A stretch of 64,000 nt of DNA from the NCBI RefSeq assembly GCF_002278925.1, contig NZ_NCJH01000007.1, positions 336,891 through 400,890 of the forward strand. Reading direction: 5' to 3'. Position numbers and translations under genes: made by a program. Below, piece by piece: positions 1 through 64,000 of the stretch. This stretch comes from Polaromonas sp. 39-63-25 (GTDB lineage: Bacteria; Pseudomonadota; Gammaproteobacteria; Burkholderiales; Burkholderiaceae_C). The first letter of the stretch is position 1. Each line of letters begins with the position of its first letter. The notes under the pieces were generated by a model. That model did not search any database. It saw nothing but the letters and a program-made list of their open reading frames with translations, and was not told the DNA's origin.

Positions 1-64
1 TGTCGGCGGGCGCCATGGCGGCCATTTTTTCGGGGTCGTAATAGGCAAGGCAGAGGTATTGCAT
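1..64 (-). CDS. YCII/DGPF-family protein, 5' end only
   Basis: Only the first 21 codons lie in the window; the gene runs off the left edge. The reverse-strand translation begins MQYLCLAYYDPEKMAAMAP. This matches the N-terminus typical of the YCII-related (DGPF) family, small alpha/beta-barrel dimers often found beside ECF sigma factors, with mostly unknown roles. The ATG at 64 follows an AAGGA-like sequence. The assignment rests on a short stretch, so the family is probable but function is not determined. Confidence 0.6.
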   Translation of the reverse strand, partial: MQYLCLAYYDPEKMAAMAPAD

Positions 65-241
65 GGAGATGTCCTTGGGTCGGTGGTTGAGGGTCACACC
101 TGCACGACGAACGGCTGGCCCGACTTTCGACATCTTGCCCCAGGCTGTCAAAAAAACGCCCGCAGGAAGGCTTTTTCTGCGGAAGGGCTGGCTTGCGCTT
201 CGGCCGGCCAACGCCCCTGCGATTGGATCAGCCCGCCGCTT

Positions 242-299
242 TAGCTACTGTTTTCATAGCTGCTTGCGCCCGCCACACAAGGGCTGAAGGCCAATTTTA
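242..299 (+). repeat. Dispersed ATAGCTGC/AAGGGCTGGAGGCC-type repeat, copy 1
   Basis: The copy carries 'tcatagctgcttgcgc' followed by 'aagggctgaaggcc' and a T-rich end. The same arrangement recurs at 3156, 6320, 22740, 23707, 36696 and 58642 in both orientations. The 65-354 interval otherwise shows no gene I can support. Confidence 0.6.
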
Positions 300-354
300 T
301 GCATACCTCTCGCGCAGGGCCCGGCTGCATGGCAGGGCGACGTGGGCAAGGCCC

Positions 355-1053
355 TCAAGAACGTGGCGCCTCGGCGCTGAGCTCCGGCCGCGCCGCCATG
401 CGCCTGGACAAGGCGGACCCGCGTTGCTGCAGAAAGGCCTGCAACAGTTTCGGGTAGTCGGGCGATACGGCGTTGCGCACCGAGGCACGCTGCGCCAGCG
501 CGCATCGCCAGGCGTTCACTCGGGGCGTGTCACTGAAGACACCAAAATCACCGATGCCGTCGAACACGTCGAAGTACCTGAAGACCGGGCCAAAGGCTGC
601 ATCCACCATGCTGAAGCGTTCGCCGGCGAAGAACGGGCCCTGGCCCAGCACGGCTTCAATGTGCTGAAACTTCAGGCGCAGCGCGGTGGCACTGGCCACG
701 AGCGCTTCTTCACTGGGGGCGTTGTAGAAAGCGCCGATGTTGCTGAGAACGGCCGAGCCGAACTCCATCCAGCTGCGGTGCTGCGCGCGCTGCAACGCGG
801 CCTCCGGGTGCAGGCGCGGAGCGGCGGTGTCGTCGAGGTATTCGCAGATGACTGCCGACTCGAACACCGCCTGGTCGCCCACCAGCAGCACGGGCGTTTT
901 GCCCAACGGCGAGACTTTGAGAAACCAGGCGGGTTTGTGGGCCAGGTCAATGTCCTTGCGCTCAAAAACGATGCCTTTTTCGGCCAGCACGATCGCCGCG
1001 CGCTGCACGTAAGGGCACAGGCTGTGGCTGATCAGGGTGAGTGAGGGCGTCAT
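355..1053 (-). CDS. Glutathione S-transferase
   Basis: This 232-residue protein has the two-domain GST layout. The N-terminal thioredoxin-fold domain (about residues 1-80) carries 'SHSLCPYVQRA' near the start and the glutathione-binding 'VFESAVICEYLDD'. The helical C-terminal domain includes 'FSMVDAAFGPVFRYF'. The Cys-Pro-Tyr near the active site resembles Omega/Beta-type or DHAR-like enzymes rather than Tyr/Ser classes. The open frame continues further upstream, but the ATG at 1053 fits the family start and lies 20 bases after the doxX stop, so the two genes are probably cotranscribed. Substrate unknown; a stress or detoxification role is inferred. Confidence 0.88.
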   Translation of the reverse strand: MTPSLTLISHSLCPYVQRAAIVLAEKGIVFERKDIDLAHKPAWFLKVSPLGKTPVLLVGDQAVFESAVICEYLDDTAAPRLHPEAALQRAQHRSWMEFGSAVLSNIGAFYNAPSEEALVASATALRLKFQHIEAVLGQGPFFAGERFSMVDAAFGPVFRYFDVFDGIGDFGVFSDTPRVNAWRCALAQRASVRNAVSPDYPKLLQAFLQQRGSALSRRMAARPELSAEAPRS

Positions 1054-1073
1054 TGTCACTGTCTGCTCCCTGG

Positions 1074-1496
1074 TCACAAGGCAGGCACAAAGCGCTGGCT
1101 GCGGCGCAGCGCCAGGGCGCCGTCGCCGGCCAGCCACAAGGTCACCGAAGCCACGGCCAGGAACACCGGGTACTCCCAGCCACCGCCCTGACTGGTGAAG
1201 ACCCAGCCATTGCCAAGATGCACCAGCGCTGCAGCCACCATGACGGGCACCAGCGCCAGCGAAACCTGTCGCGCATACAGCCCGACCAGGATGGCCAGGC
1301 CACCGAGCAGTTCGGCCGCAAACACGGGGTAGGCCAGCGCACCGGGATAACCCACGCTTTCGAAAAATTGCGCTGTTCCGGGCAGCGTGAAAACAAACAG
1401 CTTCAACAATGCGTGGGCAATCCACATGGCGCCCAGGCTGACGCGAAGCAAGGCGATGCCGTAAGGGGCGGTGGTGTTGATGTCAGGTTCGGGCAT
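1074..1496 (-). CDS. DoxX family membrane protein
   Basis: A 140-residue protein with about four hydrophobic segments and DoxX-family motifs ('GIALLRVSLGAMWIAHALLKL' split region, then 'YPVFAAELLGGLAILVG'). DoxX proteins are small inner-membrane proteins; some are tied to thiol or redox stress. The start at 1496 is chosen because a GGAG motif sits 8 bases before it; the open frame extends further but would cross the divergent lysR promoter. It leads the GST gene in a two-gene operon. Control by the adjacent LysR regulator is likely. Confidence 0.85.
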   Translation of the reverse strand: MPEPDINTTAPYGIALLRVSLGAMWIAHALLKLFVFTLPGTAQFFESVGYPGALAYPVFAAELLGGLAILVGLYARQVSLALVPVMVAAALVHLGNGWVFTSQGGGWEYPVFLAVASVTLWLAGDGALALRRSQRFVPAL

Positions 1497-1536
1497 TGCA
1501 TTTCTCCATTGGGTAGATTGGTCTGTGTAATGTAGT

Positions 1537-1552
1537 ATTGCAATAACGCAAT
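1537..1552. promoter_or_regulatory. Candidate LysR operator, ATTGC-N6-GCAAT
   Basis: A perfect inverted repeat (ATTGC, AATAAC, GCAAT) lies in the 79-base gap between divergent doxX (start 1496) and the lysR gene (start 1576). Position and dyad symmetry fit a LysR-type binding site that represses its own gene and activates the divergent operon. No experimental evidence; a T-N11-A frame can be drawn within it. Confidence 0.5.
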
Positions 1553-1575
1553 GAAAACAGGCGCGCACGCAAACC

Positions 1576-2460
1576 ATGAATGCAGCAACGCAATACAAGC
1601 TCAGCGCCCAGGACGTGGAAGTGGTGCTGGCGCTGGTGCGGGCCGGCACCCTGGCAGAAGCGGGCGAGCGGCTCGCGGTGGATGCATCGACGGTGTTCCG
1701 CTCCCTGCAGCGCATTGAAAAGGGTTTGGGTCAACGCCTGTTTGAGCGCTCGCGCACGGGCTACCAGCCGCTGGAGCTGGCGCAGGTGCTGGCCAGCCAT
1801 GGGGAACAGCTGGAGGTGCAGCTCGAGTCGGCCCGTTCGGCCGCGCAGGCCGAGGCAGAACAGGTTTCGGGCAGCGTGCGCATCACCACCACCGACACCC
1901 TTCTGCATGGGCTGGTGGCGCCGGCGCTCCGGTTGTTGCCGTCAAGCCACCCTTTGCTGAGCTACGAGTTGCACACAGGCAATGAGTTGGCCAGCCTGAC
2001 CCGGCGCGACGCGGACATTGCCGTGCGGGCCACCCGGCGCCCGCCCCAGCATCTGGTAGGCAAACATATCGGGCCGATCCGCATGGCCTTGTTTGCCGCC
2101 AGAAAAGGCGGCCCCAAACACTTCGACGCGAGCATCGCCGGCAAAGTGAACTGGGTCGCCCCGGACGACGCCCTGCCGGACCACCCCTCGGTGACCTGGC
2201 GCAAAAAACACTTTCCCAAAGTGGCGCCGCGCTACCGCGTGGACAGCATTCTCACCGTGGCGGAAATCGTGGGGCAAGGCATGGGCATTGGCCTGCTGCC
2301 AATTTTTCTTGCCAGAGATCGAACCGATCTGCGCGCCCTGACGGATGCACTGGATGAATGCCAGACGGAGCTTTGGCTGTTGACACACACCGAGTCAAGG
2401 CACCTGAGACGGGTGTCCACGGTGTTCGGCCACCTGGCCAAACACATGACGCTGGCCTGA
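1576..2460 (+). CDS. LysR family transcriptional regulator
   Basis: 294 residues. The N-terminal winged HTH (about residues 9-66, 'AGTLAEAGERLAVDASTVFR') is followed by a linker helix and a periplasmic-binding-like effector domain (about 90-290, with 'RDADIAVRATRRPP' and 'GQGMGIGLLPIFLA'). It is transcribed away from the doxX-GST pair across a 79-base gap with a dyad, which makes that pair its likely target. The inducer cannot be read from sequence. It ends 11 bases from the convergent HAD gene. Confidence 0.9.
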   Translation: MNAATQYKLSAQDVEVVLALVRAGTLAEAGERLAVDASTVFRSLQRIEKGLGQRLFERSRTGYQPLELAQVLASHGEQLEVQLESARSAAQAEAEQVSGSVRITTTDTLLHGLVAPALRLLPSSHPLLSYELHTGNELASLTRRDADIAVRATRRPPQHLVGKHIGPIRMALFAARKGGPKHFDASIAGKVNWVAPDDALPDHPSVTWRKKHFPKVAPRYRVDSILTVAEIVGQGMGIGLLPIFLARDRTDLRALTDALDECQTELWLLTHTESRHLRRVSTVFGHLAKHMTLA

Positions 2461-2471
2461 GTTGTGGCGGC

Positions 2472-3137
2472 TCAGCCCAGCAATGCTGGCAAGGCAGTCA
2501 TGTCCACAAAAATGTGCACCGCGCCGGCCTTGAGCAATGCGTCGGGCGCGTCGTGCCCGGCTTCGGGCGGGCTGTAGCCGAACACGGTGGCGCCTGCGGC
2601 CACGCCGGCGGCGACACCCGTCACGGTGTCTTCCACCACCGCGCAACGCTTGGGGTCAACGCCCAGCGACGCGGCAGCAGCCAGGTAAACATCGGGCGCA
2701 GGTTTGGAGCGCGGCAGCTCGTGCCCGCTGAAGATGTGGCCCTTGAAGAAGGGCATGAGGCCGCATTTTTCGAGCTGCAGATCGACCTTGAAGCGGTCGG
2801 CGCCGGAGGCGCAGGCAATGCGGCCCTCGTACAGGGTGTGGATCTGCGTCACGGCTTCGACGGCGCCGCGAATCGGCAGCAGACCTTCGACAAGCGCTTC
2901 ATTGCGCCGGCCACGAAACTCGTGCAGCCACTCCTGGGTCAAGGGGCGACCCGTATTGGCTTCGATCAGCGCAGCCTGGTCCTTGACAGCTTTGCCGATG
3001 AACAGGCGCATGCATTCGGCGCTGCTGAGCGCCCAGCCGGCTTCTTCCAGCATGTCGCGCAGCACGCCGTTGGTGATGGGCTCGCTGTCGACCAGCACGC
3101 CGTCACAGTCAAACAACACGGCTTCGAATTTCAACAC
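2472..3137 (-). CDS. HAD-superfamily phosphatase, beta-phosphoglucomutase-like
   Basis: 221 residues with all HAD motifs. Motif I is 'LFDCDGVLVDSE' (nucleophile Asp and general acid Asp), motif III Lys lies in 'RSKPAPDVY', and motif IV is 'VVEDTVTG'. The helical cap between motifs I and II puts it in subclass IA with phosphoglycolate phosphatase and beta-phosphoglucomutase relatives. Substrate is not determinable. It stands alone, convergent with lysR, and is followed upstream by a dispersed repeat at 3156. Confidence 0.88.
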   Translation of the reverse strand: MLKFEAVLFDCDGVLVDSEPITNGVLRDMLEEAGWALSSAECMRLFIGKAVKDQAALIEANTGRPLTQEWLHEFRGRRNEALVEGLLPIRGAVEAVTQIHTLYEGRIACASGADRFKVDLQLEKCGLMPFFKGHIFSGHELPRSKPAPDVYLAAAASLGVDPKRCAVVEDTVTGVAAGVAAGATVFGYSPPEAGHDAPDALLKAGAVHIFVDMTALPALLG

Positions 3138-3155
3138 GGGTGGCCTCTCTGCAAA

Positions 3156-3213
3156 ATGCTATTGATTCAGGAGCTTCTGGCGCAGGTGGGATAAGGGCTG
3201 GAGGCCTTTTTTA
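3156..3213 (+). repeat. Dispersed ATAGCTGC-type repeat, copy 2
   Basis: Contains 'tgctattgattcaggagc', a GCGCAGGTGGG segment and 'aagggctggaggcc' before a T run. It matches copy 1 at 242 in order and spacing, within the 225-base gap between the HAD and YchJ-like genes. Confidence 0.6.
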
Positions 3214-3271
3214 CTCATAATCCCCGTCAATGCCGGCTTTGGCCTGTATTGAACATCGCCAAGGACCAACA

Positions 3272-3298
3272 CCCTTCGACAGGCTCAGGGCGAACGGG
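3272..3298 (+). repeat. TTCGACAGGCTCAGG repeat, copy 1
   Basis: Contains 'cttcgacaggctcaggg' followed by CGAACGGG. A second copy with 'tttcgacaggctcagga' lies near 32662. This short element is widespread in intergenic DNA of many proteobacteria. No coding potential seen. Confidence 0.6.
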
Positions 3299-3362
3299 TT
3301 CCTACAAGCGACTGAGCGGTCTGAGCGGGTGCGAGGCCTGCCAGGCCGCTCCGGACGTCTCG

Positions 3363-3755
3363 CTACAGCTGGTCGCCGTCCACATAGTACCAACGGCCGG
3401 CTTCGCGCACAAAGCGGCTGCGCTCGTGCAGGCGCACGGCGGGGCTGCCCGGGCTTTTCTGGCGGGCGACAAATTCGACTTCGGCGTGGCTGTCGTCCAG
3501 CAGCCGGTGCCGGCGCACGTCCAGCCCGAGCCATTTCACGCCGGGGTCGAACTCGATGCCTGGCGGGCGGTGGCTGGCATGCCAGGTGGCGAGCAGGTAG
3601 TCGGCCCGTTCGAGCACAAAGGCGGTGTAGCGCGAGCGCATCAGCGCCTCGGCGTCGGGCGCCGGCGTGTCGTGCGCCAGGTAGCGGCCGCAGCAGGCGG
3701 CGTAAGCCAGCGGCCGGGCGCGCGCATCGGCCCGGCTGCAGGGGCAGGCAGCCAA
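3363..3755 (-). CDS. ychJ: YchJ-like (UPF0225, SEC-C-associated) protein
   Basis: About 130 residues. The N-terminus holds a metal-binding-type Cys cluster (CPC ... AACCGRYL) and the family motif 'EALMRSRYTAFVLER'; the rest matches the YchJ C-terminal domain ('TWHASHRPP', 'WLGLDV', 'VEFVARQK'). Function of the family is unknown. No ATG fits the family length. I chose the TTG at 3755, two bases after the rhodanese stop and with an AGG upstream. A longer frame reaches 3833 but would overlap the rhodanese gene. The start is uncertain; the family call is firm. Confidence 0.78.
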   Translation of the reverse strand: MAACPCSRADARARPLAYAACCGRYLAHDTPAPDAEALMRSRYTAFVLERADYLLATWHASHRPPGIEFDPGVKWLGLDVRRHRLLDDSHAEVEFVARQKSPGSPAVRLHERSRFVREAGRWYYVDGDQL

Positions 3756-3757
3756 CG

Positions 3758-4189
3758 TCAGCCTTTGGCTCGCGCCGCGTGGGCCTGCTTGTGCGCTTCC
3801 AGGGTTTCCATCGGGGCGCCCTGCTTTTTCCACTCGGCAAAGCCGCCGTCGATGTGGGCCACGTTGGTCATGCCCATGTCCTGCAGCGTCTTGGTGGCCA
3901 GCGCGCTGCGCCAGCCGGCACCGCAGAACAGGATGAACTGCTTGCCCTCGTCGCCGAACACCGGCTTGAAATAGGGCGAGGCAGGGTCCACCCAGAACTC
4001 GAGCATGCCGCGCGGCGCCAGCAGGGCACCCGGCACCGTGCCTTCGCGTTCGAGCTCGCGCACGTCGCGGATGTCGACGATCTGCACCTGCGGGTCGGCA
4101 AGTTTGGCCTGGGCCTCGGCGACGGAATACGTGGTGACCTGCGCCATGGCCTCATCGACGAGGGCGCGGAATCCTTTGGTGATGGGCAT
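3758..4189 (-). CDS. Rhodanese-like sulfurtransferase
   Basis: 143 residues forming one rhodanese domain. The active-site loop is 'FCGAGWRSALA', with the catalytic Cys at about residue 95, and the N-terminal CH2A-like motif is 'VQIVDIRDVRELE'. Such proteins transfer sulfane sulfur or act as sulfur carriers in the cytoplasm. ATG 4189 is preceded by AGGAG at a good distance. The downstream YchJ-like gene is only two bases away, so they form one transcript. Confidence 0.9.
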   Translation of the reverse strand: MPITKGFRALVDEAMAQVTTYSVAEAQAKLADPQVQIVDIRDVRELEREGTVPGALLAPRGMLEFWVDPASPYFKPVFGDEGKQFILFCGAGWRSALATKTLQDMGMTNVAHIDGGFAEWKKQGAPMETLEAHKQAHAARAKG

Positions 4190-4220
4190 TTTTGCTGACT
4201 CCTGCTGTGTGGTTGGCGGG

Positions 4221-4376
4221 CATGGATTACGGATCGAGTTCGCAATGACAAGTTTACGGCGTGCATCACACCGGCTACCCCTCCCGGCGTCATCCCGGGC
4301 TTGACCCGGGGTCCATGCAGCAAGAACCACCGCCGCCAGTGTGCACGCATGGATTGCGGATCAAGTCCGCAATGAC
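4221..4376. repeat. Cluster of three GTCAT...TTGATCC...CCATG elements
   Basis: Three related imperfect palindromes of about 29 bases occur at 4221-4250, 4289-4317 and 4348-4376. The outer two run CATGGATT...GCAATGAC; the middle one is inverted (GTCATCCCGGGCTTGACCC...CATG). These resemble the dispersed intergenic elements of many alpha- and betaproteobacteria. They fill most of the 313-base gap between the rhodanese gene and the acyl-CoA dehydrogenase. Confidence 0.6.
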
Positions 4377-4410
4377 AAACCAACACGCCGGCACCCCGGG
4401 AAGCTAAAAC

Positions 4411-4503
4411 CAAGCAGGGGCCGCGGGACCGGCTTTGCCGGACCGCAGGCGCAGCGGCCCCCTCGGGGGCAGGGAGTTACACGCAGTGAACGACCGTGGG
4501 GGC
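4411..4503. repeat. GGCCCCCTCGGGGGC repeat, copy 1
   Basis: A GC-rich element of about 93 bases: 'aagcaggggccgcggg', a hairpin CCGGCTTTGCCGG, then 'cggccccctcgggggcaggg' and a right end 'cgaccgtgggggct'. Copies recur at 32718, 35823 and, diverged, at 38645. Here its right edge touches the stop codon of the minus-strand acyl-CoA dehydrogenase, so it would be the 3' untranslated end of that transcript. Confidence 0.7.
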
Positions 4504-5630
4504 TAAAGTGCCCTTTGGATGATGATTTTCTGCACGTCAGACGTGCCTTCGTAGATCTGGCAGACACGCACGTCGCGGTAGATGCGCTCCACCGGGAAGT
4601 CGCTGACATAGCCGTAGCCGCCCAGGGTCTGGATGGCGGCGCTGCAGACCTGCTCGGCCATTTCGCTGGCAAAGAGTTTGGCCATGGCCGCTTCCTTCAG
4701 GCAGGGCAGGCCGGCGTCGCGCAGGCTGGCGGCGTGCCAGATCAGCTGGCGTGCGGCTTCCAGTTTCGTGGCGCAGTCGGCCAGGCGGAAACCGACCGCC
4801 TGGTGGTTGAAGATGGCGGTGCCGAAACTCTGGCGCTCCTTGGCGTACTGCACGGCAAATTCAAATGCGCTGCGCGCCATGCCCACGCTTTGCGCGGCAA
4901 TGCCGATGCGCCCGCCTTCGAGCGCGCCCAGCGCGATCTTGTAGCCTTCGCCCTCGGCGCCTATCAGGTTCTCGGCCGGGATGCGGCAATTGTCGAAGTT
5001 GATCTGCGCGGTGTCGCTGGAGTTCTGGCCCAGCTTGTCTTCCAGGCGCGCAACGACGTAGCCGGGTGCGCTGGTGGGCACCATGAAGGCGCTCATGCCC
5101 TTTTTGCCGGCGCCCTTGTCGGTGACCGCAATGACCACGGCCGCGTGGCCGTTCTTGCCGCTGGTGATGAACTGCTTGACGCCGTTGATCACGTACTCGT
5201 CACCCTCTTTCACCGCGGTGGTGCGCAATGACGAGGCGTCGCTGCCCACATGCGGCTCGGTCAGGCAGAACACGCCCAGCATCTGCCCCTGCGCCAGCGG
5301 TGTGAGCCACTGCTTTTTCTGCGCGGCATTGCCGTAACGCATCAGGATGGCGTTGACCGGGCAGTTGGTCACTGAAATCGCCGTGCTGGTGCCGCCATCG
5401 CCGGCGGCGATTTCCTCGATCACCAGCGCAAGCGTCAGGTAGTCGAGGTTGGCGCCGCCAAACTCTTCGGGCACGCAGATGCCGTAAGCACCCAGCGCCG
5501 CCAGGCCCTGGTGCGCCTCGACCGGAAAGTGGTGTGCCTTGTCCCAGGCCGCGGCGTGCGGCCAGAGTTCGGTCTGGGTGAAGTCGCGCACCGCGTCGCG
5601 GATCATTTCCTGGTCTTGCGTGAGCAGCAT
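4503..5630 (-). CDS. Acyl-CoA dehydrogenase
   Basis: 375 residues, normal length for the family, with the N-terminal helical, beta and C-terminal helical domains. Signatures present are 'CLTEPHVGSDASSL' (FAD/substrate loop), 'QSFGTAIFNHQAVGFRLAD' and 'QTLGGYGYVSDFPVERIYRD'. The glutamate in 'IYEGTSDVQ' is the usual catalytic base of short-chain enzymes. It oxidises an acyl-CoA at C2-C3, passing electrons to ETF. Last gene of the block led by the liu genes, 8 bases after the SDR gene. Chain-length preference is not determinable. Confidence 0.92.
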   Translation of the reverse strand: MLLTQDQEMIRDAVRDFTQTELWPHAAAWDKAHHFPVEAHQGLAALGAYGICVPEEFGGANLDYLTLALVIEEIAAGDGGTSTAISVTNCPVNAILMRYGNAAQKKQWLTPLAQGQMLGVFCLTEPHVGSDASSLRTTAVKEGDEYVINGVKQFITSGKNGHAAVVIAVTDKGAGKKGMSAFMVPTSAPGYVVARLEDKLGQNSSDTAQINFDNCRIPAENLIGAEGEGYKIALGALEGGRIGIAAQSVGMARSAFEFAVQYAKERQSFGTAIFNHQAVGFRLADCATKLEAARQLIWHAASLRDAGLPCLKEAAMAKLFASEMAEQVCSAAIQTLGGYGYVSDFPVERIYRDVRVCQIYEGTSDVQKIIIQRAL

Positions 5631-5638
5631 GAGAGGTC

Positions 5639-6304
5639 CTACCAGGCCAACGCCTGGCCGTCGTGGTTGATGAAAGTGCCATTGTGTTCCGCGCGCAGGC
5701 TGGCTACGGTGGTGCGCATATCGGAAACGCTTTGCGTGACATCCAGATCGGCGCCAGCGCCACCCATGTCGGTCTTCACCCAGCCGGGGTGCATCGCAAC
5801 GCAGATGGCTTTGCCCTGCAAGCCAAACGACATGTCCTTGACGACGGAGTTGACGGCGGACTTGGAGGCGCGGTACAGCCAGCTGTTGCCATTGGTGCGC
5901 AGCCCTATCGAGCCCATCCGGGATGACAGGACCACCAGCCGGGCGTCAGGCGCCAACACTTCCGTCAGTTGCGGCAGCACGCGCATAGGCGCCAGCACAT
6001 TGGTGCGCATCACCTGATCGAACACATCGGCAGCCGGTGGGTCGCCCGCATTGCCGCCCGCCAGCACACCGGCGACATACAGCGCGACGTCGATTTTTTC
6101 GCCATCGAGTAACCAGGCCAGACCGCTGACGCTGGATACGTCGTCCACCTCCAGCTTGACCGCCTGCGCGCCCAGCGCCTTAAGGCGCTCCAGCCCCGCT
6201 GCGTCGCGCGCGGTGGCGATCACGCGCGCGCCGGCGCTCCGGTACTGGCGCACAAACTCCAGCCCGATGCCGCGCGAGGCGCCGATGACGAGTACCGTGC
6301 TCAT
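5639..6304 (-). CDS. Short-chain dehydrogenase/reductase
   Basis: 221 residues with a Rossmann fold. The cofactor motif is 'VIGASRGIGLEFV' at the N-terminus, the 'YVAGVLAG' stretch replaces the common NNAG, the catalytic Ser lies in 'VVLSSRMGS', and the pair is YRASK (YxxxK). 'HPGWVKTDMGG' completes the classical SDR pattern. It probably oxidises or reduces a hydroxyacyl or aldehyde substrate with NAD(P). Sits between thiolase and acyl-CoA dehydrogenase genes, suggesting an acyl-CoA pathway role by context. Confidence 0.88.
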   Translation of the reverse strand: MSTVLVIGASRGIGLEFVRQYRSAGARVIATARDAAGLERLKALGAQAVKLEVDDVSSVSGLAWLLDGEKIDVALYVAGVLAGGNAGDPPAADVFDQVMRTNVLAPMRVLPQLTEVLAPDARLVVLSSRMGSIGLRTNGNSWLYRASKSAVNSVVKDMSFGLQGKAICVAMHPGWVKTDMGGAGADLDVTQSVSDMRTTVASLRAEHNGTFINHDGQALAW

Positions 6305-6319
6305 GTCAGATTTTCATGC

Positions 6320-6380
6320 ATCAAATCGGCCTCCAGACCTTATACAGCGTGCGTCAACAGCTATGTAATTTATAGCAATT
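6320..6380 (-). repeat. Dispersed ATAGCTGC-type repeat, copy 3, overlapping thiolase stop
   Basis: Read on the minus strand it runs 'attgctataaattacatag', then CTGTTGACGC, then 'ggtctggaggccgattt'. Its first bases include the last codons and TAA stop of the thiolase gene. The rest fills the 65-base gap to the SDR gene. Confidence 0.65.
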
Positions 6381-7563
6381 CAATGGCAATTGCCGTGCCT
6401 TCACCGCCACCGATACACAGCGTGGCAACACCTTTTTTCAGGCCGCGGGCCTTGAGCGCGTACATCAGCGTGACGATGATGCGGGCGCCGCTGCAACCGA
6501 TCGGGTGGCCCAGTGCGCAGGCGCCGCCGTTGACGTTGACGATGTCGTGGCTGATGCCGAGCTCTTTCATGGCGGCCATGGGCACCACGGCAAAAGCCTC
6601 GTTGATTTCCCACAGGTCCACGTCTTTCACGCTCCAGCCGATTTTCTTGAGCAGCTTCTGCACGGCGCCGACCGGTGCGGTGGTGAACCACTCGGGCGCC
6701 TGGGCAAAGGTGGCGTGGCCGACGATGCGGGCCAGCGGCTTGGCGCCCAGCTCCTTGGCCGTCGATGCGCGGGTGAGCACCAGGGCGGCCGCGCCGTCGT
6801 TGATCGACGAGCTGGACGCGGCGGTGATGGTGCCGTCTTTCTTGAAGGCGGGGCGCAGTGTGGAGATCTTGTCGAGTTTGACCTTGCCCGGACCTTCGTC
6901 GATGGAAATCACGGTGTCGCCGCTGCGGCCCTTGACGGTGACGGGGGTGATTTCGGCCTTGAAGGCGCCGGACTCGGTGGCGGCCTTGGCGCGGTTCACG
7001 CTGGTGGTGGCGAACGCGTCCTGCGCCTCACGCGTGAACTGGTACTTCTCGGCGCACTGCTCACCGAAGGTGCCCATGGCGCGGCCGGGTTCGTAGGCGT
7101 CTTCCAGGCCGTCGAGCATCATGTGGTCGTAAATGCGGTCATGGCCGATGCGGATACCGCTGCGGCCCTTGAGCAGCAGGTGCGGTGCGTTGGTCATGCT
7201 TTCCATGCCGCCGGAGACCATCACGTCGCGGCTGCCGACCAGCAGCTGGTCGTGCGCAAGCATGGTGGCTTCCATGCCGGAGCCGCACATCTTGGACAAG
7301 GTGACCGCGCCCGCGCTGGCGGGCAGGCCACCCTTGAAGCCGGCCTGGCGCGCCGGCGCCTGGCCCTGGCCGGCCATCAGGCAGTTGCCAAACAGCACTT
7401 CGTCGACTTTTTCGGGCGCGACGCCCGAGCGTTCGATGGCGGCCTTGATGGCGGCGCCGCCGAGGTCGTGCGCGGCGAGGCTGGAAAAGTCGCCCTGAAA
7501 GCCGCCCATGGGGGTGCGGGCGGCGCCGAGAATGACGATGGAATCAGTGGTGGAACTGGACAT
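6370..7563 (-). CDS. Acetyl-CoA acetyltransferase (thiolase)
   Basis: 397 residues, full thiolase length. The acylated Cys sits in 'LSKMCGSGME' (about residue 93), the catalytic His in 'GGACALGHPIGCSGAR', and the second Cys in 'LCIGGGEGTA'. 'EINEAFAVVP' is the conserved NEAF loop. It catalyses reversible condensation or cleavage of acetoacetyl-CoA and related beta-ketoacyl-CoAs. In this operon the leucine pathway yields acetoacetate and acetyl-CoA, so a degradative role is likely; PHB synthesis (phaA-type) remains possible. Confidence 0.93.
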   Translation of the reverse strand: MSSSTTDSIVILGAARTPMGGFQGDFSSLAAHDLGGAAIKAAIERSGVAPEKVDEVLFGNCLMAGQGQAPARQAGFKGGLPASAGAVTLSKMCGSGMEATMLAHDQLLVGSRDVMVSGGMESMTNAPHLLLKGRSGIRIGHDRIYDHMMLDGLEDAYEPGRAMGTFGEQCAEKYQFTREAQDAFATTSVNRAKAATESGAFKAEITPVTVKGRSGDTVISIDEGPGKVKLDKISTLRPAFKKDGTITAASSSSINDGAAALVLTRASTAKELGAKPLARIVGHATFAQAPEWFTTAPVGAVQKLLKKIGWSVKDVDLWEINEAFAVVPMAAMKELGISHDIVNVNGGACALGHPIGCSGARIIVTLMYALKARGLKKGVATLCIGGGEGTAIAIELL

Positions 7564-7598
7564 GGTGGTTTTCTCCTGAGTTGAACAAGTTAAACAAA

Positions 7599-8081
7599 TT
7601 AGGCAAGCTGGATGACTGCGCCGCGCTCTTCGCGGGCGATGCGCAGGATGTATTGCTGAAAGCCCGGGTCTTCACCGCGCAGCAACAGCGGCAGGGCATT
7701 GAAAAAATTCTCGCGCTGGCACCACTCGCGCATGTAATCGTCCCAGCTGTTCCAGCGACGCGCCTCGACCTCGCTCATGCGTTCGCTCCAGGCGACGATG
7801 TAGGCGCGCTCGAACAGCGAAATCAGCATGTCGTAGATGATCATGGTGCGTTCATTCTGCTCGCGCGTGGGACTCTCCAGCGGCTCGTTGGTGCGCAGGT
7901 GCAGGTCGGGGTTGGCCAGCACGACTTTCAGAAAGTCGTTGTAGGCGTCGGACAGCAGCTGGTAGGCCGCCTCTTCCTCGTTGTTGCGCTCCTTGCGCTG
8001 CTCGAGGGCAAAGAAAAATATCGCAAACGGCAGGGCCAGCGCGGTGACCACGAAGCTGGCGTATTCCCAGGCGTCCCGCAT
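7599..8081 (-). CDS. Conserved small membrane-anchored protein of unknown function
   Basis: 160 residues. One hydrophobic segment near the N-terminus (about residues 8-27, 'FVVTALALPFAIFFFALEQ') is followed by a charged, mostly helical soluble region rich in Glu, Arg and Trp. It lies 8 bases downstream of aceK and 35 bases upstream of the thiolase in the same direction, so it is cotranscribed with the leucine genes. No catalytic motif is visible. I do not recognise a function. Confidence 0.75.
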   Translation of the reverse strand: MRDAWEYASFVVTALALPFAIFFFALEQRKERNNEEEAAYQLLSDAYNDFLKVVLANPDLHLRTNEPLESPTREQNERTMIIYDMLISLFERAYIVAWSERMSEVEARRWNSWDDYMREWCQRENFFNALPLLLRGEDPGFQQYILRIAREERGAVIQLA

Positions 8082-8089
8082 GGCCGTCC

Positions 8090-9901
8090 TCAGGCTTTCT
8101 GCGCCGCGTGCCTGCGCACAAAACGCCGCTCGCGCTCGTAGGGGAACACATCGTGCACATGGCCGGCGGCAATACGCTCCTTGTGGCCCTGCCAGAAGGC
8201 GGCATCGAGCAGGTCGGCGTGGTGCTTCATGAAGACCTCGCGCACCGCGGCGTTGCCGAGCAGGAAGGGCTCGAAGGTCTCGGGGAACACGTCCCGGGGC
8301 CCGACCGAGTACCAGACCTCGCCGCTCATTTCTTCTTCCTCGTTGCGCGGCGTGGGCACCTTGCGGAAGTTGCAGTCGGTGAGGTATTCGATCTCGTCGT
8401 AGTCGTAAAATACGACCTTGCCGTGGCGCGTGATGCCGAAGTTCTTGAACAGCATGTCGCCGGGAAAGATGTTGGCCGCCACCATGTCCTTGATGGCGTT
8501 GCCGTATTCGACCACGGCGCGCTCGATCTGCGCCTTCGCCGCCGGCTCGTCCACGCCGGTGTCGAAGGCTTCCTGCAGGTAGATGTTGAGCGGGATCATG
8601 CGGCGCTCGATGTACACATGCTTGATGATGACCTCGATGTTGCCGTCGCCGTCGCGGTCGCTGATCTCGAGCTGGCTGGGTGCAAATTTCTCGATCTCGG
8701 CGATCAGTTCGTCGTCAAAACGCTCACGCGGGAAGGCCACCTCGCTGTACTCCTGCGTGTCGGCCATGCGGCCGACACGGTCGTGCTGCTTGACCAGCAG
8801 GTACTTGGCCTTGATCTGCTCGCGCGTGGTTTCCTTCTGCGGCGGGTAGTAGTCCTTGATGACCTTGAACACATAGGGAAAGGACGGCAGATCGAACACC
8901 AGCATGACCATGCCCTTGATGCCGGGGGCAATGCGGAACTTGTCGGTCGAGTGGCGCAGGTGATACAGGAAGTCGCGGTAGAACAGCGTCTTGCCCTGCT
9001 TGGCCAGGCCCAGCGCGTTGTAGATTTCGGCGCGCGGCATGCGCGGCATCATGCTGCGCAGGAACTGCACGTAGGCCGAGGGGATGCCCATGTCCACCAT
9101 GAAGTAGGCCCGGGCGAAACTGAACAGGATCAGGAGATCGTCCTCGCCGATCAGCACGGAATCAATCGCCAGCTTGCCCGACCTGGCGTGCAGCAGCGGC
9201 AGGGCAAAGGGCAACTCGTTGAAGCCGTTGATCAGCTTGCCGACGATGTAGGCGCCCTTGTTGCGGAAGAACAGGCTAGATAGCACCTGGATCTGGAAGT
9301 TGGCGCGCAGCTTGACGTCGCCCAGACGGGCGGCCAGTTCCTCGACCACGTAGCCGGTGTCGCGCGCCAGGTCTTCAAACTCGATGTGCAGCTCGAAATC
9401 ATTGACCAGCCGGACCAGGTGGTCGTGCAGGGTGTCGCGCTGGGGGTAGTAGGCCCGGTAAGTGGGCCGCGCGGCGGGCTCGTCGTTTTCGATGTACTCG
9501 GTGCTGATCGCCGGCCGGACAAAAATGAAGTCGTTCTGGAAATAGCTGCGGTGCAGGATCTTGGTGGTGACCGAATTGAAGAAAGTCTCGGCCAGCTCGG
9601 GCTGGTGATGGTCGACCAGCAGCCCGATGTAGTGCAGCTTGACCTGGTGCCAGACGTCCATGGACTGCTCGCCCGCCTTGAACTCGCGCTCCAGCCGGGT
9701 CGAGGCCTCGCGCACGCGCAGGTCGTAGAACTCGATGCGCTCGCGCTGCGACCGCTGCTGGCCGTGCCAGTCGGCGGTTTCAAAACGGTGTTTGGCGCGC
9801 GCCGACTCGGTACGGAACAGCTGGTAGTGCCGGTTGAAGCCGTCCATCATCGCCTTGGCGATGTCGTAGGCAAGCGGCGAGTCGAGGCGCTGCGGAAACA
9901 T
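8090..9901 (-). CDS. aceK: Isocitrate dehydrogenase kinase/phosphatase
   Basis: 603 residues, the usual AceK length. The regulatory N-terminal half is followed by a kinase-like domain with the nucleotide-binding stretch '[12 protein letters not shown]' and '[10 protein letters not shown]', and the C-terminal active-site region '[19 protein letters not shown]'. AceK phosphorylates and dephosphorylates isocitrate dehydrogenase to steer carbon into the glyoxylate bypass. It sits in a leucine-catabolic operon that produces acetyl-CoA, which makes metabolic sense. It lies 5 bases from the carbonic anhydrase stop. Confidence 0.96.
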
Positions 9902-9906
9902 GGCCG

Positions 9907-10569
9907 TCAGGCGGGGCGCCGGGAGTCCCAGACGCGATCGACCGCCAGACGGTACAAGGCATCAAGATCGGCAGGGTCGGAGATGGTCATGCTCAGGTCC
10001 TGCAGCAGCCCGTCGTTGACACCGAAGGCCCAGCCATGAATGCTGACCTTCTGGCCCTTGGCCCAGGCATCGACCATGACGGTGCTGACGCAGACGTTGA
10101 CCACCTGCTCGATGACATTGAGGTCACACAAGGCGTCGGCGCGCCGGTCTTCGGCCAGGCTGTCGAGCAGCTGGCGATGGCGGTGGCGCACGTCCTGGAT
10201 GTGGCGTATCCAGTTGTCGGCCAGCCCGATGCGCGCGCCTTCCAGCGCCGCCTGCACACCGCCGCAGCCGTAGTGTCCGACCACCATGATGTGTTCGACC
10301 TTGAGCATTTCCACCGCGAACTGGATCGCCGACAGCGCATTGAGGTCGGAGTGCACCACGATGTTGGCCACGTTGCGGTGCACAAACACCTCGCCCGGCT
10401 CCAGGCCGGTGATCTGGTTGGCCGGCACACGGCTGTCGGAGCAGCCTATCCACATGTACTTGGGCTTTTGCTGCTTGACCAGGCTCGTGAAAAAGCCCGG
10501 ACGCTCGCGCTCCATCTGGGCGGCCCAGGCGCGGTTGTGGGTGAAGAGGTCGTTGATGGAAGAGGTCAT
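9907..10569 (-). CDS. can: Beta-class carbonic anhydrase
   Basis: 220 residues. Zinc ligands and catalytic residues lie in '[11 protein letters not shown]' (Cys, Asp-Arg dyad) and '[10 protein letters not shown]' (His, Cys). The enzyme interconverts CO2 and bicarbonate in the cytoplasm. It directly follows the isovaleryl-CoA dehydrogenase gene (38-base gap) and precedes aceK. Leucine breakdown needs bicarbonate at the 3-methylcrotonyl-CoA carboxylase step, which may explain the placement, although those carboxylase genes are not in this window. Confidence 0.95.
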
Positions 10570-10607
10570 AAGCGTTATTGTGGCCTGCGTCGCAATTTAC
10601 CTGGTCT

Positions 10608-11789
10608 CTACATGGTCTCGGCAAACAGTTCGCGCCCGATCAGCATGCGGCGGATCTCGCTGGTGCCGGCGCCGATTTCATACAGCTTGGCGTCGCGCCA
10701 GAGGCGGCCCAGCGGGTAGTCGTTGATATAGCCGTTGCCGCCGAAAATCTGCACGCCCTCGCCGGCCATCCAGGTGGCTTTCTCGGCGCACCAGAGAATG
10801 ACGGAAGCGCAGTCCTTGCGCACCTGGCGCACATGCTCGGTGCCCAGCAGGTCGAGGTTTTTGGCGACGGTGTAGGCAAAGGAGCGGCCCGCCTGCAGCA
10901 CGGTGTACATGTCGGCCACCTTGCCCTGGATCAACTGGAACTCGCCGATGCTGGTGCCGAACTGCTTGCGGTCGTGGATGTAGGGAATGACGCTGTCCAT
11001 GACGGACTGCATGATGCCCAGCGGCCCGCCGGTGAGCACCGCGCGTTCGTAGTCCAGCCCGCTCATCAGCACCTTGGCGCCGCTGTTGAGGCCGCCCAGG
11101 ATGTTCTGCGCCGGCACCTCGACGTTGTTGAAAACCAGCTCGCCGGTGTGCGAACCGCGCATGCCCAGCTTGTCGAGTTTCTGCGCGACCGAAAAGCCCT
11201 TCATGTCTTTTTCAATCAGGAAGGCGGTGACGCCACGCGCGCCGAGCTCGGGTTCGGTCTTGGCGTAGACCACCAGCGTGTCGGCGTCGGGGCCGTTGGT
11301 GATCCACATCTTGCTGCCGTTGAGCAGGTAATAACCGCCCTTGTCCTCGGCTTTCAGTTTCATGCTGATGACGTCGCTGCCGGCGCCGGGCTCACTCATG
11401 GCCAGCGCACCGACATGTTCGCCGCTGATCAGTTTGGGCAGGTATTTGGCGCGCTGCGCTTCGGTGCCGTTGCGCTTGATCTGGTTGACGCACAGGTTGC
11501 TGTGCGCGCCGTAGGACAGGCCGACGGAAGCGCTGGCCCGGCTGATTTCTTCCATGGCGATCATGTGCGCCAGGTAACCCATGTTGGCGCCGCCGTACTC
11601 CTCGCTGACGGTGATGCCGAGCACGCCCAGGCTGCCCATTTTCTGCCAGAGGTCCATGGGGAACTGGTCGTTGGCGTCGATTTCAGCGGCACGCGGTGCG
11701 ATTTCGGCCTGGGCGAATTCGCGCACCGTATCACGCAGTGCGTCAATGTCTTCGCCAAGCTGGAAGTTGAGTCCGGGCAGGTTGTTCAT
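10608..11789 (-). CDS. liuA: Isovaleryl-CoA dehydrogenase
   Basis: 393 residues. The sequence matches the IVD branch of the acyl-CoA dehydrogenases: '[13 protein letters not shown]', '[15 protein letters not shown]' with the IVD-specific catalytic Glu in this helix, '[14 protein letters not shown]' and '[19 protein letters not shown]'. It oxidises isovaleryl-CoA to 3-methylcrotonyl-CoA, the third step of leucine catabolism, handing electrons to ETF. It lies 21 bases after the thioesterase gene under the LiuR-type operator at 12285. Confidence 0.93.
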
Positions 11790-11810
11790 GAGGGTCTCCT
11801 TTTGTGGTGT

Positions 11811-12272
11811 TCAGTTTTTCACGTCGTCACGGCCGGTGATGGTCATCAGCGTGGCGCCCATGGTGGCAATGAGTTTTTCGCGGCCGTCGTCGATGGCATA
11901 GGCCCGCCCCTCGGTCACGGTCACGGTGCGTCCGGGTTTGATGACCTGGCCCACCATGCGAAAACGCTGGCCTTTGGCAGGGGCAAGCAGATTGATCTTG
12001 TATTCGATGGTCAGCACGCCGGCGTCAAGCGGCATCAGCGTGAAGCCGGCGTAGCCGCAGGCCGAGTCGAGCGCCGTGGCCACCATGCCGGCATGCAGAA
12101 AACCGTGTTGCTGGCTCAGCCCGGCGGCCCAATCGAGCTCGATGACCACCCGGCCCGGCGTGATGCCGGCCAGCGAGGCGCCCAGGGTGGCCATGGCACC
12201 CTGGCGTGCAAAACTGTCCTGCACACGGGCCGCATAAGCCTCGTCCTTGGGCTCGAAATGGGGAAGTTCCAT
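11811..12272 (-). CDS. PaaI-type hotdog-fold thioesterase
   Basis: 153 residues with a single hotdog domain: 'QQHGFLHAGMVATALDSACGYAG' contains the HGG-like turn and the catalytic Asp region, followed by 'TIEYKINLLAPAKGQRF'. It probably hydrolyses acyl- or aryl-CoA esters to release free CoA. It is the first gene of the minus-strand leucine operon. The ATG at 12272 has AGGAG upstream, and the palindromic operator begins 12 bases before the start codon, well placed for repression. Confidence 0.85.
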   Translation of the reverse strand: MELPHFEPKDEAYAARVQDSFARQGAMATLGASLAGITPGRVVIELDWAAGLSQQHGFLHAGMVATALDSACGYAGFTLMPLDAGVLTIEYKINLLAPAKGQRFRMVGQVIKPGRTVTVTEGRAYAIDDGREKLIATMGATLMTITGRDDVKN

Positions 12273-12284
12273 GGCCGGCTCCTG

Positions 12285-12308
12285 ATTGACGTTTACGTAA
12301 ACGTCAAT
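12285..12308. promoter_or_regulatory. LiuR-type operator 1, 24-base perfect palindrome
   Basis: Arms ATTGACGTTTAC and GTAAACGTCAAT form an uninterrupted perfect dyad in the 42-base gap between liuR and the thioesterase gene. A near copy lies at 12788 on the other side of liuR (20 of 24 positions match). MerR-family LiuR proteins of proteobacteria are known to bind similar ACGTTTACGTAAACGT sequences before branched-chain catabolic genes. I infer that the adjacent MerR protein binds here and controls the operon. Confidence 0.85.
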
Positions 12309-12314
12309 TATGGC

Positions 12315-12719
12315 CTATTTTGCGGTTTTGGCCGTCTTGCCCAGCAAGGCGCGGGCTTCCTTCTCATGGAGCCGGACCTCTTCGAGGTTGGCCTGCAGGT
12401 CGGCCATCTGTTCCTCGAGTTGCTTGCGGTGCTGGGCCAGCACGGCCAGGAACTTCTTCAGTTGCGGGCCGGTGTCGCGCGGGCTGTCGTAGGTGTCGAT
12501 GATTTCCTTGGCCTCGGACAGGCTCAGCCCCAGGCGCTTGGCGCGCAGGGTGAGCTTGAGCCGGGTGCGGTCACGCGCGCTGTACACGCGGTTGCGCCCG
12601 CCGGGCCCCTCGCGCTGCGGCTGCAACAGGCCCATGTCTTCGTAAAAACGGATGGCGCGTGTGGTCAGGTCGAACTCTTTGGCCAGATCGCTGATGGAGT
12701 GCGTGGTCGTGGTTGCCAT
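12315..12719 (-). CDS. liuR: MerR family regulator of leucine/isovalerate catabolism
   Basis: 134 residues. The N-terminal winged HTH (about residues 8-75: 'ISDLAKEFDLTTRAIRFYED', 'GGRNRVYSARDRTRLKL') is followed by a long coiled-coil dimerisation helix and no large effector domain. No metal-binding Cys is present, so it is not a metal sensor. Context with liuA and two palindromes flanking the gene supports LiuR, likely autoregulated. It is transcribed divergently from the MBL hydrolase at 12832. Confidence 0.88.
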   Translation of the reverse strand: MATTTTHSISDLAKEFDLTTRAIRFYEDMGLLQPQREGPGGRNRVYSARDRTRLKLTLRAKRLGLSLSEAKEIIDTYDSPRDTGPQLKKFLAVLAQHRKQLEEQMADLQANLEEVRLHEKEARALLGKTAKTAK

Positions 12720-12787
12720 GTGGTGAAACCCTGGTGACAGGGCCCTCGTGAAGCCGCTAGCTAATTCGGGTGTAATGGAAGGATCAA

Positions 12788-12811
12788 GCTTACGTTAACG
12801 TAAACGTCAAT
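12788..12811. promoter_or_regulatory. LiuR-type operator 2 between liuR and divergent MBL gene
   Basis: Contains TTACGTTAACGTAA (12790-12803, perfect dyad) and the right half GTAAACGTCAAT identical to operator 1. It sits in the 112-base gap between liuR (start 12719) and the plus-strand hydrolase (start 12832), so it can serve both promoters. Confidence 0.8.
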
Positions 12812-12831
12812 CCAACCGGCGATCTTACAAG

Positions 12832-13899
12832 ATGAATCCACAGGAAGCCCAGCTGCACTACCCTTTCGGCGATGCCCTGCCGCCATCCGGCGGCGCCCTG
12901 GAGGTCGCCCCGGGCGTCAAGTGGCTGCGCATGCGCCTGCCCTTTGCGCTGGACCACATCAACCTGTGGCTGCTGCGCGACGAGCTGCCCGGCCCCGCGG
13001 GCGGCGTGCCCGGCTGGACGGTGGTGGACTGCTGCGTCAGCAGGGACGAGTCCAAGGCGCAGTGGGAACAGATTTTTGCCGGCGAACTGGAAGGCTTGCC
13101 AATTCTGCGGGTCATCGTGACGCACATGCACCCGGACCACATCGGCCTGGCGCACTGGCTGTGCCAGCGCTGGAACGCGCCGCTGTGGATCAGCGCCACC
13201 GATTACCACACGGCCCGCATCGCCACCCAGAGCAGCACCGGTTTCGGCGGCGAAAGTGCCGCCGGTTTTTTTGCCTCGCATGGGCTGACCGACCCTGAGT
13301 CCCTGGCGCTGATCCGGGCACGCGCCAATTATTACCCCGGGCTGGTGCCCGAGGTACCCGCCCACTTCCACCGCATGCTGGACGGCCAGGTCATCACCAT
13401 AGGCGGGCGCCGCTGGACCTGCATCAGCGGCTACGGCCATGCGCCCGAACACATTGCGCTGCACTGCGCCGAAACCCACACGCTGATCAGCGGCGACATG
13501 GTGTTGCCGCGCATCTCGACCAATGTCAGCGTGTACGACACCGAACCCGAATCCAACCCGCTGACCCTGTTTTTGCAGTCCATCGACAAGTTCGCGCCCC
13601 TGCACGCGGATACGCTAACCCTGCCCTCGCACGGCAAACCGTTCCGGGGCCTCCACACACGGATTGCGCAGCTGCACGAGCATCACCACGACCGTCTGGC
13701 CGAGGTCATGCAAGCCTGCCAGGCCAGAGCCTGCAGCGGCGCCGACATCCTGCCCGTGATGTTCAAGCGGGCCCTGGATCTGCACCAGACCACCTTCGCC
13801 ATGGGCGAAGCCGTGGCGCATCTGCACACCTTGTGGTTTGAAGGCCGGCTGCAGCGCCGGCTGGGCGGCGACGGCATTTACCGGTTTGAACCGGCCTGA
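12832..13899 (+). CDS. MBL-fold metallo-hydrolase
   Basis: 355 residues. The metal motif is 'VTHMHPDHIGLAHWL' (HxHxDH), with further ligands in 'ISGYGHAPEHIALH' and 'LISGDMVLPRIS', and 'LPSHGKPF' near the end. The C-terminal helical extension (about residues 265-355) resembles the winged region of LACTB2-like or ETHE/GloB-like hydrolases. It shares a LiuR-type operator with the leucine operon and may hydrolyse a CoA thioester or similar metabolite. Substrate is inferred only. Start ATG 12832 is the family-consistent choice. Confidence 0.85.
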   Translation: MNPQEAQLHYPFGDALPPSGGALEVAPGVKWLRMRLPFALDHINLWLLRDELPGPAGGVPGWTVVDCCVSRDESKAQWEQIFAGELEGLPILRVIVTHMHPDHIGLAHWLCQRWNAPLWISATDYHTARIATQSSTGFGGESAAGFFASHGLTDPESLALIRARANYYPGLVPEVPAHFHRMLDGQVITIGGRRWTCISGYGHAPEHIALHCAETHTLISGDMVLPRISTNVSVYDTEPESNPLTLFLQSIDKFAPLHADTLTLPSHGKPFRGLHTRIAQLHEHHHDRLAEVMQACQARACSGADILPVMFKRALDLHQTTFAMGEAVAHLHTLWFEGRLQRRLGGDGIYRFEPA

Positions 13900-13900
13900 C

Positions 13901-13919
13901 GCGCCCCCGAAAGGGGCGC
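13901..13919. terminator. Hairpin between convergent MBL and kinase genes
   Basis: GCGCCCC, loop CGAAA, GGGGCGC: a perfect 7-base-pair GC stem two bases after the MBL stop. There is no clear T run, so it is a hairpin terminator candidate rather than a classical one. Confidence 0.5.
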
Positions 13920-13971
13920 CCGGCTCAGCGGGCGGCGGCTTTCAGTTGGCGCGCGTTGCCGCCAGACTGGG

Positions 13972-15555
13972 TCAGGCGGCCGGCGGGGAGCCGCTGACAG
14001 AGCCCGACTCCTGCGGCAGGGACATGAAGAAGCTGGCGCCGCCCTTGTCAGCAGCGACGGCCCAGACTTCACCACCATGCAGCTGCGCCACACGCTTGAC
14101 AATCGCCAGGCCCAGGCCAGTGCCGGGGAAATCCACCGACGAGTGCAGGCGCTCGAAGGCAGTGAACAGTTTGTCGGTGTAGGCGGTGTCGAAACCGGCA
14201 CCGTTGTCAGAGACCGACAGCACGATGTCTGCGGAATTTTCCCCCGGCATGAGTCCTACCCTGATCCAGCTCTGCTCTTTGCGGGAGGTGAACTTCCAGG
14301 CGTTGTCGAGCAGGCAGGCCAACGCAATGGACAGCTGGTCTTTGTCACAGACAAGCGGTAGCGAAGGTTCCATTTCAAGCACCAGATGCCGCGCCGGCTC
14401 CCGTTTGCGCAGCTCGGCCACAATGCGCAGGCACACGGGGGCCAGATCCACCCGGTCCGGCGCCATGACCATCCTGGGCAAGTAGGTCAGGGTGCGTAAA
14501 TCATCAATCAGCCTGGCCAGCTGGAGGCTGCTCGCCTGGATGCGCGCCAGGTAATGCTGGCCTTGCGCATCCAGCGCCGTGCCATGTCGCTCTGCCAGCG
14601 TGGTGGCAAACCCGTCGATGACATGCAGCGGCGCCTTCAGGTCGTGCAACATGGCACTCGTGAAAGCATCGAATTCGCCACGGCCGCGCTGCAGTTCACC
14701 GGTGCATTGTTCGATGCGGATCTCGAGCTCTTCATTGAGCCGGGACAGATGGGCATCGGCGAGGTGGCGTGCACCAACGTCGGTCACACTGACCAGCACG
14801 GCCGGCCGCAGATCCCATTGCACGCTGGAGCAGGCCAGTTCAACCAGCATGAGCTCGCCATCTGCCCTCTTCTGGGTGCACAGTCGCATTTCCTGCTGGA
14901 AGTCACTCGGTGGCAGGGAGTCCAGCAGGGATGCCCCCTCCCCCTCCGGAAAAAGCGACTCAACAAATGCCCCCCTCAGCGCTTCAGGCGCCAGGCCATA
15001 CAGGGCCGCCGCCGCATTGTTGACTGCGAGCAAGTGCCGCGAGCCGGTATCGAGCAACCACATCGCCTGCGGGTGGGCGGCGAACAGGGTCTGGTTGCAG
15101 GACTCGCTGTTTCGCAGCGAACGTGACGCCTGATGAACGGCACTGACATCCCTGAGCGTGACCAGCAAGCCGTTGTCGTGCTGGCGCAGGCAGTAGTCAA
15201 CCCACTGGTTCTCAAACGCGTGCCAGACGACAAAACTGTGGCTTCCCGTTTCGAGCAACGCCTGCTCGGTGGCGCCGCGGTACTCATCTGCAATTTCTTC
15301 CTGTACCGCGTCCCAGAAATCCACACCCCGGAGGTTGCCGAGTGCGGAATGCATGAGCGCCTGGGCACAACTGTTGAAGGCCACCACCCGGCCGGCATTG
15401 TCCAGCAGGACAATGCCGTCGGACGACAGGTCGAGGCCGGCCTGCAGGGCCTCTGCGTTGGCTCGCGCCTGTCCGGTGCGGGCCCCTGGAAGCAGCGCCC
15501 GCCGGCTTCCCCTCAGCGACTTCAGCCATGCCTTGAAAAGGGTCAGCGGTGCCAA
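13972..15555 (-). CDS. PAS-PAS sensor histidine kinase (soluble)
   Basis: About 527 residues with no transmembrane segment. Two PAS-type domains (about 35-150 and 150-275) precede a HisKA domain with the phospho-accepting His in 'LHDLKAPLHVIDGF' (about residue 307) and an HATPase_c domain ('LDNAWKFTS', 'SDNGAGFD', 'PGTGLGLAIVKR'). It senses an intracellular signal and probably phosphorylates the HTH-receiver protein at 15753. The frame opens with a TTG; no ATG lies near the N-terminus, so the start is uncertain. Confidence 0.88.
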   Translation of the reverse strand: MAPLTLFKAWLKSLRGSRRALLPGARTGQARANAEALQAGLDLSSDGIVLLDNAGRVVAFNSCAQALMHSALGNLRGVDFWDAVQEEIADEYRGATEQALLETGSHSFVVWHAFENQWVDYCLRQHDNGLLVTLRDVSAVHQASRSLRNSESCNQTLFAAHPQAMWLLDTGSRHLLAVNNAAAALYGLAPEALRGAFVESLFPEGEGASLLDSLPPSDFQQEMRLCTQKRADGELMLVELACSSVQWDLRPAVLVSVTDVGARHLADAHLSRLNEELEIRIEQCTGELQRGRGEFDAFTSAMLHDLKAPLHVIDGFATTLAERHGTALDAQGQHYLARIQASSLQLARLIDDLRTLTYLPRMVMAPDRVDLAPVCLRIVAELRKREPARHLVLEMEPSLPLVCDKDQLSIALACLLDNAWKFTSRKEQSWIRVGLMPGENSADIVLSVSDNGAGFDTAYTDKLFTAFERLHSSVDFPGTGLGLAIVKRVAQLHGGEVWAVAADKGGASFFMSLPQESGSVSGSPPAA

Positions 15556-15752
15556 GACCAGGCTTCTTCAAACGCAGGCGACCGCCGCCCTAGTGCTTCG
15601 CCCCAGCGGCATCGAAACCCCATGAAAACAATCGGTTCGCGCCCGGGGCGAGGCACGAACCATAGGCACAACCGGTGCCATGGCAGGGATTCGCGACGAC
15701 TGCAGGGAAACGAAGGTGCGCCGTCATGTGTCGGCAAGTCCGGGCCGGAGCA

Positions 15753-16394
15753 CTAGCGCCATTTTCGGTTAGCCACCAGCAGGGCGGTTACGTACCCATG
15801 CAGCCAGTCGAAATTGATCGGCTTCTCAAGGAAGTAGGAGTTGGGTGGAAGGCCGCCTCGTTCCGTGATGGATTCCCGCGGCAAGCCGCTGATCACGAGG
15901 ATCTGCATGGCCAGCAACTGCTGGTTGCGTTTGAGGGCGCGCAGCATTTCCATGCCGTCCACGCCGGGCATGTTCAGGTCGGTGATCAGGAGGTCCGGGC
16001 GCATGCTGGCAATGTCCATCAGGGCCTCCAGGGCAGAGGGCATGAAGCTGCAGTCCACCGCCATGTCCCATTCCTCGAAATGGGCCTTGTAAAGCTCGCA
16101 GGTGGCCTCGTCGTCTTCCACCACCAGAACTCTCAGGCGATTGCGTGGATCCGCGTCCACCTGGGCACGTTGAGGACTGTTTTTCTGGAGATAGGCATTG
16201 ATGGCACGCAGAGAGAGCCGGCGGTGGCCTCCCAGGGTTTTCCAGGCCTCAATCTCGCCCTTCTCGACCAGGGACTGCACGGTGGCGACCGACAAGCCCA
16301 GCAGTTTGGCGGCATAAGTGGTTCCGCAATAGTCATCGCTGGAAAAATCGCTCGCAGTGATGGCTTTTTCGAAAGTTTGGGGTTCGCGGGGCAT
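15753..16394 (-). CDS. Response regulator with N-terminal excisionase/MerR-like HTH
   Basis: 213 residues. An HTH_17-type DNA-binding domain lies first (about residues 24-70: 'YAAKLLGLSVATVQSLVEKG', 'LGGHRRLSLRAI'), then a receiver domain (about 88-205) with acidic pair VVEDDE, phospho-Asp in 'LLITDLNMPGVDG', Ser in 'VISGL' and Lys in 'FLEKPI'. Most response regulators have the receiver first, so the order is reversed. It lies between two histidine kinases on the same strand. The AT-rich stretch before its start probably contains its promoter. Confidence 0.88.
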   Translation of the reverse strand: MPREPQTFEKAITASDFSSDDYCGTTYAAKLLGLSVATVQSLVEKGEIEAWKTLGGHRRLSLRAINAYLQKNSPQRAQVDADPRNRLRVLVVEDDEATCELYKAHFEEWDMAVDCSFMPSALEALMDIASMRPDLLITDLNMPGVDGMEMLRALKRNQQLLAMQILVISGLPRESITERGGLPPNSYFLEKPINFDWLHGYVTALLVANRKWR

Positions 16395-16399
16395 AAAGA

Positions 16400-16495
16400 A
16401 GCCTATTAGGTATTACACCTGCAATTTAAACAATTTAATAAATTTAATCAATTGAATTTAACGGCTATCAATTCATATACATTTTTTACAATCGG
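16400..16495. promoter_or_regulatory. AT-rich promoter region upstream of the HTH-receiver gene
   Basis: A stretch of about 95 bases made largely of A and T ('aatttaataaatttaatc', 'aattgaatttaacgg') in otherwise GC-rich DNA. It lies between the stop of the large kinase gene and the start of the HTH-receiver gene at 16394. It could hold the promoter and UP element, or sites for nucleoid proteins or the regulator itself. No single -35/-10 pair is compelling. Confidence 0.45.
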
Positions 16496-16510
16496 ACATC
16501 TGCATTGCGC

Positions 16511-19500
16511 TCAAGCGGCGGCCGCGCCACTTGGCAGGGTAAAAAAGAAGGTGGCCCCCTTGCCGGGCTCGGCGTGCGCCCAGACCTTGCCGCCGTGGCG
16601 GCCGATCACGCGGCTCACGGTGGCCAGCCCCACACCGGTTCCCGGAAACTCGGTCACGGCATGCAGCCGCTGAAAAGTATTGAAGAGCTTGTCGGCATAG
16701 GCCATGTCAAAGCCCGCACCGTTGTCCTGCACGAAAAACACGGACAGCCCGGCAGCGTCAGTCGTATGTCCGACCCGGATATCGGTACGTGACCGCCCGG
16801 AAGAAAACTTCCAGGCGTTGCCGAGCAGGTTTTCCATCACCACGTGGATCAACCGTCCATCACCCTGGGCCTGCAAACCCTCTTCGATATGGATGCTGGC
16901 CACGCGCTCCGGGTTGCGCCCCTGGCATTCACCGGCAATTTCCGCAGCCATGGCGCTCAAATCCACCGTTTCATGCCGCAACTGCATGCGCGAGACCTGC
17001 GCCAGGGACAACAGGTCTTCGATCAGCCGCCCCATCTGGGCCACACCCGCGTGGATGCGCGACAGGTAGTGCTGGATCTTTTCGTTCGGGCTGCCGGCAT
17101 TGAGCTGCTTGGCCAGCAGGCGGCTGAAGCCGTCCACCGTGTTCAGTGGTGAACGCAGGTCATGCGAGACCGAGTAGGAAAAGGCTTCGAGTTCCTGGTT
17201 GGACAGGCGCAGTGCTGTTTCAATGTCCTTGATTTCCGTCACGTCGGCATCGATGCCAACCCAGAACAGCACGCTGCCCTCATCATCAAGCACGGGAGAG
17301 GCCCGGTAAGACATGGTGTGGTAGGTGCCGTCCGCCGTACGCAGGCGCCGCATCCCCACATAGGGCGTCCGGCTCTGGCGGGATATCTTCCAGTTGGCAG
17401 ACATGTCGGCCAGATCGTCGGGGTGCACCACGCTTGACCACTTGTATCCCATCCAGTCATCCGGTATCCCACCCATCAATTCGTACCACTTGCGATTCAG
17501 ATAGGTCACCTTGCCGTCAACGTCGACATTCCAGATGATCTGCGGGGCCTGCTCGGCCAACGCCCGGAACAGGGCCTCCTGCCGCGCCAGGGCGGCAGTC
17601 CTTTCAACGACCTTTTCTTCCAGCCCCTGGTTGAGCTGCTGCACCTGCTCAAAAAGCTGGGTGTTTTCAATGGCGATGGATGCCAGTTGCGCGAGTTCAA
17701 CGCCCACATACTGGTCCTGCAATGTGAACTCGCCATCGTATTTGTCGCTCAATTGCAGCAGCCCGATGTTCTCGCCACTCTGGCCGGTCAGCGGAACGGC
17801 CAGCCAGCCTCGCATGGACGGTTCCGTCCCGGCCTCATCACCAGGCCCGCCCCAGCGCGGGTCAGCCTCCAGTGCGGACTGGGTCAGGCGCATCGGCCTG
17901 TTGGTTTCGCAAACGGCCGCATCCAGGCCATAGAGGTGGGTCAATCGCACCAGGTCGCGACAGTGGGCATATTTGTCCGAGTACGACACGGCGTTGACGG
18001 TCCGCGTCTGCCCTCCGGAGACCGTCAGGCTCACCACGGCCTGGTGCGCGCCCACCACGGCCCGGACCTGATCCACGGTTTCCTGCAACGTGGCCTCGAC
18101 GGTGCGGTGGCGCGTGATGGCATGGGTCGCGTCGGCGGCGCGCTGCAGCGTGAACAGGTAATCCTGTACTTCCTTTTCGGCCCTGACCTGTGCGGTGATG
18201 TCCAGCGCAACCGCGAAACGCGCCTCCCGGCCCATGTAGGTAATGGCCCGGGCCACGGCCTCCACGGGAAACTCAACGCCGTCCTTGCGCAGATGCAGCC
18301 AGCGGCCCGGCTGGCCGATGACGCCCTTGTCGAGATGCTGCTTGAACCGGGCCTGCTCTGCCCCCGACCGGATATCAAAGAGCGTCAGCTGCAGGAACTC
18401 TTCCTTGGAATGGCCATAGTTCGCCACAGCAGCCTCGTTGACGGCGAGAAAACGGGCGGTCCCGGCATCAACGATCCACATCGGGACAGGCGCGGCCTTG
18501 AACAGGGCTGCATAACGCTGCTCGCTGTCGGTCATGGCCTGCTCGGCAAGTTTGCGCCGGGTAATGTCGCGCTCTACGGCGACGATGTGGGTCACCCGCC
18601 CCTGCGTGTCTGCAATGGGTACCATGTCCAGGTCCAGCCAGATCTCTTCACCGCTCTTTTTGTAGTTGATCAGCTCCGCGCGCACGGACTCCCCCTTGCG
18701 CAACGCCGCACCGATGCGATCCAGTTCGGTGCGCTGGGTTCGCGGTCCCTGCAGAAAACGCGGCGACCGGCCCAGCGCTTCCTCGCGGCTGTAACCAGTG
18801 CGGCGCTCGAACGCGTTGTTGACGAATACGATGCGCGGCCCTGGCTCATCGAGCAGATCGGCTTCGGTGATCAGCACGATGTCGTTCAGCCGGGAAATGG
18901 CGGCCTCCAGCAATCGGAGTTGCGCCTGGGATTCGTGCTGGTCGGTGATGTCCTGCAACACCCCCATGAGGCGCACGACCTTGCTGTCCCTCAACATCGC
19001 ATGGCCCCGTGTGCGCACCCAGATGCGTCGCCCCTGCGCCGTGACAAGCGGCACCTCCATGTCCCAGGGCGTGCCGTCGGCCAACGCCGCGGCCAGCGTG
19101 GCGCGCGCCAGGGGCTGCATTTCCGGCGGGTGAAACTCGAGTGCCTGCTTCAACCCCAATGGCACCGACGGATCGAGGTCAAAAATCCGGTACACCTCTG
19201 CGGACCAGTAAGGCGTCATGGTCTCCACGGTCAGTTCCCAGCCCCCGATACGGGCCATCTCGCCAGTCTGTTGCAGCAGCTCCGTGTGGCGAGCCACGGC
19301 GAGCTCCGCCTGCTTGCGGGCCGTGATGTCCTGGACCACACCGGCACGCCAGACGATCTGGCCGCTGCTGTCTGCATGGGACTCACCGAGCTGGTGTATC
19401 CAGCGGGTCTGGCCGTCCACGGTGAGGATGCGGTACTCCACGTCCATGCGCTGACCCTCCTGCATGGCGGCCTCCCGCACGCGAATGTAGCCAGCACGGT

Positions 19501-21202
19501 CTTCCGGATGGACCATCGCAATCACGGTGTCCGGTCGCCCGTCAAAGCCCGCCCGGGTCAGACCGAAGAGTTCATACACCTCGTCGGACCACCAGAGCCG
19601 GCCGGTGGCGAGGTTCAACTCCCAGTTGCCGATCCGCCCCAGCCGCTGGGCATTGAGCAGCTTGCGCTGGACCTCGCTGAGTTGCTCGTAACTGTGCGTC
19701 TGCTCCAGCTGCAGTTGCTGCATGCGGGTGATGTCTGAAAACACCATCAGGGCGCCAACGATGCCGCCCGCGCCCTGCATGGGACGGTAGGTGCAGCTGA
19801 TCAGGCGGCCCACCGGCTCACGCTCGTTGCGCACCAGCATGAGTAGGGGGCCGCCGCTCTCGCCGCGCAGGGCCTTGTGCAGGGGCAGGTCCTCGAAACC
19901 GTACAAGCCCTGCGTGTCCGGAACAAACAGCCCCTGGCGTTGCGGCCACTGCGGCGCCAGCACCATGGAGCTGTCATCAATGGCAAACAGCTGGGAGGCT
20001 GTCTGGTTCACCAGGATCACCCGTCCGGCGGCGTCCACCGCCAGCAGGCCTTCCTGCATGCTGTTGATGGTCAGCTCCAGCGCTGCATAAGCCTGCCGGT
20101 TCCGCGCCAGCTCATTTTCCAGAGCCCTTTCGCGATGCTGCAGCGAGTCAGCCATCAGATTGAAGCCCGCGGCAATTCTGGAAAATTCACTCTGACTCTC
20201 ACCCGGTCTCATGGGCACACGCGCGTCCAGGAGGCCCTTTTCCAGCTCCCGCGTGGCGTGAAGAAGCTGGCGGGCCGGCGCCACAATCGAACGGCTGGCA
20301 ATCATCCAGGCAATCCCGCCGCCAAGAAGCGCCACCAGCGCAAGCGCCGCCAGCTCCTGCCACAACTGGCGCCGGACAGGCGCGACGATCAGGTCGCGGT
20401 CCATGCTGACCGACACAAAAACCGCGGCCTCCGAGTTCGGGCTGCTCGGCATGAATGCCCACAAACGTTCATGCCCCCCGCCATCCGGGCCTTCGCGCAC
20501 CCCGGTGCTCATGGCTTTGACCGCTTCCTGCAATACCGGGCTGCGAACCTTGTCGCCTACACGGATAGGCAGGGCCGGTCTGCCCGCCAGCAAGGCGCCT
20601 TCGCGGTCCTGAACACCCAGTGCAGCCCCAGACGGCAGCTGTATCCCCGCGATCGTCCCGGCCATCCTGGCCAGATCGAAGGCGGCGTAGACCACCCCCG
20701 TCACCTTGTCATCCGCGCCCATGACAGGCAGTGCAAAGGTCAGCACCGGCGTGCCGGCAAGCCGTCCAACCGCATAGGTGCCCACGACAAAGCGACGCTG
20801 GGCGATGGCATCGCGGAAATAGCTGCGGTCGCCCAGAAAGGTTTTCTTGGCGCTCCCCAACGCGTGACAACGGGTTTGTCCGTCCAGCCCCAGAACGCCC
20901 AGATTGGCGTATTCGGGAAGATGGCGGGTCAGGCTTGAAAAATGGTGGTCGCAGTCGGCGTGATTGCCTTCCTGCACCTCCGGCAGCGAAGCAAGCAGGG
21001 TCAGCACCTGCCTGGCGGAGTCTGCCACCCGCTCCTGGCTGGCGGCGGCCAGCGAAGCTGCAAACTGCAGGTTGGCCTTGGCGCGTTCGAGCTCAGCGCC
21101 GGCATTGTGCAGTGCCTTGAACATCGACAGGCCGAACAGCGGAACAATCGCCACCAGCACCAGCACGACAATGCGCGTGCGCAGGCTGATGTCCACCCTC
21201 AT
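16511..21202 (-). CDS. Large membrane multi-PAS/GAF sensor histidine kinase
   Basis: 1563 residues. Order: TM1 (about 10-28); periplasmic Cache-type sensor (about 35-275, 'FLGDRSYFRDAI'); TM2 (about 283-303); HAMP (about 305-360); PAS domains at about 370-490, 520-630, 645-755, 765-880 and 890-1005; GAF (about 1015-1190); PAS (about 1215-1330); HisKA with His in 'SVSHDLRSPLNTVDGF'; HATPase with 'QDNGAGFD' and 'PGTGVGLATV'. The fourth PAS has a LOV-like 'GRSPRFLQGP' lacking the flavin-linking Cys. The upstream receiver gene is truncated, so its partner may be the regulator at 15753. Confidence 0.92.
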   Translation of the reverse strand: MRVDISLRTRIVVLVLVAIVPLFGLSMFKALHNAGAELERAKANLQFAASLAAASQERVADSARQVLTLLASLPEVQEGNHADCDHHFSSLTRHLPEYANLGVLGLDGQTRCHALGSAKKTFLGDRSYFRDAIAQRRFVVGTYAVGRLAGTPVLTFALPVMGADDKVTGVVYAAFDLARMAGTIAGIQLPSGAALGVQDREGALLAGRPALPIRVGDKVRSPVLQEAVKAMSTGVREGPDGGGHERLWAFMPSSPNSEAAVFVSVSMDRDLIVAPVRRQLWQELAALALVALLGGGIAWMIASRSIVAPARQLLHATRELEKGLLDARVPMRPGESQSEFSRIAAGFNLMADSLQHRERALENELARNRQAYAALELTINSMQEGLLAVDAAGRVILVNQTASQLFAIDDSSMVLAPQWPQRQGLFVPDTQGLYGFEDLPLHKALRGESGGPLLMLVRNEREPVGRLISCTYRPMQGAGGIVGALMVFSDITRMQQLQLEQTHSYEQLSEVQRKLLNAQRLGRIGNWELNLATGRLWWSDEVYELFGLTRAGFDGRPDTVIAMVHPEDRAGYIRVREAAMQEGQRMDVEYRILTVDGQTRWIHQLGESHADSSGQIVWRAGVVQDITARKQAELAVARHTELLQQTGEMARIGGWELTVETMTPYWSAEVYRIFDLDPSVPLGLKQALEFHPPEMQPLARATLAAALADGTPWDMEVPLVTAQGRRIWVRTRGHAMLRDSKVVRLMGVLQDITDQHESQAQLRLLEAAISRLNDIVLITEADLLDEPGPRIVFVNNAFERRTGYSREEALGRSPRFLQGPRTQRTELDRIGAALRKGESVRAELINYKKSGEEIWLDLDMVPIADTQGRVTHIVAVERDITRRKLAEQAMTDSEQRYAALFKAAPVPMWIVDAGTARFLAVNEAAVANYGHSKEEFLQLTLFDIRSGAEQARFKQHLDKGVIGQPGRWLHLRKDGVEFPVEAVARAITYMGREARFAVALDITAQVRAEKEVQDYLFTLQRAADATHAITRHRTVEATLQETVDQVRAVVGAHQAVVSLTVSGGQTRTVNAVSYSDKYAHCRDLVRLTHLYGLDAAVCETNRPMRLTQSALEADPRWGGPGDEAGTEPSMRGWLAVPLTGQSGENIGLLQLSDKYDGEFTLQDQYVGVELAQLASIAIENTQLFEQVQQLNQGLEEKVVERTAALARQEALFRALAEQAPQIIWNVDVDGKVTYLNRKWYELMGGIPDDWMGYKWSSVVHPDDLADMSANWKISRQSRTPYVGMRRLRTADGTYHTMSYRASPVLDDEGSVLFWVGIDADVTEIKDIETALRLSNQELEAFSYSVSHDLRSPLNTVDGFSRLLAKQLNAGSPNEKIQHYLSRIHAGVAQMGRLIEDLLSLAQVSRMQLRHETVDLSAMAAEIAGECQGRNPERVASIHIEEGLQAQGDGRLIHVVMENLLGNAWKFSSGRSRTDIRVGHTTDAAGLSVFFVQDNGAGFDMAYADKLFNTFQRLHAVTEFPGTGVGLATVSRVIGRHGGKVWAHAEPGKGATFFFTLPSGAAAA

Positions 21203-21427
21203 GCGGTGATCCGCTGCGGCACGGGTCGACGTAAAAGGGCCGCGTCCGGACAGGTACGCGTGGAACGGGGCTGAAAGGTTTGAAAAGGAGTCAGGACGAA
21301 GTTCATGCGGTCGGGGTTTCTGAAACAGGCCGCCAGCGGCCGCTTTCAGATGGACTCACCCGACTGTAAGTCATCTGCAGTAGCCCCCGCTACTCCAGCG
21401 AAGGTTCCCTCCTCGCCGCAAGGGCCG

Positions 21428-21790
21428 TCAAGCTGCGGCGATGGACTCGTTGACGCGCAGCCAGTAGTCCTGCAGACGGCTGAGCTTTTCCGTGAAATCG
21501 CCGAAATCGACGGGCTTGCGCACAAAGCCGTTGGCGCCGCTCTGGTAGCAGGCAATGATGTCGGACTGCTCACTCGACGAGGTCAGCATGACCACCGGAA
21601 CCAGCGCCGTCAGCGGGTTGCTGCGCAGGCTGCGCAAAACATCCAGCCCGGACAGCTTGGGCAGCTTCATGTCGAGCAGGACAAAGGCCGGCTGCTTCTG
21701 TGTGTCGCGCCCTGCGTGCACCCCCTGGCCAAACAGGTAATCCAGCGCCTCGGCGCCATCGCGTGCGGTCACGATGGCCGTGTCCGCCCC
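21428..21790 (-). pseudogene. N-terminally truncated receiver-domain protein
   Basis: The frame encodes the C-terminal two thirds of a CheY-like receiver: 'VTARDGAEALDYLFGQG', phospho-Asp in 'FVLLDMKLPKLSG', Thr in 'VVMLTSSS', Lys in 'FVRKPVDFGDF'. The first beta strand and acidic pair, about 35 residues in relatives, are absent because a TAG stop at 21791-21793 closes the frame. A GTG at 21772 could start a 114-residue product that could not bind magnesium normally. It precedes the large kinase by 225 bases, the usual place for its partner. I read it as a decayed partner gene. Confidence 0.75.
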
Positions 21791-21884
21791 CTATTACAGA
21801 CATTTACACATTTATCCAGCCCGTTCGGCGCGCGTTTTGTGATGTGTCAAAAACACTCCGCATTAGACCCCGGCGCCGCCCAAA

Positions 21885-22889
21885 TTACCATCGGGGTAGT
21901 GCCTCTTCCTTCAGCTGGCTGCGCAGCAGCGCATAGTCCGGCACCACCGTGCGCACCGTGTCCCAGAACCGCGGGCTGTGATCCATGACCCTCAAATGGC
22001 TCAATTCGTGGACCACCACATAGTCAATGACTGACTGTTTGAAGTGAATCAGCCGCCAGTTCAGCCGGATGGAGCCGTCTGCACTGGCGCTGCCCCAACG
22101 GGTTCCGGCGCTGCTCAGGCTGAGTTTGCGCCATTGCACACCCAGATGCGGTGCGAAATGGTCGAGGCGCTCGGTAAAGACGCGCTTGGCCTGGCGCATC
22201 AGCCAGGCCTGCACCGAGTCACGAATCTGCTCGGCCGTGGCGTCGTGGGCCAGGGCAATGTGCAAGGTCAGCCGGGGAACACCCGGCAGGCTGGAATTGG
22301 GTGCGTCTTCCCCGGTGTGCAACTCAGCAGCAGCACTGCTTTTCAGCTCGCCGCCCACACCGCCAAAGGCGTGCCGCGGATCGATCACCACAATCACCGG
22401 CTCTCCGAGAAAAGGCAGGGTCGTGCCGTCTTTCCACTCAATGCGGGCCGACTCCAGCCGGTCGTGGCGCGCGCGGGTTTCCTGCAGCTTCTTGACGATC
22501 CAGCCGGATTTTTCCTGCACAGCCTTGTCTATTTCATACAGGGGCACCCACTTGGGCGCACTGACGACCAGGCCCTCAGCCCCCACCGAAAACCCGATGG
22601 TGCGCCGCTTGCCACGCCGGAACTGGTAGCCCACCACCGTGCCTTCGAGCAGGGCTTCCCGAGAAGCGGCCGGGTGCCGGTAAGTGGCCGGCGCCAGCAC
22701 CTGCGCCAGGGTCTGGGCGGGTGGATGGTTTGATGCAGACGCTATCTTTTCGATAGCTGTTGACGCAGGCGCAATAATGGCCAATGGCTCATTTGGCCTA
22801 GAAGTTGTGGCTTTGGCAGGCAAATCTGCCGTGGGTCTGGCTGGCTCCAGGTCAAAAAGGTCCAGCGTGAACTGAAGAAGCCGTTGCAT
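21885..22889 (-). CDS. ygjP: YgjP-like M48/DUF45 family zinc metallopeptidase
   Basis: 334 residues. The C-terminal half carries the zinc motif 'VVHELSHLRVMDHSPRFW' (HExxH plus downstream His) and 'LNWRLIHFKQSVIDYVV' of the YgjP/DUF45 family. The N-terminal 95 residues are a low-complexity Pro/Ala linker partly encoded by a dispersed repeat at 22740. The family is predicted to be cytoplasmic; substrate unknown. It is the last recognisable gene of the glyQ-glyS-gmhB-plsC run, 32 bases after plsC. Confidence 0.88.
   Translation of the reverse strand: MQRLLQFTLDLFDLEPARPTADLPAKATTSRPNEPLAIIAPASTAIEKIASASNHPPAQTLAQVLAPATYRHPAASREALLEGTVVGYQFRRGKRRTIGFSVGAEGLVVSAPKWVPLYEIDKAVQEKSGWIVKKLQETRARHDRLESARIEWKDGTTLPFLGEPVIVVIDPRHAFGGVGGELKSSAAAELHTGEDAPNSSLPGVPRLTLHIALAHDATAEQIRDSVQAWLMRQAKRVFTERLDHFAPHLGVQWRKLSLSSAGTRWGSASADGSIRLNWRLIHFKQSVIDYVVVHELSHLRVMDHSPRFWDTVRTVVPDYALLRSQLKEEALPRW
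22740..22800 (+). repeat. Dispersed ATAGCTGC-type repeat inside ygjP
   Basis: 'gctatcttttcgatagctg' then TTGACGCAGGCGC and a divergent GGCC/ATTT end. It is in the antisense direction of ygjP and encodes residues about 30-50 of its linker (NEPLAIIAPASTAIEKIA). The reading frame is kept. Confidence 0.6.
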
Positions 22890-22921
22890 GCTGACCAGTG
22901 TAGCTTTGACCAGCCCAGCCG

Positions 22922-23674
22922 TCAGGCGCCCGAGGCGGTTTCCGGATAGGCCTCGGGGTCGAGCCGGCGCATTTCGGCTTCTATCCAGGCCTCGACTTCA
23001 CGCATCAACTCCTCAGGCTTGCGGCCCACGCTGCTGATGGGTTTGCCGATCGAGATGTCGACGATGCCCGGCTTCTTGATGAAGGCCTTGCGCGGCCAGC
23101 ACTTGGCCGATGTCACGGCCACCGGAATCACCGGCGCGCCGGTCTCGATCGCCAGCCGCGTGCCCCCGGTCTTGTACACGCCTTTTTTTCCGCGTTCAAT
23201 CCGCGTGCCTTCGGGAAACATGATGACCCAGACACCCTGGCTCATCAGCCGGCGGCCCTGCTCGACCACCTTGTTGAAGGCCTGTGTGCGCTGGTTACGG
23301 TCGATGTGGATCATGTCCATGCGCGCCATGGCCCAGCCGAAAAAGGGCACGTACAGAAGTTCTTTCTTGAACACATAGGCCAGCGGGTGCGGCATCAGCG
23401 TCGGCATGGAAAACGTCTCCCAGGTGCTCTGGTGCTTGAGCAGCAGCACGGCCGCGCTGGTCTCGCCGGTCGGCAGGTTTTCCATGCCGGTCACGCGGTT
23501 CTGGATGCCCAGGATCACCGTGCCGCCGCGGACGGCCACGCGCAGCCAGCCGGCGCACAGCCAGTAAATCTGCGTGCTGCTGCCAAACAGCGAAAAAATC
23601 AGGACGGCCAGCCCCCAGGGAATCACGGTGAGAATCATCCACAGAAGGTGCAGGACGGAGCGAATCAGGGGCAT
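22922..23674 (-). CDS. plsC: 1-acyl-sn-glycerol-3-phosphate acyltransferase
   Basis: 250 residues with an N-terminal membrane segment (about 8-30). Acyltransferase motif I is 'KHQSTWETF', a His-X4-Glu variant of the usual HX4D; motif III is 'FPEGTRIERGKKG' and motif IV 'VIPVAVTSA'. It adds the second acyl chain to lysophosphatidic acid at the inner membrane. It follows gmhB and precedes ygjP in the conserved order of this lineage. Confidence 0.92.
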   Translation of the reverse strand: MPLIRSVLHLLWMILTVIPWGLAVLIFSLFGSSTQIYWLCAGWLRVAVRGGTVILGIQNRVTGMENLPTGETSAAVLLLKHQSTWETFSMPTLMPHPLAYVFKKELLYVPFFGWAMARMDMIHIDRNQRTQAFNKVVEQGRRLMSQGVWVIMFPEGTRIERGKKGVYKTGGTRLAIETGAPVIPVAVTSAKCWPRKAFIKKPGIVDISIGKPISSVGRKPEELMREVEAWIEAEMRRLDPEAYPETASGA

Positions 23675-23706
23675 GGCGTGTGTCTTCAGTCGAAATTTCG
23701 AGTGTT

Positions 23707-23762
23707 TCAGGGCGGCAGCCCTTTAAACATCTGCGCCAGGAGCTACGTTTTTCATAGCACTG
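23707..23762 (-). repeat. Dispersed ATAGCTGC-type repeat at the 3' end of gmhB
   Basis: On the minus strand: 'tgctatgaaaaacgtagctc' then CTGGCGCAGATG and 'aaagggctgccgcc'. It supplies the last dozen codons of gmhB (AMKNVAPGADV and stop) and part of the gmhB-plsC spacer. Confidence 0.6.
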
Positions 23763-24316
23763 GCTGGGGCGCTGCGGTTCAGGATGAATTCCACAAAGGC
23801 CGGCAGGTCGGTATGGACCAGCGTGCCGGGCGGCAGGCCCTCCGGCAGGCCACCGTCCCGGTGCCTTGCCGATTTTCCGGTCAGCACCAGGTGCGGCTCG
23901 CAACCGGCCGTAGCGCCGGCGAGCAAATCGCGCACCGAGTCGCCGGCCGTCGGCACGCCCTTGAGCGGTATGCCAAAACGCGCGCCTATCTGCTCGAACA
24001 ATCCGGGCAGGGGTTTGCGGCAGGTGCAGCTTTCTTCCGGGCTGTGCGGGCAGTAAAACACCGCATCGATGCGCCCCCCCAGCGCCGCGAGCAGCTTGTG
24101 CATCTTGGCGTGCATGGCGTTGAGCGAGGCCACATCAAACAGGCCGCGCCCCAGGCCCGACTGGTTGGAGGCAATCACCACATGCCAGCCGGCGTGGGTC
24201 AGCCGCGCAATCGCTTCGAGCGAGCCCAGCAAGGGCATCCATTCATCCGGCGTCTTGACGAAATCGTCGCTGTCGCTGTTGATGGTGCCGTCGCGGTCGA
24301 GGATGACGAGTTTCAT
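23723..24316 (-). CDS. gmhB: D-glycero-beta-D-manno-heptose 1,7-bisphosphate 7-phosphatase
   Basis: 197 residues. HAD motif I is 'VILDRDGTIN', with motif II 'VIASNQSGLGRG', the GmhB zinc loop 'FYCPHSPEESCTCRKP' (three Cys and a His) and motif IV 'TAGDSVRDLLAG'. It removes the C7 phosphate from heptose bisphosphate in LPS core heptose synthesis. The ATG at 24316 is chosen to fit motif I; it lies 10 bases past the glyS stop. The C-terminal end derives from a dispersed repeat. Confidence 0.93.
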   Translation of the reverse strand: MKLVILDRDGTINSDSDDFVKTPDEWMPLLGSLEAIARLTHAGWHVVIASNQSGLGRGLFDVASLNAMHAKMHKLLAALGGRIDAVFYCPHSPEESCTCRKPLPGLFEQIGARFGIPLKGVPTAGDSVRDLLAGATAGCEPHLVLTGKSARHRDGGLPEGLPPGTLVHTDLPAFVEFILNRSAPASAMKNVAPGADV

Positions 24317-24326
24317 GACGATTCGC

Positions 24327-26456
24327 CTAGCTGGCGAGTTTGGACAGATCGGCAACGCGGTTCATGGCGTCGTGCAGGCTTTTGAGCAGGCCCTGCCGGT
24401 TCAGGCGCAAGTCCATCTCCTCGGCGTTGACCATCACACCGTCGAAAAACGCATCCACCGGCGCACGCAGCGCGGCCAGCGTCTGCAGCGAGGCGGTGTA
24501 GTCGCCAGCTTCGAACTGGCTGTTGGCCTTGGGTGCCAGCTCTTGCATGGCGGCGTACAAGGCGACTTCAGCGGGCTCCTTGAGCAGCACCTCGCTGACA
24601 TGGGCATCCACGTCCTGGGCCTTCTTGAGGATGTTGCTGATGCGCTTGTTGGCAGCGGCCAGGGCCGGCGCTTCCGGCAATGCGGCGAAGGCGCGCACCG
24701 CGGCCAGGCGCTTGGCGACATCGCCAAGGCGTTGCGGGCGCAGGGCCAGCACGGCTTCGACTTCCTGCGCGCTGAAGCCCTGCTCGCGCAGGGAGCCGGC
24801 GAGGCGGTCATAGATGAAGTCGGTCAACGCGGCAGAGGCGTTGGTGATCTTGTCCCCAAAGACCGGCGTCGCGTCCTCGACCAGCTCGGCCAGCCCCAGC
24901 GGCAGATCTTTCTCGACCAGCATGCGGATCACGCCCAGGGCGTGGCGCCGCAACGCAAACGGATCCTTGTCACCGGTCGGCAGATTGCCGATGCCGAACA
25001 TGCCCACCAGGGTTTCGAGCTTGTCAGCCAGCGCCACCATCACGCCGATGGTGTTGCGCGGCAACTCGTCACCGGCAAAACGTGGCTTGTAGTGGTCCTC
25101 GATCGCATCGGCCACCTCGGCGCTCAAGCCATCGTTGAGCGCGTAATAACGTCCCATGATGCCCTGCAGCTCCGGAAACTCGCCGACCATGTCGGTCACC
25201 AGATCGGTCTTGGCCAGTTCGGCGGCGCGCTGGACGTCGGCCACATTGGCATTCAGCCGGTTGGCAATCGCTTCGGCAATCGTGCGCACGCGTTGGACGC
25301 GCTCCCCCTGCGAGCCCAGCTTGTTGTGATACACCACCTTGTCCAGCCCTGCCACGCGCGAAGCCAGCGTCTTCTTGCGGTCCTGATCGAAAAAGAACTT
25401 GGCGTCGGCCAGGCGCGGCCGCACCACGCGTTCATTGCCGCCGATCACGGCGCTCGCGTCGTCCGGGCTGATGTTGCTGACCACCAGAAACTTGTTGGTG
25501 AGCTTGCCCTTCGCGTCGACCAGCGGGAAGTACTTCTGGTTGGCCTTCATCGTGAGGATCAGGCACTCCTGCGGCACGTCGAGGAACTGGGATTCGAACG
25601 CGCACACCAGCACGTTGGGGTGTTCGACCAGCCCGGTCACCTCGCTCAGCAGGTCCTCGTCCATCAGCACCTCGTAGCCCGGGCCCAGGCGCTCGGCAGC
25701 CTGCGCGAGCTGCTGCACGATGGCAAAGCGGCGGTCGTCAAAGCTGGCGATCACCGCGCCGTCGCTCAGCAGGGTCTGAGCGTACGCGTCGGCATCCTTG
25801 ATCACCACGGGCGACACTTTGGCTTCAAAGCGGTGACCCTGCGTGGTGTTGCCCGCCTTCAGGCCCAGCGCCGTGATCGGCACCACGGTGCTGCCGTGCA
25901 GCGCCACCAGGCCATGCGCGGGACGCACGAAGTTCACGCTGCTCCAGCCGGGCAACGCGCAGTCGGTCTCCAGCTGGTAACTCATGACCTTGGGAATCGG
26001 CAGCTTCGCAATCGCTTCTTCGAGTGCTTTCTGCAGGCCGGTATCGAGCGTTGCGCCCGTCACCAGGCTGTCGTAGAACAAGGCCTCGGCCTTGCCGTCG
26101 GGTGCGCGCTTGAGGGCTGCCACCGCCGCGGCCGGGTCGGACACGTCGGCACCGAGCGCCTGCAGTTTCTTCAGCAAGGCGGGCGTGGCGTTGCCGGAAG
26201 CATCCAGCCCCACCGAGACCGGCATGAGTTTTTGCTGCACCGCCTTGTCAGCGGCCTTGCGCCAGACATGCGTGACGTGCGCAGCCAGGCGGCGCGGCGA
26301 GGCGTACGCCGTCACCACCGAGGTATCGGCGCTGGCCAGGCCCTGGGCCTTGAGCTGCTCGAACAAAACGCCGGCAAAGGCCTCACCGAGTTTTTTGAGC
26401 GCCTTGGGCGGCAGCTCTTCCACAAACAGTTCAACCAGAAGGTTTTGCGTTGTCAT
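24327..26456 (-). CDS. glyS: Glycyl-tRNA synthetase beta subunit
   Basis: 709 residues, normal length. N-terminus 'NLLVELFVEELPPKALKK' and the internal 'RPAHGLVALHGSTVVPI' are characteristic; the C-terminal part holds the HD-like and anticodon-binding domains ('PTGDKDPFALRRHALG'). With GlyQ it forms the alpha2beta2 enzyme that charges tRNA-Gly. ATG 26456 is two bases after the glyQ stop, indicating translational coupling. Confidence 0.96.
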   Translation of the reverse strand: MTTQNLLVELFVEELPPKALKKLGEAFAGVLFEQLKAQGLASADTSVVTAYASPRRLAAHVTHVWRKAADKAVQQKLMPVSVGLDASGNATPALLKKLQALGADVSDPAAAVAALKRAPDGKAEALFYDSLVTGATLDTGLQKALEEAIAKLPIPKVMSYQLETDCALPGWSSVNFVRPAHGLVALHGSTVVPITALGLKAGNTTQGHRFEAKVSPVVIKDADAYAQTLLSDGAVIASFDDRRFAIVQQLAQAAERLGPGYEVLMDEDLLSEVTGLVEHPNVLVCAFESQFLDVPQECLILTMKANQKYFPLVDAKGKLTNKFLVVSNISPDDASAVIGGNERVVRPRLADAKFFFDQDRKKTLASRVAGLDKVVYHNKLGSQGERVQRVRTIAEAIANRLNANVADVQRAAELAKTDLVTDMVGEFPELQGIMGRYYALNDGLSAEVADAIEDHYKPRFAGDELPRNTIGVMVALADKLETLVGMFGIGNLPTGDKDPFALRRHALGVIRMLVEKDLPLGLAELVEDATPVFGDKITNASAALTDFIYDRLAGSLREQGFSAQEVEAVLALRPQRLGDVAKRLAAVRAFAALPEAPALAAANKRISNILKKAQDVDAHVSEVLLKEPAEVALYAAMQELAPKANSQFEAGDYTASLQTLAALRAPVDAFFDGVMVNAEEMDLRLNRQGLLKSLHDAMNRVADLSKLAS

Positions 26457-26458
26457 TT

Positions 26459-27364
26459 TTATGCGGCCTTCTTCGTCATCTGTTCCACCCACTCGCGCGG
26501 CGCCATCGGGAAGCCCAGGCGCTCTCTGGATTCGTAATAACTCTGCGCCACGGAACGCGCCAGGTTGCGGATACGGCCGATGTAGGCAGCACGTTCGGTC
26601 ACGCTGATGGCGCCGCGCGCGTCCAGCAGGTTGAAGCTGTGCGCGGCCTTGAGCACCTGCTCGTAGGCCGGCAGCGCCAACTGCACCTCGATCAGGTGTT
26701 TGGCCTGCTTTTCATATGCGGTGAAGGCGGTGAACAGGAAGTCGGCGTCGCTGTGTTCGAAGTTGTAGGCCGACTGTTCCTTTTCGTTTTGCAGGTAGAC
26801 GTCACCGTAACTCATGCTGTCTGTCCACTGCAGGTTGTAGACGTTGTCCACCCCCTGCAGGTACATGGCCAGCCGCTCCAGGCCGTAGGTGATCTCGCCG
26901 GTGATGGGCTTGCAGTCGATGCCGCCGACCTGCTGGAAGTAGGTGAACTGCGTCACTTCCATGCCGTTGAGCCAGACCTCCCAGCCCAGGCCCCAGGCGC
27001 CCAGCGTCGGGTTCTCCCAGTCGTCTTCCACGAAGCGGATGTCGTTTTTCTTCAGGTCAAACCCCAGCGCCTCGAGCGAGCCGAGGTAAAGCTCCAGGAT
27101 GTTGCTGGGCGCGGGCTTGAGCACGACCTGGTACTGGTAGTAATGCTGCAGGCGGTTCGGATTCTCGCCGTAACGGCCGTCTTTCGGGCGGCGGCTCGGC
27201 TGCACGTAGGCGGCCTTCCAGGGCTCCGGACCCAGCGCTCTTAAAAACGTAGCAGTGTGCGACGTTCCGGCGCCCACTTCCATGTCATAGGGCTGCAACA
27301 AGGCGCAGCCCTGGGCATCCCAGTAGGACTGGAGCTTCAAGATGATTTGCTGAAAGGTCAACAT
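26459..27364 (-). CDS. glyQ: Glycyl-tRNA synthetase alpha subunit
   Basis: 301 residues. '[20 protein letters not shown]' opens the class II core, followed by '[19 protein letters not shown]', '[20 protein letters not shown]' and '[18 protein letters not shown]', the catalytic alpha chain signatures. Start ATG 27364 fits the family. It heads the glyQ-glyS-gmhB-plsC-ygjP operon. The divergent sodium symporter gene starts 119 bases away; in relatives lnt usually sits next to glyQ on the same strand. Confidence 0.96.
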
Positions 27365-27482
27365 AAATAGGGTGTGCGGCGACGCAGGGCCGGATGGGAA
27401 AGACAAAGCGGGCCTGAACCCGCGAAAACCCTTGATTTTACGGAGCTTTCACCGGGTTACCCTCAGACGCAAGGAAAGTGTC

Positions 27483-28358
27483 ATGACAACCCAACAATTG
27501 ATTTTGAGCCTGGTGCTGGCCACCATGGTGCTTTCGGTCGCGCTGGAACTCAAGGTGAGCGACTTCAGGCGCGTCGCGCAAACGCCCAAAGCGGTGGTCT
27601 GCGGGCTGATCCCGCAGTTCATCCTGCTGCCCGTGGGCACCTGGCTGGCTACCCTGGCGCTGGACCTGCCGCCCAACGTCGAGGCCGCGATGATCCTGGT
27701 GGCGGCCTGTCCCGGCGGCAGCCTGAGCAACGTGGTCACCCACCTGGGCCGCGGCAACACGGCGCTGTCGGTCAGCGTGTCGGCCGTGGCCAGCATCATT
27801 GCGCTGGTTGCCACACCGTTCAACTTCAGCTGGATGGTGGCGGCCAACCCGGCCACGGCCGGCTGGCTCAAGACACTGGACATCGACCCCTCGGGCATCT
27901 GGATCAGCCTCTTTCTGCTGCTGGCCCTGCCCATGGCGCTGGGCCTGCTGTTCTCGCACCAGTTGCCGGCGCTGACGGCGCGCATCCGCAAACCACTGGG
28001 CAACTTTTCGCTGCTGGCACTGCTGGCTTTCATCGTGCTGGGGCTGATCAAGGAGCGCCAGCTGCTGACGCTGGGCCTGCTGCCCATGCTGGGCATCGTG
28101 ATCGCGCACAATGCCAGCGGCCTGTTTTTCGGCTGGGTCACCAGCAAGGCCATGGGCGTGAGCGAACGCGACCGCCGCGCCGTGATGATCGAGGGCGGCA
28201 TGCAGAACTCGGGCCTGGCCCTGGGCATCATTGCCGTGCAGTTCAACTCGGACCTCGGCATGGTCATCATCGCCAGCCTGTGGGGCATGTGGCACATCGT
28301 CAGCGGCCTGTCGCTGGCTTACTTCTGGAGAAAAAAAGATGCTCGACTTGCTTTTTAA
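27483..28358 (+). CDS. BASS-family sodium-dependent transporter
   Basis: 291 residues with about nine to ten hydrophobic segments. Family motifs include 'ACPGGSLSNVVTHLGRGN' and 'EGGMQNSGLALGI', the two crossover regions that form the substrate and sodium sites of bile acid:sodium symporters. Bacterial members carry organic anions such as pantoate, pyruvate or bile acids; the substrate is unknown. ATG 27483 is preceded by AAGGAAAG. Its 3' end overlaps the amidohydrolase gene by 20 bases, so the two form an operon. Confidence 0.9.
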   Translation: MTTQQLILSLVLATMVLSVALELKVSDFRRVAQTPKAVVCGLIPQFILLPVGTWLATLALDLPPNVEAAMILVAACPGGSLSNVVTHLGRGNTALSVSVSAVASIIALVATPFNFSWMVAANPATAGWLKTLDIDPSGIWISLFLLLALPMALGLLFSHQLPALTARIRKPLGNFSLLALLAFIVLGLIKERQLLTLGLLPMLGIVIAHNASGLFFGWVTSKAMGVSERDRRAVMIEGGMQNSGLALGIIAVQFNSDLGMVIIASLWGMWHIVSGLSLAYFWRKKDARLAF

Positions 28359-30099
28359 AGGCGGCACCGTGGTCGACGGCAGCGGCGCCGCGCCGTTTGT
28401 GGCCGACGTCGGCGTGCAGGACGGCCGTATCGTGGAGATCGGCCGCATCACGGCGGCCGCGCGCGACACCGTGGACGCCAGCGGCGCCTGGGTCATGCCC
28501 GGTTTTGTGGACATCCACACCCACTACGACGGACAGGCCACCTGGGACGAGACCTTCAGCCCCAGCATCCACCACGGCGTGACGACCGTGGTCATGGGCA
28601 ACTGCGGCGTCGGCTTCGCGCCGCTGCGGCCCGGCAGCGAGGACCGCCTGATCAAGCTGATGGAGGGCGTGGAAGACATCCCCGGCGTGGCCCTGACCGA
28701 AGGCGTGAAATTTTCATGGGAGAGTTTTGGCGACTACATGAACGCGCTCGATGCCATGCCACACAGCCTGGACTTCATGACCATGGTGCCGCACGACCCG
28801 CTGCGCATGCTGGTGATGGGCGAACGCGCCGAGGCGCGCGAAGCCGCCAGCGCGCAGGACATTGGCGCCATGCGCGAGCACCTGCGCACGGCACTGGCGG
28901 CCGGGGCGGTGGGCTTTTCCACCGGCCGTTCGGACAACCACCGCACGGCCGAGGGGCATGACACGCCGGCCTCGATCGCCAGCGCGGCCGAGCTGACCGG
29001 CATTGCCCGCGCCTTTGACGGCCTGAGCCACGGCGTGGTGCAGGTGGTCAGCGATTTCGACCTGATGCAGGGGCCGCAGAACTTCGATGCCGAGTTCGAC
29101 CTGGTCGAGCAGCTGGCGGCGGCCAGCGGGCGGCCGCTGTCCATGAGCTGGCTGCAGCGCGACCCGGGCGGCGAGCAGTACCTGGCCATGCAGGCCCGCG
29201 TGGAAGCGGCCGTGGCGCGCGGCCTGCCGCTGTACCTGCAGACCGCGGCGCGCGGCATCGGCGTCATCAACGGGCTGGACGCGAGTTTTCACCCTTTCAT
29301 GGGCTTTCCGGGGTACAAGGAAATTGCTACGCTTTCTGTAGCGGACCGCGCAGCAGCGATGCGGGCACCAGACAGAAAAGCCCGCATACTGGGCGAGAAG
29401 TCGGAGCGCCTGGCGGGCGACGGCACGCCGATTCCGCCGCTGGTGGACATGCTGCTCGCGCGTATTGAAATGATCGCCGGACGCATGTTCCCGCTGGACG
29501 CCACGCTCAACTATGAACCCAACGTGATGCAGAGCTTTCTGGTCCGCGCCAAACAGCGGGGCATCACCGCGCTGGAGGCGCTGTACGACTACTTCAGCGA
29601 AGGCGACGGCGGCAACCTGGTGTACTTTCCGATCTTCAACTACAACCAGGGTTCACTCGACACCGTGCGCCAGATGCTGGGCCACCCGCGCGCGCTGTTC
29701 GGCCTGGGCGACGCCGGCGCACATGTGGGCACCGTCTGCGACGCGAGTTTTTCCACTTTCATGCTCACGCACTGGGTGCAGGGCCGCGCGCAGGACCGCC
29801 TGCCGCTGGAACAGGCGGTGGAAATGATGAGCTCGCGCAATGCGCGTTACCTGGGGCTGAGCGACCGCGGGCGGCTGGCGGTCGGCCTGCGTGCCGACAT
29901 CAACGTCATCGACCCCGCGCGATTAAGCGTCGGCCTGCCGCAGCTGGTACGCGACCTGCCCGCCGGCGGCAAGCGTTTTCTGCAAAAGGCGCAGGGTTAC
30001 ATCGGCACCTGGGTCGCGGGCCAGTGTGTGGCCCGCGAAGGTGAGGTCACGGCCGCACGGCCGGGCCGGCTCGTGCGTTCAGGCCAGCAAGCGGCCTGA
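28339..30099 (+). CDS. N-acyl-D-amino-acid deacylase-type amidohydrolase
   Basis: 586 residues. The metal site begins with '[16 protein letters not shown]' (HxH), and the D-aminoacylase signature '[16 protein letters not shown]' follows; '[16 protein letters not shown]' contains the conserved catalytic Asp region. It is a TIM-barrel metal-dependent hydrolase that removes acyl groups from N-acyl-D-amino acids or related amides. Coupled to the upstream transporter, it may process what the symporter imports. ATG 28339 follows GGAG. Its last 21 bases overlap the end of convergent lnt. Confidence 0.9.
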
Positions 30100-31707
30100 A
30101 CGCAAGCGAAAAGCCAGCGCCAGTCCCGCGACACCCAGGCCCAGCGCCCACCATGGCCACAGGCCGTAACGCGACACCCACCAGGCGTAAGGCGTGATGC
30201 CGTTGCGGCCTTCCACCTCGCCCACCAGTGCGCCGCGCGTGTGGCGCGGCAGTTCGTGGGTGACCTTGCCGCGGTGGTCGATGATGACCGTGGCGCCGGT
30301 GTTGGTGGCGCGCAGCATGGGCCGCTCGAACTCCAGCGCCCGCATGCGCGAGATGGCCAGGTGCTGGTCGATGGCAATCGTGTTGCCGAACCAGCCTATG
30401 TTGCTGAGGTTGACGAGCACCGTGGGTGCCGTGGCAACGTTGGTGAAACTGGCGCCCAGCTCTTCTCCAAACAGGTCTTCGTAGCAGATGTTGGGCGCCA
30501 GCCGCTGGCCCTGCCAGTCAAACGAAGGCTGGCCCAGCGGACCGCGCTTGAAGTCGCCGAGCGGGATGTTCATGAGGTTGATGAACCAGCGAAAACCCGG
30601 TGGGACGAACTCGCCAAACGGGACCAGGTGGTGCTTGTCGAAACGGAAAGCCTGGGCCTGGCCGGGCTTGAGCCCCACCGCCGAATTGGCGTAACCCGCG
30701 CTGTAGCTGCCCAGCGGAATGCCGATCAGCGCCGCCTGCTGCCCCGAGGCAAAACGCGCCTGCACGGCGCTCCAGTAACCTTCGGGCAGTTGCTGCGGCA
30801 GCAGCGGAAGGGAAGTTTCCGGCGCCACCACCAACGCGGTTTTGGCGCCCTGCAGTTGCTCGCCGTACCAGCGCAGCGCCGTCGGCAGGCCGGTCCCGGG
30901 CTGGAATTTTTCGTCCTGGGCAATGTTGCCCTGCAGCAGCGTCACCTGCAGGCTGCCGGCCGGGGTGGAGGTCTGCTTTCCCGCCGCCAGCGCCCCTGCC
31001 ACGATCAGCGCCGCCAGTACCGGGAACATGACCAGCTGGCGCCGTGACCGGCCCAGGCCGGCCAGGCTGGCGGCCAAAAAAGCCGCCAGGAAGGTGATGC
31101 CGTGCACCCCGATCCACCGCGCATATCCGTCCATCCAGCCGTCCAGGTGCGCGTAGCCGGCCGCGCCCCACGGAAAGCCGGTGAAAAACTCCACCCGGGC
31201 CAGCTCGGCCAGCAGCCAGAGTGCCGCAAAAACAATCGCCCGGCGTGTTCGTCCGGCAGGGGCCAGGGTGACATAGGCCGCGCAGGCCACCGCGTAATAG
31301 GTGGCCAGAAAAGTCGCCAGACCCACCACTGCCAGCACCGTCAGCGGCGCGGCCAGCCCGCCGTACACATGCAGCGAGATGAACAGCCACCAGAAGATAC
31401 CGCATAGCCAGGCGCTGCCAAACAGCCAGCCCAGCAGCAGCCCCTGCTTGAAGCGGGTGCAGCGGTCCAGCGACCGGGCAAGCGCAGCCAGGGCCAGCAG
31501 TTGCAGCCACCAGACCGGCTGGCCCTGCGCCAACCCGGAGGAAAAAGGCCACGCAACGCTCAAGGCATGGGCGCATCCAGCTATTAAAACAATAGCAACA
31601 TCAAGAAAGGAAAGCCCCTTGCGCGGCTCCGGGTGCCCGATATGCTCCAGCAGGGCCGGCAACGTGGGCAGCGCCGACATCATGCTGTGGATCGAATTCC
31701 GTGCCAT
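30079..31707 (-). CDS. lnt: Apolipoprotein N-acyltransferase
   Basis: 542 residues. Six or so N-terminal membrane helices precede a nitrilase-type periplasmic domain with the Glu in 'VVAPETSLPLLP', Lys in 'FDKHHLVPFGEFVP' and Cys in 'NICYEDLFGEE', the complete Lnt triad. It adds the third acyl chain to lipoproteins at the inner membrane. It follows corC by 24 bases, the usual pair. The 3' end overlaps the inserted amidohydrolase gene by 21 bases. Confidence 0.95.
   Translation of the reverse strand: MARNSIHSMMSALPTLPALLEHIGHPEPRKGLSFLDVAIVLIAGCAHALSVAWPFSSGLAQGQPVWWLQLLALAALARSLDRCTRFKQGLLLGWLFGSAWLCGIFWWLFISLHVYGGLAAPLTVLAVVGLATFLATYYAVACAAYVTLAPAGRTRRAIVFAALWLLAELARVEFFTGFPWGAAGYAHLDGWMDGYARWIGVHGITFLAAFLAASLAGLGRSRRQLVMFPVLAALIVAGALAAGKQTSTPAGSLQVTLLQGNIAQDEKFQPGTGLPTALRWYGEQLQGAKTALVVAPETSLPLLPQQLPEGYWSAVQARFASGQQAALIGIPLGSYSAGYANSAVGLKPGQAQAFRFDKHHLVPFGEFVPPGFRWFINLMNIPLGDFKRGPLGQPSFDWQGQRLAPNICYEDLFGEELGASFTNVATAPTVLVNLSNIGWFGNTIAIDQHLAISRMRALEFERPMLRATNTGATVIIDHRGKVTHELPRHTRGALVGEVEGRNGITPYAWWVSRYGLWPWWALGLGVAGLALAFRLRSGRLLA
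31566..31605 (-). repeat. ATAGCTG-type repeat fragment inside lnt
   Basis: On the minus strand: 'ttgctattgttttaatagct' then GGATGCGCCC. It matches the first half of the dispersed repeat and encodes residues in the N-terminal membrane region of Lnt (VAIVLIAGCAHA). The frame is intact. Confidence 0.45.
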
Positions 31708-31731
31708 CCGCTGCTTTTTGTCCGCTGCGCC

Positions 31732-32586
31732 TCAGGTGCCCGTGGCGACGGGAGACACCTTGAACCAGCGCACGGCGCCCCCTTTGGTGTGCAGCACGGT
31801 GAACTGCAGGCCGGCCAGCGCGTAGAGTTCGCCGCGTTTGGGCACATGGCCCATCTCGTGGGCGACCAGGCCGCCTATGGTTTCGAAGTCGGTTTCGGGC
31901 AGCAGCACGCCGAAGGCCTCGTTGACCCGCTCGATCGAGGTGTCCCCGCTGACGCGGTAGCTGTGGTCGGTCAGGCCGAAGATGTCGCCCTCGTCCTCGG
32001 CGATGTCGAACTCGTCCTCGATCTCGCCGACGATCTGCTCGAGTACGTCTTCAATCGTGATGAGGCCAGCGACACGGCCGAACTCGTCGATGACGATGGC
32101 CAGGTGGTTGCGGTTGCCGCGGAATTCGCGCAGCAGGTCGTTCAGGCCCTTGCTCTCGGGCACAAATACCGCCGGGCGCAGCAGCGCGCGGATGTTGAGC
32201 TCGGGCGCACGCTGCAGCTTGAGCAGATCCTTGGCCATCAGGATGCCAATGATGTTTTCTTTTTCGTCTTCGTAAACGGGAAAACGCGAGTGCGCGGTGT
32301 CGATCACCAGGTGCAGCAACTCGTCGAAGGGGGCGTCGATGTTGATGACGTCCATGCGGGGCGTTGCCACCATCACGTCGCCGGCCGTCATGTCGGCCAT
32401 GCGGATCACGCCTTCGAGCATCTCCCGGCTTTGCGCGCCGATGACATCGTTGTCCTGCGCCTCGACCAGGGTTTCAATCAGCTCGTCTTTGGAATCGGGC
32501 CCGGGGTGAAGCATTTCCGCCAGCTTCTGGAGGAAGCCGCGCTTGTCTTCGGACTTGGGCGGTCTACTGGGGGGGAAGTCGGACAC
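31732..32586 (-). CDS. corC: CorC/HlyC-type CBS-domain protein
   Basis: About 284 residues: two CBS domains (about 70-190, 'GDVMVATPRMDVINID' and 'NHLAIVIDEFGRVAGLITIEDVLE' region) and a C-terminal CorC_HlyC transporter-associated domain ('FGVLLPETDFETIGGLV'). The family is linked to magnesium/cobalt efflux and is typically encoded next to lnt. I prefer the GTG at 32586, which gives the family's usual N-terminus; a TTG at 32616 is the alternative. Confidence 0.88.
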   Translation of the reverse strand: MSDFPPSRPPKSEDKRGFLQKLAEMLHPGPDSKDELIETLVEAQDNDVIGAQSREMLEGVIRMADMTAGDVMVATPRMDVINIDAPFDELLHLVIDTAHSRFPVYEDEKENIIGILMAKDLLKLQRAPELNIRALLRPAVFVPESKGLNDLLREFRGNRNHLAIVIDEFGRVAGLITIEDVLEQIVGEIEDEFDIAEDEGDIFGLTDHSYRVSGDTSIERVNEAFGVLLPETDFETIGGLVAHEMGHVPKRGELYALAGLQFTVLHTKGGAVRWFKVSPVATGT

Positions 32587-32659
32587 GGAGGTGTGCGGTA
32601 GTTGGCAAGTTGCCAAGGATAACGTACTTCGATCAGGCGCAGCAGCCGCTCGGGGGCAT

Positions 32660-32688
32660 CTTTCGACAGGCTCAGGACGATGGGATAA
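32660..32688 (+). repeat. TTCGACAGGCTCAGG repeat, copy 2
   Basis: 'tttcgacaggctcagga' followed by CGATGGG; it matches copy 1 at 3272. It lies in the 232-base gap between corC and the sulfatase gene. Confidence 0.55.
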
Positions 32689-32717
32689 GAAGTGAGCGAC
32701 GGTTCGGGCTCTTAAGT

Positions 32718-32809
32718 CAAGCAGGGGCCGCGGGGCCGGCTTTGCCGGCCCGCAGGCGCAGCGGCCCCCTCGGGGGCAGGGAGCGACACGAAGTGCGCGA
32801 CCGTGGGGG
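32718..32809. repeat. GGCCCCCTCGGGGGC repeat, copy 2
   Basis: Almost the same as copy 1 at 4411 over its whole length, including 'aagcaggggccgcggg', the inner GCCGGCTTTGCCGGC hairpin and the right end 'cgaccgtgggggt'. The right edge is 9 bases from the sulfatase stop codon. Confidence 0.7.
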
Positions 32810-32818
32810 TCGGCATAT

Positions 32819-34153
32819 CTAGCGCTGCGGCATGTCCTTGACCGAATAACCCAGGCTTACCGTGGCATCTGCCGGAATGGGCGGCATGTCGTCGTTCCAG
32901 CGGTCCCATGCCTCGCGCATCGCCGCCAGGCGCCCGACTTCGCGGCCGGCCAGGTTGGCTCGCTCACGTTCGTCGGCGGGGATGTTGAAGAGGTAGTCGT
33001 TGCCGTCCACCCGCAGGTACTTCCAGTCGCCGTCGCGCAGCGCCCGCTGGCCCCGGTGGTTCATGCGCCAGTAAAGCGGCCGGTGAAAGCGCCGGCCGGG
33101 CTGCTGCAGCACCGGCAGCAGCGAAACGCCGTCCAGCGGGTAATCGGGATCGGCCGCCACGCCGGCGGCGGCCAGCAAGGTGGCGGACCAGTCCATGCTC
33201 ATGCAGTGCTGCTCGCTGACCTGGCCGGGGGCAATCTGCGCCGGCCAGTGGGCGATCCACGGCACGCGAATGCCACCCTCCGTGAGGTCCATCTTGCCAC
33301 CCACCAGCGGCCAGCTGTCGGAGAAACGTTCGCCGCCGTTGTCACTCGTGAACACCACCAGCGTGTTGTCGGCCAGGCCGTGCCGGCGCAGGGCGTCCAT
33401 CACCTGACCGATGCCTTCATCCATGTGGTGGATCATGCGGCGGTAGCTGTGAATGTTGCCGCCGTGCAGGTGAAACAGGTTGTCCCTGATGTCCTGCGCC
33501 AGCGCCTCGTCGTCACGGGTCTCCCAGGGCCAGTGCGGTGCGGTGTAATGCATGCTCAGAAAAAAGGGCGTGCCGGCTTTGGCAGCGCCGGCCATACGCT
33601 CGACATAGTCCACCGAGCGCTGCGAGATCAGGTCGGTCAGGTAGCCGTCTTCCTTTTTCTCCTCTTCGCCGAACCACAGGTCGTGGCTGCCGTTCGAACT
33701 GCAATGCGTGAAGTAGTCCACCCCGCCGGACATCGGGCCAAAGAACTCTTCATAACCCGAACGCAAGGGGCCGAAAGACGGCGGATAGCCAAGATGCCAC
33801 TTGCCAATCAGCGCTGTGCGGTAGCCACTTGCCTTGAGCAGCGAGGGCAAGGTGGGGTGTTCGGGCGGCAGGCCCAGCGTGGTGCTGCCGCGGCTTTTGT
33901 TGTTGATCGGCTCTTCGGCGGCGCCACGCAGGCGGTACTGGTAACGCGCGGTCATCAGGGCAAAGCGGGTGGGCGAACACACCGGGGAGTTGGAATACCC
34001 CTGGGTGAACTTCATGCCCCCCGCGGCCAGGCTGTCGAGCACGGGCGAGACGGGCGCCCGGCCCCCGTAGCAGCCGAGGTCGGCATAACCGAGGTCGTCC
34101 GCGACGATGAAGACGATGTTGGGGCGTGGCGAGGCGGTCAAAGCTGTGTTCAC
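32819..34153 (-). CDS. Arylsulfatase-type sulfatase
   Basis: 444 residues. The N-terminal metal site is 'VFIVADDLGYADLGCYGG'. The sulfatase signature is 'SPVCSPTRFALMTARY', whose Cys would be converted to formylglycine, and 'ALIGKWHLG' follows. 'FTSDNGGERF' holds further metal ligands. No signal peptide is evident, so it may be cytoplasmic. It starts 4 bases after the Bug-type gene in an operon under a MarR regulator. A role in releasing sulfate from an organic sulfate ester is inferred. Confidence 0.9.
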   Translation of the reverse strand: MNTALTASPRPNIVFIVADDLGYADLGCYGGRAPVSPVLDSLAAGGMKFTQGYSNSPVCSPTRFALMTARYQYRLRGAAEEPINNKSRGSTTLGLPPEHPTLPSLLKASGYRTALIGKWHLGYPPSFGPLRSGYEEFFGPMSGGVDYFTHCSSNGSHDLWFGEEEKKEDGYLTDLISQRSVDYVERMAGAAKAGTPFFLSMHYTAPHWPWETRDDEALAQDIRDNLFHLHGGNIHSYRRMIHHMDEGIGQVMDALRRHGLADNTLVVFTSDNGGERFSDSWPLVGGKMDLTEGGIRVPWIAHWPAQIAPGQVSEQHCMSMDWSATLLAAAGVAADPDYPLDGVSLLPVLQQPGRRFHRPLYWRMNHRGQRALRDGDWKYLRVDGNDYLFNIPADERERANLAGREVGRLAAMREAWDRWNDDMPPIPADATVSLGYSVKDMPQR

Positions 34154-34157
34154 CCGC

Positions 34158-35168
34158 TCAGGACTCGGGCTTGAAGCCGGATCGCCGGATCACCGGCGTC
34201 CACTGTGTGTTGAAAGCCTTGAACGACGCCTCGGTCTGCGCCTGGGTCATGGCCACCGGCACCATTTTGGCGGCAGTGAATTTGGCGCGCGTTTCGGGCT
34301 CGGACATGATCTGGAACACCGCCTTGCTCAGCAACTCCACCGTGGCCCGGGGCGTGGTGGATGGGGCAAAAAACGTGTTCCAGCCCACGGCACTGAGCGG
34401 CAGGCCCTGCTCCTTGAAGGTAGGCACCGTGGGCGAAAACGGCGAACGCTTGAGGCCCGAGGTGGCCAGGATGCGCAGCTTGCCGCCTTCATGCTGCGGT
34501 AGCAGGGAGTCCAGCGTGTCAAATGCCAGGGGGATCTGCCCGCCGATCAGGTCGGTGATCAGCGGCGCGGACCCCCGGTAACCCACCACCTCGATGTTTA
34601 CCTGCGCCATGTAGCTGAGCATCAGCGAGAAAAAATGCGGCAGGCTGCCGGTGCCGGGCACGCCGGCATTGGCCTTGGTCGGGTTGGCGCGAATCCACGC
34701 CAGCATGTGCTGCACTTCTTTGACCGGCAGGGCGGACCCGACCGCCACGCCGAAATCGTAATCCGTGACGGCGGCGACCGGTACATAGTCTTTTTGCACG
34801 TCATATTTGAGGTCTTTGTAGATCAGGGGCGACACGCTCATCACGGCAGGGTTGGCCAGCAGCAACACCGTCTGGTCCGGCGGCGTATTGACCAGCTGCT
34901 GTGCAGCCAGCCGTCCACCGGCGCCGACGCGGTTCTCCACGATCACCGTGCGTTTGAGCAACTGCTGCAGGCGGTCGGCCACCAGCCGGGCCGCGCGGTC
35001 GGTACCGCCGCCCGGCGGATAGCCCACCACAATGCGCATCGGCCCGCTTTGGGCACGCGCCCAGCGCGGCACGCCAACGCCGGCGGCGAGCGCTCCCGCG
35101 GCGGCAGTGTGAATCAGGATTTTGCGGCGGTTGAAGGCAGGTGGTGCGAGCTCGAGGCGCTGTGGCAT
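34158..35168 (-). CDS. Bug-family (TTT system) solute-binding protein
   Basis: 336 residues. A Tat-like export signal ('NRRKILIHTAAAGALAAG', cleavage after WARA) is followed by the Bug signature 'MRIVVGYPPGGGTDRAAR' and 'TVIVENRVGAGGRLAAQ'. The fold is a type-II-like periplasmic binding protein of the tripartite tricarboxylate transporter class; no membrane TctA/B genes are near, which is usual for orphan Bug genes. ATG 35168 has GGAG upstream. It leads the operon with the sulfatase. Confidence 0.9.
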   Translation of the reverse strand: MPQRLELAPPAFNRRKILIHTAAAGALAAGVGVPRWARAQSGPMRIVVGYPPGGGTDRAARLVADRLQQLLKRTVIVENRVGAGGRLAAQQLVNTPPDQTVLLLANPAVMSVSPLIYKDLKYDVQKDYVPVAAVTDYDFGVAVGSALPVKEVQHMLAWIRANPTKANAGVPGTGSLPHFFSLMLSYMAQVNIEVVGYRGSAPLITDLIGGQIPLAFDTLDSLLPQHEGGKLRILATSGLKRSPFSPTVPTFKEQGLPLSAVGWNTFFAPSTTPRATVELLSKAVFQIMSEPETRAKFTAAKMVPVAMTQAQTEASFKAFNTQWTPVIRRSGFKPES

Positions 35169-35211
35169 GATGATTTCTCCGGTTTGGAGCCGCGATTTTC
35201 CCGGCACGTCC

Positions 35212-35230
35212 ATTGATTGCGGAAATCAAT
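35212..35230. promoter_or_regulatory. Candidate MarR operator ATTGATT-N5-AATCAAT
   Basis: A perfect 7-base inverted repeat with 5-base spacer in the 82-base gap between the Bug gene (start 35168) and marR (start 35251). Size and symmetry suit a MarR dimer, which would shut off both divergent genes until a ligand, perhaps a sulfate ester or aromatic acid, is present. Confidence 0.75.
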
Positions 35231-35250
35231 CATCGCCCGTAATAACCCTG

Positions 35251-35796
35251 ATGCCTCACTCCCTTCCTGCCGTGCCGCGTCTGGCGCAGCCAGAAACTCT
35301 CGACGACCTCCTGCTGTACCGGCTGAGTCGCCTGCAGGCGGCCGCTGGGGGTGTCGTGGTGCGTTACTGCGAAGGTCAATTTGGCATCACCCGGCGCGAG
35401 TGGCGCGTCCTGGCCGTGCTGGCTGCGCGCGGGCCCATGGGCTCGTCCGCGCTGGCGGAGCAGGCCCACCTGGACCGCCCGCGCACCTCCAAAGCAGTGA
35501 CGACGCTGGCCGGCAAAAAGCTGATCAGCCGCACCAGCCGCGCCGGGGACGCGCGGCACATCCAGCTGACGCTCACGCCAGCCGGCATTGCCCTGCACAG
35601 TGAGTTGTTTCCCTTGGTCAGCCGGATCAACCGCGACGTGCTTGCGGCCCTGACGCCCCAGGAAACGGCTCAACTTGGCGAGATGCTGGAACGCCTGCAG
35701 CAACGCGCTGACGTCATGGCCGGCCAGAACGGCCTGCCGATGGCCGACCGGCGCCATGGGAGCAGCGCGCGGCGCTACAAACCCGCGGCAGATTGA
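35251..35796 (+). CDS. MarR family transcriptional regulator
   Basis: 181 residues with a MarR winged HTH (about residues 45-115: 'GITRREWRVLAVLAARGPM', 'LDRPRTSKAVTTLAGKKLI', wing 'GDARHIQLTLTPAG') and flanking dimerisation helices. It is divergent from the Bug-sulfatase operon and shares an inverted-repeat operator with it. ATG 35251 was chosen because the HTH then lies at the usual distance from the start. Confidence 0.9.
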   Translation: MPHSLPAVPRLAQPETLDDLLLYRLSRLQAAAGGVVVRYCEGQFGITRREWRVLAVLAARGPMGSSALAEQAHLDRPRTSKAVTTLAGKKLISRTSRAGDARHIQLTLTPAGIALHSELFPLVSRINRDVLAALTPQETAQLGEMLERLQQRADVMAGQNGLPMADRRHGSSARRYKPAAD

Positions 35797-35822
35797 CTTT
35801 TCGGTCTGGGGCCATCCCCATT

Positions 35823-35879
35823 CAAGCAGGGGCTCCCTCGGGGGCAGGGAGCTACGCGAAGCGAGCGACCGTGGGGGCT
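35823..35879. repeat. GGCCCCCTCGGGGGC repeat, copy 3 (short)
   Basis: A shortened copy (lacks the inner CCGGC hairpin): 'aagcaggggctccctcgggg', GCAGGGAGC and 'cgaccgtgggggct'. Its right edge is one base from the GNAT stop codon. Confidence 0.65.
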
Positions 35880-35880
35880 T

Positions 35881-36606
35881 TTATATAGGCATGCGGTCGC
35901 GGCTGTCGCGCACGCCCTGCCGCACTTCCTGGACCATGGCCAGGATGTTCCAGAACTGTTTGGCCTGGACTTTCAGGCGGTAGTCGGTCTGGGCAATCTG
36001 CTCCTCGACGATCTCGGTCATGCGCGAGTCCAGGTCGGCCGGGGGCAGCTTGAGGTAGGCCTCGCTTTCCGAACCGTCGCGCTCGATCACGGCGCCGGCC
36101 TTGCGGGCGATGTTCAGCATGGCGGTGTTTTCGCTGAGCGCGTGGATGAACATCATGCTCACCCCCTCATTGCGTGAATGCATCACGGCGCGGTCGAACA
36201 GGCGCGCGCCGTAGCCGCGCCCGCGTGCGTGCTTGAGCACCGACACACCAAACTCGGCGCAGCTTTTCAGCTCCGGGTCGATCGACAGCGCCAGGTGCGC
36301 CATGGCGATCAGTTCGAGCTTGCGGTTGTAGATACCGAAAATCTCGTCGCGCTCGAAGTTCAGGCCGGCCACGTAACGCTGGATCTGTTCGTCGCGGGCG
36401 GCGTAGCCAAAACGCAGGTAACGGTCATGCGGCTCCAGCGCCAGCAAATGTTTTTCGATGCGTTCGCCGTGGGTGGGACCGATGGAGCGGATGGGCACCA
36501 GCACAGGCGGCCTGTGCGGCGCGCGCGCTGCGTCGTCCACCGGCGGGCGGAAGAACTCCTTGCCCGCAGAAATGGACGCTTTGATGAATGTGCCGGGGGT
36601 AACCAT
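35881..36606 (-). CDS. GNAT family N-acetyltransferase
   Basis: 241 residues. The acetyl-CoA binding loop region is 'HARGRGYGARLFDRAV' (Q/RxxGxG/A type), preceded by 'ELKSCAEFGVSV' and followed by 'MMFIHALSENTAMLNIARKAG'. The C-terminal 50 residues are a helical extension. Substrate unknown. It stands alone between the marR gene and the lrp gene. Confidence 0.82.
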   Translation of the reverse strand: MVTPGTFIKASISAGKEFFRPPVDDAARAPHRPPVLVPIRSIGPTHGERIEKHLLALEPHDRYLRFGYAARDEQIQRYVAGLNFERDEIFGIYNRKLELIAMAHLALSIDPELKSCAEFGVSVLKHARGRGYGARLFDRAVMHSRNEGVSMMFIHALSENTAMLNIARKAGAVIERDGSESEAYLKLPPADLDSRMTEIVEEQIAQTDYRLKVQAKQFWNILAMVQEVRQGVRDSRDRMPI

Positions 36607-36695
36607 AAGTTCAATATAAGGGTTTTCCCTAGAATGTCCAGCCCTGAAGGCTATTTAATCGCACGGCCCCGGGGAGACGCTCGGGTTTTTAGCAA

Positions 36696-36752
36696 AAAAT
36701 AGCCATTTGCCCTTATTGGATGGGCGCTGACAGCTATGAATATCGTAGCAAA
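36696..36752 (-). repeat. Dispersed ATAGCTG-type repeat, intergenic copy
   Basis: Minus-strand 'ttgctacgatattcatagct' then GTCAGCGCCC and a divergent 'aagggcaaatggctattt'. It occupies part of the 247-base gap between the GNAT and Lrp genes; nothing else is evident there. Confidence 0.6.
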
Positions 36753-36853
36753 TTTCCTCAAAAAACACCTGCCGAACCGGCATTAATCGACATCAAAAGG
36801 GTGGCCGGCCCCTAAATCAGCCCCTGACCAGGCCCACCGTGCAGGCCAGCGCA

Positions 36854-37327
36854 TCAAACCGGAACCGCCGTGGTCGACTTCACGCGGTCCAGCACAAAAC
36901 TGGTCTTGCAGTCCTGCACGCTGGGGTGTTTGAGCAGCGTGTCCATGATGAACCGGCTGTAGTGGCCCATGTCGGCCACAACCACACGCAACAGGTAATC
37001 CATCTCGCCGGTCAGCGCCGCACATTCCACCACCTCGGGCCAGGTCTGCACACTGGCGCGAAACAGGTCCATGGGGTTGCGCTTGTGCGACTCCGTGTGT
37101 TTTTCCAGCCGCACGTTGATGTAGGCGGTCAGCCCCAGCCCGACCGACTCGGGCCTGACCAGCGCCACATAGCGGTCGATCACGCCGCTTTCCTCCAGCC
37201 GCTTGACCCGCCGCAACACGGCGCTGGGCGACAGGCTGACCTGCTCGGCGATCTGTTCGTAAGTCGCCCGGCCGTCAGCTTGAAGGCTGCGCAGTATGAG
37301 CTTGTCCAGCTTGTCAAGTGCTTCCAT
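36854..37327 (-). CDS. Lrp/AsnC family regulator
   Basis: 157 residues: N-terminal HTH ('TYEQIAEQVSLSPSAVLRRV', about 22-42) and C-terminal RAM domain ('VVECAALTGEMDYLLRVVV'), the amino-acid-binding octamer domain. It is divergent from hppD-phhA with a 128-base spacer, so it most likely activates or represses phenylalanine/tyrosine catabolism in response to an aromatic amino acid. Confidence 0.9.
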   Translation of the reverse strand: MEALDKLDKLILRSLQADGRATYEQIAEQVSLSPSAVLRRVKRLEESGVIDRYVALVRPESVGLGLTAYINVRLEKHTESHKRNPMDLFRASVQTWPEVVECAALTGEMDYLLRVVVADMGHYSRFIMDTLLKHPSVQDCKTSFVLDRVKSTTAVPV

Positions 37328-37455
37328 AGGTCATATTTTGCAGGTTTACTGCGCATTCATCAAGTCTGGCGCCGTGTTTTGCATAAAAATTGATGTGCTA
37401 CACGTCTAAAGTGGATGTGCCGCTATTTTTTCTGAACCGCCTGGAGACAACACGC

Positions 37456-38592
37456 ATGAACGCAGCCATCACCAAACCCGCCCTGCCTTCCCCGCCAGCC
37501 GCCGCGGCTGCCTGGGACAACCCCATGGGCACGGACGGCTTCGAGTTCATTGAATACGCCGCGCCCGACCCCGCCGCCATGGGCGCCCTGTTCGAACGCA
37601 TGGGCTTCAAGCCGATTGCCAAACACCGCCACAAGAACGTGACGCTGTATCGCCAGGGCGGCATCAACTTCATCATCAACGCCGAGCCCGACTCCTTTGC
37701 CCAGCGTTTTGCGCGCCAGCACGGCCCCAGCGTCTGTGCCATCGCCTTTCGCGTGCAGGACGCCAAAGCCGCCTATGAACGCGCCATTTCCCTGGGCGCC
37801 TGGGGTTACGCCCACACCGCCGGCCCCGGCGAGCTGAACATTCCGGCGATCAAAGGCATTGGCGACTCCATCATCTATTTCATCGACCGCTGGCGCGGAA
37901 AAAACGGCGCCAGGGAAGGCGATATCGGCAACATCGGTTTTTTCGATGTGGACTTCGAACCCCTGCCGGGCGCCGAATTGAACCCCGTGGGCCACGGCCT
38001 GACCTATATCGACCACCTGACCCACAACGTGCACCGCGGCCGCATGGCCGAGTGGTCGGGTTTTTACGAGCGCCTGTTCAACTTCCGCGAGGTGCGTTAC
38101 TTCGACATCGAGGGTCAGGCCACCGGCGTCAAGAGCAAGGCCATGACCAGCCCCTGCGGCAAGATACGTATCCCGATCAACGAGGAGGGCAATGAAAAAG
38201 CCGGCCAGATCCAGGAATACCTCGACCGTTACCAGGGCGAAGGCATCCAGCACATTGCGATGGGATCCGACGACCTGTACGCCACGGTGGACGCGCTGCA
38301 GCTGAGCGGCATCAAGCTGCTCAACACCAGTGACACCTACTACGAGCTGCTCGACAAACGCATACCCGGCCACGGCGAAAACGTGGCCGAGCTGCGCTCG
38401 CGCAACATCCTGGTGGACGGCACGCCGGGCGAGCTGCTGCTGCAGATCTTCAGCGAAAACCAGCTCGGTCCGATCTTCTTCGAGTTCATCCAGCGCAAGG
38501 GCAACCAGGGTTTTGGCGAAGGCAACTTCAAGGCGCTGTTTGAAACCATGGAGCTCGACCAGATGCGCCGCGGCGTGCTGCAGACAGCATGA
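37456..38592 (+). CDS. hppD: 4-hydroxyphenylpyruvate dioxygenase
   Basis: 378 residues, two VOC-fold domains. The iron ligands are in 'YIDHLTHNVHRG' (His), 'IQHIAMGSDD' (His) and 'IFFEFIQRKG' (Glu). It converts 4-hydroxyphenylpyruvate to homogentisate in tyrosine breakdown. ATG 37456 follows GGAG; the frame is open further upstream but lacks a comparable site. Its stop overlaps the phhA start (ATGA), so the two are translationally coupled. Confidence 0.95.
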   Translation: MNAAITKPALPSPPAAAAAWDNPMGTDGFEFIEYAAPDPAAMGALFERMGFKPIAKHRHKNVTLYRQGGINFIINAEPDSFAQRFARQHGPSVCAIAFRVQDAKAAYERAISLGAWGYAHTAGPGELNIPAIKGIGDSIIYFIDRWRGKNGAREGDIGNIGFFDVDFEPLPGAELNPVGHGLTYIDHLTHNVHRGRMAEWSGFYERLFNFREVRYFDIEGQATGVKSKAMTSPCGKIRIPINEEGNEKAGQIQEYLDRYQGEGIQHIAMGSDDLYATVDALQLSGIKLLNTSDTYYELLDKRIPGHGENVAELRSRNILVDGTPGELLLQIFSENQLGPIFFEFIQRKGNQGFGEGNFKALFETMELDQMRRGVLQTA

Positions 38593-39560
38593 CAACCACC
38601 CTGTCACACGCAGCAATCAGCGATGACGCAGCCCGCGCCGCGAAGGGCCGCCCCGAGCAAGCGACGGCCCCCTCGGGGGGCGGCGAACCACACGCAGTGG
38701 GGAGCGTGGGGGCTGCTCCACCCGTCGTTTACGGCGCCAGCGACCGCCCACCACGCGGCGACTACGCGCGCGCCGGCGCAGACTACACCTGCCCGCAGGA
38801 CTACGACAGCTATACCGCCGCTGATCACGACACCTACCGTCGCCTGTACGAGCGCCAGGCTGCGCTGCTGCCCGGCCTGGCCTGCGACGAATTCATTGCC
38901 GCCCTGCCCTCGCTGGGCGCCAGCGACCACATTCCGCGTTTTGAAGACATCAACCAGCGTCTGCGCAAAGCCACCGGCTGGGAAATTGTCACCGTGCCCG
39001 GGCTGATTCCCGAGGTGCCCTTTTTCACGCTGCTGGCTAACCGCAAGTTTCCGGTGACCGACTGGATACGCAAGCCGGAAGAGTTCGACTACATCGTCGA
39101 GCCTGACGTCTTCCACGACCTGTTCGGCCATGTGCCGCTGCTGTTCAACCCCGTCTTTGCCGACCACATGCAGGAATACGGCAAGGGCGGGCTCAAGGCG
39201 CACGGCCTGGGCGCCTGCGAACAGCTCAGCCGGCTCTACTGGTACACCGTCGAGTTCGGCCTGATCCAGCAGAAAGACGGCCTGCGCGCCTACGGAGCCG
39301 GCATCCTGAGTTCATCGGGCGAGCTGCAGCATTCGGTGCAAAGCCCCGCGCCACAGCGCCTGCCGCTGGACATAAAACGCGTGATGCGCACCCGCTACAA
39401 GATCGACAGCTACCAGCAGACCTACTTCGTCATCAGCAGTTTCCAGGAACTGTTCGACAAGACCGCGCCCGATTTCACACCGATCTACCAGCGCCTCCGG
39501 GGCCTGCCCGACATCGCCGCCGATGCCAGGCCGGCTGAAGAAGAAGTCGTTCAACACTGA
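38589..39560 (+). CDS. phhA: Phenylalanine 4-monooxygenase
   Basis: 323 residues, monodomain bacterial type. Iron ligands: two His in 'DVFHDLFGHVPLL' and Glu in 'YWYTVEFGLIQ'; 'VPGLIPEVPFF' and 'RKFPVTDWIRKPEE' line the pterin and substrate site. It makes tyrosine from phenylalanine with tetrahydropterin. The conserved enzyme begins at about residue 45; the first 45 residues are low-complexity Gly/Ala/Pro-rich, and residues about 19-42 come from a repeat also found in intergenic DNA. Confidence 0.95.
   Translation: MTTTLSHAAISDDAARAAKGRPEQATAPSGGGEPHAVGSVGAAPPVVYGASDRPPRGDYARAGADYTCPQDYDSYTAADHDTYRRLYERQAALLPGLACDEFIAALPSLGASDHIPRFEDINQRLRKATGWEIVTVPGLIPEVPFFTLLANRKFPVTDWIRKPEEFDYIVEPDVFHDLFGHVPLLFNPVFADHMQEYGKGGLKAHGLGACEQLSRLYWYTVEFGLIQQKDGLRAYGAGILSSSGELQHSVQSPAPQRLPLDIKRVMRTRYKIDSYQQTYFVISSFQELFDKTAPDFTPIYQRLRGLPDIAADARPAEEEVVQH
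38645..38713 (+). repeat. GGCCCCCTCGGGGG repeat, diverged copy inside phhA
   Basis: 'acggccccctcggggggcgg', then CACGCAGTGG and GGAGCGTGGGGGCT, parallel to the intergenic copies at 4411, 32718 and 35823. It is in frame and encodes roughly residues 19-42 of PhhA. Confidence 0.65.
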
Positions 39561-39620
39561 AACAACATCGCGCGGCGCAGCAGGGGCGCCACAGCCATTG
39601 AATGGTCGTCGGGACGGTTT

Positions 39621-39651
39621 CCTCCTACAAAATGAGGAGGTAAAATTTTGT
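39621..39651 (+). promoter_or_regulatory. SD-sequestering hairpin before the cyclase-TPR gene
   Basis: CCTCCT (39621-39626) pairs with AGGAGG (39635-39640), and ACAAAAT (39627-39633) with ATTTTGT (39645-39651), so two stems compete for the same bases. AGGAGG is a perfect Shine-Dalgarno sequence but lies 24 bases from the ATG at 39665. A TTG 7 bases after it opens a six-codon frame whose TGA overlaps that ATG. This could be a coupled leader; unproven. Confidence 0.45.
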
Positions 39652-39664
39652 TACACCGTCTACG

Positions 39665-41458
39665 ATGAGGCTCCCATTGATTGAACTCCCTGCTGCCATG
39701 ACAAGAAACACGAAAGTGTTGCTGGTCATGGACGTGGTGGAGTCGGTCAGGATCATGGAGCAGGACCAGGATGGCTTTGTACGGCGGTGGCAACAACTCG
39801 TGGAAGAAGCGGAGCAGAACGTGCTGCCGCAGCATGGCGGGCGCATTGTCAAAAGCCTGGGTGACGGCCTGATGCTGGAATTTGCCAACGCCCAAAGTTG
39901 CGTTAAAGCCGCCTTCGCCCTGCACAGTTTCACGCGGCAGACCAATAACGGCTTGCGGCCCGAGCACCAGATGCACCTGCGCATGGGCGGCCACCTCGCA
40001 AGCTTCGTCACCGACCAGCACGACATCTACGGCACCGACGTCAACCTGACTTCGCGCGTGAGCACGCTGGCGGGTCCGGGGGAAACCGTGGTGACGGCCG
40101 ACATGCGGGATCAACTCGCGCCGCTGCTGGACGCAGACGTCGAAGACCTCGGCGAGTGCCACCTCAAACACGTCAAGGAGCCGGTGCGTGCCTACCGCGT
40201 CGGCCCGCCCGGTGATGCACCCATCGTCCCGCCGGGCAACGCGGTCGAGCTGAACCTGCGGCCCACGATTGCGGTGATCCCGTTTGCGATGCGCAGCAAC
40301 GAGCCCGGCCATGAACTGCTCGGTGAAGCATTGGCTGACGAGGTGATCGCGGCGCTGTCGCGGACCTCGGAATTGCATGTGATTTCGCGGTTGTCGACCA
40401 CGGTGTTTCGCGAGCGGCAGGAGGCTGTCGAAGATATTCGGACGCATCTGGGAGCCAGTTACATTCTCTCTGGGACCTGCCGCAGCATGGGCGCCCAATT
40501 GGCGCTGTTTGTCGAGTTAATCGATGCAAAGACCGGCCACGTGGCGTGGGCCGACAACCTGAAAGGCCAGGTACACGGACTGTTTGGTGCAGACGACGCA
40601 CTGATCGCTCGCCTCATCTCTGCAATAAGCACTGCGGTTATGTCTCAAGAATTACAGCGGGCGCGCAGCCATGCATTGCCGACACTTGAAGGCTACACCT
40701 TGCTTCTGGGCGCGGTATCGCTTATGCATCGCAATTCGTTCAGCGACTTCGACCGGGCACGGCAGATGCTTGAACACCTGATTGAACGCAGCCGCCGGCA
40801 CCCGGTCACCTACGCATGGCTGGCAAAATGGCATGTTCTCAAAGTGCAGCAGGGATGGACGCAAAATCCGGCACAGGAAACTCAGCTCGCGCAGCGCTGC
40901 ATCCAGCAGGCACTGGAAAATGATCCTGGCTGCGCTTTGGCCTGGACAGTCGACGGCTTTATCCACACCAACCTGTTGCGCCAACTGGACGCCGCAGACC
41001 ACCGCTACGGCCAGGCCTTATCGCTGAATCCGAACGACTCGCTTGCATGGTTGTTGAAGGGCATGCTGCGAGCATTTGCTGGCGAGGGCGCCCCTGCCAT
41101 GGAGAGCGTTACGCGTGCAACATCGCTGTCCCCGCTGGATCCTCTGCGCTATTTCTATGATTCATTAACCGCGTCGGCTTGCATTTCCAATGGCCAATAC
41201 GAAGAGTCGATTCGGAGCGCCAAGCGATCACTGCAGCTGAACATGATGCACACGTCGACCTATCGGGCGCTCGCGATGGCCCAGGCTCTTACGGGCAGAC
41301 TGGCGGACGCGAAACAAACCGTCAACCGCCTTCTCGATCTGGAACCAACTTTCACTGTCGCAAAGTTTTCGCAACGCTATCCGGGCAAAGACATCGCGCC
41401 GGACTACGCCGCAAAGCTGGCCGATGCCTTGCTCATGGCAGGTGCCCCCGCGCACTAA
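39665..41458 (+). CDS. Class III nucleotide cyclase with TolB-like and TPR regions
   Basis: 597 residues. The cyclase domain (about 15-195) keeps the key residues: metal Asp in 'LLVMDVVESV', Lys and second Asp in 'IVKSLGDGLMLEF', and the Asn/Arg pair in 'YGTDVNLTSRVS'. It should make cAMP (or cGMP). A TolB-like/FlgO-like domain ('PTIAVIPFAMRSNEP', about 210-330) and TPR-like helices follow. It has no transmembrane segment, so it is cytoplasmic. Start 39665 or Met12 (39698) are both possible. First gene of the operon with the GGY-repeat enzyme, 39 bases upstream. Confidence 0.85.
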   Translation: MRLPLIELPAAMTRNTKVLLVMDVVESVRIMEQDQDGFVRRWQQLVEEAEQNVLPQHGGRIVKSLGDGLMLEFANAQSCVKAAFALHSFTRQTNNGLRPEHQMHLRMGGHLASFVTDQHDIYGTDVNLTSRVSTLAGPGETVVTADMRDQLAPLLDADVEDLGECHLKHVKEPVRAYRVGPPGDAPIVPPGNAVELNLRPTIAVIPFAMRSNEPGHELLGEALADEVIAALSRTSELHVISRLSTTVFRERQEAVEDIRTHLGASYILSGTCRSMGAQLALFVELIDAKTGHVAWADNLKGQVHGLFGADDALIARLISAISTAVMSQELQRARSHALPTLEGYTLLLGAVSLMHRNSFSDFDRARQMLEHLIERSRRHPVTYAWLAKWHVLKVQQGWTQNPAQETQLAQRCIQQALENDPGCALAWTVDGFIHTNLLRQLDAADHRYGQALSLNPNDSLAWLLKGMLRAFAGEGAPAMESVTRATSLSPLDPLRYFYDSLTASACISNGQYEESIRSAKRSLQLNMMHTSTYRALAMAQALTGRLADAKQTVNRLLDLEPTFTVAKFSQRYPGKDIAPDYAAKLADALLMAGAPAH

Positions 41459-41497
41459 ATTCAAGATTTATCTAACCCAACAATCAGGAGGGGCACT

Positions 41498-42622
41498 ATG
41501 TCTATTATGGGTGGCTACGGTGGTTATGGCGGCTATGGCGGCTACGGTGGTTATGGCGGGTACGGAGGCTATGGCGGGTACGGAGGCTACGGTGGTTATG
41601 GCGGTCCCGCTCCGGAAGCCGGCCCCTTGCTCGCGGAAGCAATGACCAAAAGCCGGGGTGCCCTTGTGGGACCTTTTCAAGGTGCGACCGTACCCTTTAC
41701 CCTGCCGGTTCCCTTGGACAAACCAGACCGGCTGGCGGAGTGGAGTGTTGTACCGCGCTTGCAAGCGTGTGAACTGGAGTTTCTCTCCGGCCTGTACTTT
41801 GATGTCAACCAGTCACGTGATGCGATGACGGTTGGTTTTGTTGATCTCAACAAAAAATCTCTCAAGAGAGTGCAGTTGGCTCGACTCGTCCGGCCAACGG
41901 CATCCATATTCCGCCAGCAAGTCGATCTGGTGGCAAATTACGCAGAACTTCGCGAGGACAGGGGTAGCGAAGTCTTGGCCCAAACCTCACCTTCGCATGC
42001 GCCTTTTTGGGGCTCCATCGTCGGTCTTCAGGATCACCGCCATAAGTGGACACAGGAGCTGATCACTCTTGCGTTGATGTTGGTGGTCGACGTGGAGATG
42101 CGGTTCAAACACGCCTTCGCATGTCCCCGCCCAATGGCATTGTCACCTCAGATTCAACCAATGATTCCGACTCCCGGGCACGGAAGCTGGCCCAGCGGCC
42201 ATTCGACCGAGGCTTTTGCGGTTGTCACAGTGTTGGAGGCCCTGATCAACAGCGCCAACGGAACGGGGGCCAAATATAACGAACAGTTGCAGAGACAAGC
42301 AGCACGCATTGCGGTGAATCGCACGGTCGCCGGTGTGCACTATCCCGTCGACAGCGCGGTCGGACGAATGCTTGGTACCGCACTGGCAGACTTTTTTGTT
42401 GCTCGCTGCACAGGCAAGATCAAGCTTCACGAACGCGGATTCAACGGCCCCAGGTTTCACGGCCCCAAAGACCAGGTGCTGGACTTCGATCCCCGCGTGT
42501 CCATGATCGACAACAAGAGCGGCTATTACGAGTACGGGTCAACGGCATCGGCCATTGCCGCCTCACCGCTGCTCGAATTCATGTGGACCAAAGCCGCCAA
42601 AGAGTGGCAGCCGCTCAAGTAA
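41498..42622 (+). CDS. PAP2/vanadium-haloperoxidase-fold enzyme with (Gly-Gly-Tyr)10 N-terminus
   Basis: 374 residues. After MSIM come ten GGY triplets and GGP, then a helical domain. The PAP2/VHPO signature is complete: K-X6-RP in 'FKHAFACPRPMAL', 'PSGHSTEAF', and R-X5-H-X3-D in 'NRTVAGVHYPVDSAVG'. Members are acid phosphatases or, with vanadate, haloperoxidases; I cannot tell which. No signal peptide or clear membrane segment is seen, unusual for this family. AGGAGG precedes ATG 41498. A protease gene starts 7 bases after its stop, so they are coupled. Confidence 0.88.
   Translation: MSIMGGYGGYGGYGGYGGYGGYGGYGGYGGYGGYGGPAPEAGPLLAEAMTKSRGALVGPFQGATVPFTLPVPLDKPDRLAEWSVVPRLQACELEFLSGLYFDVNQSRDAMTVGFVDLNKKSLKRVQLARLVRPTASIFRQQVDLVANYAELREDRGSEVLAQTSPSHAPFWGSIVGLQDHRHKWTQELITLALMLVVDVEMRFKHAFACPRPMALSPQIQPMIPTPGHGSWPSGHSTEAFAVVTVLEALINSANGTGAKYNEQLQRQAARIAVNRTVAGVHYPVDSAVGRMLGTALADFFVARCTGKIKLHERGFNGPRFHGPKDQVLDFDPRVSMIDNKSGYYEYGSTASAIAASPLLEFMWTKAAKEWQPLK
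41510..41599 (+). repeat. Ten tandem 9-base Gly-Gly-Tyr codon triplets
   Basis: Units such as GGTGGCTAC, GGCGGCTAT, GGCGGGTAC and GGAGGCTAT repeat in frame. Glycine uses GGT, GGC, GGA and GGG and tyrosine uses TAC and TAT, so the protein pattern is uniform while the DNA varies. That suggests selection on the peptide rather than a recent slippage. Confidence 0.9.
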
Positions 42623-42628
42623 GCCGCC

Positions 42629-44599
42629 ATGAGCTGGACCAAACTGCCCAAGGGCGAGTTCACGGGCATCGATTGGGCCAAGCCCAGTGCCACCAACGGT
42701 TTTGACCCTTACCTGGTATGGGCCGAGGCTGACAACTTTTCGGGCTACGGCAACAAGCGGCCAAAGTGGTTGCCGGTTGCCATCGAACTCAAGTCGGGTA
42801 CGACGGTGCAACAGCTTATTGCTGCCGCGTCGCCCAAATGGCTGCATGTGCCGCCCGCTTACACCAGCCGCGCTGCGCCCAAGGGCTTGCGCTTTTGCAC
42901 GGCGCGCGTCAGGCCGGCGTTTTTCAAACAGCTGCAGCCGGGCGGCAGTTTGCATGCGCTGGTGCTGCGGCTTGAGTTGGGCTTGCCTGCGGCGGAGTAT
43001 GCCGACGACTCGGCGGTGAATCCGCCGGCAAACCCGCCCGTGCATTCGAGCGGCCCAGCCTGGCAGGCCGAGACTCAGGCCGAAGGTCTGCTGTCCGGCA
43101 ACGTCCTGGCGCTGATCGACGACAGCCTGGCGCTGGCTCATGCCAATTTTCTTCATCAGGGCAAGGCGCGCACCCGCTACTTCTGGCGGCAGGACGCCCA
43201 AGGCAAGGGCCGCACACCGCAAAGCATGGGCTATGGCCACGAGTTGACCGCCGCCGACATCAATGCCGCCATGCAGGCCAACACCTACAACGGTTTGGTG
43301 GACGAAAGTGCCGTCTACGTTGCGCTGGGGCTGTCCACCCTGGGCAGAAAAATGCCCAGGCGCGAGCACTTCTTTCATGCGCTGGATACGTCCGTCAGTC
43401 ACGGCACCCATGTCATGGATCTGGCGGCCGGTCCGCGCACGCTGCTGGCGCAAGTTGCCAATTTGCCGCCCACGTTTGACGCACCGCCCAGCTGGGCGCT
43501 GGCCGATGACGATGCCAGCCGGGCGGCCTTGATTGCCGTGCAACTGGACTATGACACGGTGCGCGACACCTCGGGCGGCTCAATGAACGTGCATGTGCTC
43601 GACGGGTTGATGTATGTCCTGTCGCGCTGCGCGGACGACGCCAAGGTGACGGCCAACATCAGCTTCGGCACGCTGGCCGGCCCGCATGACGGGACATCGC
43701 TGCTGGAAGCTGCCATGGATGAGCTGATTGGCTTGCTGCAGGGGCGTCTGCAGATCGCACTGGCTGCCGGCAACAGCTACCAGCTGCGCACGCACGCCAA
43801 TGCAACGCTATTAAAAAAAGAGCGAGCTGCGCTTCATTGGCGGGCGCTACCCGACGATTCGACCCAAAGTTTTGTGGAGTTATGGGTTGAGGAAGACCGC
43901 GACGGTCTGGAGATCACCATCACCCCGCCGGGGCGCGCGGCCTTGCCCCCGCTGAAGTTTGGCGAGTCGAGAATGTGGACGGGCGGCGGCAAGCAACCGT
44001 TGTGCGCGCTGATATACCCAAAGACAGTCGCTACCGGCCGACGCGGCACTTGCGCCCTGCTCGCGGTCGCGCCCACGTTCAGTTTTGACGACAAGACGGC
44101 GACCGCACCCAGCGGGGTGTGGCAAATCACGCTGACCAATACCGGCAAGAAGGCGGTCACCGTGGACGCTTATGTGGAGCGGGACGACGTGGTCATCGGC
44201 ACCCGCGGTGGCGCCCGACAGTCACACTTCGAGGACGCGTGGTATGACACCAGCGGGAACCCGGACTCCTTCGTGGACCATCCCGACAACCCAAGCCTGA
44301 TCCGGCGCAGCGGAAGCTTCAACAGCATCGCCACAGGCAGCAAGACCGTGTCGGTAGGCGGTACGCGGATCACCGGGCCGCGCTGGGCCCACTATTCCCC
44401 GCAGAAACCTGACCCCGATGCAGGGCGGGTTCAGCGCCCGGGGGTAACCAGGATTCCCGATGCGCAAGCGTTCAGCGACGAGAACCCGGCAACGCTGGGC
44501 GTGAATGCGGCCGGAACGCGCAGTGGCGCGGCGGTACGCCTGATGGGCACCAGTGATGCGTCACCCCAGGAAGCCAGGCGGATTCTGAACGGCATGTAG
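42629..44599 (+). CDS. Subtilisin-like (S8) serine protease
   Basis: 656 residues. The catalytic set is visible: Asp in 'VLALIDDSLALAH' (about 170), His in 'SVSHGTHVMDLAAG' (about 257), oxyanion Asn in 'IALAAGNSYQ' (about 380) and Ser in 'RLMGTSDASPQEA' (about 640). A long insertion between Asn and Ser includes a beta-rich segment ('ELWVEEDRDGLEITITP'). No signal peptide or prodomain is obvious, so it may act inside the cell or be exported by another route. Possible substrates include its operon partner. A repeat fragment lies at 43804. Confidence 0.85.
   Translation: MSWTKLPKGEFTGIDWAKPSATNGFDPYLVWAEADNFSGYGNKRPKWLPVAIELKSGTTVQQLIAAASPKWLHVPPAYTSRAAPKGLRFCTARVRPAFFKQLQPGGSLHALVLRLELGLPAAEYADDSAVNPPANPPVHSSGPAWQAETQAEGLLSGNVLALIDDSLALAHANFLHQGKARTRYFWRQDAQGKGRTPQSMGYGHELTAADINAAMQANTYNGLVDESAVYVALGLSTLGRKMPRREHFFHALDTSVSHGTHVMDLAAGPRTLLAQVANLPPTFDAPPSWALADDDASRAALIAVQLDYDTVRDTSGGSMNVHVLDGLMYVLSRCADDAKVTANISFGTLAGPHDGTSLLEAAMDELIGLLQGRLQIALAAGNSYQLRTHANATLLKKERAALHWRALPDDSTQSFVELWVEEDRDGLEITITPPGRAALPPLKFGESRMWTGGGKQPLCALIYPKTVATGRRGTCALLAVAPTFSFDDKTATAPSGVWQITLTNTGKKAVTVDAYVERDDVVIGTRGGARQSHFEDAWYDTSGNPDSFVDHPDNPSLIRRSGSFNSIATGSKTVSVGGTRITGPRWAHYSPQKPDPDAGRVQRPGVTRIPDAQAFSDENPATLGVNAAGTRSGAAVRLMGTSDASPQEARRILNGM
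43804..43850 (+). repeat. ATAGC-type repeat fragment inside the S8 protease gene
   Basis: 'acgctattaaaaaaagagcg' then AGCTGCGCTTC and GGCGGGCGC, resembling the first half of the dispersed family. It encodes the stretch LLKKERAALHWRAL after the oxyanion Asn. Confidence 0.4.
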
Positions 44600-44874
44600 G
44601 CTTGGCAGGAGATGCAGCGAAACCGGGTCGGTGTGAATCACGGGCCTGTGAAGGATCCGCAAGCGGACGGGTACTTTCGGCAAGGCCGCAGCTGTTGACA
44701 ACAACGCAACACTTTGCACCGTGGCGTCGCTCGCTGATGGCCTAAAGCTCCTGCCCCCGGTTCACCCTCTTTTCACGGGAGAGAGTTGGCCCTACACTCA
44801 GCGTGGATTTACAGTACGTTGCAATTTTTACGCCGAACCAGCAATTTCATCAACCGTAACCGCAGGAGAGATTT
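44600..44874. other. 275-base intergenic region before the Lys-tail gene
   Basis: No convincing gene. A short TCCGC-AA-GCGGA hairpin (44656-44667) and a TTGACA at 44695-44700 without a good -10 are seen. AGGAG lies 8-12 bases before ATG 44875. A promoter for the 44875-46082 pair is plausible but not identified. Confidence 0.4.
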
Positions 44875-45402
44875 ATGGGCTATTTCATGAAAGAGCATGA
44901 CATCCACGTTGGAAGTCTGCTTGACCAATTGAATGTACGTTTCGGACCAACGCCTGACAAGAAAACGCATTTTGGTGGCATCGACGAAATGGTGGCACTG
45001 CAAAAAGAGTTCAAGATTTTCAAAAAGGGCCGCTCGTTCAAGAGCAGCGTGGCAGTCCTCAATATCGGTGCGTCCAATGCCGAGGCCAAGAACCGCATGC
45101 ACGACTATTTCACCAATCTCAGCAAGCATGACTCGAATGTCGCTGGCCAGAACGGCGACGTGGCCATTGTCAACGCCATGGCGCGCAACCTTGCTTCAAA
45201 AAGCCCGCTGCCGGTCTATTTCACATTTCATGACATGCGGGCAGAAAAGGGCAACACACGTGTGCTGATCAAGGAGAAGGACCGGCCGGTCGCCTATTTC
45301 AACCAGGATTACCTGACCATCTCCCTGCCCACCATGGCGCTCAAGGCAGCAAAACCAACAGCCAAACCTGCGGCAAAAGCGGCCAAGAAAACGGCCAAGT
45401 GA
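44875..45402 (+). CDS. Unknown protein with histone-like Lys/Ala C-terminal tail
   Basis: 175 residues. A globular part of about 155 residues ('HVGSLLDQLNVRFGPTPDKK', 'VYFTFHDMRAEKGNTRVLI') is followed by a tail of AAKPTAKPAAKAAKK type like histone H1 or bacterial HU-like tails, which often bind nucleic acid. I do not recognise the globular part. ATG 44875 has a good AGGAG. Its stop TGA shares one base with the methyltransferase ATG (TGATG), so they are coupled. Confidence 0.8.
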   Translation: MGYFMKEHDIHVGSLLDQLNVRFGPTPDKKTHFGGIDEMVALQKEFKIFKKGRSFKSSVAVLNIGASNAEAKNRMHDYFTNLSKHDSNVAGQNGDVAIVNAMARNLASKSPLPVYFTFHDMRAEKGNTRVLIKEKDRPVAYFNQDYLTISLPTMALKAAKPTAKPAAKAAKKTAK

Positions 45403-46082
45403 TGAAAGCGGGGGCGGGCACCATCGCCATCACCAGGGCGTCCTCCCCCGATCCGCGGCTTGTCCAGGTGCACTCGGGCATTGAGCGTTATTACTCACAA
45501 AAAGTTCTCGCACATGGCGCGACTGCCCTCGGGGTGGACTGGACTTGCCAGCCAACCCAGGAACTTCGCTTTGTGCAACTCATCAAGTTGTGCGACTTCC
45601 GCCAGCCGTTCTCGCTAAACGATGTGGGCTGCGGTTATGGCGCGCTGCTGGCCTTTCTGGCCAAACGGCATCGGGGCGCAAAGGTGGACTACCTCGGCAC
45701 CGACCTCTCTCAGGCCATGATCGACCAGGCCAAACCGTCCCCGCGCCCCTCCATGCGCTCTCAGTTTGTGGTGACCGGTGACATTCCCCGCGTGGCCGAC
45801 TACTCGGTCGCCAGCGGCATTTTTAATGTGAAGCTGAACCAGCCCACGGTCCGCTGGACGCTTTTCATCCAGCAGACGCTGGCCGGGATGCATGCCGCAA
45901 GCCGTCTTGGTTTTGCAGTCAACTTCCTGGCGCCTCCTGGGCCGGACATGCAGGCCATCCCAGAGCTCTACCGTGTGTCACCGGATGTGTGGGCAAGCCA
46001 CTGCGAGCGGCAGTTCGGAGCAAAAGTGGAGCTGATCGAAGGCTACGGCATGCGCGAATTCACGCTGCTTGTCCGACGCTGA
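45402..46082 (+). CDS. SAM-dependent methyltransferase
   Basis: 226 residues, class I Rossmann fold. SAM motif I is 'LNDVGCGYGALLAFLA' and the acidic residue of motif II is in 'DYLGTDLSQAMIDQA'. The usual NPPY-type motif of DNA methylases is absent ('GIFNVKLNQP' instead), so a small molecule or protein is more likely to be methylated. Coupled to the upstream Lys-tail gene, which might be its substrate. The last 23 bases overlap the convergent AAA-cyclase gene. Confidence 0.82.
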   Translation: MKAGAGTIAITRASSPDPRLVQVHSGIERYYSQKVLAHGATALGVDWTCQPTQELRFVQLIKLCDFRQPFSLNDVGCGYGALLAFLAKRHRGAKVDYLGTDLSQAMIDQAKPSPRPSMRSQFVVTGDIPRVADYSVASGIFNVKLNQPTVRWTLFIQQTLAGMHAASRLGFAVNFLAPPGPDMQAIPELYRVSPDVWASHCERQFGAKVELIEGYGMREFTLLVRR

Positions 46083-49000
46083 CCCCAGTGTTTTCGGGGG
46101 GCTGATGGATCAGCATGGCCAGACGGGCCCGTTCGCGCAGCAAGGTCGACTCATAAATCGAGGCACCGGTCAGCTGCACCAGCGCCTCGGCCTCCGCAAA
46201 CAGGGCCTGCGCATCGGCCACCCGCGCCAGCCCGTGGGTATCCAGCGTTGCCGATGCCAGGGTGATCAGGGCGCGACACTCCGGCAGCCGCGTACTGCGC
46301 TGGCGCGAAATGGCGATCGCCTCACTGGCAGCGGCCAGGGCTTGCTCAAAACTCCCCAAGCCCCGATAACACTCGGCGAGGCTGGCCAGGATTTCGGTTT
46401 CAAACTCCATCGCAACCTGGTCACTCCTGACAAGTGCCAATGCCTCCGAATAGGTACGTGCCGCAGTGTCAAAGTCGCCACCAATGCTTGCCACCGTAGC
46501 GCGACAACTCAACGCAAAAACCCGCAGGTAAGGACTTTCGTATTTTGCAGCGATCTCGGCGACATAAGCGTAATGTGCCTCTGCCAGCGCGGCATCGTGG
46601 CGACACCAAGCCAGTTCTATATAGCCGAAGCGGGCGAACTGCAGGATCACCGGGTCATTTGATGATTGCCCCATGTCCAGCAACTCCTTCAGGCACTGCT
46701 CGGCTTCATCCAGACGCCCCAGCCGCGTCAGCAACCGGCCCCGCATCCCCATGACCCAGTGTTCGATGCTGAAGCCAATCCATTCGCGGTCGAACCTGTC
46801 AATCTCCCCGATGTCACGAAGCGCGCTGCTGTTTGCCTCCAGGGCTTCGCCCAGCATGCCGGCCCAGGCATAGGCCTGACTCAATGCGGCATTGATCATC
46901 GCAGCGCGCCCCGGGTCGGCACCAGGCGCCATCAGTGATTGCGCTTTCTGAAGACGTTCAACATAACCGTCCGCAGGGCCTCCGCTGGCCTGGAGCATTC
47001 TGCCTTCAGCCATCACCAGCAATTGAATCAGTCTGCCGTCCACCTCACCGGCAAGTTCCATGGCTTCGTCGATAAAGGGCTGCACCTCCTGCAGGGTCAA
47101 CCCCTCGCGCCAGCCGAGCACGCAGATCTGGCCGCCGGCCCGAACACGCAGGTTGTCGGTTCTGGCAGACCGGGGTTGCTCCTGCAGGAGCGCCCGCACC
47201 TTGTGCCAATGCTTGATCGCCAGCGCCGAGTTGGTGGAGCCCACCCACTGCGCGGCACGTGCGGCATGGCTCGCAGCCTCGAGGAATTGCCCTGCCGACT
47301 CGTAGTGGTAGGCAATCAGGCCCGCATACTCATCGAGCTGATCGCGGTAATACACTTCCATCGCCACCGCCACCGCGCCGTGGAGCGGGCCGCGGCGCAC
47401 CTTGAGCTGCGCGCTGTAGGCCACTTCCTGGATCAGGGGGTGGCGAAAGGTGAAGCGGCGGCCACCCACGGCAGGCTGCGGCAGGATAAGTTCAGCGTGA
47501 CACAGGCCATCGAGCCCTTTTTCGATCACCTTGGCCAGCGGGCTGGCCATGTGTTCCAGCACGGCGAGCGGGATCTCCTTGCCGATGATGGCGCACATCT
47601 GCAGCAGGGTTTTTTCGGGCTCGCCCAGACGGTCAAGGCGGGCGCCAATCACAGCTTGCACGGTAGCGGGCAAGGCCCGCTCTATCGCCTCCAGCCCTCC
47701 GGCGCGAAGATCGGAGCCCTCCAGAAAATAGCCGCGGTCGACCAGCGAACGCACCAGCTCTTCTGCAAAAAAAGGATTGCCGCCGCTTCGCGCTGCCACC
47801 AGTTCACAGATGTCCTGGAGTTCGGCACGGGGCCCGATCAGCACCCTGACGAGATGCTCTGTTTCCCTGAGGCTCAATTGCCCGAGGTCGATTTTTTCGA
47901 AGTTTTCAAACTGGGCCCAAGGCAGGCGGTACGACGGCCGGAAATTGAGGACCACCATGGTCTGGGTGCCGGCGGCCGCCTCAACCAGTGTCGCAACGAA
48001 CTCTTCGCTGGCCTCGTCCAGCCAGTGGAGGTCTTCGATGAGAATCACCGACGTCGTGGCCGCATCATGCTTGACCAGCTCGCGCACCACATTGAGCAAC
48101 CTGGTGTGGCGCGCCTTGGGACTGAGCGCGGACGGCGCGCTGCCGGCCTGCGCCACCCCGAGAAATTCGTACAGCAAGGCCAGGTCGGCTTCCGCCGGGG
48201 AGCCGAGCTCGGCCATGCGCTCGACAATCCGGCTTCTGGCGGCGGCGGCATCGTCGGCAGGCAGAATGCGGAAAAAGAAGGTTCTGAGAAGGCTCAACCC
48301 CGGCTGCAGGGGCGTTGCGTGGCCATAAGGCTGTGCACGCACCTCAAAAACGGGAACCTGCCTGGCCCGGCACCACTGGACGAACTCGTGGCACAGCCGG
48401 CTCTTGCCCGCACCGGGTTCACCCGAGATGCCCACCACCCGGGCCTGCCCTAGCTCGGTGACGAGCAGGGCCTGCTTGAGAAGATCACTTTCCCGGTCCC
48501 GACCAAGAAAGGGTGTCAGGCTGGCCGGATGAAAATGCTGGTCCGACGAGGCCATCCTGAACCCCGTCAAGGCATAGATCGCGGATTGCCCTGAGATCCC
48601 CTTCAGGACATGCTGCCCCATGGGCTGCACCTCACAGAGAGTGCGAACCAGCGCATAACAGCTTTCGGTCAGGCAAATACCGCCGGGATCGGCGAGCCCC
48701 ACAACCCGGCTCGCGAGATGGATGGTGAGCCCGTGGGCTCCCCCTCCCTTGCCGTCGGCGTTCTGTGGATCCGACGCCACCTGCCCTGAATGCAAGCCGA
48801 CCCGAATGCGCAAGCCCTGGCCCTCCGGGGCGAAGGCCCGCTGCATGTCGAGCGCGGCTTCGCAGGCCAGCAAGGCGTGACCTTCCAGCGCCCTGGGCGC
48901 GCCAAAGATGGCCATGACACCGTCGCCCAGTGTTCGTATGACTGTTCCGTCAAACTTCTCGATCGAGGCGCACATCCGCGCCAAGGCAGGGCCCAGGCGA

Positions 49001-49290
49001 TCCATCGCCTGCTCGGCATCCAGGTCGGCGATCTGCTCCGTGGAGCTCACGATATCGGCGAAAAGGACGGTGGCCTGTTTGAGTTCGCCCCATGTCACGC
49101 CCGGCGGGGCGGCTGCAACACCCGGGGCGGCGCCGGCGTGGGGAGTGCCGCACGCACCACAAAAGCGCGCCGAAGGGCTGGACTCCTGGCCGCAATGGCG
49201 GCAAACCTGCGGCAAGCCCGCCCCACACCCCTCACAGAACCGGTTTCCGTCGGGGTTAACAGTCAGGCATGAGCCACAGCGCAACGACAT
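46060..49290 (-). CDS. Zinc-ribbon / class III cyclase / AAA ATPase / TPR regulator
   Basis: 1076 residues. Two N-terminal zinc ribbons (CGSC...CEGC, CRHC...CGAC) precede a class III cyclase domain (about 70-240) with metal Asp in 'VLFADIVSSTEQ' and 'IRTLGDGVMAIFG'; the usual catalytic Asn is replaced by His in 'LTIHLASRVVG'. An AAA/STAND-type ATPase follows with P-loop 'SGEPGAGKSRL' and Walker B 'VILIEDLHWLDEA', then about ten TPR-like helix pairs. I chose ATG 49290 just before the ribbons. It faces the plus-strand operon and overlaps its last gene. Confidence 0.87.
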   Translation of the reverse strand: MSLRCGSCLTVNPDGNRFCEGCGAGLPQVCRHCGQESSPSARFCGACGTPHAGAAPGVAAAPPGVTWGELKQATVLFADIVSSTEQIADLDAEQAMDRLGPALARMCASIEKFDGTVIRTLGDGVMAIFGAPRALEGHALLACEAALDMQRAFAPEGQGLRIRVGLHSGQVASDPQNADGKGGGAHGLTIHLASRVVGLADPGGICLTESCYALVRTLCEVQPMGQHVLKGISGQSAIYALTGFRMASSDQHFHPASLTPFLGRDRESDLLKQALLVTELGQARVVGISGEPGAGKSRLCHEFVQWCRARQVPVFEVRAQPYGHATPLQPGLSLLRTFFFRILPADDAAAARSRIVERMAELGSPAEADLALLYEFLGVAQAGSAPSALSPKARHTRLLNVVRELVKHDAATTSVILIEDLHWLDEASEEFVATLVEAAAGTQTMVVLNFRPSYRLPWAQFENFEKIDLGQLSLRETEHLVRVLIGPRAELQDICELVAARSGGNPFFAEELVRSLVDRGYFLEGSDLRAGGLEAIERALPATVQAVIGARLDRLGEPEKTLLQMCAIIGKEIPLAVLEHMASPLAKVIEKGLDGLCHAELILPQPAVGGRRFTFRHPLIQEVAYSAQLKVRRGPLHGAVAVAMEVYYRDQLDEYAGLIAYHYESAGQFLEAASHAARAAQWVGSTNSALAIKHWHKVRALLQEQPRSARTDNLRVRAGGQICVLGWREGLTLQEVQPFIDEAMELAGEVDGRLIQLLVMAEGRMLQASGGPADGYVERLQKAQSLMAPGADPGRAAMINAALSQAYAWAGMLGEALEANSSALRDIGEIDRFDREWIGFSIEHWVMGMRGRLLTRLGRLDEAEQCLKELLDMGQSSNDPVILQFARFGYIELAWCRHDAALAEAHYAYVAEIAAKYESPYLRVFALSCRATVASIGGDFDTAARTYSEALALVRSDQVAMEFETEILASLAECYRGLGSFEQALAAASEAIAISRQRSTRLPECRALITLASATLDTHGLARVADAQALFAEAEALVQLTGASIYESTLLRERARLAMLIHQPPENTGVSVGQAA

Positions 49291-49378
49291 TTCTTTAAGA
49301 ACTCTCAACAACACACAACGGGACCACTACGAATCGTTACACGGTACCCCTCACAAAGCAAGGCATTTGCACCCGGGT

Positions 49379-50506
49379 TCAGGTGATCACCTTGACAGCC
49401 TGCCAGGCCGACATGACGGCCTTGCATTCTTTTGACTTAACGCCAAAGCGCTGGGAGGCCACGTCTGTGGTTGCTCGCGCTGCATCCTGAAAACTGGCCT
49501 TGGGCTTGAGTTTAGCGAAGGCCTCGTACCAGATCGGCCCGGCTTTTTCCCAGGAGTACCCGCCTATTTTTCGGGCCGCCAGGTAAAAGGCGTGATTGGG
49601 AATGCCGGAGCCGTCATGCACGTCAGCGCCATCGACATACTGCTCCATGTTCTTGAACTGCTCGTCTTCGTACCACGTCAGCTGGCGGTTGCCTGGGTCC
49701 TTGAGAGAGCGGATGGCCCGGCCGTGCTGCGGCGCAAGCATGTGCTCACCGAGCAACCAGTTGGCTTGCGCGACGTCCTGCCCCGCGTGCCACTGTTTGA
49801 CCATGCTGCCGAAAACATCGGAAAAAGACTCATTGAGCGCGCCGCTCTGCCCCTGGAGCGCATGTGTCTGCTCCTTGAATTCGCGATCCTTCGGAGCCAC
49901 CCGAACAACACCCAGCCCGCCAGCGATCATGTGCTGCGTGACGCCGTGCGTGAGTTCATGGGCAATGATGTCCAGTGCAGCGGTAAATCCACTCACGTTC
50001 TGGTCGCCATCTCCGTAGACCATCCGGTCGCCGGTCCACATCGCATTGCCGAAATTTTTTCCGAAATGCACCGCAGACTCGACCCGCATGCTGCGGTTGT
50101 CGATCGAATGCCGGCCAAAAACCTTCAGGTAAAAATCAAGCGTGATGCCGGCATTGTCATAGGCCTGGTTGGCGGCGTGATCCTTGACCGGCTTGTCGCC
50201 CTCGTCCCGTACGGGCTTGCCTGGAAGCACGGTGTCCGTGCCTGCATCAAAAATACTGCGCCGCCAGGACGGGGCGGAATGAAGCGCCTGCGGCAGTGAC
50301 GCTGCCGGCGCCTGGGGAGCCCATGCGCTGCGCTGCGTACGAAGGCGCGAGGCACTTTCCATGTGGCCATGGATGACATGGCGATCAGCCTCCCCGGCTT
50401 TGTCGGCGAGCTTCCTGAGCAATTTGGAAGGAACTGCAAAACATGCGCAGCGATAGGCGGGGCCCACGGCCGTGACCTCTTGAGCACACAAGCGGTCAAC
50501 AGCCAT
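49379..50506 (-). CDS. Protealysin-like M4 metallopeptidase
   Basis: 375 residues. The zinc motif is 'DIIAHELTHGVTQH' with the third ligand in 'GALNESFSDVFGS' and the catalytic His in 'SGIPNHAFYLAA', so the thermolysin site is complete. The N-terminal stretch 'YRCACFAVPSKLLRKLAD' resembles the short protealysin-type propeptide. No signal peptide is evident. Start ATG 50506 is preferred; GTG 50551 is an alternative, since the frame is open back into the Crp gene. No small partner (emfourin-like) inhibitor gene is visible next to it. Confidence 0.85.
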   Translation of the reverse strand: MAVDRLCAQEVTAVGPAYRCACFAVPSKLLRKLADKAGEADRHVIHGHMESASRLRTQRSAWAPQAPAASLPQALHSAPSWRRSIFDAGTDTVLPGKPVRDEGDKPVKDHAANQAYDNAGITLDFYLKVFGRHSIDNRSMRVESAVHFGKNFGNAMWTGDRMVYGDGDQNVSGFTAALDIIAHELTHGVTQHMIAGGLGVVRVAPKDREFKEQTHALQGQSGALNESFSDVFGSMVKQWHAGQDVAQANWLLGEHMLAPQHGRAIRSLKDPGNRQLTWYEDEQFKNMEQYVDGADVHDGSGIPNHAFYLAARKIGGYSWEKAGPIWYEAFAKLKPKASFQDAARATTDVASQRFGVKSKECKAVMSAWQAVKVIT

Positions 50507-50561
50507 TTGCGCTATTGGCAGCGACTCGTCGCCATACGGGAAATAGGCCACCCGAACCGGC

Positions 50562-51221
50562 CTACCAGCGGCTGGGCAGTTTCTTGAGCAACGTGATGCG
50601 CCGGATGCCCAGTTCGATGTAGCCCCCTTTTTCGAGGTCTTTGAGCAGCCGGCTGACCATCTCGCGCGAGGCGCCCACGCGATTGGCGATGTCCTGATGG
50701 GTGATGGACTCCAGCGTGGCGCTGCCGCCGGGTGCTTCGCCGGTGTCTTCCCGACGCTCTTCCAGCAAGGCAACCAGTCGCCCGTATACGTCGAGCAGCG
50801 CCATGTTCCGCGCCGTCTCTGTCGCGGAACGGGCCCGGCGTATCACCTGAACCACGAGATTGATGGCAAATTCAGGCTCTTCCACCAGGTGTTCACTGAC
50901 ATCTGCCCGGCTCAGCACCGCGCAAGTGCAGGGCTCCAGCGTCATCACCGAGGCAGATCGGGGCCCGCCGTCGAGCGACATCTCACCGAAATAGTCGCCC
51001 GCATTGACCGTCCCGTAAGTGATTTCGCGTCCGCTTTCGTCCATGGCGAATACCTTGACACTTCCCTTGAGCAGGACAAACAGGCTGTCGCCGGATTCAC
51101 CCTCATTGATCAACACCGCATTTTTTCGGTAGGTCCGCAACACGCCGCGGCGAGCCAGCGAGCGCAACTCGGGAACCAGTGGCGTAAAAAGGTCTTCGTT
51201 TGAAGGTATTGACGTGCTCAT
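50562..51221 (-). CDS. Crp/Fnr-family regulator with intact cyclic-nucleotide pocket
   Basis: 219 residues. The cNMP-binding domain (about 20-135) has the phosphate-binding cassette 'YFGEMSLDGGPRSASV' with the conserved Glu and Arg, so cAMP or cGMP binding is likely. The Crp HTH is 'HQDIANRVGASREMVSRLL', whose SREMVSR recognition helix matches the residues with which E. coli CRP reads TGTGA (Arg, Glu, Arg). No iron-sulfur Cys cluster, so not an FNR. ATG 51221 was chosen to fit the family start. Confidence 0.9.
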   Translation of the reverse strand: MSTSIPSNEDLFTPLVPELRSLARRGVLRTYRKNAVLINEGESGDSLFVLLKGSVKVFAMDESGREITYGTVNAGDYFGEMSLDGGPRSASVMTLEPCTCAVLSRADVSEHLVEEPEFAINLVVQVIRRARSATETARNMALLDVYGRLVALLEERREDTGEAPGGSATLESITHQDIANRVGASREMVSRLLKDLEKGGYIELGIRRITLLKKLPSRW

Positions 51222-51247
51222 GATGAGCCGTAATCTAGCACGCGGCG

Positions 51248-51274
51248 GCCCCCAAGTGTGGGCCGCTTGGGGGC
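51248..51274. terminator. Hairpin terminator candidate between luxR-type and crp-type genes
   Basis: GCCCCCAAG, loop of nine, CTTGGGGGC: a perfect 9-base-pair stem 11 bases past the LuxR gene's stop on the minus strand. No T run follows. Confidence 0.55.
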
Positions 51275-51285
51275 AACAGGCCCTT

Positions 51286-51942
51286 TCAGTGAATTTGGGC
51301 CAGGTGCAAAGGCGCCACCGGTGGCAAAACGGCGACACGGTTCACCAGCTCGCGCACACCGCTGGACCCGGTTTTTGCGCAGAGGCTACGCACATGGCTG
51401 CGTACCGTGGAAACAGCCACCTTCAGCTGGACGGCAATTTCCGGCGTGCTCAGGCCCCGGCACAAGATGGCGAGCACCTGCTCTTCAGTCTGGGTCAGCC
51501 CGTAACTGCGCGCAAAAAAACCGAACATGCCGGATTCGCAGACTTCGGCACGCGCAAAAAGCAGGGCGATGCGGGCATCCCAGGCATCGGCGTCGGGTTT
51601 GAGGGGCACAACGGCCAGCGTCAGGGTCAGTCCGGCGCCAGACACATTGATCAGGCTGCGCTTGCCTGCCACCGCCTTGCCCAAGGCATTCTGGAGCGTT
51701 TTGCAGTCTGCCGGCGTCGTGGCATGGACTTCCCCGCCCACCCTGTTGAGCACCCGATGACGGTTCAGCTCGGTGCGGGCCGCACGATTGGCGTGGATGA
51801 TCTGGCCGTGCTCACCCACCACAATGACGCCGTGGCCCAGTACGTCAACCAGCAGCGACAGCACGTCCGGACCTGCGTGCGGGCGGGTCGCGTCCTGTGG
51901 CAGGGAAGCATCCAGGAATCCAGCGGTCAACAGGGTGTTCAT
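51286..51942 (-). CDS. PAS-LuxR type transcriptional regulator
   Basis: 218 residues: a PAS-like domain (about 28-130, 'GHGVIVVGEHGQIIHANRAA') and a C-terminal LuxR HTH (about 147-205, 'YGLTQTEEQVLAILCRGLS', 'VAVSTVRSHVRSLCAKTG'). No receiver domain, so it likely senses a small molecule or a protein partner. A perfect CRP-type box lies about 80 bases before its start, linking it to cyclic nucleotide signalling. Confidence 0.88.
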   Translation of the reverse strand: MNTLLTAGFLDASLPQDATRPHAGPDVLSLLVDVLGHGVIVVGEHGQIIHANRAARTELNRHRVLNRVGGEVHATTPADCKTLQNALGKAVAGKRSLINVSGAGLTLTLAVVPLKPDADAWDARIALLFARAEVCESGMFGFFARSYGLTQTEEQVLAILCRGLSTPEIAVQLKVAVSTVRSHVRSLCAKTGSSGVRELVNRVAVLPPVAPLHLAQIH

Positions 51943-52020
51943 CTTCAGGGCTTAGCTGTTACAGGTTGTTAAGCGTATGAAGCCTGCCCGATTCTGGATA
52001 GTGAATATGGAGTCTCGATT

Positions 52021-52038
52021 TTGTGAACAAAGTCACAA
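52021..52038. promoter_or_regulatory. Perfect CRP-type box TTGTGA-N6-TCACAA
   Basis: TTGTGA, ACAAAG, TCACAA: both half-sites match the E. coli CRP consensus core and are exact inverted repeats. It lies in the 272-base gap between the hybrid kinase stop and the LuxR gene (start 51942), on the promoter side of the latter. The neighbouring Crp-family protein has a recognition helix suited to this sequence. Confidence 0.75.
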
Positions 52039-52214
52039 TTGCAGATGACACTTGAGGTGACCGTAGACCGAATCTGACCGGATTTGATGATTTCCCCAGC
52101 ACACCACAGGGTCGAATTCACCATCAGTAAGTGGGTGCAAACTTTTCATGGACGAAGCTCACGCCAGGAAATATGCTCTCCTAACTTCCCGAAACCCGCA
52201 AAAAGACGGCAGCC

Positions 52215-55200
52215 TCAGACCCAAGTGTCAAGGATGACGCTGGTCTTGGCCCAGTAGGTCTGAAGCCTTTCCAGTTGCTGGAGGGCGTTGGCCGGGATCT
52301 CACCGGTTTTTGCCACCAGTTCCAGCTCACTGCACACGGTTTGCATGGCCACGGCGCCGACGTTGCTGGTAGCGCCTATCAGGGCGTGGGTCGCCCAAGC
52401 CAGGGCGGCAGCGTCGCCGGCACGGATACTCTCTTCAATGGCGCTCAGGCGCTGGGAGGCGTCGGCGACAAACAGGCCGATCACCTCGCGCGTCATGGTC
52501 AGCGCGTCGTCGTCGAACTCCTTGAACTGGGCCAGGCGCTCCAGGTCCATCAGCACGGGTTCAACCGCAGGCACAGGGCCACTTTTTGGCGTCGGCGCCA
52601 CAGCCTGCGGCCCGGCGGCGATCCCCTGGCCCCGCACCGGGGGAGCCGTTGCAAATCCACCAGAGCCTCCCGCAGCGGCCGTCATCATGGGCAGCCAGCG
52701 CTCCAGTGCCTGGGCCAACGCGGCAACATGCAGCGGTTTGGTCAGGTAGTCGTCCATACCCGCCGCCGTGCAGCGGGCGCGGTCCTCGGGAGAGGCGGCC
52801 GCGGTCAGCGCAATGACGGGGGGCGCATTCCTGCCCATCATGGCCTGAATTTGCTGGGTGGCCTGAAAGCCGTTCATGCGCGGCATGTTGATGTCCATCA
52901 GCACCGCACCAAAGCGCGAGCCCGCACCGTGGGCACGTGCCACGGCCTGCACCGCCTCGCGCCCGTCCAGCGCGGTGGCAGTGTGGTAACCCAGCCTGGC
53001 CAGCATGGCGCAGGCCACCTTGAGATTGACAGCGTTGTCATCCACCACCAGCAAGGTCAGGTTTTTCGCAACGGCCAGGCCTTCGGCGGCGGTTGATTCC
53101 GAGGGCGACTTCTGGCTGCCCGGTACCGACAGGCAGCGTGCCAGCGCGTCGAACAATTGCCGCTGCCGGGCGGGCTTGAGCAGCCGCGCCTCGAACAGCC
53201 GGGCGGCCTCATGGCCTGGCGGCATGAAACCGGACGTCAGCAGCACCAGCGGTATTGCGGCCAACGGCGCCGTGGCCTTGATAACGCGGGAAAGCGCCAC
53301 GCCATCCATTTCAGGCATGTGCATGTCGGTGATGATGAGGTCTGGCAGCGCCCCCCCGTTTTGCGCCAGCGCCAGCGCCTGCAAGGCCTGCGCGCCTGAC
53401 TCGGCGGTAGTCACCTGCATGCCCCATAGCTGGAGCTGCCGCGTCAGGACCCGGACATTGGTGACGTGGTCGTCCACCACCAGCGCGCGTTTCCCATGCA
53501 GGGCAGCCGCGTCGACAGTTGCAGCCACCGCGGGCAGTTCGGCCGGCGGCGCCTGGATCGTGAACCAGAAGGTGGAGCCCTTGCCCGGCACGCTGTCCAC
53601 GCCGATGTCGCCGTCCATGAGTTCGACCAGCCGCTTGCATATCGCCAGCCCCAGGCCGGTACCGCCGTACTTGCGCGTGGTGGAAGCGTCTACCTGGGTG
53701 AAGGCCTGGAACAGCGAGCCCACGCGGTCGGACGGAATACCTATGCCGGAATCGGACACGCGGAATTCGACGCGCACCCGGGCCGGGTCACCGGGGTTGG
53801 GCAAGGAACGCGCACTCACGGTCACTTCACCTTTTTCAGTGAATTTGACGGCGTTGTTGATCAGGTTGATCAGCACCTGGCGGATCCGCGTCACGTCTCC
53901 GGAGATCGCTGCCGGCAGGGCAGGCGAGCCGTTGCCCGCGGCCTCCGGCACGTCAACGATCAGCTCCAGGTTTTTTTCCCGGGCGCGGGGGGCGGCAATG
54001 TCACAGGCCCCCTCGATCGCACTGCGCAGGCTCAGGGGTTCAGATTCCAGATCCAGCTTGCCCGACTCGATTTTCGAGAAATCCAGAATGTCGTTGATGA
54101 CGGCCAGCAACTGGTCGCTCGACAGGCGGATGGTCTGCAGGTAGTCGCTCTGCTCGTCGTCCAACGCGGTCTCGGCGAGCAGGGTACTCATGCCCACCAC
54201 GCCGTTCAGGGGGGTGCGGATCTCGTGGCTCATGGTCGCCAGAAATGCGGCTTTGGCCCGGGCTGCCTGCAAGGCCTCTTCACGCGAGGCGAGCAGCTCG
54301 ACCGTGCGCTGTGCCACCCGCTCCTCCAGACGCTCGTTGGCCTCTTCGATCACCCGGGCTTTGGCCTGCACCTCGGCACGGTAATGCTTCAGTTGCTCGG
54401 CGCTGGAGTGCATGACCCGCGAAAGCTCCATAACCTCCCGCAAATGCGTGCCGCTGTCGATGCGCGGCACTTCACCCCGCCCGAGTTTTTGCGCAGCCAC
54501 GCTCAGGCGCTTGAGCCGGCGCCCGATGCGGTTGGCGACATAAAACGCTGCGGCCGCCCCAAGCAGGACCAGCCCGCCAATGAGGGTCAGGGACACCTTC
54601 CAGGCGCGAGTGATCTCAGCGGTGAAATCGCTCTCGGGCGCGGCCACCACCAGGGTCCAGCGCAAGCCCGCTGATTCGCCGAAGGGGCGTTGCACCATCA
54701 GCAGGGTGCCGCCCTGCATGGGGATCCGCTGCAACGCCGTGTTGACGGCCACCGAATCCTCGCGCTTGCGGGCCTGCTCGCGCTGCAGCGCTGCAAAACT
54801 TTCGCGAATCACCGGGTTCGCGCTGTGCTGGGGGCTTCGCCGCGCAGACTGCCCCGGCGCGTCGTCGAACAAGGGGTCCCCGGCCGACCCGGCGACCAGC
54901 CACCCCCGCTCGTCCACCACGAAAGCCGCACCACGAGCGCTGATGCGTTGCGTTTGCAGCAGGTCGGCCAGCCGCTGCAGATAGAGGTCCACACCAAACA
55001 CGCCCGCTGCGCCTCCATCCACGTCGTACACTGGCTGGGACAGCGTCACGAACAGTTGCGGTTTCCCGGGAACCACCTGAATCGGGGAGAACACGCGGCC
55101 CTTGGCGACCAGGGCCCCCTGGTACCAGCCCCGGGTGCGGGGCTCGAAGTGGGTCTGCGCAACTGCCAGAGGCCGGCTGCGGTCGCCGGGCCGGCGCGCG

Positions 55201-55640
55201 GTGAAGGCCTGAAGCCCCGTGTCCGCGGGGCCACGGAACTGCACGGTCGTGCCAACACTTGCGTTTTCCACCGAAAAATACTCGCCCCGGCTGTTGCCGA
55301 AATAAAGGTGGGGCACATCTGCTGACTGTCTGCCCAGCGCGAACGCCATGGACTCAAAGGCCGAACTCTGGCGCAGCCAGTCTCGGGCCTGCTCGGTCTG
55401 GGTGGTGCTCAGGCGCTCGGGAAACAGGCCGTTCAGTATGGTGTGTGCCTGCCCCAAATGGGCTTCCGTTCCAGACTGCACCCTGGCCGCCACGTTGAAC
55501 AAAATTCCCCCGGCCAGCTCCTGCACCGCCTGGTCACTGCTGCGCGCCATGAGCCAGGCCACCAGCCCCGCCGGCACGAGCGCAAACACCAGCAAACTGG
55601 CCACCAGGACCCGGCGCAGGGAAAACGTTTTCCTTGGCAT
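52215..55640 (-). CDS. dCache hybrid sensor kinase, HisKA-HATPase-REC-REC-Hpt
   Basis: About 1141 residues. TM1 (about 10-32), a large periplasmic dCache sensor, TM2 (about 345-368) and HAMP are followed by a coiled coil, HisKA ('ATMSHEIRTPLNGVVG'), HATPase ('NLINNAVKFTEKG', 'GGTGLGLAICKR'), two receivers (Asp in 'LIITDMHMPEMDG' and 'VLMDINMPRMNG') and Hpt ('ATHALIGATSNVGA'). This is a BarA-type phosphorelay. ATG 55640 gives a clean N-terminus; GTG 55667 is the alternative. It follows the receiver-cyclase gene by 3-30 bases, so both belong to one operon. Confidence 0.93.
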   Translation of the reverse strand: MPRKTFSLRRVLVASLLVFALVPAGLVAWLMARSSDQAVQELAGGILFNVAARVQSGTEAHLGQAHTILNGLFPERLSTTQTEQARDWLRQSSAFESMAFALGRQSADVPHLYFGNSRGEYFSVENASVGTTVQFRGPADTGLQAFTARRPGDRSRPLAVAQTHFEPRTRGWYQGALVAKGRVFSPIQVVPGKPQLFVTLSQPVYDVDGGAAGVFGVDLYLQRLADLLQTQRISARGAAFVVDERGWLVAGSAGDPLFDDAPGQSARRSPQHSANPVIRESFAALQREQARKREDSVAVNTALQRIPMQGGTLLMVQRPFGESAGLRWTLVVAAPESDFTAEITRAWKVSLTLIGGLVLLGAAAAFYVANRIGRRLKRLSVAAQKLGRGEVPRIDSGTHLREVMELSRVMHSSAEQLKHYRAEVQAKARVIEEANERLEERVAQRTVELLASREEALQAARAKAAFLATMSHEIRTPLNGVVGMSTLLAETALDDEQSDYLQTIRLSSDQLLAVINDILDFSKIESGKLDLESEPLSLRSAIEGACDIAAPRAREKNLELIVDVPEAAGNGSPALPAAISGDVTRIRQVLINLINNAVKFTEKGEVTVSARSLPNPGDPARVRVEFRVSDSGIGIPSDRVGSLFQAFTQVDASTTRKYGGTGLGLAICKRLVELMDGDIGVDSVPGKGSTFWFTIQAPPAELPAVAATVDAAALHGKRALVVDDHVTNVRVLTRQLQLWGMQVTTAESGAQALQALALAQNGGALPDLIITDMHMPEMDGVALSRVIKATAPLAAIPLVLLTSGFMPPGHEAARLFEARLLKPARQRQLFDALARCLSVPGSQKSPSESTAAEGLAVAKNLTLLVVDDNAVNLKVACAMLARLGYHTATALDGREAVQAVARAHGAGSRFGAVLMDINMPRMNGFQATQQIQAMMGRNAPPVIALTAAASPEDRARCTAAGMDDYLTKPLHVAALAQALERWLPMMTAAAGGSGGFATAPPVRGQGIAAGPQAVAPTPKSGPVPAVEPVLMDLERLAQFKEFDDDALTMTREVIGLFVADASQRLSAIEESIRAGDAAALAWATHALIGATSNVGAVAMQTVCSELELVAKTGEIPANALQQLERLQTYWAKTSVILDTWV

Positions 55641-55670
55641 GGAGCTGCGATCTGCCAACTCACCCACTGG

Positions 55671-56789
55671 TCAGGCGAGCGCCAGGCCCAGCAACTCGGC
55701 GGCATCGATGGCGGCCGTCCGACCGGGCAGGGACACCAGCGCCCGCCCACCGGTGTTCACCGCGCCCGTAACACCGCGCAACATGGCCACACTGGCTGCG
55801 ATCTGCCAGCCAGCCTTGTAGGCCTGCTTCTGCAGGAGCAACGTGGCGCTCACCGTGTCGCCCACCGGCAGTATCTGCACACTGCCATGCAGGGGATCTT
55901 CAAGTCGGGCCAGCGCCACGGGACCGCTGTTCAAGGCCACGCTGACATCGAAACGCGGCAGCCCCTGCCCGGGGAAATGGGAATTGAGAAACTGCTGCAC
56001 GCGTTTGGCAGCGTCGAGCAGGCCCAGGGCGGCACGGGCGGCACGTAAGCCGTGATTGACCGAGGTCGTGTCCGTGCTGTCGACAAAAACGACCATCAGG
56101 CCCTCGCCAACAAATTGCATGTGACGCGCGCCGAACAGATGCACGGTATCGCCGGCGTTGTTGTAGAACTGCCGCACCACATCGCTCAACTCCGTGCTGG
56201 AGAGTTTTTCAGCCAGCCCCGCGTAATTGAGCACGTCGACGAACAGGACGGTGGCATTCGAAAACTTCTCGTCCTGGCTCGATGCATCCGCCGCAGGCCA
56301 CTTGTCGCTCAGTTCGGAGGCCAGTTTTTTTTCATACAGGCGGGCCAGATGCTGCTTCTGGTCCTCCAGGGCGGCCTGCACCGCAGCTTCCACCGCCATG
56401 ACCTGTACGGCCGCCTGCATGTGACGCTTGTTCAGCTGCGCGGCCGCAGCCTCGCGCAACTCGCCGGGGCGGAAAGGTTTGGTGATGTAGTCGTCGGCAC
56501 CGCTGGTCATGCCAATGCGCATATGGGCCCGCTCCTGCAGCGAGGTCAGCAGGACCACCGGCGTGCCCAGGATGGCCGGACCGGCACGCAGGGCCTGCAG
56601 CATGGCAAACCCGTCCATCACCGGCATCTGCACATCGCTGATGACCAGGTCCGGCTTGTTCTGGCGCACCAGCTCGAGCCCGGACAGGCCGTTGTCGGCC
56701 GACAGTACGTCGTACCCGTCTTTCCTGAGCACCGATGCCACCAGCGTCCGCGTGGCGGCGTCGTCTTCCATGACCACTATCAGAGGCAT
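55671..56789 (-). CDS. Receiver-class III cyclase-like protein (probably degenerate)
   Basis: 372 residues. Receiver (about 1-120): 'VVMEDDAATR', phospho-Asp in 'DLVISDVQMPVMDG', 'VVLLTSL', Lys in 'DYITKPFRPG'. A coiled-coil linker leads to a cyclase-like domain (about 180-345). The first metal Asp is kept ('VLFVDVLNYAG'), but the GD of the second becomes GE ('FVGEGLMVVF') and the Asn/Arg motif is lost ('VGDTVSATLLLQ'). The domain may therefore bind nucleotide without making cAMP. ATG 56789 is preferred over 56804. Directly upstream of the hybrid kinase, its likely phosphodonor. Confidence 0.87.
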   Translation of the reverse strand: MPLIVVMEDDAATRTLVASVLRKDGYDVLSADNGLSGLELVRQNKPDLVISDVQMPVMDGFAMLQALRAGPAILGTPVVLLTSLQERAHMRIGMTSGADDYITKPFRPGELREAAAAQLNKRHMQAAVQVMAVEAAVQAALEDQKQHLARLYEKKLASELSDKWPAADASSQDEKFSNATVLFVDVLNYAGLAEKLSSTELSDVVRQFYNNAGDTVHLFGARHMQFVGEGLMVVFVDSTDTTSVNHGLRAARAALGLLDAAKRVQQFLNSHFPGQGLPRFDVSVALNSGPVALARLEDPLHGSVQILPVGDTVSATLLLQKQAYKAGWQIAASVAMLRGVTGAVNTGGRALVSLPGRTAAIDAAELLGLALA

Positions 56790-56882
56790 TTTTATCCCAA
56801 GCATTAAGCGAAACGCGGCCGGCCTCTAGCTTACACAATTTGTTACCGAGTAAGAAGTTTTAGCTAACGCGTCTGCCAATTT

Positions 56883-57788
56883 TTACGGATCGAGCCCGAC
56901 CAGCGCGAGGCTCGCATCCATGACCTGCGGCAAAAATGCAAGTTGCACGTGAGCGGCACCGTGCACCAACCGGTTGTCAGCACCGGGAAGCGTCGCAGTG
57001 GAGCTGGGAAACACGATATTGTCGCAGTTGGAATACCAGCAAGTGAACAGTGCATGGCGGTGGGACGGCATGTCCAGGTCCAGCTCCCGGTGCCAGGGTC
57101 CGGACAATTGCATCTGGCGGCCGTTGGTGACAAGGCTGAAACGGGCCAGCCAGGTGCCCCGATGCGGCGTCCCGATGGTCACCACATGGCAGACCCGCGC
57201 CTCGGCCTTCATGATCCTGAGCCAGGCACGGGCGGCCAGCCCCCCCATGCTGTGGCACACGATCAGCGGCGGCAGGCCGGTGGCCGCGGTCACGCGCTGG
57301 ACCGCCTCGTCGATCAACGGTGCGTAGTCGTCAATGGAGGCAAAGGGCGGCTCCAGGTTGAGGGCGACAAATGCGTGCCCCGTCCCTTGAAGCCGCTTCA
57401 GCCAGGGGGTCCAGAAGCCCCGATTGCAGAAAAATCCATGGATGAACACGATCCCACGCCGGCCTTTTTCGACAGCGTTCACCGACAACTGATCGGGAAC
57501 CGCCAGGGAGCGAAAAGGTTGGTGCCAGCAAAAAACCCGGGGGGCCACGAGCGTCTCGCCCAGCCAGGCACCGGCGAGTTCTTGCCACGCCGGACGCGGC
57601 ACGGGATCCCCCCGGTTGATGAATCGCAGCGCCACAAACTCCAGGGCAAGAAAGCCCGAGTAGCCCAGCACCAGGACCCCAAAGCCAGCCAGGGCCAGCA
57701 GCGCCGAGCTCTCCCAGGAAAACACCAACCATCCGGCCGCGGCGGCAAGCAGCGACACAGTGATCAGTTGCTGAAGGCGTGCCAGCAT
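56883..57788 (-). CDS. Membrane-anchored alpha/beta hydrolase (lipase/esterase-like)
   Basis: 301 residues with two N-terminal hydrophobic segments (about 8-52) and a lipase-type domain: oxyanion 'VFIHGFFCNRGFW', nucleophile Ser in 'IVCHSMGGLAAR', and a late His in 'LVHGAAHVQLAF'. 'TIGTPHRGTWLA' is typical of triacylglycerol lipase and PGAP1-like families. It likely hydrolyses an ester at the inner membrane. It ends the operon with the GMC oxidoreductase (24-base gap). Confidence 0.85.
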   Translation of the reverse strand: MLARLQQLITVSLLAAAAGWLVFSWESSALLALAGFGVLVLGYSGFLALEFVALRFINRGDPVPRPAWQELAGAWLGETLVAPRVFCWHQPFRSLAVPDQLSVNAVEKGRRGIVFIHGFFCNRGFWTPWLKRLQGTGHAFVALNLEPPFASIDDYAPLIDEAVQRVTAATGLPPLIVCHSMGGLAARAWLRIMKAEARVCHVVTIGTPHRGTWLARFSLVTNGRQMQLSGPWHRELDLDMPSHRHALFTCWYSNCDNIVFPSSTATLPGADNRLVHGAAHVQLAFLPQVMDASLALVGLDP

Positions 57789-57812
57789 GGGTGGAGTCTC
57801 GCCGGTTGCGGC

Positions 57813-59438
57813 TCAGGCCAGGGCGACGTCGCGCCCCGTCAGCCTTTTGACCAGTCCCTGCGCCAGCCGGTTCACGGTGCCGTAAATCGACAACTGGGGG
57901 TTGGCCCCAATGCTGGTGGGAAAAATCGAGCCATCGTGAACCGACAGGTTGTCAAGCTGCCAGTGCACGCCGTCGGGTCGCGTCACCCCCCGCTTTTCCT
58001 CGCCGCCCAGGCCGCAGCCCCCCATCACGTGCGCACTCACGACCTTGGTGAGCAGCGGCTTCATGGGCAGGGCGTTGACCGCATCGCGCGCTTCGCCCCA
58101 GCTTGTGTAGGGGTGGGCCATTTCATGCAGGGGCAGCACCTGGCGTGCGCCTGCGGCGAACTGGATTTCCAGCATCGACAGCAAGGCGCGGCGGGCGCCG
58201 TCCATCACATAGTCGGTCAGTGGGTAATCCAGCACGGCGGAGCCGTCTGCGCGTAATTTGACTTTTCCGCCGCGTGACTGGTCGTGGAAGCCGTCACGCA
58301 GCAAAGCCAGCAGGGTATGGTTGTGCGGGAACCTCTCCAGCAATGCCTGCTGGCGCTGGCCAAAACCCGGCACCGTCGATGCAAAAATAATGGGATGCAG
58401 CGGCGGCGCCTCCAGCTTGTAGCCGATGGGCCCATCGATGGCCTGGGTGTCGAGGAAATGATCGGTGTAAATGGTTTGCGGAGCGCCGCTCCAGGCTTGG
58501 ACTTTCTGCTCGAACACCCCCGAGCTCATCACCACCGGATGCAGGAAAGTCCGGGTTCCCAGCAGCCCGTGCGGATCGGGTGCGTTCGAACGCAGCAGCA
58601 CCGCCGGTGAATTGATCGCACCACCCGCCAGCACAAAATGTTTTGCTATTATTTTAGTAGCCATCTGCGCAGATGTAGCGGGGTCTGGAGCCCCATTTGG
58701 CATCACACGGCGGCAGTACAGCGCGATGACCTTGCCGTTGGCCAGTTCGAACTTTTCCACGCGCATTTCGGTCAGCAATTGCGCACCACGGTCCAGCGCG
58801 GCCGGGATGGTGGTCACCAGCATGGATTGCTTCGCATTGGTCGGGCAACCCAGGCCGCAGGAGCCCAGACTCCAGCAGCCCTTGACGTTGCGCGAAATGG
58901 CCGCCGCCTGGATACCCAGTCTGGCCGCCCCCCGGCGCAACAAGTCATTGTTTTCGTTGGGGGCGGTGAGCCACGGCAGGATGTTCAGGCGCTGCTCGGC
59001 TTGGGCAAAATAGGGGGCAAGCGCCTCCACGCTGTAGTCCGCCAGGCCAAACCGGTCCTGCCAGAATTGCAGGGTCGGCGCGGGCGTCCTGAAAGAACTG
59101 GTCCAGTTGACGGTGGTGGAGCCACCGACACAGCGACCCTGCAGGATGTTGATCGCCTTGTCTTCGGTCTTTCGCGCAGCACTCTCCTGGTAAAGCTGCG
59201 GATAGGCGTCCGACTCCCTCTGGCGGAAGTCGCTGCTGCTTTTCAGCGGCCCCTCTTCGATCATCACCACCTGCAAACCGGCCCTGGCAAGCAACTCGGC
59301 GGTGATGCCGGCACCGGCGCCGCTGCCGACAATGGCAACATCGCAGACAATTTTTTCGGGTGCGGGGCCCAGGGCGCCGCCCAGAACTTTCCAGCCGCGC
59401 GTCAAACCCTCAAGGATCGGGTCTGGGATGTGACTCAT
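57813..59438 (-). CDS. GMC family FAD-dependent oxidoreductase
   Basis: 541 residues. The FAD-binding motif 'VAIVGSGAGAGITAELLA' is near the N-terminus with 'VVMIEEG'; 'GRCVGGSTTVNWTS' is the GMC flavin loop; the catalytic His/Asn pair is in 'SAHVMGGCGLGG' and 'IGANPQLSIYGTV'. It oxidises an alcohol group, possibly of a sterol or sugar-like compound. Start ATG 59438 follows the Tat-signal partner gene by 16 bases. A dispersed repeat is embedded at 58642. No signal peptide of its own, so it probably uses the partner for export. Confidence 0.9.
   Translation of the reverse strand: MSHIPDPILEGLTRGWKVLGGALGPAPEKIVCDVAIVGSGAGAGITAELLARAGLQVVMIEEGPLKSSSDFRQRESDAYPQLYQESAARKTEDKAINILQGRCVGGSTTVNWTSSFRTPAPTLQFWQDRFGLADYSVEALAPYFAQAEQRLNILPWLTAPNENNDLLRRGAARLGIQAAAISRNVKGCWSLGSCGLGCPTNAKQSMLVTTIPAALDRGAQLLTEMRVEKFELANGKVIALYCRRVMPNGAPDPATSAQMATKIIAKHFVLAGGAINSPAVLLRSNAPDPHGLLGTRTFLHPVVMSSGVFEQKVQAWSGAPQTIYTDHFLDTQAIDGPIGYKLEAPPLHPIIFASTVPGFGQRQQALLERFPHNHTLLALLRDGFHDQSRGGKVKLRADGSAVLDYPLTDYVMDGARRALLSMLEIQFAAGARQVLPLHEMAHPYTSWGEARDAVNALPMKPLLTKVVSAHVMGGCGLGGEEKRGVTRPDGVHWQLDNLSVHDGSIFPTSIGANPQLSIYGTVNRLAQGLVKRLTGRDVALA
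58642..58703 (+). repeat. Dispersed ATAGC-type repeat inside the GMC gene
   Basis: 'tttgctattattttagtagc' then CATCTGCGCAG and 'gggtctggagccccattt', parallel to the intergenic copies. In the antisense frame it encodes about 20 residues (NGAPDPATSAQMATKIIA) in a loop of the oxidoreductase. Confidence 0.65.
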
Positions 59439-59454
59439 GCGGTATTCACTACTT

Positions 59455-59961
59455 TCAGATCCGTACCGGACCGGGATAGCCCAGTTGCGGCCAGGTGGAC
59501 GGATCTGAAAAATAAGCCGCTGCGGTGATGTCATGCAATGCGGCATAAGCCTGCCGGCGAAGCACCAGCCCCGACAGCCGCATCTGCTGGAGTGACTGCT
59601 GGATCCGGGCCTCTGTGGCCAAGGACCACTGATCACCCAGTCCGGCCAGTGCGCGGCGCCCCGGGTCACTGGCCAGCAGCGACAGCAGTTGCGAGAGCTC
59701 GGCCTGCGCATGGGGTGGCAATGCCAGGGCCAGTTCATCCACGCGGTTCAGCAAACCCGTCAGGGCGTCCTGCCTCGGGGCATCCTCGCGCGGCAGGCTT
59801 TGATCGAGCACGGCACGGCCGACGGCTTTGAAGACCTCGCGACCGGCGGGACTGAGCAGGCCCTCGCGCAAACCCGGCGACAGCAGGGCTGCTGCGCCAC
59901 CGGCAAGGACCAGCACCTCTGCGGATAGCACACCGAGCTTGAGTAAGGTCCTTCTTTGCAT
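59455..59961 (-). CDS. Tat-signal small subunit, gluconate 2-dehydrogenase subunit 3-like
   Basis: 168 residues. The N-terminus 'MQRRTLLKLGVLSAEVLVLA' is a twin-arginine-type signal; the rest is helical, ending in 'ALHDITAAAYFSDPSTWPQL' and 'YPGPV', typical of the small subunit accompanying GMC dehydrogenases. It probably carries the flavin subunit to the periplasm. First gene of the GMC-lipase operon, divergent from the 60030 gene with a 68-base spacer. Confidence 0.82.
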   Translation of the reverse strand: MQRRTLLKLGVLSAEVLVLAGGAAALLSPGLREGLLSPAGREVFKAVGRAVLDQSLPREDAPRQDALTGLLNRVDELALALPPHAQAELSQLLSLLASDPGRRALAGLGDQWSLATEARIQQSLQQMRLSGLVLRRQAYAALHDITAAAYFSDPSTWPQLGYPGPVRI

Positions 59962-60029
59962 GGCTGGAGTTTCGCATGCACGCCTGCGCTTTCAATAGGG
60001 CGCCACACCTAGATAAACTCGGTGTTTAT

Positions 60030-60764
60030 ATGGACCCAGCCGCCTCCCGAATTCGCGAAGCCATGCAGGTCGTTTCGCTGCTGCGGCAAAGCCGCCTGGC
60101 CAACCCCGAACTTCATGTCGCCTGCCTGGAGGTCAAGCGTTTCCAGGCGCAGCGTTTCACGGCAACTTACGCCGACCTCCTCGACAGCCACCGCTATCGG
60201 CGAGCAGCTTCTTTTTTCCTGGACGAGTTGTATGGCGACAAGGACTATGCGCAGCGGGACCAGCAGTTTTCCCGGATTGCAAACACCATCGCCCGTCTTT
60301 TCCCCGAGGCGGTGGCCGAAACAGCGGCAGCTCTGGCCGAAGTGCACGCCCTGACCGAGGCGCTGGATGACCGGATGGCGCAGCAATGGCTGCTCGACCG
60401 TGCAGGCGGACAGGCCGCCCGCTACATCCGGTGCTGGCGCGCGGTCGGTGACATGGCGGCGCGGCAGCGGCAACTGCAGGTGGTTCTGCACCTCGGCCAG
60501 GAGCTTGACCACCTCACACATATGCGGGGCCTGCGCAGCCTGCTGAAGATGATGCGGACGCCGGCGGCAGCCGCAGGACTGAGCGCACTGCAGAATTTTC
60601 TTGAAGCCGGGTTTGATGCTTTTTCCCAGATGAAAGGCGCCACGGAATTTTTGAATGTGGTGGAGGCCCGGGAATCAGCCTTGATTCATTCCCTCTTCAG
60701 CGATGATGCTGTCGCCTGCGAGACCTTTTTGCGTCAACTTCTTGTCCGTACACCTCTGCATTAG
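60030..60764 (+). CDS. FFLEELYG-type conserved protein of unknown function
   Basis: 244 residues, mostly alpha-helical. The motif 'FFLDELYGDKDYAQRD' (about 68-83) matches a conserved proteobacterial family usually annotated as FFLEELY protein. No catalytic residues are obvious. It stands divergent from the GMC operon and 59 bases upstream of fadD in the same direction. ATG 60030 was chosen over an upstream in-frame start because it fits family length; the ribosome site is weak. Confidence 0.78.
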   Translation: MDPAASRIREAMQVVSLLRQSRLANPELHVACLEVKRFQAQRFTATYADLLDSHRYRRAASFFLDELYGDKDYAQRDQQFSRIANTIARLFPEAVAETAAALAEVHALTEALDDRMAQQWLLDRAGGQAARYIRCWRAVGDMAARQRQLQVVLHLGQELDHLTHMRGLRSLLKMMRTPAAAAGLSALQNFLEAGFDAFSQMKGATEFLNVVEARESALIHSLFSDDAVACETFLRQLLVRTPLH

Positions 60765-60823
60765 GACAAGCCCCATACGCGTGATGCTCCGCTGCTTTCA
60801 CAATGGCGCACAAGGAGTTTTTA

Positions 60824-62509
60824 ATGGACAAGTTCTGGCTCAAGAGTTATCCCGAGGGTGTGCCGCACGACATCGACCCCGAGCAGTTCCGCTCGCTAAA
60901 CCAGTTGCTTGAGGACTCCTTCAGGAAAAATGCAACGCGCCCTTTTTCAGTCTGCATGGATCGCTGGATGTCCTACGGGGAGCTGGATGAGCTGTCCTCA
61001 GCGCTAGGCGCTTGGTTGCAGCATCTGGGACTGGAGCCCGGTGCGCGGGTGGCCATCATGCTGCCGAATATTCCGCAGTTTGCGGTCACCATGGCGGGAA
61101 TCCTGCGCGCTGGCTACACCTGCGTGAACGTCAACCCGCTCTACACCGCACGCGAACTCGAGCACCAGCTCAAGGACTCGGGCGCCACCAGCATCGTGAT
61201 CCTGGAGAATTTTGCGGGGACGCTTGAAGAGGTGATTGACAGGACGCCCGTCAAACACGTTGTGATCGCGTCCATGGGGGATTTGCTGGGCCCCTGGTAT
61301 GGCCGCTGGATCACCTTCGCCGTCCGGCACCTCGCAAAAATGGTCCCAGCTTACAAACTGCCGCTGACCAATGGCCGCACAGTGACACCTTTCAAACGCG
61401 CCATCACCGACGGTGGGGGGATGGTCCTCAAACCCGCCCAAAGCACTCTGGATTCAGTCGCCTTTCTGCAATACACAGGCGGGACCACAGGTTTGTCCAA
61501 AGGCGCGGTCCTGACGCACCGCAATATCGTCGCAGCCATCCTGCAGGCAGAAGCCTGGTTCACCCCGGCTCTGCGTCGTCTTGGAGATGTCAGTAAAACC
61601 AACGGCATCGCTGCATTGCCGCTGTACCATATCTTCGCGTTGACACTGTGCCTGCTGGCGATCCGCTGGGGATCCCATCTGACACTGATCCCGAACCCTC
61701 GTGATTTCGGGAAGTTTATTGAAGTACTGAAAAAGCGCCCGTTTCACATGCTTCCGGCAGTCAACACCTTGTTCAACGCACTCCTGCAACATCCGCAAAT
61801 CAAGAGCGTTGATTTTTCCCATCTCTGCGTGTCCCAAGCGGGCGGCATGGCTGCCTCCGAGGGAACGGCCAAACACTGGTTGCAAGTCACCGGGTGCCCC
61901 ATGATTGAAGGCTGGGGCATGAGCGAGACTTGCGCGATCGGCACCAACAACCCTGTTCTCAATACCGAGTTCAGCGGCACCATCGGCCTTCCGCTACCCA
62001 GCATAGAGATTGCGATCAAGGACGATGAGGGTCGTTCGCTGCCGGTTGGCGAGTCGGGCGAGATCTGCATCAAGGGCCCGCAGGTGATGACCGGTTATTA
62101 CCAGCAACCCGCCGAGAACGAGAAGGCCTTTACCGACGACGGGTTCATGCGAACCGGGGACATCGGCATCATGGATGAGCGAGGCTATACGAAAATTGTC
62201 GACCGCAAGAAGGACATGATCATTGTTTCCGGCTTCAACGTCTTTCCCAATGAGCTCGAAAATGTCGTCTCCCTGTGCCCGGGTGTCGTTGAATGTGCGG
62301 CCATTGGCATCGCAGACGACAAGCAGGGGGAGGCCATCAAGATTTTCATCGTCAAAAGCGATCCTACGCTCACGGAAGAACAGATTGCCGAGTATTGCAA
62401 GCAGAATCTCACGGGTTACAAGCGCCCCAAATACATCGAGTTTCGGGACGACCTGCCTAAAACCAATGTCGGAAAAATCCTCCGACGTGAACTGCGAACA
62501 GCGGCCTGA
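60824..62509 (+). CDS. fadD: Long-chain fatty acid--CoA ligase
   Basis: 561 residues. The AMP-binding P-loop is 'QYTGGTTGLSKGAVLTH', the acyl-adenylate motif 'MIEGWGMSETC', then 'MTGYYQQPAENEKAFTDDG' and 'MRTGDIGIMDERG', and the C-terminal lysine in 'NVGKILRREL'. It activates long-chain fatty acids to acyl-CoA at the membrane face. AAGGAG precedes ATG 60824. The MBL hydrolase starts 21 bases after its stop. Confidence 0.95.
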   Translation: MDKFWLKSYPEGVPHDIDPEQFRSLNQLLEDSFRKNATRPFSVCMDRWMSYGELDELSSALGAWLQHLGLEPGARVAIMLPNIPQFAVTMAGILRAGYTCVNVNPLYTARELEHQLKDSGATSIVILENFAGTLEEVIDRTPVKHVVIASMGDLLGPWYGRWITFAVRHLAKMVPAYKLPLTNGRTVTPFKRAITDGGGMVLKPAQSTLDSVAFLQYTGGTTGLSKGAVLTHRNIVAAILQAEAWFTPALRRLGDVSKTNGIAALPLYHIFALTLCLLAIRWGSHLTLIPNPRDFGKFIEVLKKRPFHMLPAVNTLFNALLQHPQIKSVDFSHLCVSQAGGMAASEGTAKHWLQVTGCPMIEGWGMSETCAIGTNNPVLNTEFSGTIGLPLPSIEIAIKDDEGRSLPVGESGEICIKGPQVMTGYYQQPAENEKAFTDDGFMRTGDIGIMDERGYTKIVDRKKDMIIVSGFNVFPNELENVVSLCPGVVECAAIGIADDKQGEAIKIFIVKSDPTLTEEQIAEYCKQNLTGYKRPKYIEFRDDLPKTNVGKILRRELRTAA

Positions 62510-62530
62510 TGGCTCTCTTCAGGCTGTGCG

Positions 62531-63451
62531 ATGCCTGACATGACGCTGCCCAAAGGCCTCCAGGTTTTTGAGCGGGGCTGGCTGTCGTCAAACAATGTCC
62601 TGTTTTTGGGGGGCGAGTCATGTGCTCTTGTTGACAGCGGTTACAGCACGCATTCGGACCAGACTGTTGAACTGGCTCAATCAGCGCTGCGCGGGCGGTC
62701 ATTGAATTTGTTGCTGAACACCCATTTGCACAGCGATCACTGTGGCGGCAATGCTGCGCTCCAGCAGGCGTATCCCGGACTTACGACCCTTATTCCACCC
62801 GGTCAGGCTGATCTGGTGGCGATATGGGATGCAGAGGCCCTGACTTATCTGCCAACTGGACAACTTTGCCCCCGCTTCAAGTACGACGGTTGCCTCTTGC
62901 CGGGCGCAGAAATCCCGCTGGCTGATGTGATGTGGCAAATTCACGCTGCACCGGGACACGATCCTCATTCGCTTGTTCTGTTCGAACCCTCTTCACGCAC
63001 ATTGATCTCCGCCGATGCCTTGTGGGAAAAGGGGTTCGGCGTGGTTTTCCCGGAACTGGAAGGTGAAAGAGCATTCGGTGAGGTCGGAGCCACGCTCGAT
63101 CTGATTGAGCAGCTGGATCCTCGCTGGGTCATCCCTGGTCATGGCCCTGTGTTTATGTACCGGGCAGAGGTCCTTGCGCGATCCCGCGAGCGACTCGACG
63201 CTTTTGTCAAGAACCCGGCACGGCATGCGCACCATGCGGCCAAGGTCCTGCTCAAGTTCAAGCTCCTTGAACAGCAGCAACTGCTTTACGCTGATTTCGC
63301 GAACTGGGCTGCCGGCACACGTTATTTCCAGCTTATTCGCGAGAGGTTTTTCCTCGCCACTCCCATGGTGGATTGGATCGCTCAACTCACCGATGAGCTG
63401 GTTCGCTCCGCGGTTGCCCTCAAAGAGGGCGCGATGGTCTTCAATGCCTGA
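62531..63451 (+). CDS. MBL-fold metallo-hydrolase (GloB-like)
   Basis: 306 residues. The metal motif is 'LNTHLHSDHCGGNAAL' (HxHxDH) with additional ligands in 'AAPGHDPHSLVLFEP' and 'SADALWEKGFG' and a late 'IPGHGPVFM'. It lies in the same operon as fadD and may act on acyl-CoA or another ester, by context only. The C-terminal helical part (about 210-306) is of the kind found in many MBL proteins. Ends 69 bases before the rRNA terminators. Confidence 0.87.
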   Translation: MPDMTLPKGLQVFERGWLSSNNVLFLGGESCALVDSGYSTHSDQTVELAQSALRGRSLNLLLNTHLHSDHCGGNAALQQAYPGLTTLIPPGQADLVAIWDAEALTYLPTGQLCPRFKYDGCLLPGAEIPLADVMWQIHAAPGHDPHSLVLFEPSSRTLISADALWEKGFGVVFPELEGERAFGEVGATLDLIEQLDPRWVIPGHGPVFMYRAEVLARSRERLDAFVKNPARHAHHAAKVLLKFKLLEQQQLLYADFANWAAGTRYFQLIRERFFLATPMVDWIAQLTDELVRSAVALKEGAMVFNA

Positions 63452-63519
63452 GGCCAGCGGAAGATCCAGAAACGGCATAGCCTGCTCAAAGCAGGGCTCC
63501 AGACCCGTGCGCCCATAAA

Positions 63520-63551
63520 AAAAACTCCGCGTCTTTAGGTACGGAGTTTTT
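63520..63551 (-). terminator. rrn terminator 2 (AAAAACTCCG hairpin)
   Basis: AAAAACTCCG pairs with CGGAGTTTTT over 10 bases with a 12-base loop. On the minus strand it ends in a T run (GGAGTTTTTTTT). It also reads as a terminator for the plus-strand MBL gene, so it is probably bidirectional. Confidence 0.85.
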
Positions 63552-63591
63552 CATTTGAAGGCCAGGGCATTTTCAGCCGCACAAAAGAAAA

Positions 63592-63618
63592 CGCCCAGTT
63601 GACGTTATCAACTGGGCG
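63592..63618 (-). terminator. rrn terminator 1 (CGCCCAGTTGA hairpin)
   Basis: CGCCCAGTTGA and TCAACTGGGCG form an 11-base-pair stem, followed on the minus strand by TTTTCTTTT. It lies 15 bases past the 5S gene. Confidence 0.85.
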
Positions 63619-63633
63619 CATCTTGCTGTAAGA

Positions 63634-63748
63634 GCCTGACGATGTCCTACTTTCACACGGGAATCCGCACTATCATCGGCGCTAAGTCGTTTCACTGTCC
63701 TGTTCGGGATGGGAAGGAGTGGTACCAACTTGCTATGGTCATCAGGCA
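63634..63748 (-). rRNA. rrf: 5S ribosomal RNA
   Basis: The minus strand starts with GCCTGATGACCATAGC and contains 'accactccttcccatcccga' and 'tagtgcggattcccgtgtga', the conserved 5S core, ending in 'catcgtcaggct'; the ends pair as helix I. Length about 115 bases. Confidence 0.95.
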
Positions 63749-63892
63749 TAACTTTTTGATCGATTGTTCAAGGAACAACCCATCGAATTCATAGAGCAAA
63801 TCAGCTTTTATTTAATGTCTTGCACTCTTGCGAGTGCAGTATTTTGAATGCGTCACTTTGGCATAACAACCTTGAATCTAATCAAAGTTATA
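63749..63892 (-). other. 23S-5S internal transcribed spacer
   Basis: 144 bases, AT-richer than the surrounding chromosome. A stem TGCACTC-TTGC-GAGTGCA at 63821-63838 may be a processing site. No tRNA is present. Confidence 0.8.
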
Positions 63893-64000
63893 GGGTCAAG
63901 TCGCACGAGCAATTAGTATCAGTTAGCTTAACGCATTACTGCGCTTCCACACCTGACCTATCAACGTCCTGGTCTTGAACGACTCTTTAGGGGGCTCAAG
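63893..64000 (-). rRNA. rrl: 23S ribosomal RNA, 3' end only
   Basis: The minus strand here reads 'gtgtggaagcgcagtaatgc', 'taagctaactgatactaatt' and ends CGTGCGACTTGACCCT, the typical 3' end of a betaproteobacterial 23S gene. The rest lies beyond the right edge. Confidence 0.95.

Follow-up and report, generated by a model that had tools for sequence, protein, structure and literature searches.

A conserved cyclase, PAP2-like enzyme and subtilase module whose varying peptide array and TPR sensor end suggest a private signal inside the cell

Five open reading frames follow one another on the plus strand at positions 39665-46082 of a 64,000-nucleotide stretch (the window) of contig NZ_NCJH01000007.1, from Polaromonas sp. 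39-63-25. They raise the question of whether they form a single system, and of what the tandem repeat at the start of the second gene is for. An earlier note, made from the sequence alone, proposed an undescribed set in which a nucleotide cyclase gates a processing module, with a Tyr-rich substrate domain, a protease and a methyltransferase acting on shared targets. The ORF coordinates confirm its layout: the genes run in one direction, with spacings of 39, 6 and 275 bases and then a one-base overlap between the stop of gene 4 and the ATG of gene 5 (TGATG). Its claim of intact catalytic motifs is likewise borne out for genes 1, 2 and 3, and inspection by eye agrees that neither the phosphatase/haloperoxidase nor the protease carries a visible signal peptide. 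A literature search judged by titles and the start of abstracts, with subscription papers mostly outside its scope, found nothing on this gene set. The features are collected in Table 1.

Table 1. Features of the locus, in window coordinates
Feature	Position	Strand	Remark
Inverted repeat CCTCCT-N8-AGGAGG	39621..39640	.	Upstream of gene 1; possible operator
Gene 1, class III cyclase domain, TolB/FlgO-like domain and TPR solenoid, 597 aa	39665..41458	+	
Gene 1 C-terminal TPR segment, residues 505-597	41177..41455	+	Co-varies with gene 2 array unit
Gene 2, PAP2/vanadium-haloperoxidase-like enzyme with N-terminal array, 374 aa	41498..42622	+	
Array, 10 exact GGY units then GGP, synonymously varied codons	41510..41599	+	
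Gene 3, Csp-like S8 subtilase, 656 aa, no visible signal peptide	42629..44599	+	
Gene 4, Lys/Ala-tailed protein, no known family	44875..45402	+	Outside core module
Gene 5, SAM methyltransferase	45402..46082	+	Outside core module
CRP-family regulator (cNMP-binding and HTH in relatives)	50562..51221	-	Displaced here
PAS/LuxR-type regulator, paired with CRP gene	51286..51942	-	

The five-gene set consists of two modules: genes 1-3 are kept together and genes 4-5 travel separately. Of 140 fetched loci, 125 have genes 1-3 in the same order and on the same strand; merging duplicates gives 117 of 132 distinct loci, and contig edges account for six of the exceptions. They are a real conserved module, commoner than chance, and not the chance neighbourhood of never-adjacent homologues that the earlier note had allowed for. 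The three-gene operon is present in several proteobacterial groups, with a patchy distribution (4/6 genomes within the genus) and plasmid-borne copies (35 records), and many Polaromonas loci share an HPPD-PAH neighbourhood upstream. Genes 4 and 5 are a separate unit: they were found in a minority of the fetched loci, all Polaromonas/Ramlibacter-like, and travel with a convergent gene at 46060-49314. In L161, and in the single genome represented by L039/L104, they lie on the opposite side of gene 1. Gene 5 has a Pfam methyltransferase match (31 bits), and gene 4 matches no Pfam family. The idea of a single five-gene unit, co-occurring in a fixed order, thus stands for genes 1-3 and fails for genes 4-5; of the gating idea, there remains a signalling protein (gene 1) that probably works with genes 2 and 3, but the methyltransferase falls outside.

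Gene 1 matches PF00211 (27.6 bits) and TPR models, and its AF2 model (mean pLDDT 87.6) gives fold matches to class III cyclases and consensus TPR. Class III cyclases rely on two metal-binding Asp, a Lys/Asp pair for the base, and Asn/Arg; all six residues are present in the window's gene 1, which also has an alternative ATG start at 39698, and are kept in 84 of the 91 sequences where all six align. Phaeobacter gene 1 carries a wHTH DNA-binding domain and a degenerate cyclase that has lost several catalytic residues. We know of no ligand for any cyclase-TolB-TPR protein.

Gene 2 matches PF01569 (PAP2) with 46.5 bits, and its profile matches acid phosphatases as well as bromoperoxidases. The PAP2/vanadium haloperoxidase motif reads K-x6-RP ... 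SGH ... R-x5-H-x3-D, and K171, R178, P179, G201, H202, R242, H248 and D252 are invariant in 44 sequences; the window's gene 2 has the Ser of SGH, which the invariant list does not include. Gene 2 therefore shares the catalytic motifs of the vanadium haloperoxidase/class A acid phosphatase superfamily, along with profile matches to its solved members, but adds the N-terminal array; its enzymatic reaction is putative. In the AF2 model, the core is well folded and residues 1-42 have a pLDDT under 50. The single gene 3 sequence gave no Pfam S8 match at E 1, while its profile matches solved Csp subtilases of the CspB type at E 1e-26. The S8 Asp-His-Ser triad and oxyanion Asn are all present (His258, Ser642 and Asn382 invariant, Asp164 at least 90%, 33 sequences), so that gene 3 resembles the solved Csp subtilases in motifs and profile but is divergent enough to miss Pfam S8.

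Of 157 gene-2 loci left after deduplication, 137 have an N-terminal array (2 masked); the 20 relatives lacking one by the criterion used include many distant ones. The units are diverse (GGL, SGGV, TGT, QGS, NSF and others), with 69 readable units up to rotation. Among 135 readable units, Gly occurs in 123, any aromatic residue in 31 and Tyr in 13; a Tyr-rich substrate for halogenation or cross-linking was accordingly rejected, and the Tyr-rich domain of the earlier note does not hold up, as the unit varies between relatives. A partner protein bearing the same GGY repeat was also rejected for the window's own genome, where no second (GGY)3 was found. Adjacent units differ by 2352 synonymous against 203 non-synonymous changes, and therefore it is the protein repeat itself that is kept. 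Some arrays are fresh DNA repeats (L142, L149, L127). Enzyme cores that are 94-96% identical can bear different units: for example, GGV, GGI and GGF sit on cores that are 93.7-94.7% identical, with GGY at 91-93%, and SAGV and SGGY occur on cores 95.7% identical.

The array unit goes with one end of gene 1. For pairs with a gene-2 identity of 75-85% (12 same-unit, 79 different-unit), the median identity of the C-terminal TPR segment is 81.5% with the same unit and 56.8% with different units; the corresponding medians are 90.3 and 81.3 for the N-terminal TPR, 80.7 and 79.8 for the cyclase domain, 77.5 and 76.9 for TolB, and 76.6 and 76.2 for gene 3, the last three showing no difference by array unit at matched core identity. 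The C-terminal TPR regression residuals, +12.7 (429 pairs, 116 same unit) and +18.0 (185 pairs, 49 same unit), were each reached in 0 of 5000 permutations of the unit labels, a procedure that ignores phylogeny; in two pair sets, the N-terminal TPR residual was reached in 841 and 865 permutations of 5000, and the TolB residual in 479 and 701. Divergence steps up at gene 1 residue 505 in pairs over 75%, and the gene-2 side of the array block is affected only weakly. Ten Phaeobacter loci from three species, all with NSF x5-7, have an identical C-terminal part and up to 14 differences upstream. From these comparisons, the array tail and the TPR end of gene 1 appear to be inherited as one allelic block.

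The strength of this pattern varies between groups. In the window's own clade (17 loci), different-unit pairs (107) stand at 41.6 in the C-terminal TPR, 48.1 in the N-terminal TPR and 69.5 in gene 2, so a difference in unit goes with divergence along the entire TPR domain, and just 3 same-unit pairs are there for comparison; the sharp step is therefore mainly a Hydrogenophaga-type result. Above 85%, same-unit pairs are closer everywhere. Of the 116 same-unit pairs, 34 fall below 70% in the C-terminal TPR. Most of these carry GGA and are less alike overall, but they also include L133/L145 (GGF) at 59%, L119/L143 and L119/L147 (SGGV) at 56 and 54%, and L125 with other SGGA loci at 63-67%; six different-unit pairs attain 72% or more. 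Distant same-unit pairs have little in common: with GGA left out, they give 34.5 (10 pairs) against 31.1 for different units (2226 pairs). A code based on unit residues was rejected, the BLOSUM similarity of the swapped residues having no effect on TPR divergence (Spearman 0.05), as was groove-only variation, the variable TPR positions not being confined to the groove.

The reading preferred here, to which a probability of roughly one half is given, is that genes 1-3 are a signalling unit in which the TPR sensor of gene 1 recognises the gene 2 array, in matched allelic pairs. The enzyme encoded by gene 2 would have at its N terminus a flexible tail of ~30 residues, in which one unit, usually 3 or 4 residues long, is repeated unchanged. 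This tail would be recognised by the TPR repeats at the C terminus of gene 1, perhaps with several gene-1 molecules per tail, a binding that we infer from co-inheritance, and the contact would presumably set the output of gene 1. In most lineages this output would be a cyclic nucleotide, whose CRP-type receptor would be encoded next door in about half of loci; in Phaeobacter, it would be direct DNA binding. The signal may be ended or started by the subtilase, through trimming or destruction of either the tail or the complex. All three products are probably cytosolic, judging from the lack of a signal peptide seen by eye. With tail and TPR end inherited as one block, alleles and paralogues would be insulated from each other, and the species-varying tail and sensor end suggest a private lock-and-key signal. 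A broader and more tentative proposal, a little short of an even bet, is a code in which repeat reads repeat: the TPR sensor would recognise a perfectly periodic tail on its partner enzyme, and matched alleles, maintained in diverse forms over long periods, would provide private intracellular channels for each lineage or paralogue.

The same co-variation could arise by linkage only, if the array DNA were a recombination hotspot and the adjoining end of gene 1 were replaced with it, without protein contact. Array and gene 1 end are close DNA neighbours, the fresh DNA repeats fit such a hotspot, and same-unit pairs of apparently separate origin have no common TPR ends. Fourfold-site divergence in different-unit pairs is also raised within the block (0.58-0.68 at the TPR end, 0.33-0.57 in other windows), and therefore block replacement and hitch-hiking explain much of the co-variation. 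Linkage accounts less well for an asymmetric effect that takes in at least some 280 bases of gene 1 and reaches only weakly to the gene-2 side, for its step at one place in pairs over 75%, and for protein-level repeats that are maintained though the DNA repeats are gone. Moreover, within a fourfold divergence of 0.45-0.8, same-unit pairs retain 78.9% amino acid identity (25 pairs, pooled fourfold 0.56) and different-unit pairs 55.7% (123 pairs, 0.63), both fourfold values being near saturation. As a complete explanation, linkage is considered unlikely, though it deserves serious weight.

It is less probable that the array is a precursor from which the subtilase releases short peptides for the TPR to sense, as a pheromone-like or housekeeping signal. 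The RNPP family shows that TPR proteins can be receptors of short peptides, identical copies in tandem are what a multi-copy precursor would contain, and where gene 1 is present, gene 2 is almost always followed by an S8-type gene; yet no signal peptide or exporter was seen by eye, the units are very short and Gly-dominated, and gene 3 has no positive co-variation with the array unit. Abortive defence of the Pycsar/CBASS kind, in which phage sensing by the cyclase would lead to cell death through the enzyme and protease, is very improbable. Such systems likewise place a cyclase gene beside effector-like genes, and the diversifying segment, patchy presence and plasmid copies would suit them. 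However, genes 1-3 have a fused TolB-TPR sensor and no known effector, PADLOC matches gene 1 to PycC only at noise level (E 0.0067, 13.9 bits) and genes 2 and 3 to nothing, and neighbourhoods are shared, as with HPPD-PAH. Phage records gave no match at E 1e-8, viral contigs only three partial matches (31-33%), and the adjoining CRP/LuxR genes point to gene regulation.

Should genes 1-3 signal through the array, several known systems offer partial parallels. In pherotype loci (comQXPA, agr), a polymorphic stretch spans one gene's end and the next gene's start between conserved flanks, the structure found here; no secreted signal or histidine kinase is seen in the present case, however, and the presumed ligand is an array fused to a PAP2 enzyme. 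RNPP receptors (Rap, PlcR, Rgg, ComR) share with gene 1 a TPR receptor domain and an output domain varying between members, and they coevolve with their ligands, as gene 1 is proposed to do. Those ligands are secreted, re-imported peptides, whereas the presumed ligand here sits in tandem on an enzyme without visible signal peptide and the main output is a class III cyclase; by eye, the gene after gene 1 encodes this enzyme and not a small secreted pro-peptide. Repeat proteins binding tripeptide-repeat peptides by superhelical matching are described in PMC10115654, and read identical short units as gene 1 is proposed to do, but they are designed, not natural, and one-to-one matching is putative here. 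If true, the array-reading proposal would describe a widespread bacterial signalling system in which the main fixed property of a protein tail is its periodicity, with dozens of natural matched repeat-peptide/repeat-protein pairs and a role for cyclase-TolB-TPR proteins. Protein design would gain a ready supply of orthogonal binding pairs, and a change of receptor-ligand specificity could be watched between otherwise nearly identical species.

In about half of loci, the CRP gene lies directly downstream of gene 3 and convergent to it; within 4 kb downstream of gene 3, CRP-type genes occur in 55 and LuxR-type genes in 57 of 112 deduplicated loci. A candidate CRP site lies upstream of the LuxR gene, with a perfect match in the window and L113; it was dropped, being at near-shuffled frequency (at most 1 mismatch in 4/69 loci, 2/69 shuffled) and at chance level in the window (one match, 1.2 expected with up to 1 mismatch). 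Promoters and terminators showed no excess over shuffled sequence, and the RNA search gave one sub-threshold snoRNA match spanning the gene 2-3 junction and none in the 275-base gap. The inverted repeat upstream of gene 1 is not general: among 116 upstream regions, counted without merging duplicates, 13 have some form of it, chiefly in Polaromonas. Among 14 further regions around gene-1 relatives, the gene following in L215 looks PAP2-like by eye and lacks an array, L219 has a gene that combines the PAP2 motif with an imperfect heptad repeat, and L228 has a gene-2 relative with SSG x12.

The earlier note had proposed a five-gene operon; its open reading frames, spacings and overlap were confirmed in the window sequence, but only the cyclase-TPR protein (gene 1), the PAP2/haloperoxidase-like enzyme (gene 2) and the S8 subtilase (gene 3) are conserved together, while the Lys/Ala-tailed protein and the methyltransferase (genes 4 and 5) form a separate module. 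Relatives of gene 2, the closest named ones among the matches listed being from Polaromonas, to which the window very probably belongs, were searched in 399 family genomes. Matches at E 0.001 occurred in 132 (many of them weak PAP2 matches), and flanking sequence was retrieved with 60 of the 64 best places. Gene 1 precedes and gene 3 follows on the same strand in 53 of these 60 loci; 4 have gene 1 only and 3 have neither neighbour. Scanning a single genome of each species yielded at least 580 confirmed relatives, and among the best 80, which were kept, both neighbours occur in 72, a contig edge cuts 6, and 2 are without a recognised gene 1 in place. As seven genomes were common to the two sets and one further locus was a duplicate, 132 distinct loci resulted, with both neighbours in 117. 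In the wider phylum, gene 2 was matched at E 1e-20 in 22 of 398 genomes.

Features of the window (window positions)
Feature	Position	Strand	Remark
Inverted repeat CCTCCT/AGGAGG	39621-39640		Immediately before gene 1; in 13 of 116 upstream regions
Gene 1, cyclase, TolB/FlgO-like and TPR	39665-41458	+	C-terminal TPR from residue 505
Gene 2, PAP2/vanadium-haloperoxidase-like	41498-42622	+	N-terminal array, GGY x10
Gene 3, S8 subtilase	42629-44599	+	
Gene 4, Lys/Ala-tailed protein	44875-45402	+	
Gene 5, SAM methyltransferase	45402-46082	+	
Zinc-ribbon/cyclase/AAA/TPR gene	46060-49314	-	Convergent; downstream of genes 1-5
ORF with HELTH metalloprotease motif	49379-50773		Beyond the zinc-ribbon gene; motif by eye
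Perfect TGTGA-N6-TCACA palindrome	52022-52037		Upstream of the LuxR-type gene; few relatives share it

Gene 2 carries a short-unit tandem repeat at its N-terminus in 137 of 157 deduplicated loci (2 of the 137 are masked bases, and a few others, such as two-residue units, are doubtful). The period is 3 in 86 loci, 4 in 39 and other in 12, with a median of 9 copies and 30 residues; 69 units are readable up to rotation, including GGY, GGL, GGW, GGV, SGGV, SAGV, AGY, TGT, QGS, NSF and ASLWPR. In the AlphaFold2 model, residues 1-42 have pLDDT below 50 and the helical core is confident. The two-copy genomes that could be compared have different units in their copies: Bradyrhizobium sp. Ec3.3 has SGA and GGA, and three others have GGF with NAE, TAM with GNQ and SHS with TSA. 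A PAP2-motif gene following a gene 1 relative (L219, 4214-5746) has an imperfect N-terminal heptad repeat of the PNYAAY type.

Adjacent units differ by 2352 synonymous and 203 non-synonymous bases, a count biased by the choice of arrays by protein likeness. GGA and GGT make up 48% of glycine codons in arrays versus 23% in cores, the array usage being flatter. Each unit has its own DNA word in some arrays (13 of 13 in L144), and the units are nearly identical in DNA in others (L142, L149 and L127). Among 105 diverse arrays, identical neighbouring units are somewhat commoner than under shuffling (40 versus 23), and therefore some local duplication is ongoing. Arrays thus probably begin as fresh repeats and are later maintained by selection on the protein. 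The metagenome contigs of L142, L149 and L127 start inside or just ahead of their arrays, so arrays with identical DNA units are probably under-sampled in assemblies.

The array unit co-varies with the end of gene 1. In 127 locus pairs with gene 2 core identity of at least 75%, 26 of them sharing a unit, 43-54% of positions at gene 1 residues 497-597 differ between different-unit loci versus 11-18% between same-unit loci; the corresponding ranges are 11-30% and 6-19% in the remainder of gene 1, and genes 2 and 3 show little separation between the classes. At 75-85% core identity, same-unit (n = 12) and different-unit (n = 79) pairs have medians of 81.5 versus 56.8 in the C-terminal TPR and 90.3 versus 81.3 in the N-terminal TPR, and are equal in the cyclase domain, the TolB-like domain and gene 3. 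Above 85%, same-unit pairs are closer in all regions, the C-terminal TPR most (96.0, n = 14, versus 58.0, n = 22). After regression on the other regions, which act as internal controls, the C-terminal TPR residual is +12.7 points (429 pairs) and +18.0 (185 pairs), reached in none of 5000 label permutations, which ignore phylogeny; neither the N-terminal TPR nor the TolB region is conspicuous in these residuals, and gene 3 departs in the opposite direction. Divergence sets in at residue 505 (pairs above 75%): a GGF and a GGY locus (L145, L134) are 98-100% identical at residues 316-495, then 71 and 50%. In the window's clade (17 loci, with 3 same-unit pairs), the entire TPR domain has diverged between units (41.6 for its C-terminal and 48.1 for its N-terminal part; 107 pairs), so the exchanged block may be longer there.

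Different-unit pairs also show more divergence at the fourfold sites of the block (0.58-0.68, with 0.33-0.57 elsewhere in the compared windows). The block therefore resembles an old allelic lineage swapped whole, rather than a region under fast positive selection. At fourfold divergence of 0.45-0.8, amino-acid identity is 78.9% in same-unit (n = 25) and 55.7% in different-unit pairs (n = 123), the fourfold values of both classes being near saturation. Against a strict code, a C-terminal TPR below 70% is seen in 34 of 116 same-unit pairs. The majority are GGA pairs with lower overall identity, but they include L133/L145, L119/L143, L119/L147, and L125 paired with other SGGA loci, in which the N-terminal TPR is 79-91%; moreover, distant same-unit loci share little. 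Of the possible explanations of the co-variation, binding of the gene 2 tail by the TPR of gene 1 is thus the best, though not the sole one.

In the best-supported mechanism, gene 1 would be a cytosolic TPR sensor for the repeated tail of its partner enzyme (gene 2), with a cyclic nucleotide or DNA binding as its output, and the subtilase might switch the signal off or on. Hits of the gene 2 profile include both acid phosphatases (E 4e-22) and bromoperoxidases. Literature for comparison covers designed repeat proteins for tripeptide-repeat peptides (PMC10115654), RNPP, ComRS (PMC8605241) and comQXPA; literature searches turned up nothing on the gene set itself.

Gene 1 would be a receptor with an exchangeable output. 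All six catalytic cyclase residues are present in 84 of 91 sequences, and the 4 kb that follow gene 3 contain a CRP-family gene in 55 and a LuxR-type gene in 57 of 112 deduplicated loci with room; a cyclic-nucleotide motif is kept in 36 of 39 CRP proteins. The Bradyrhizobium-type loci fetched have no such pair nearby. Phaeobacter plasmids carry a gene 1 with a winged-helix annotation, in which PF00486 is present and cyclase residues D23, D67, N127 and R131 are replaced; its TPR part shares 42% identity with that of the window (108/256). Ten Phaeobacter loci from three species have the NSF unit throughout, in 5-7 copies, and a gene 1 C-terminal part without differences. The regulator of Paracoccus (L239) has a gene of its own, which is written divergently.

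Among loci excised around gene 2, genes 4 and 5 were seen only alongside a zinc-ribbon/cyclase/AAA/TPR gene, in Polaromonas/Ramlibacter-like loci, and these three form a second conserved set in near relatives; in L039/L104 and L161 it is found on the upstream side of gene 1. The zinc-ribbon protein scores 288 bits against a TOMM kinase/cyclase model (cut-off 706). Beyond the HELTH-motif ORF lie a CRP-family and then a PAS/LuxR gene; the TGTGA-N6-TCACA match in the window is not above chance. Upstream of gene 1 are genes presumed from sequence to encode HPPD and phenylalanine hydroxylase. In Polaromonas sp. P2-4 (L135), gene 1 has an internal stop codon and the CRP gene is in two pieces; the three-gene system of this strain may be in decay. 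About 3 kb upstream, L119 (5363-5885) encodes a Lys/Ala-rich KKAAPAKK-repeat protein; similar ones occur in 22 loci, chiefly Hydrogenophaga-type. The window's own genome (4.8 Mb) has 11 cyclase-domain matches, 3 of them inside the window.
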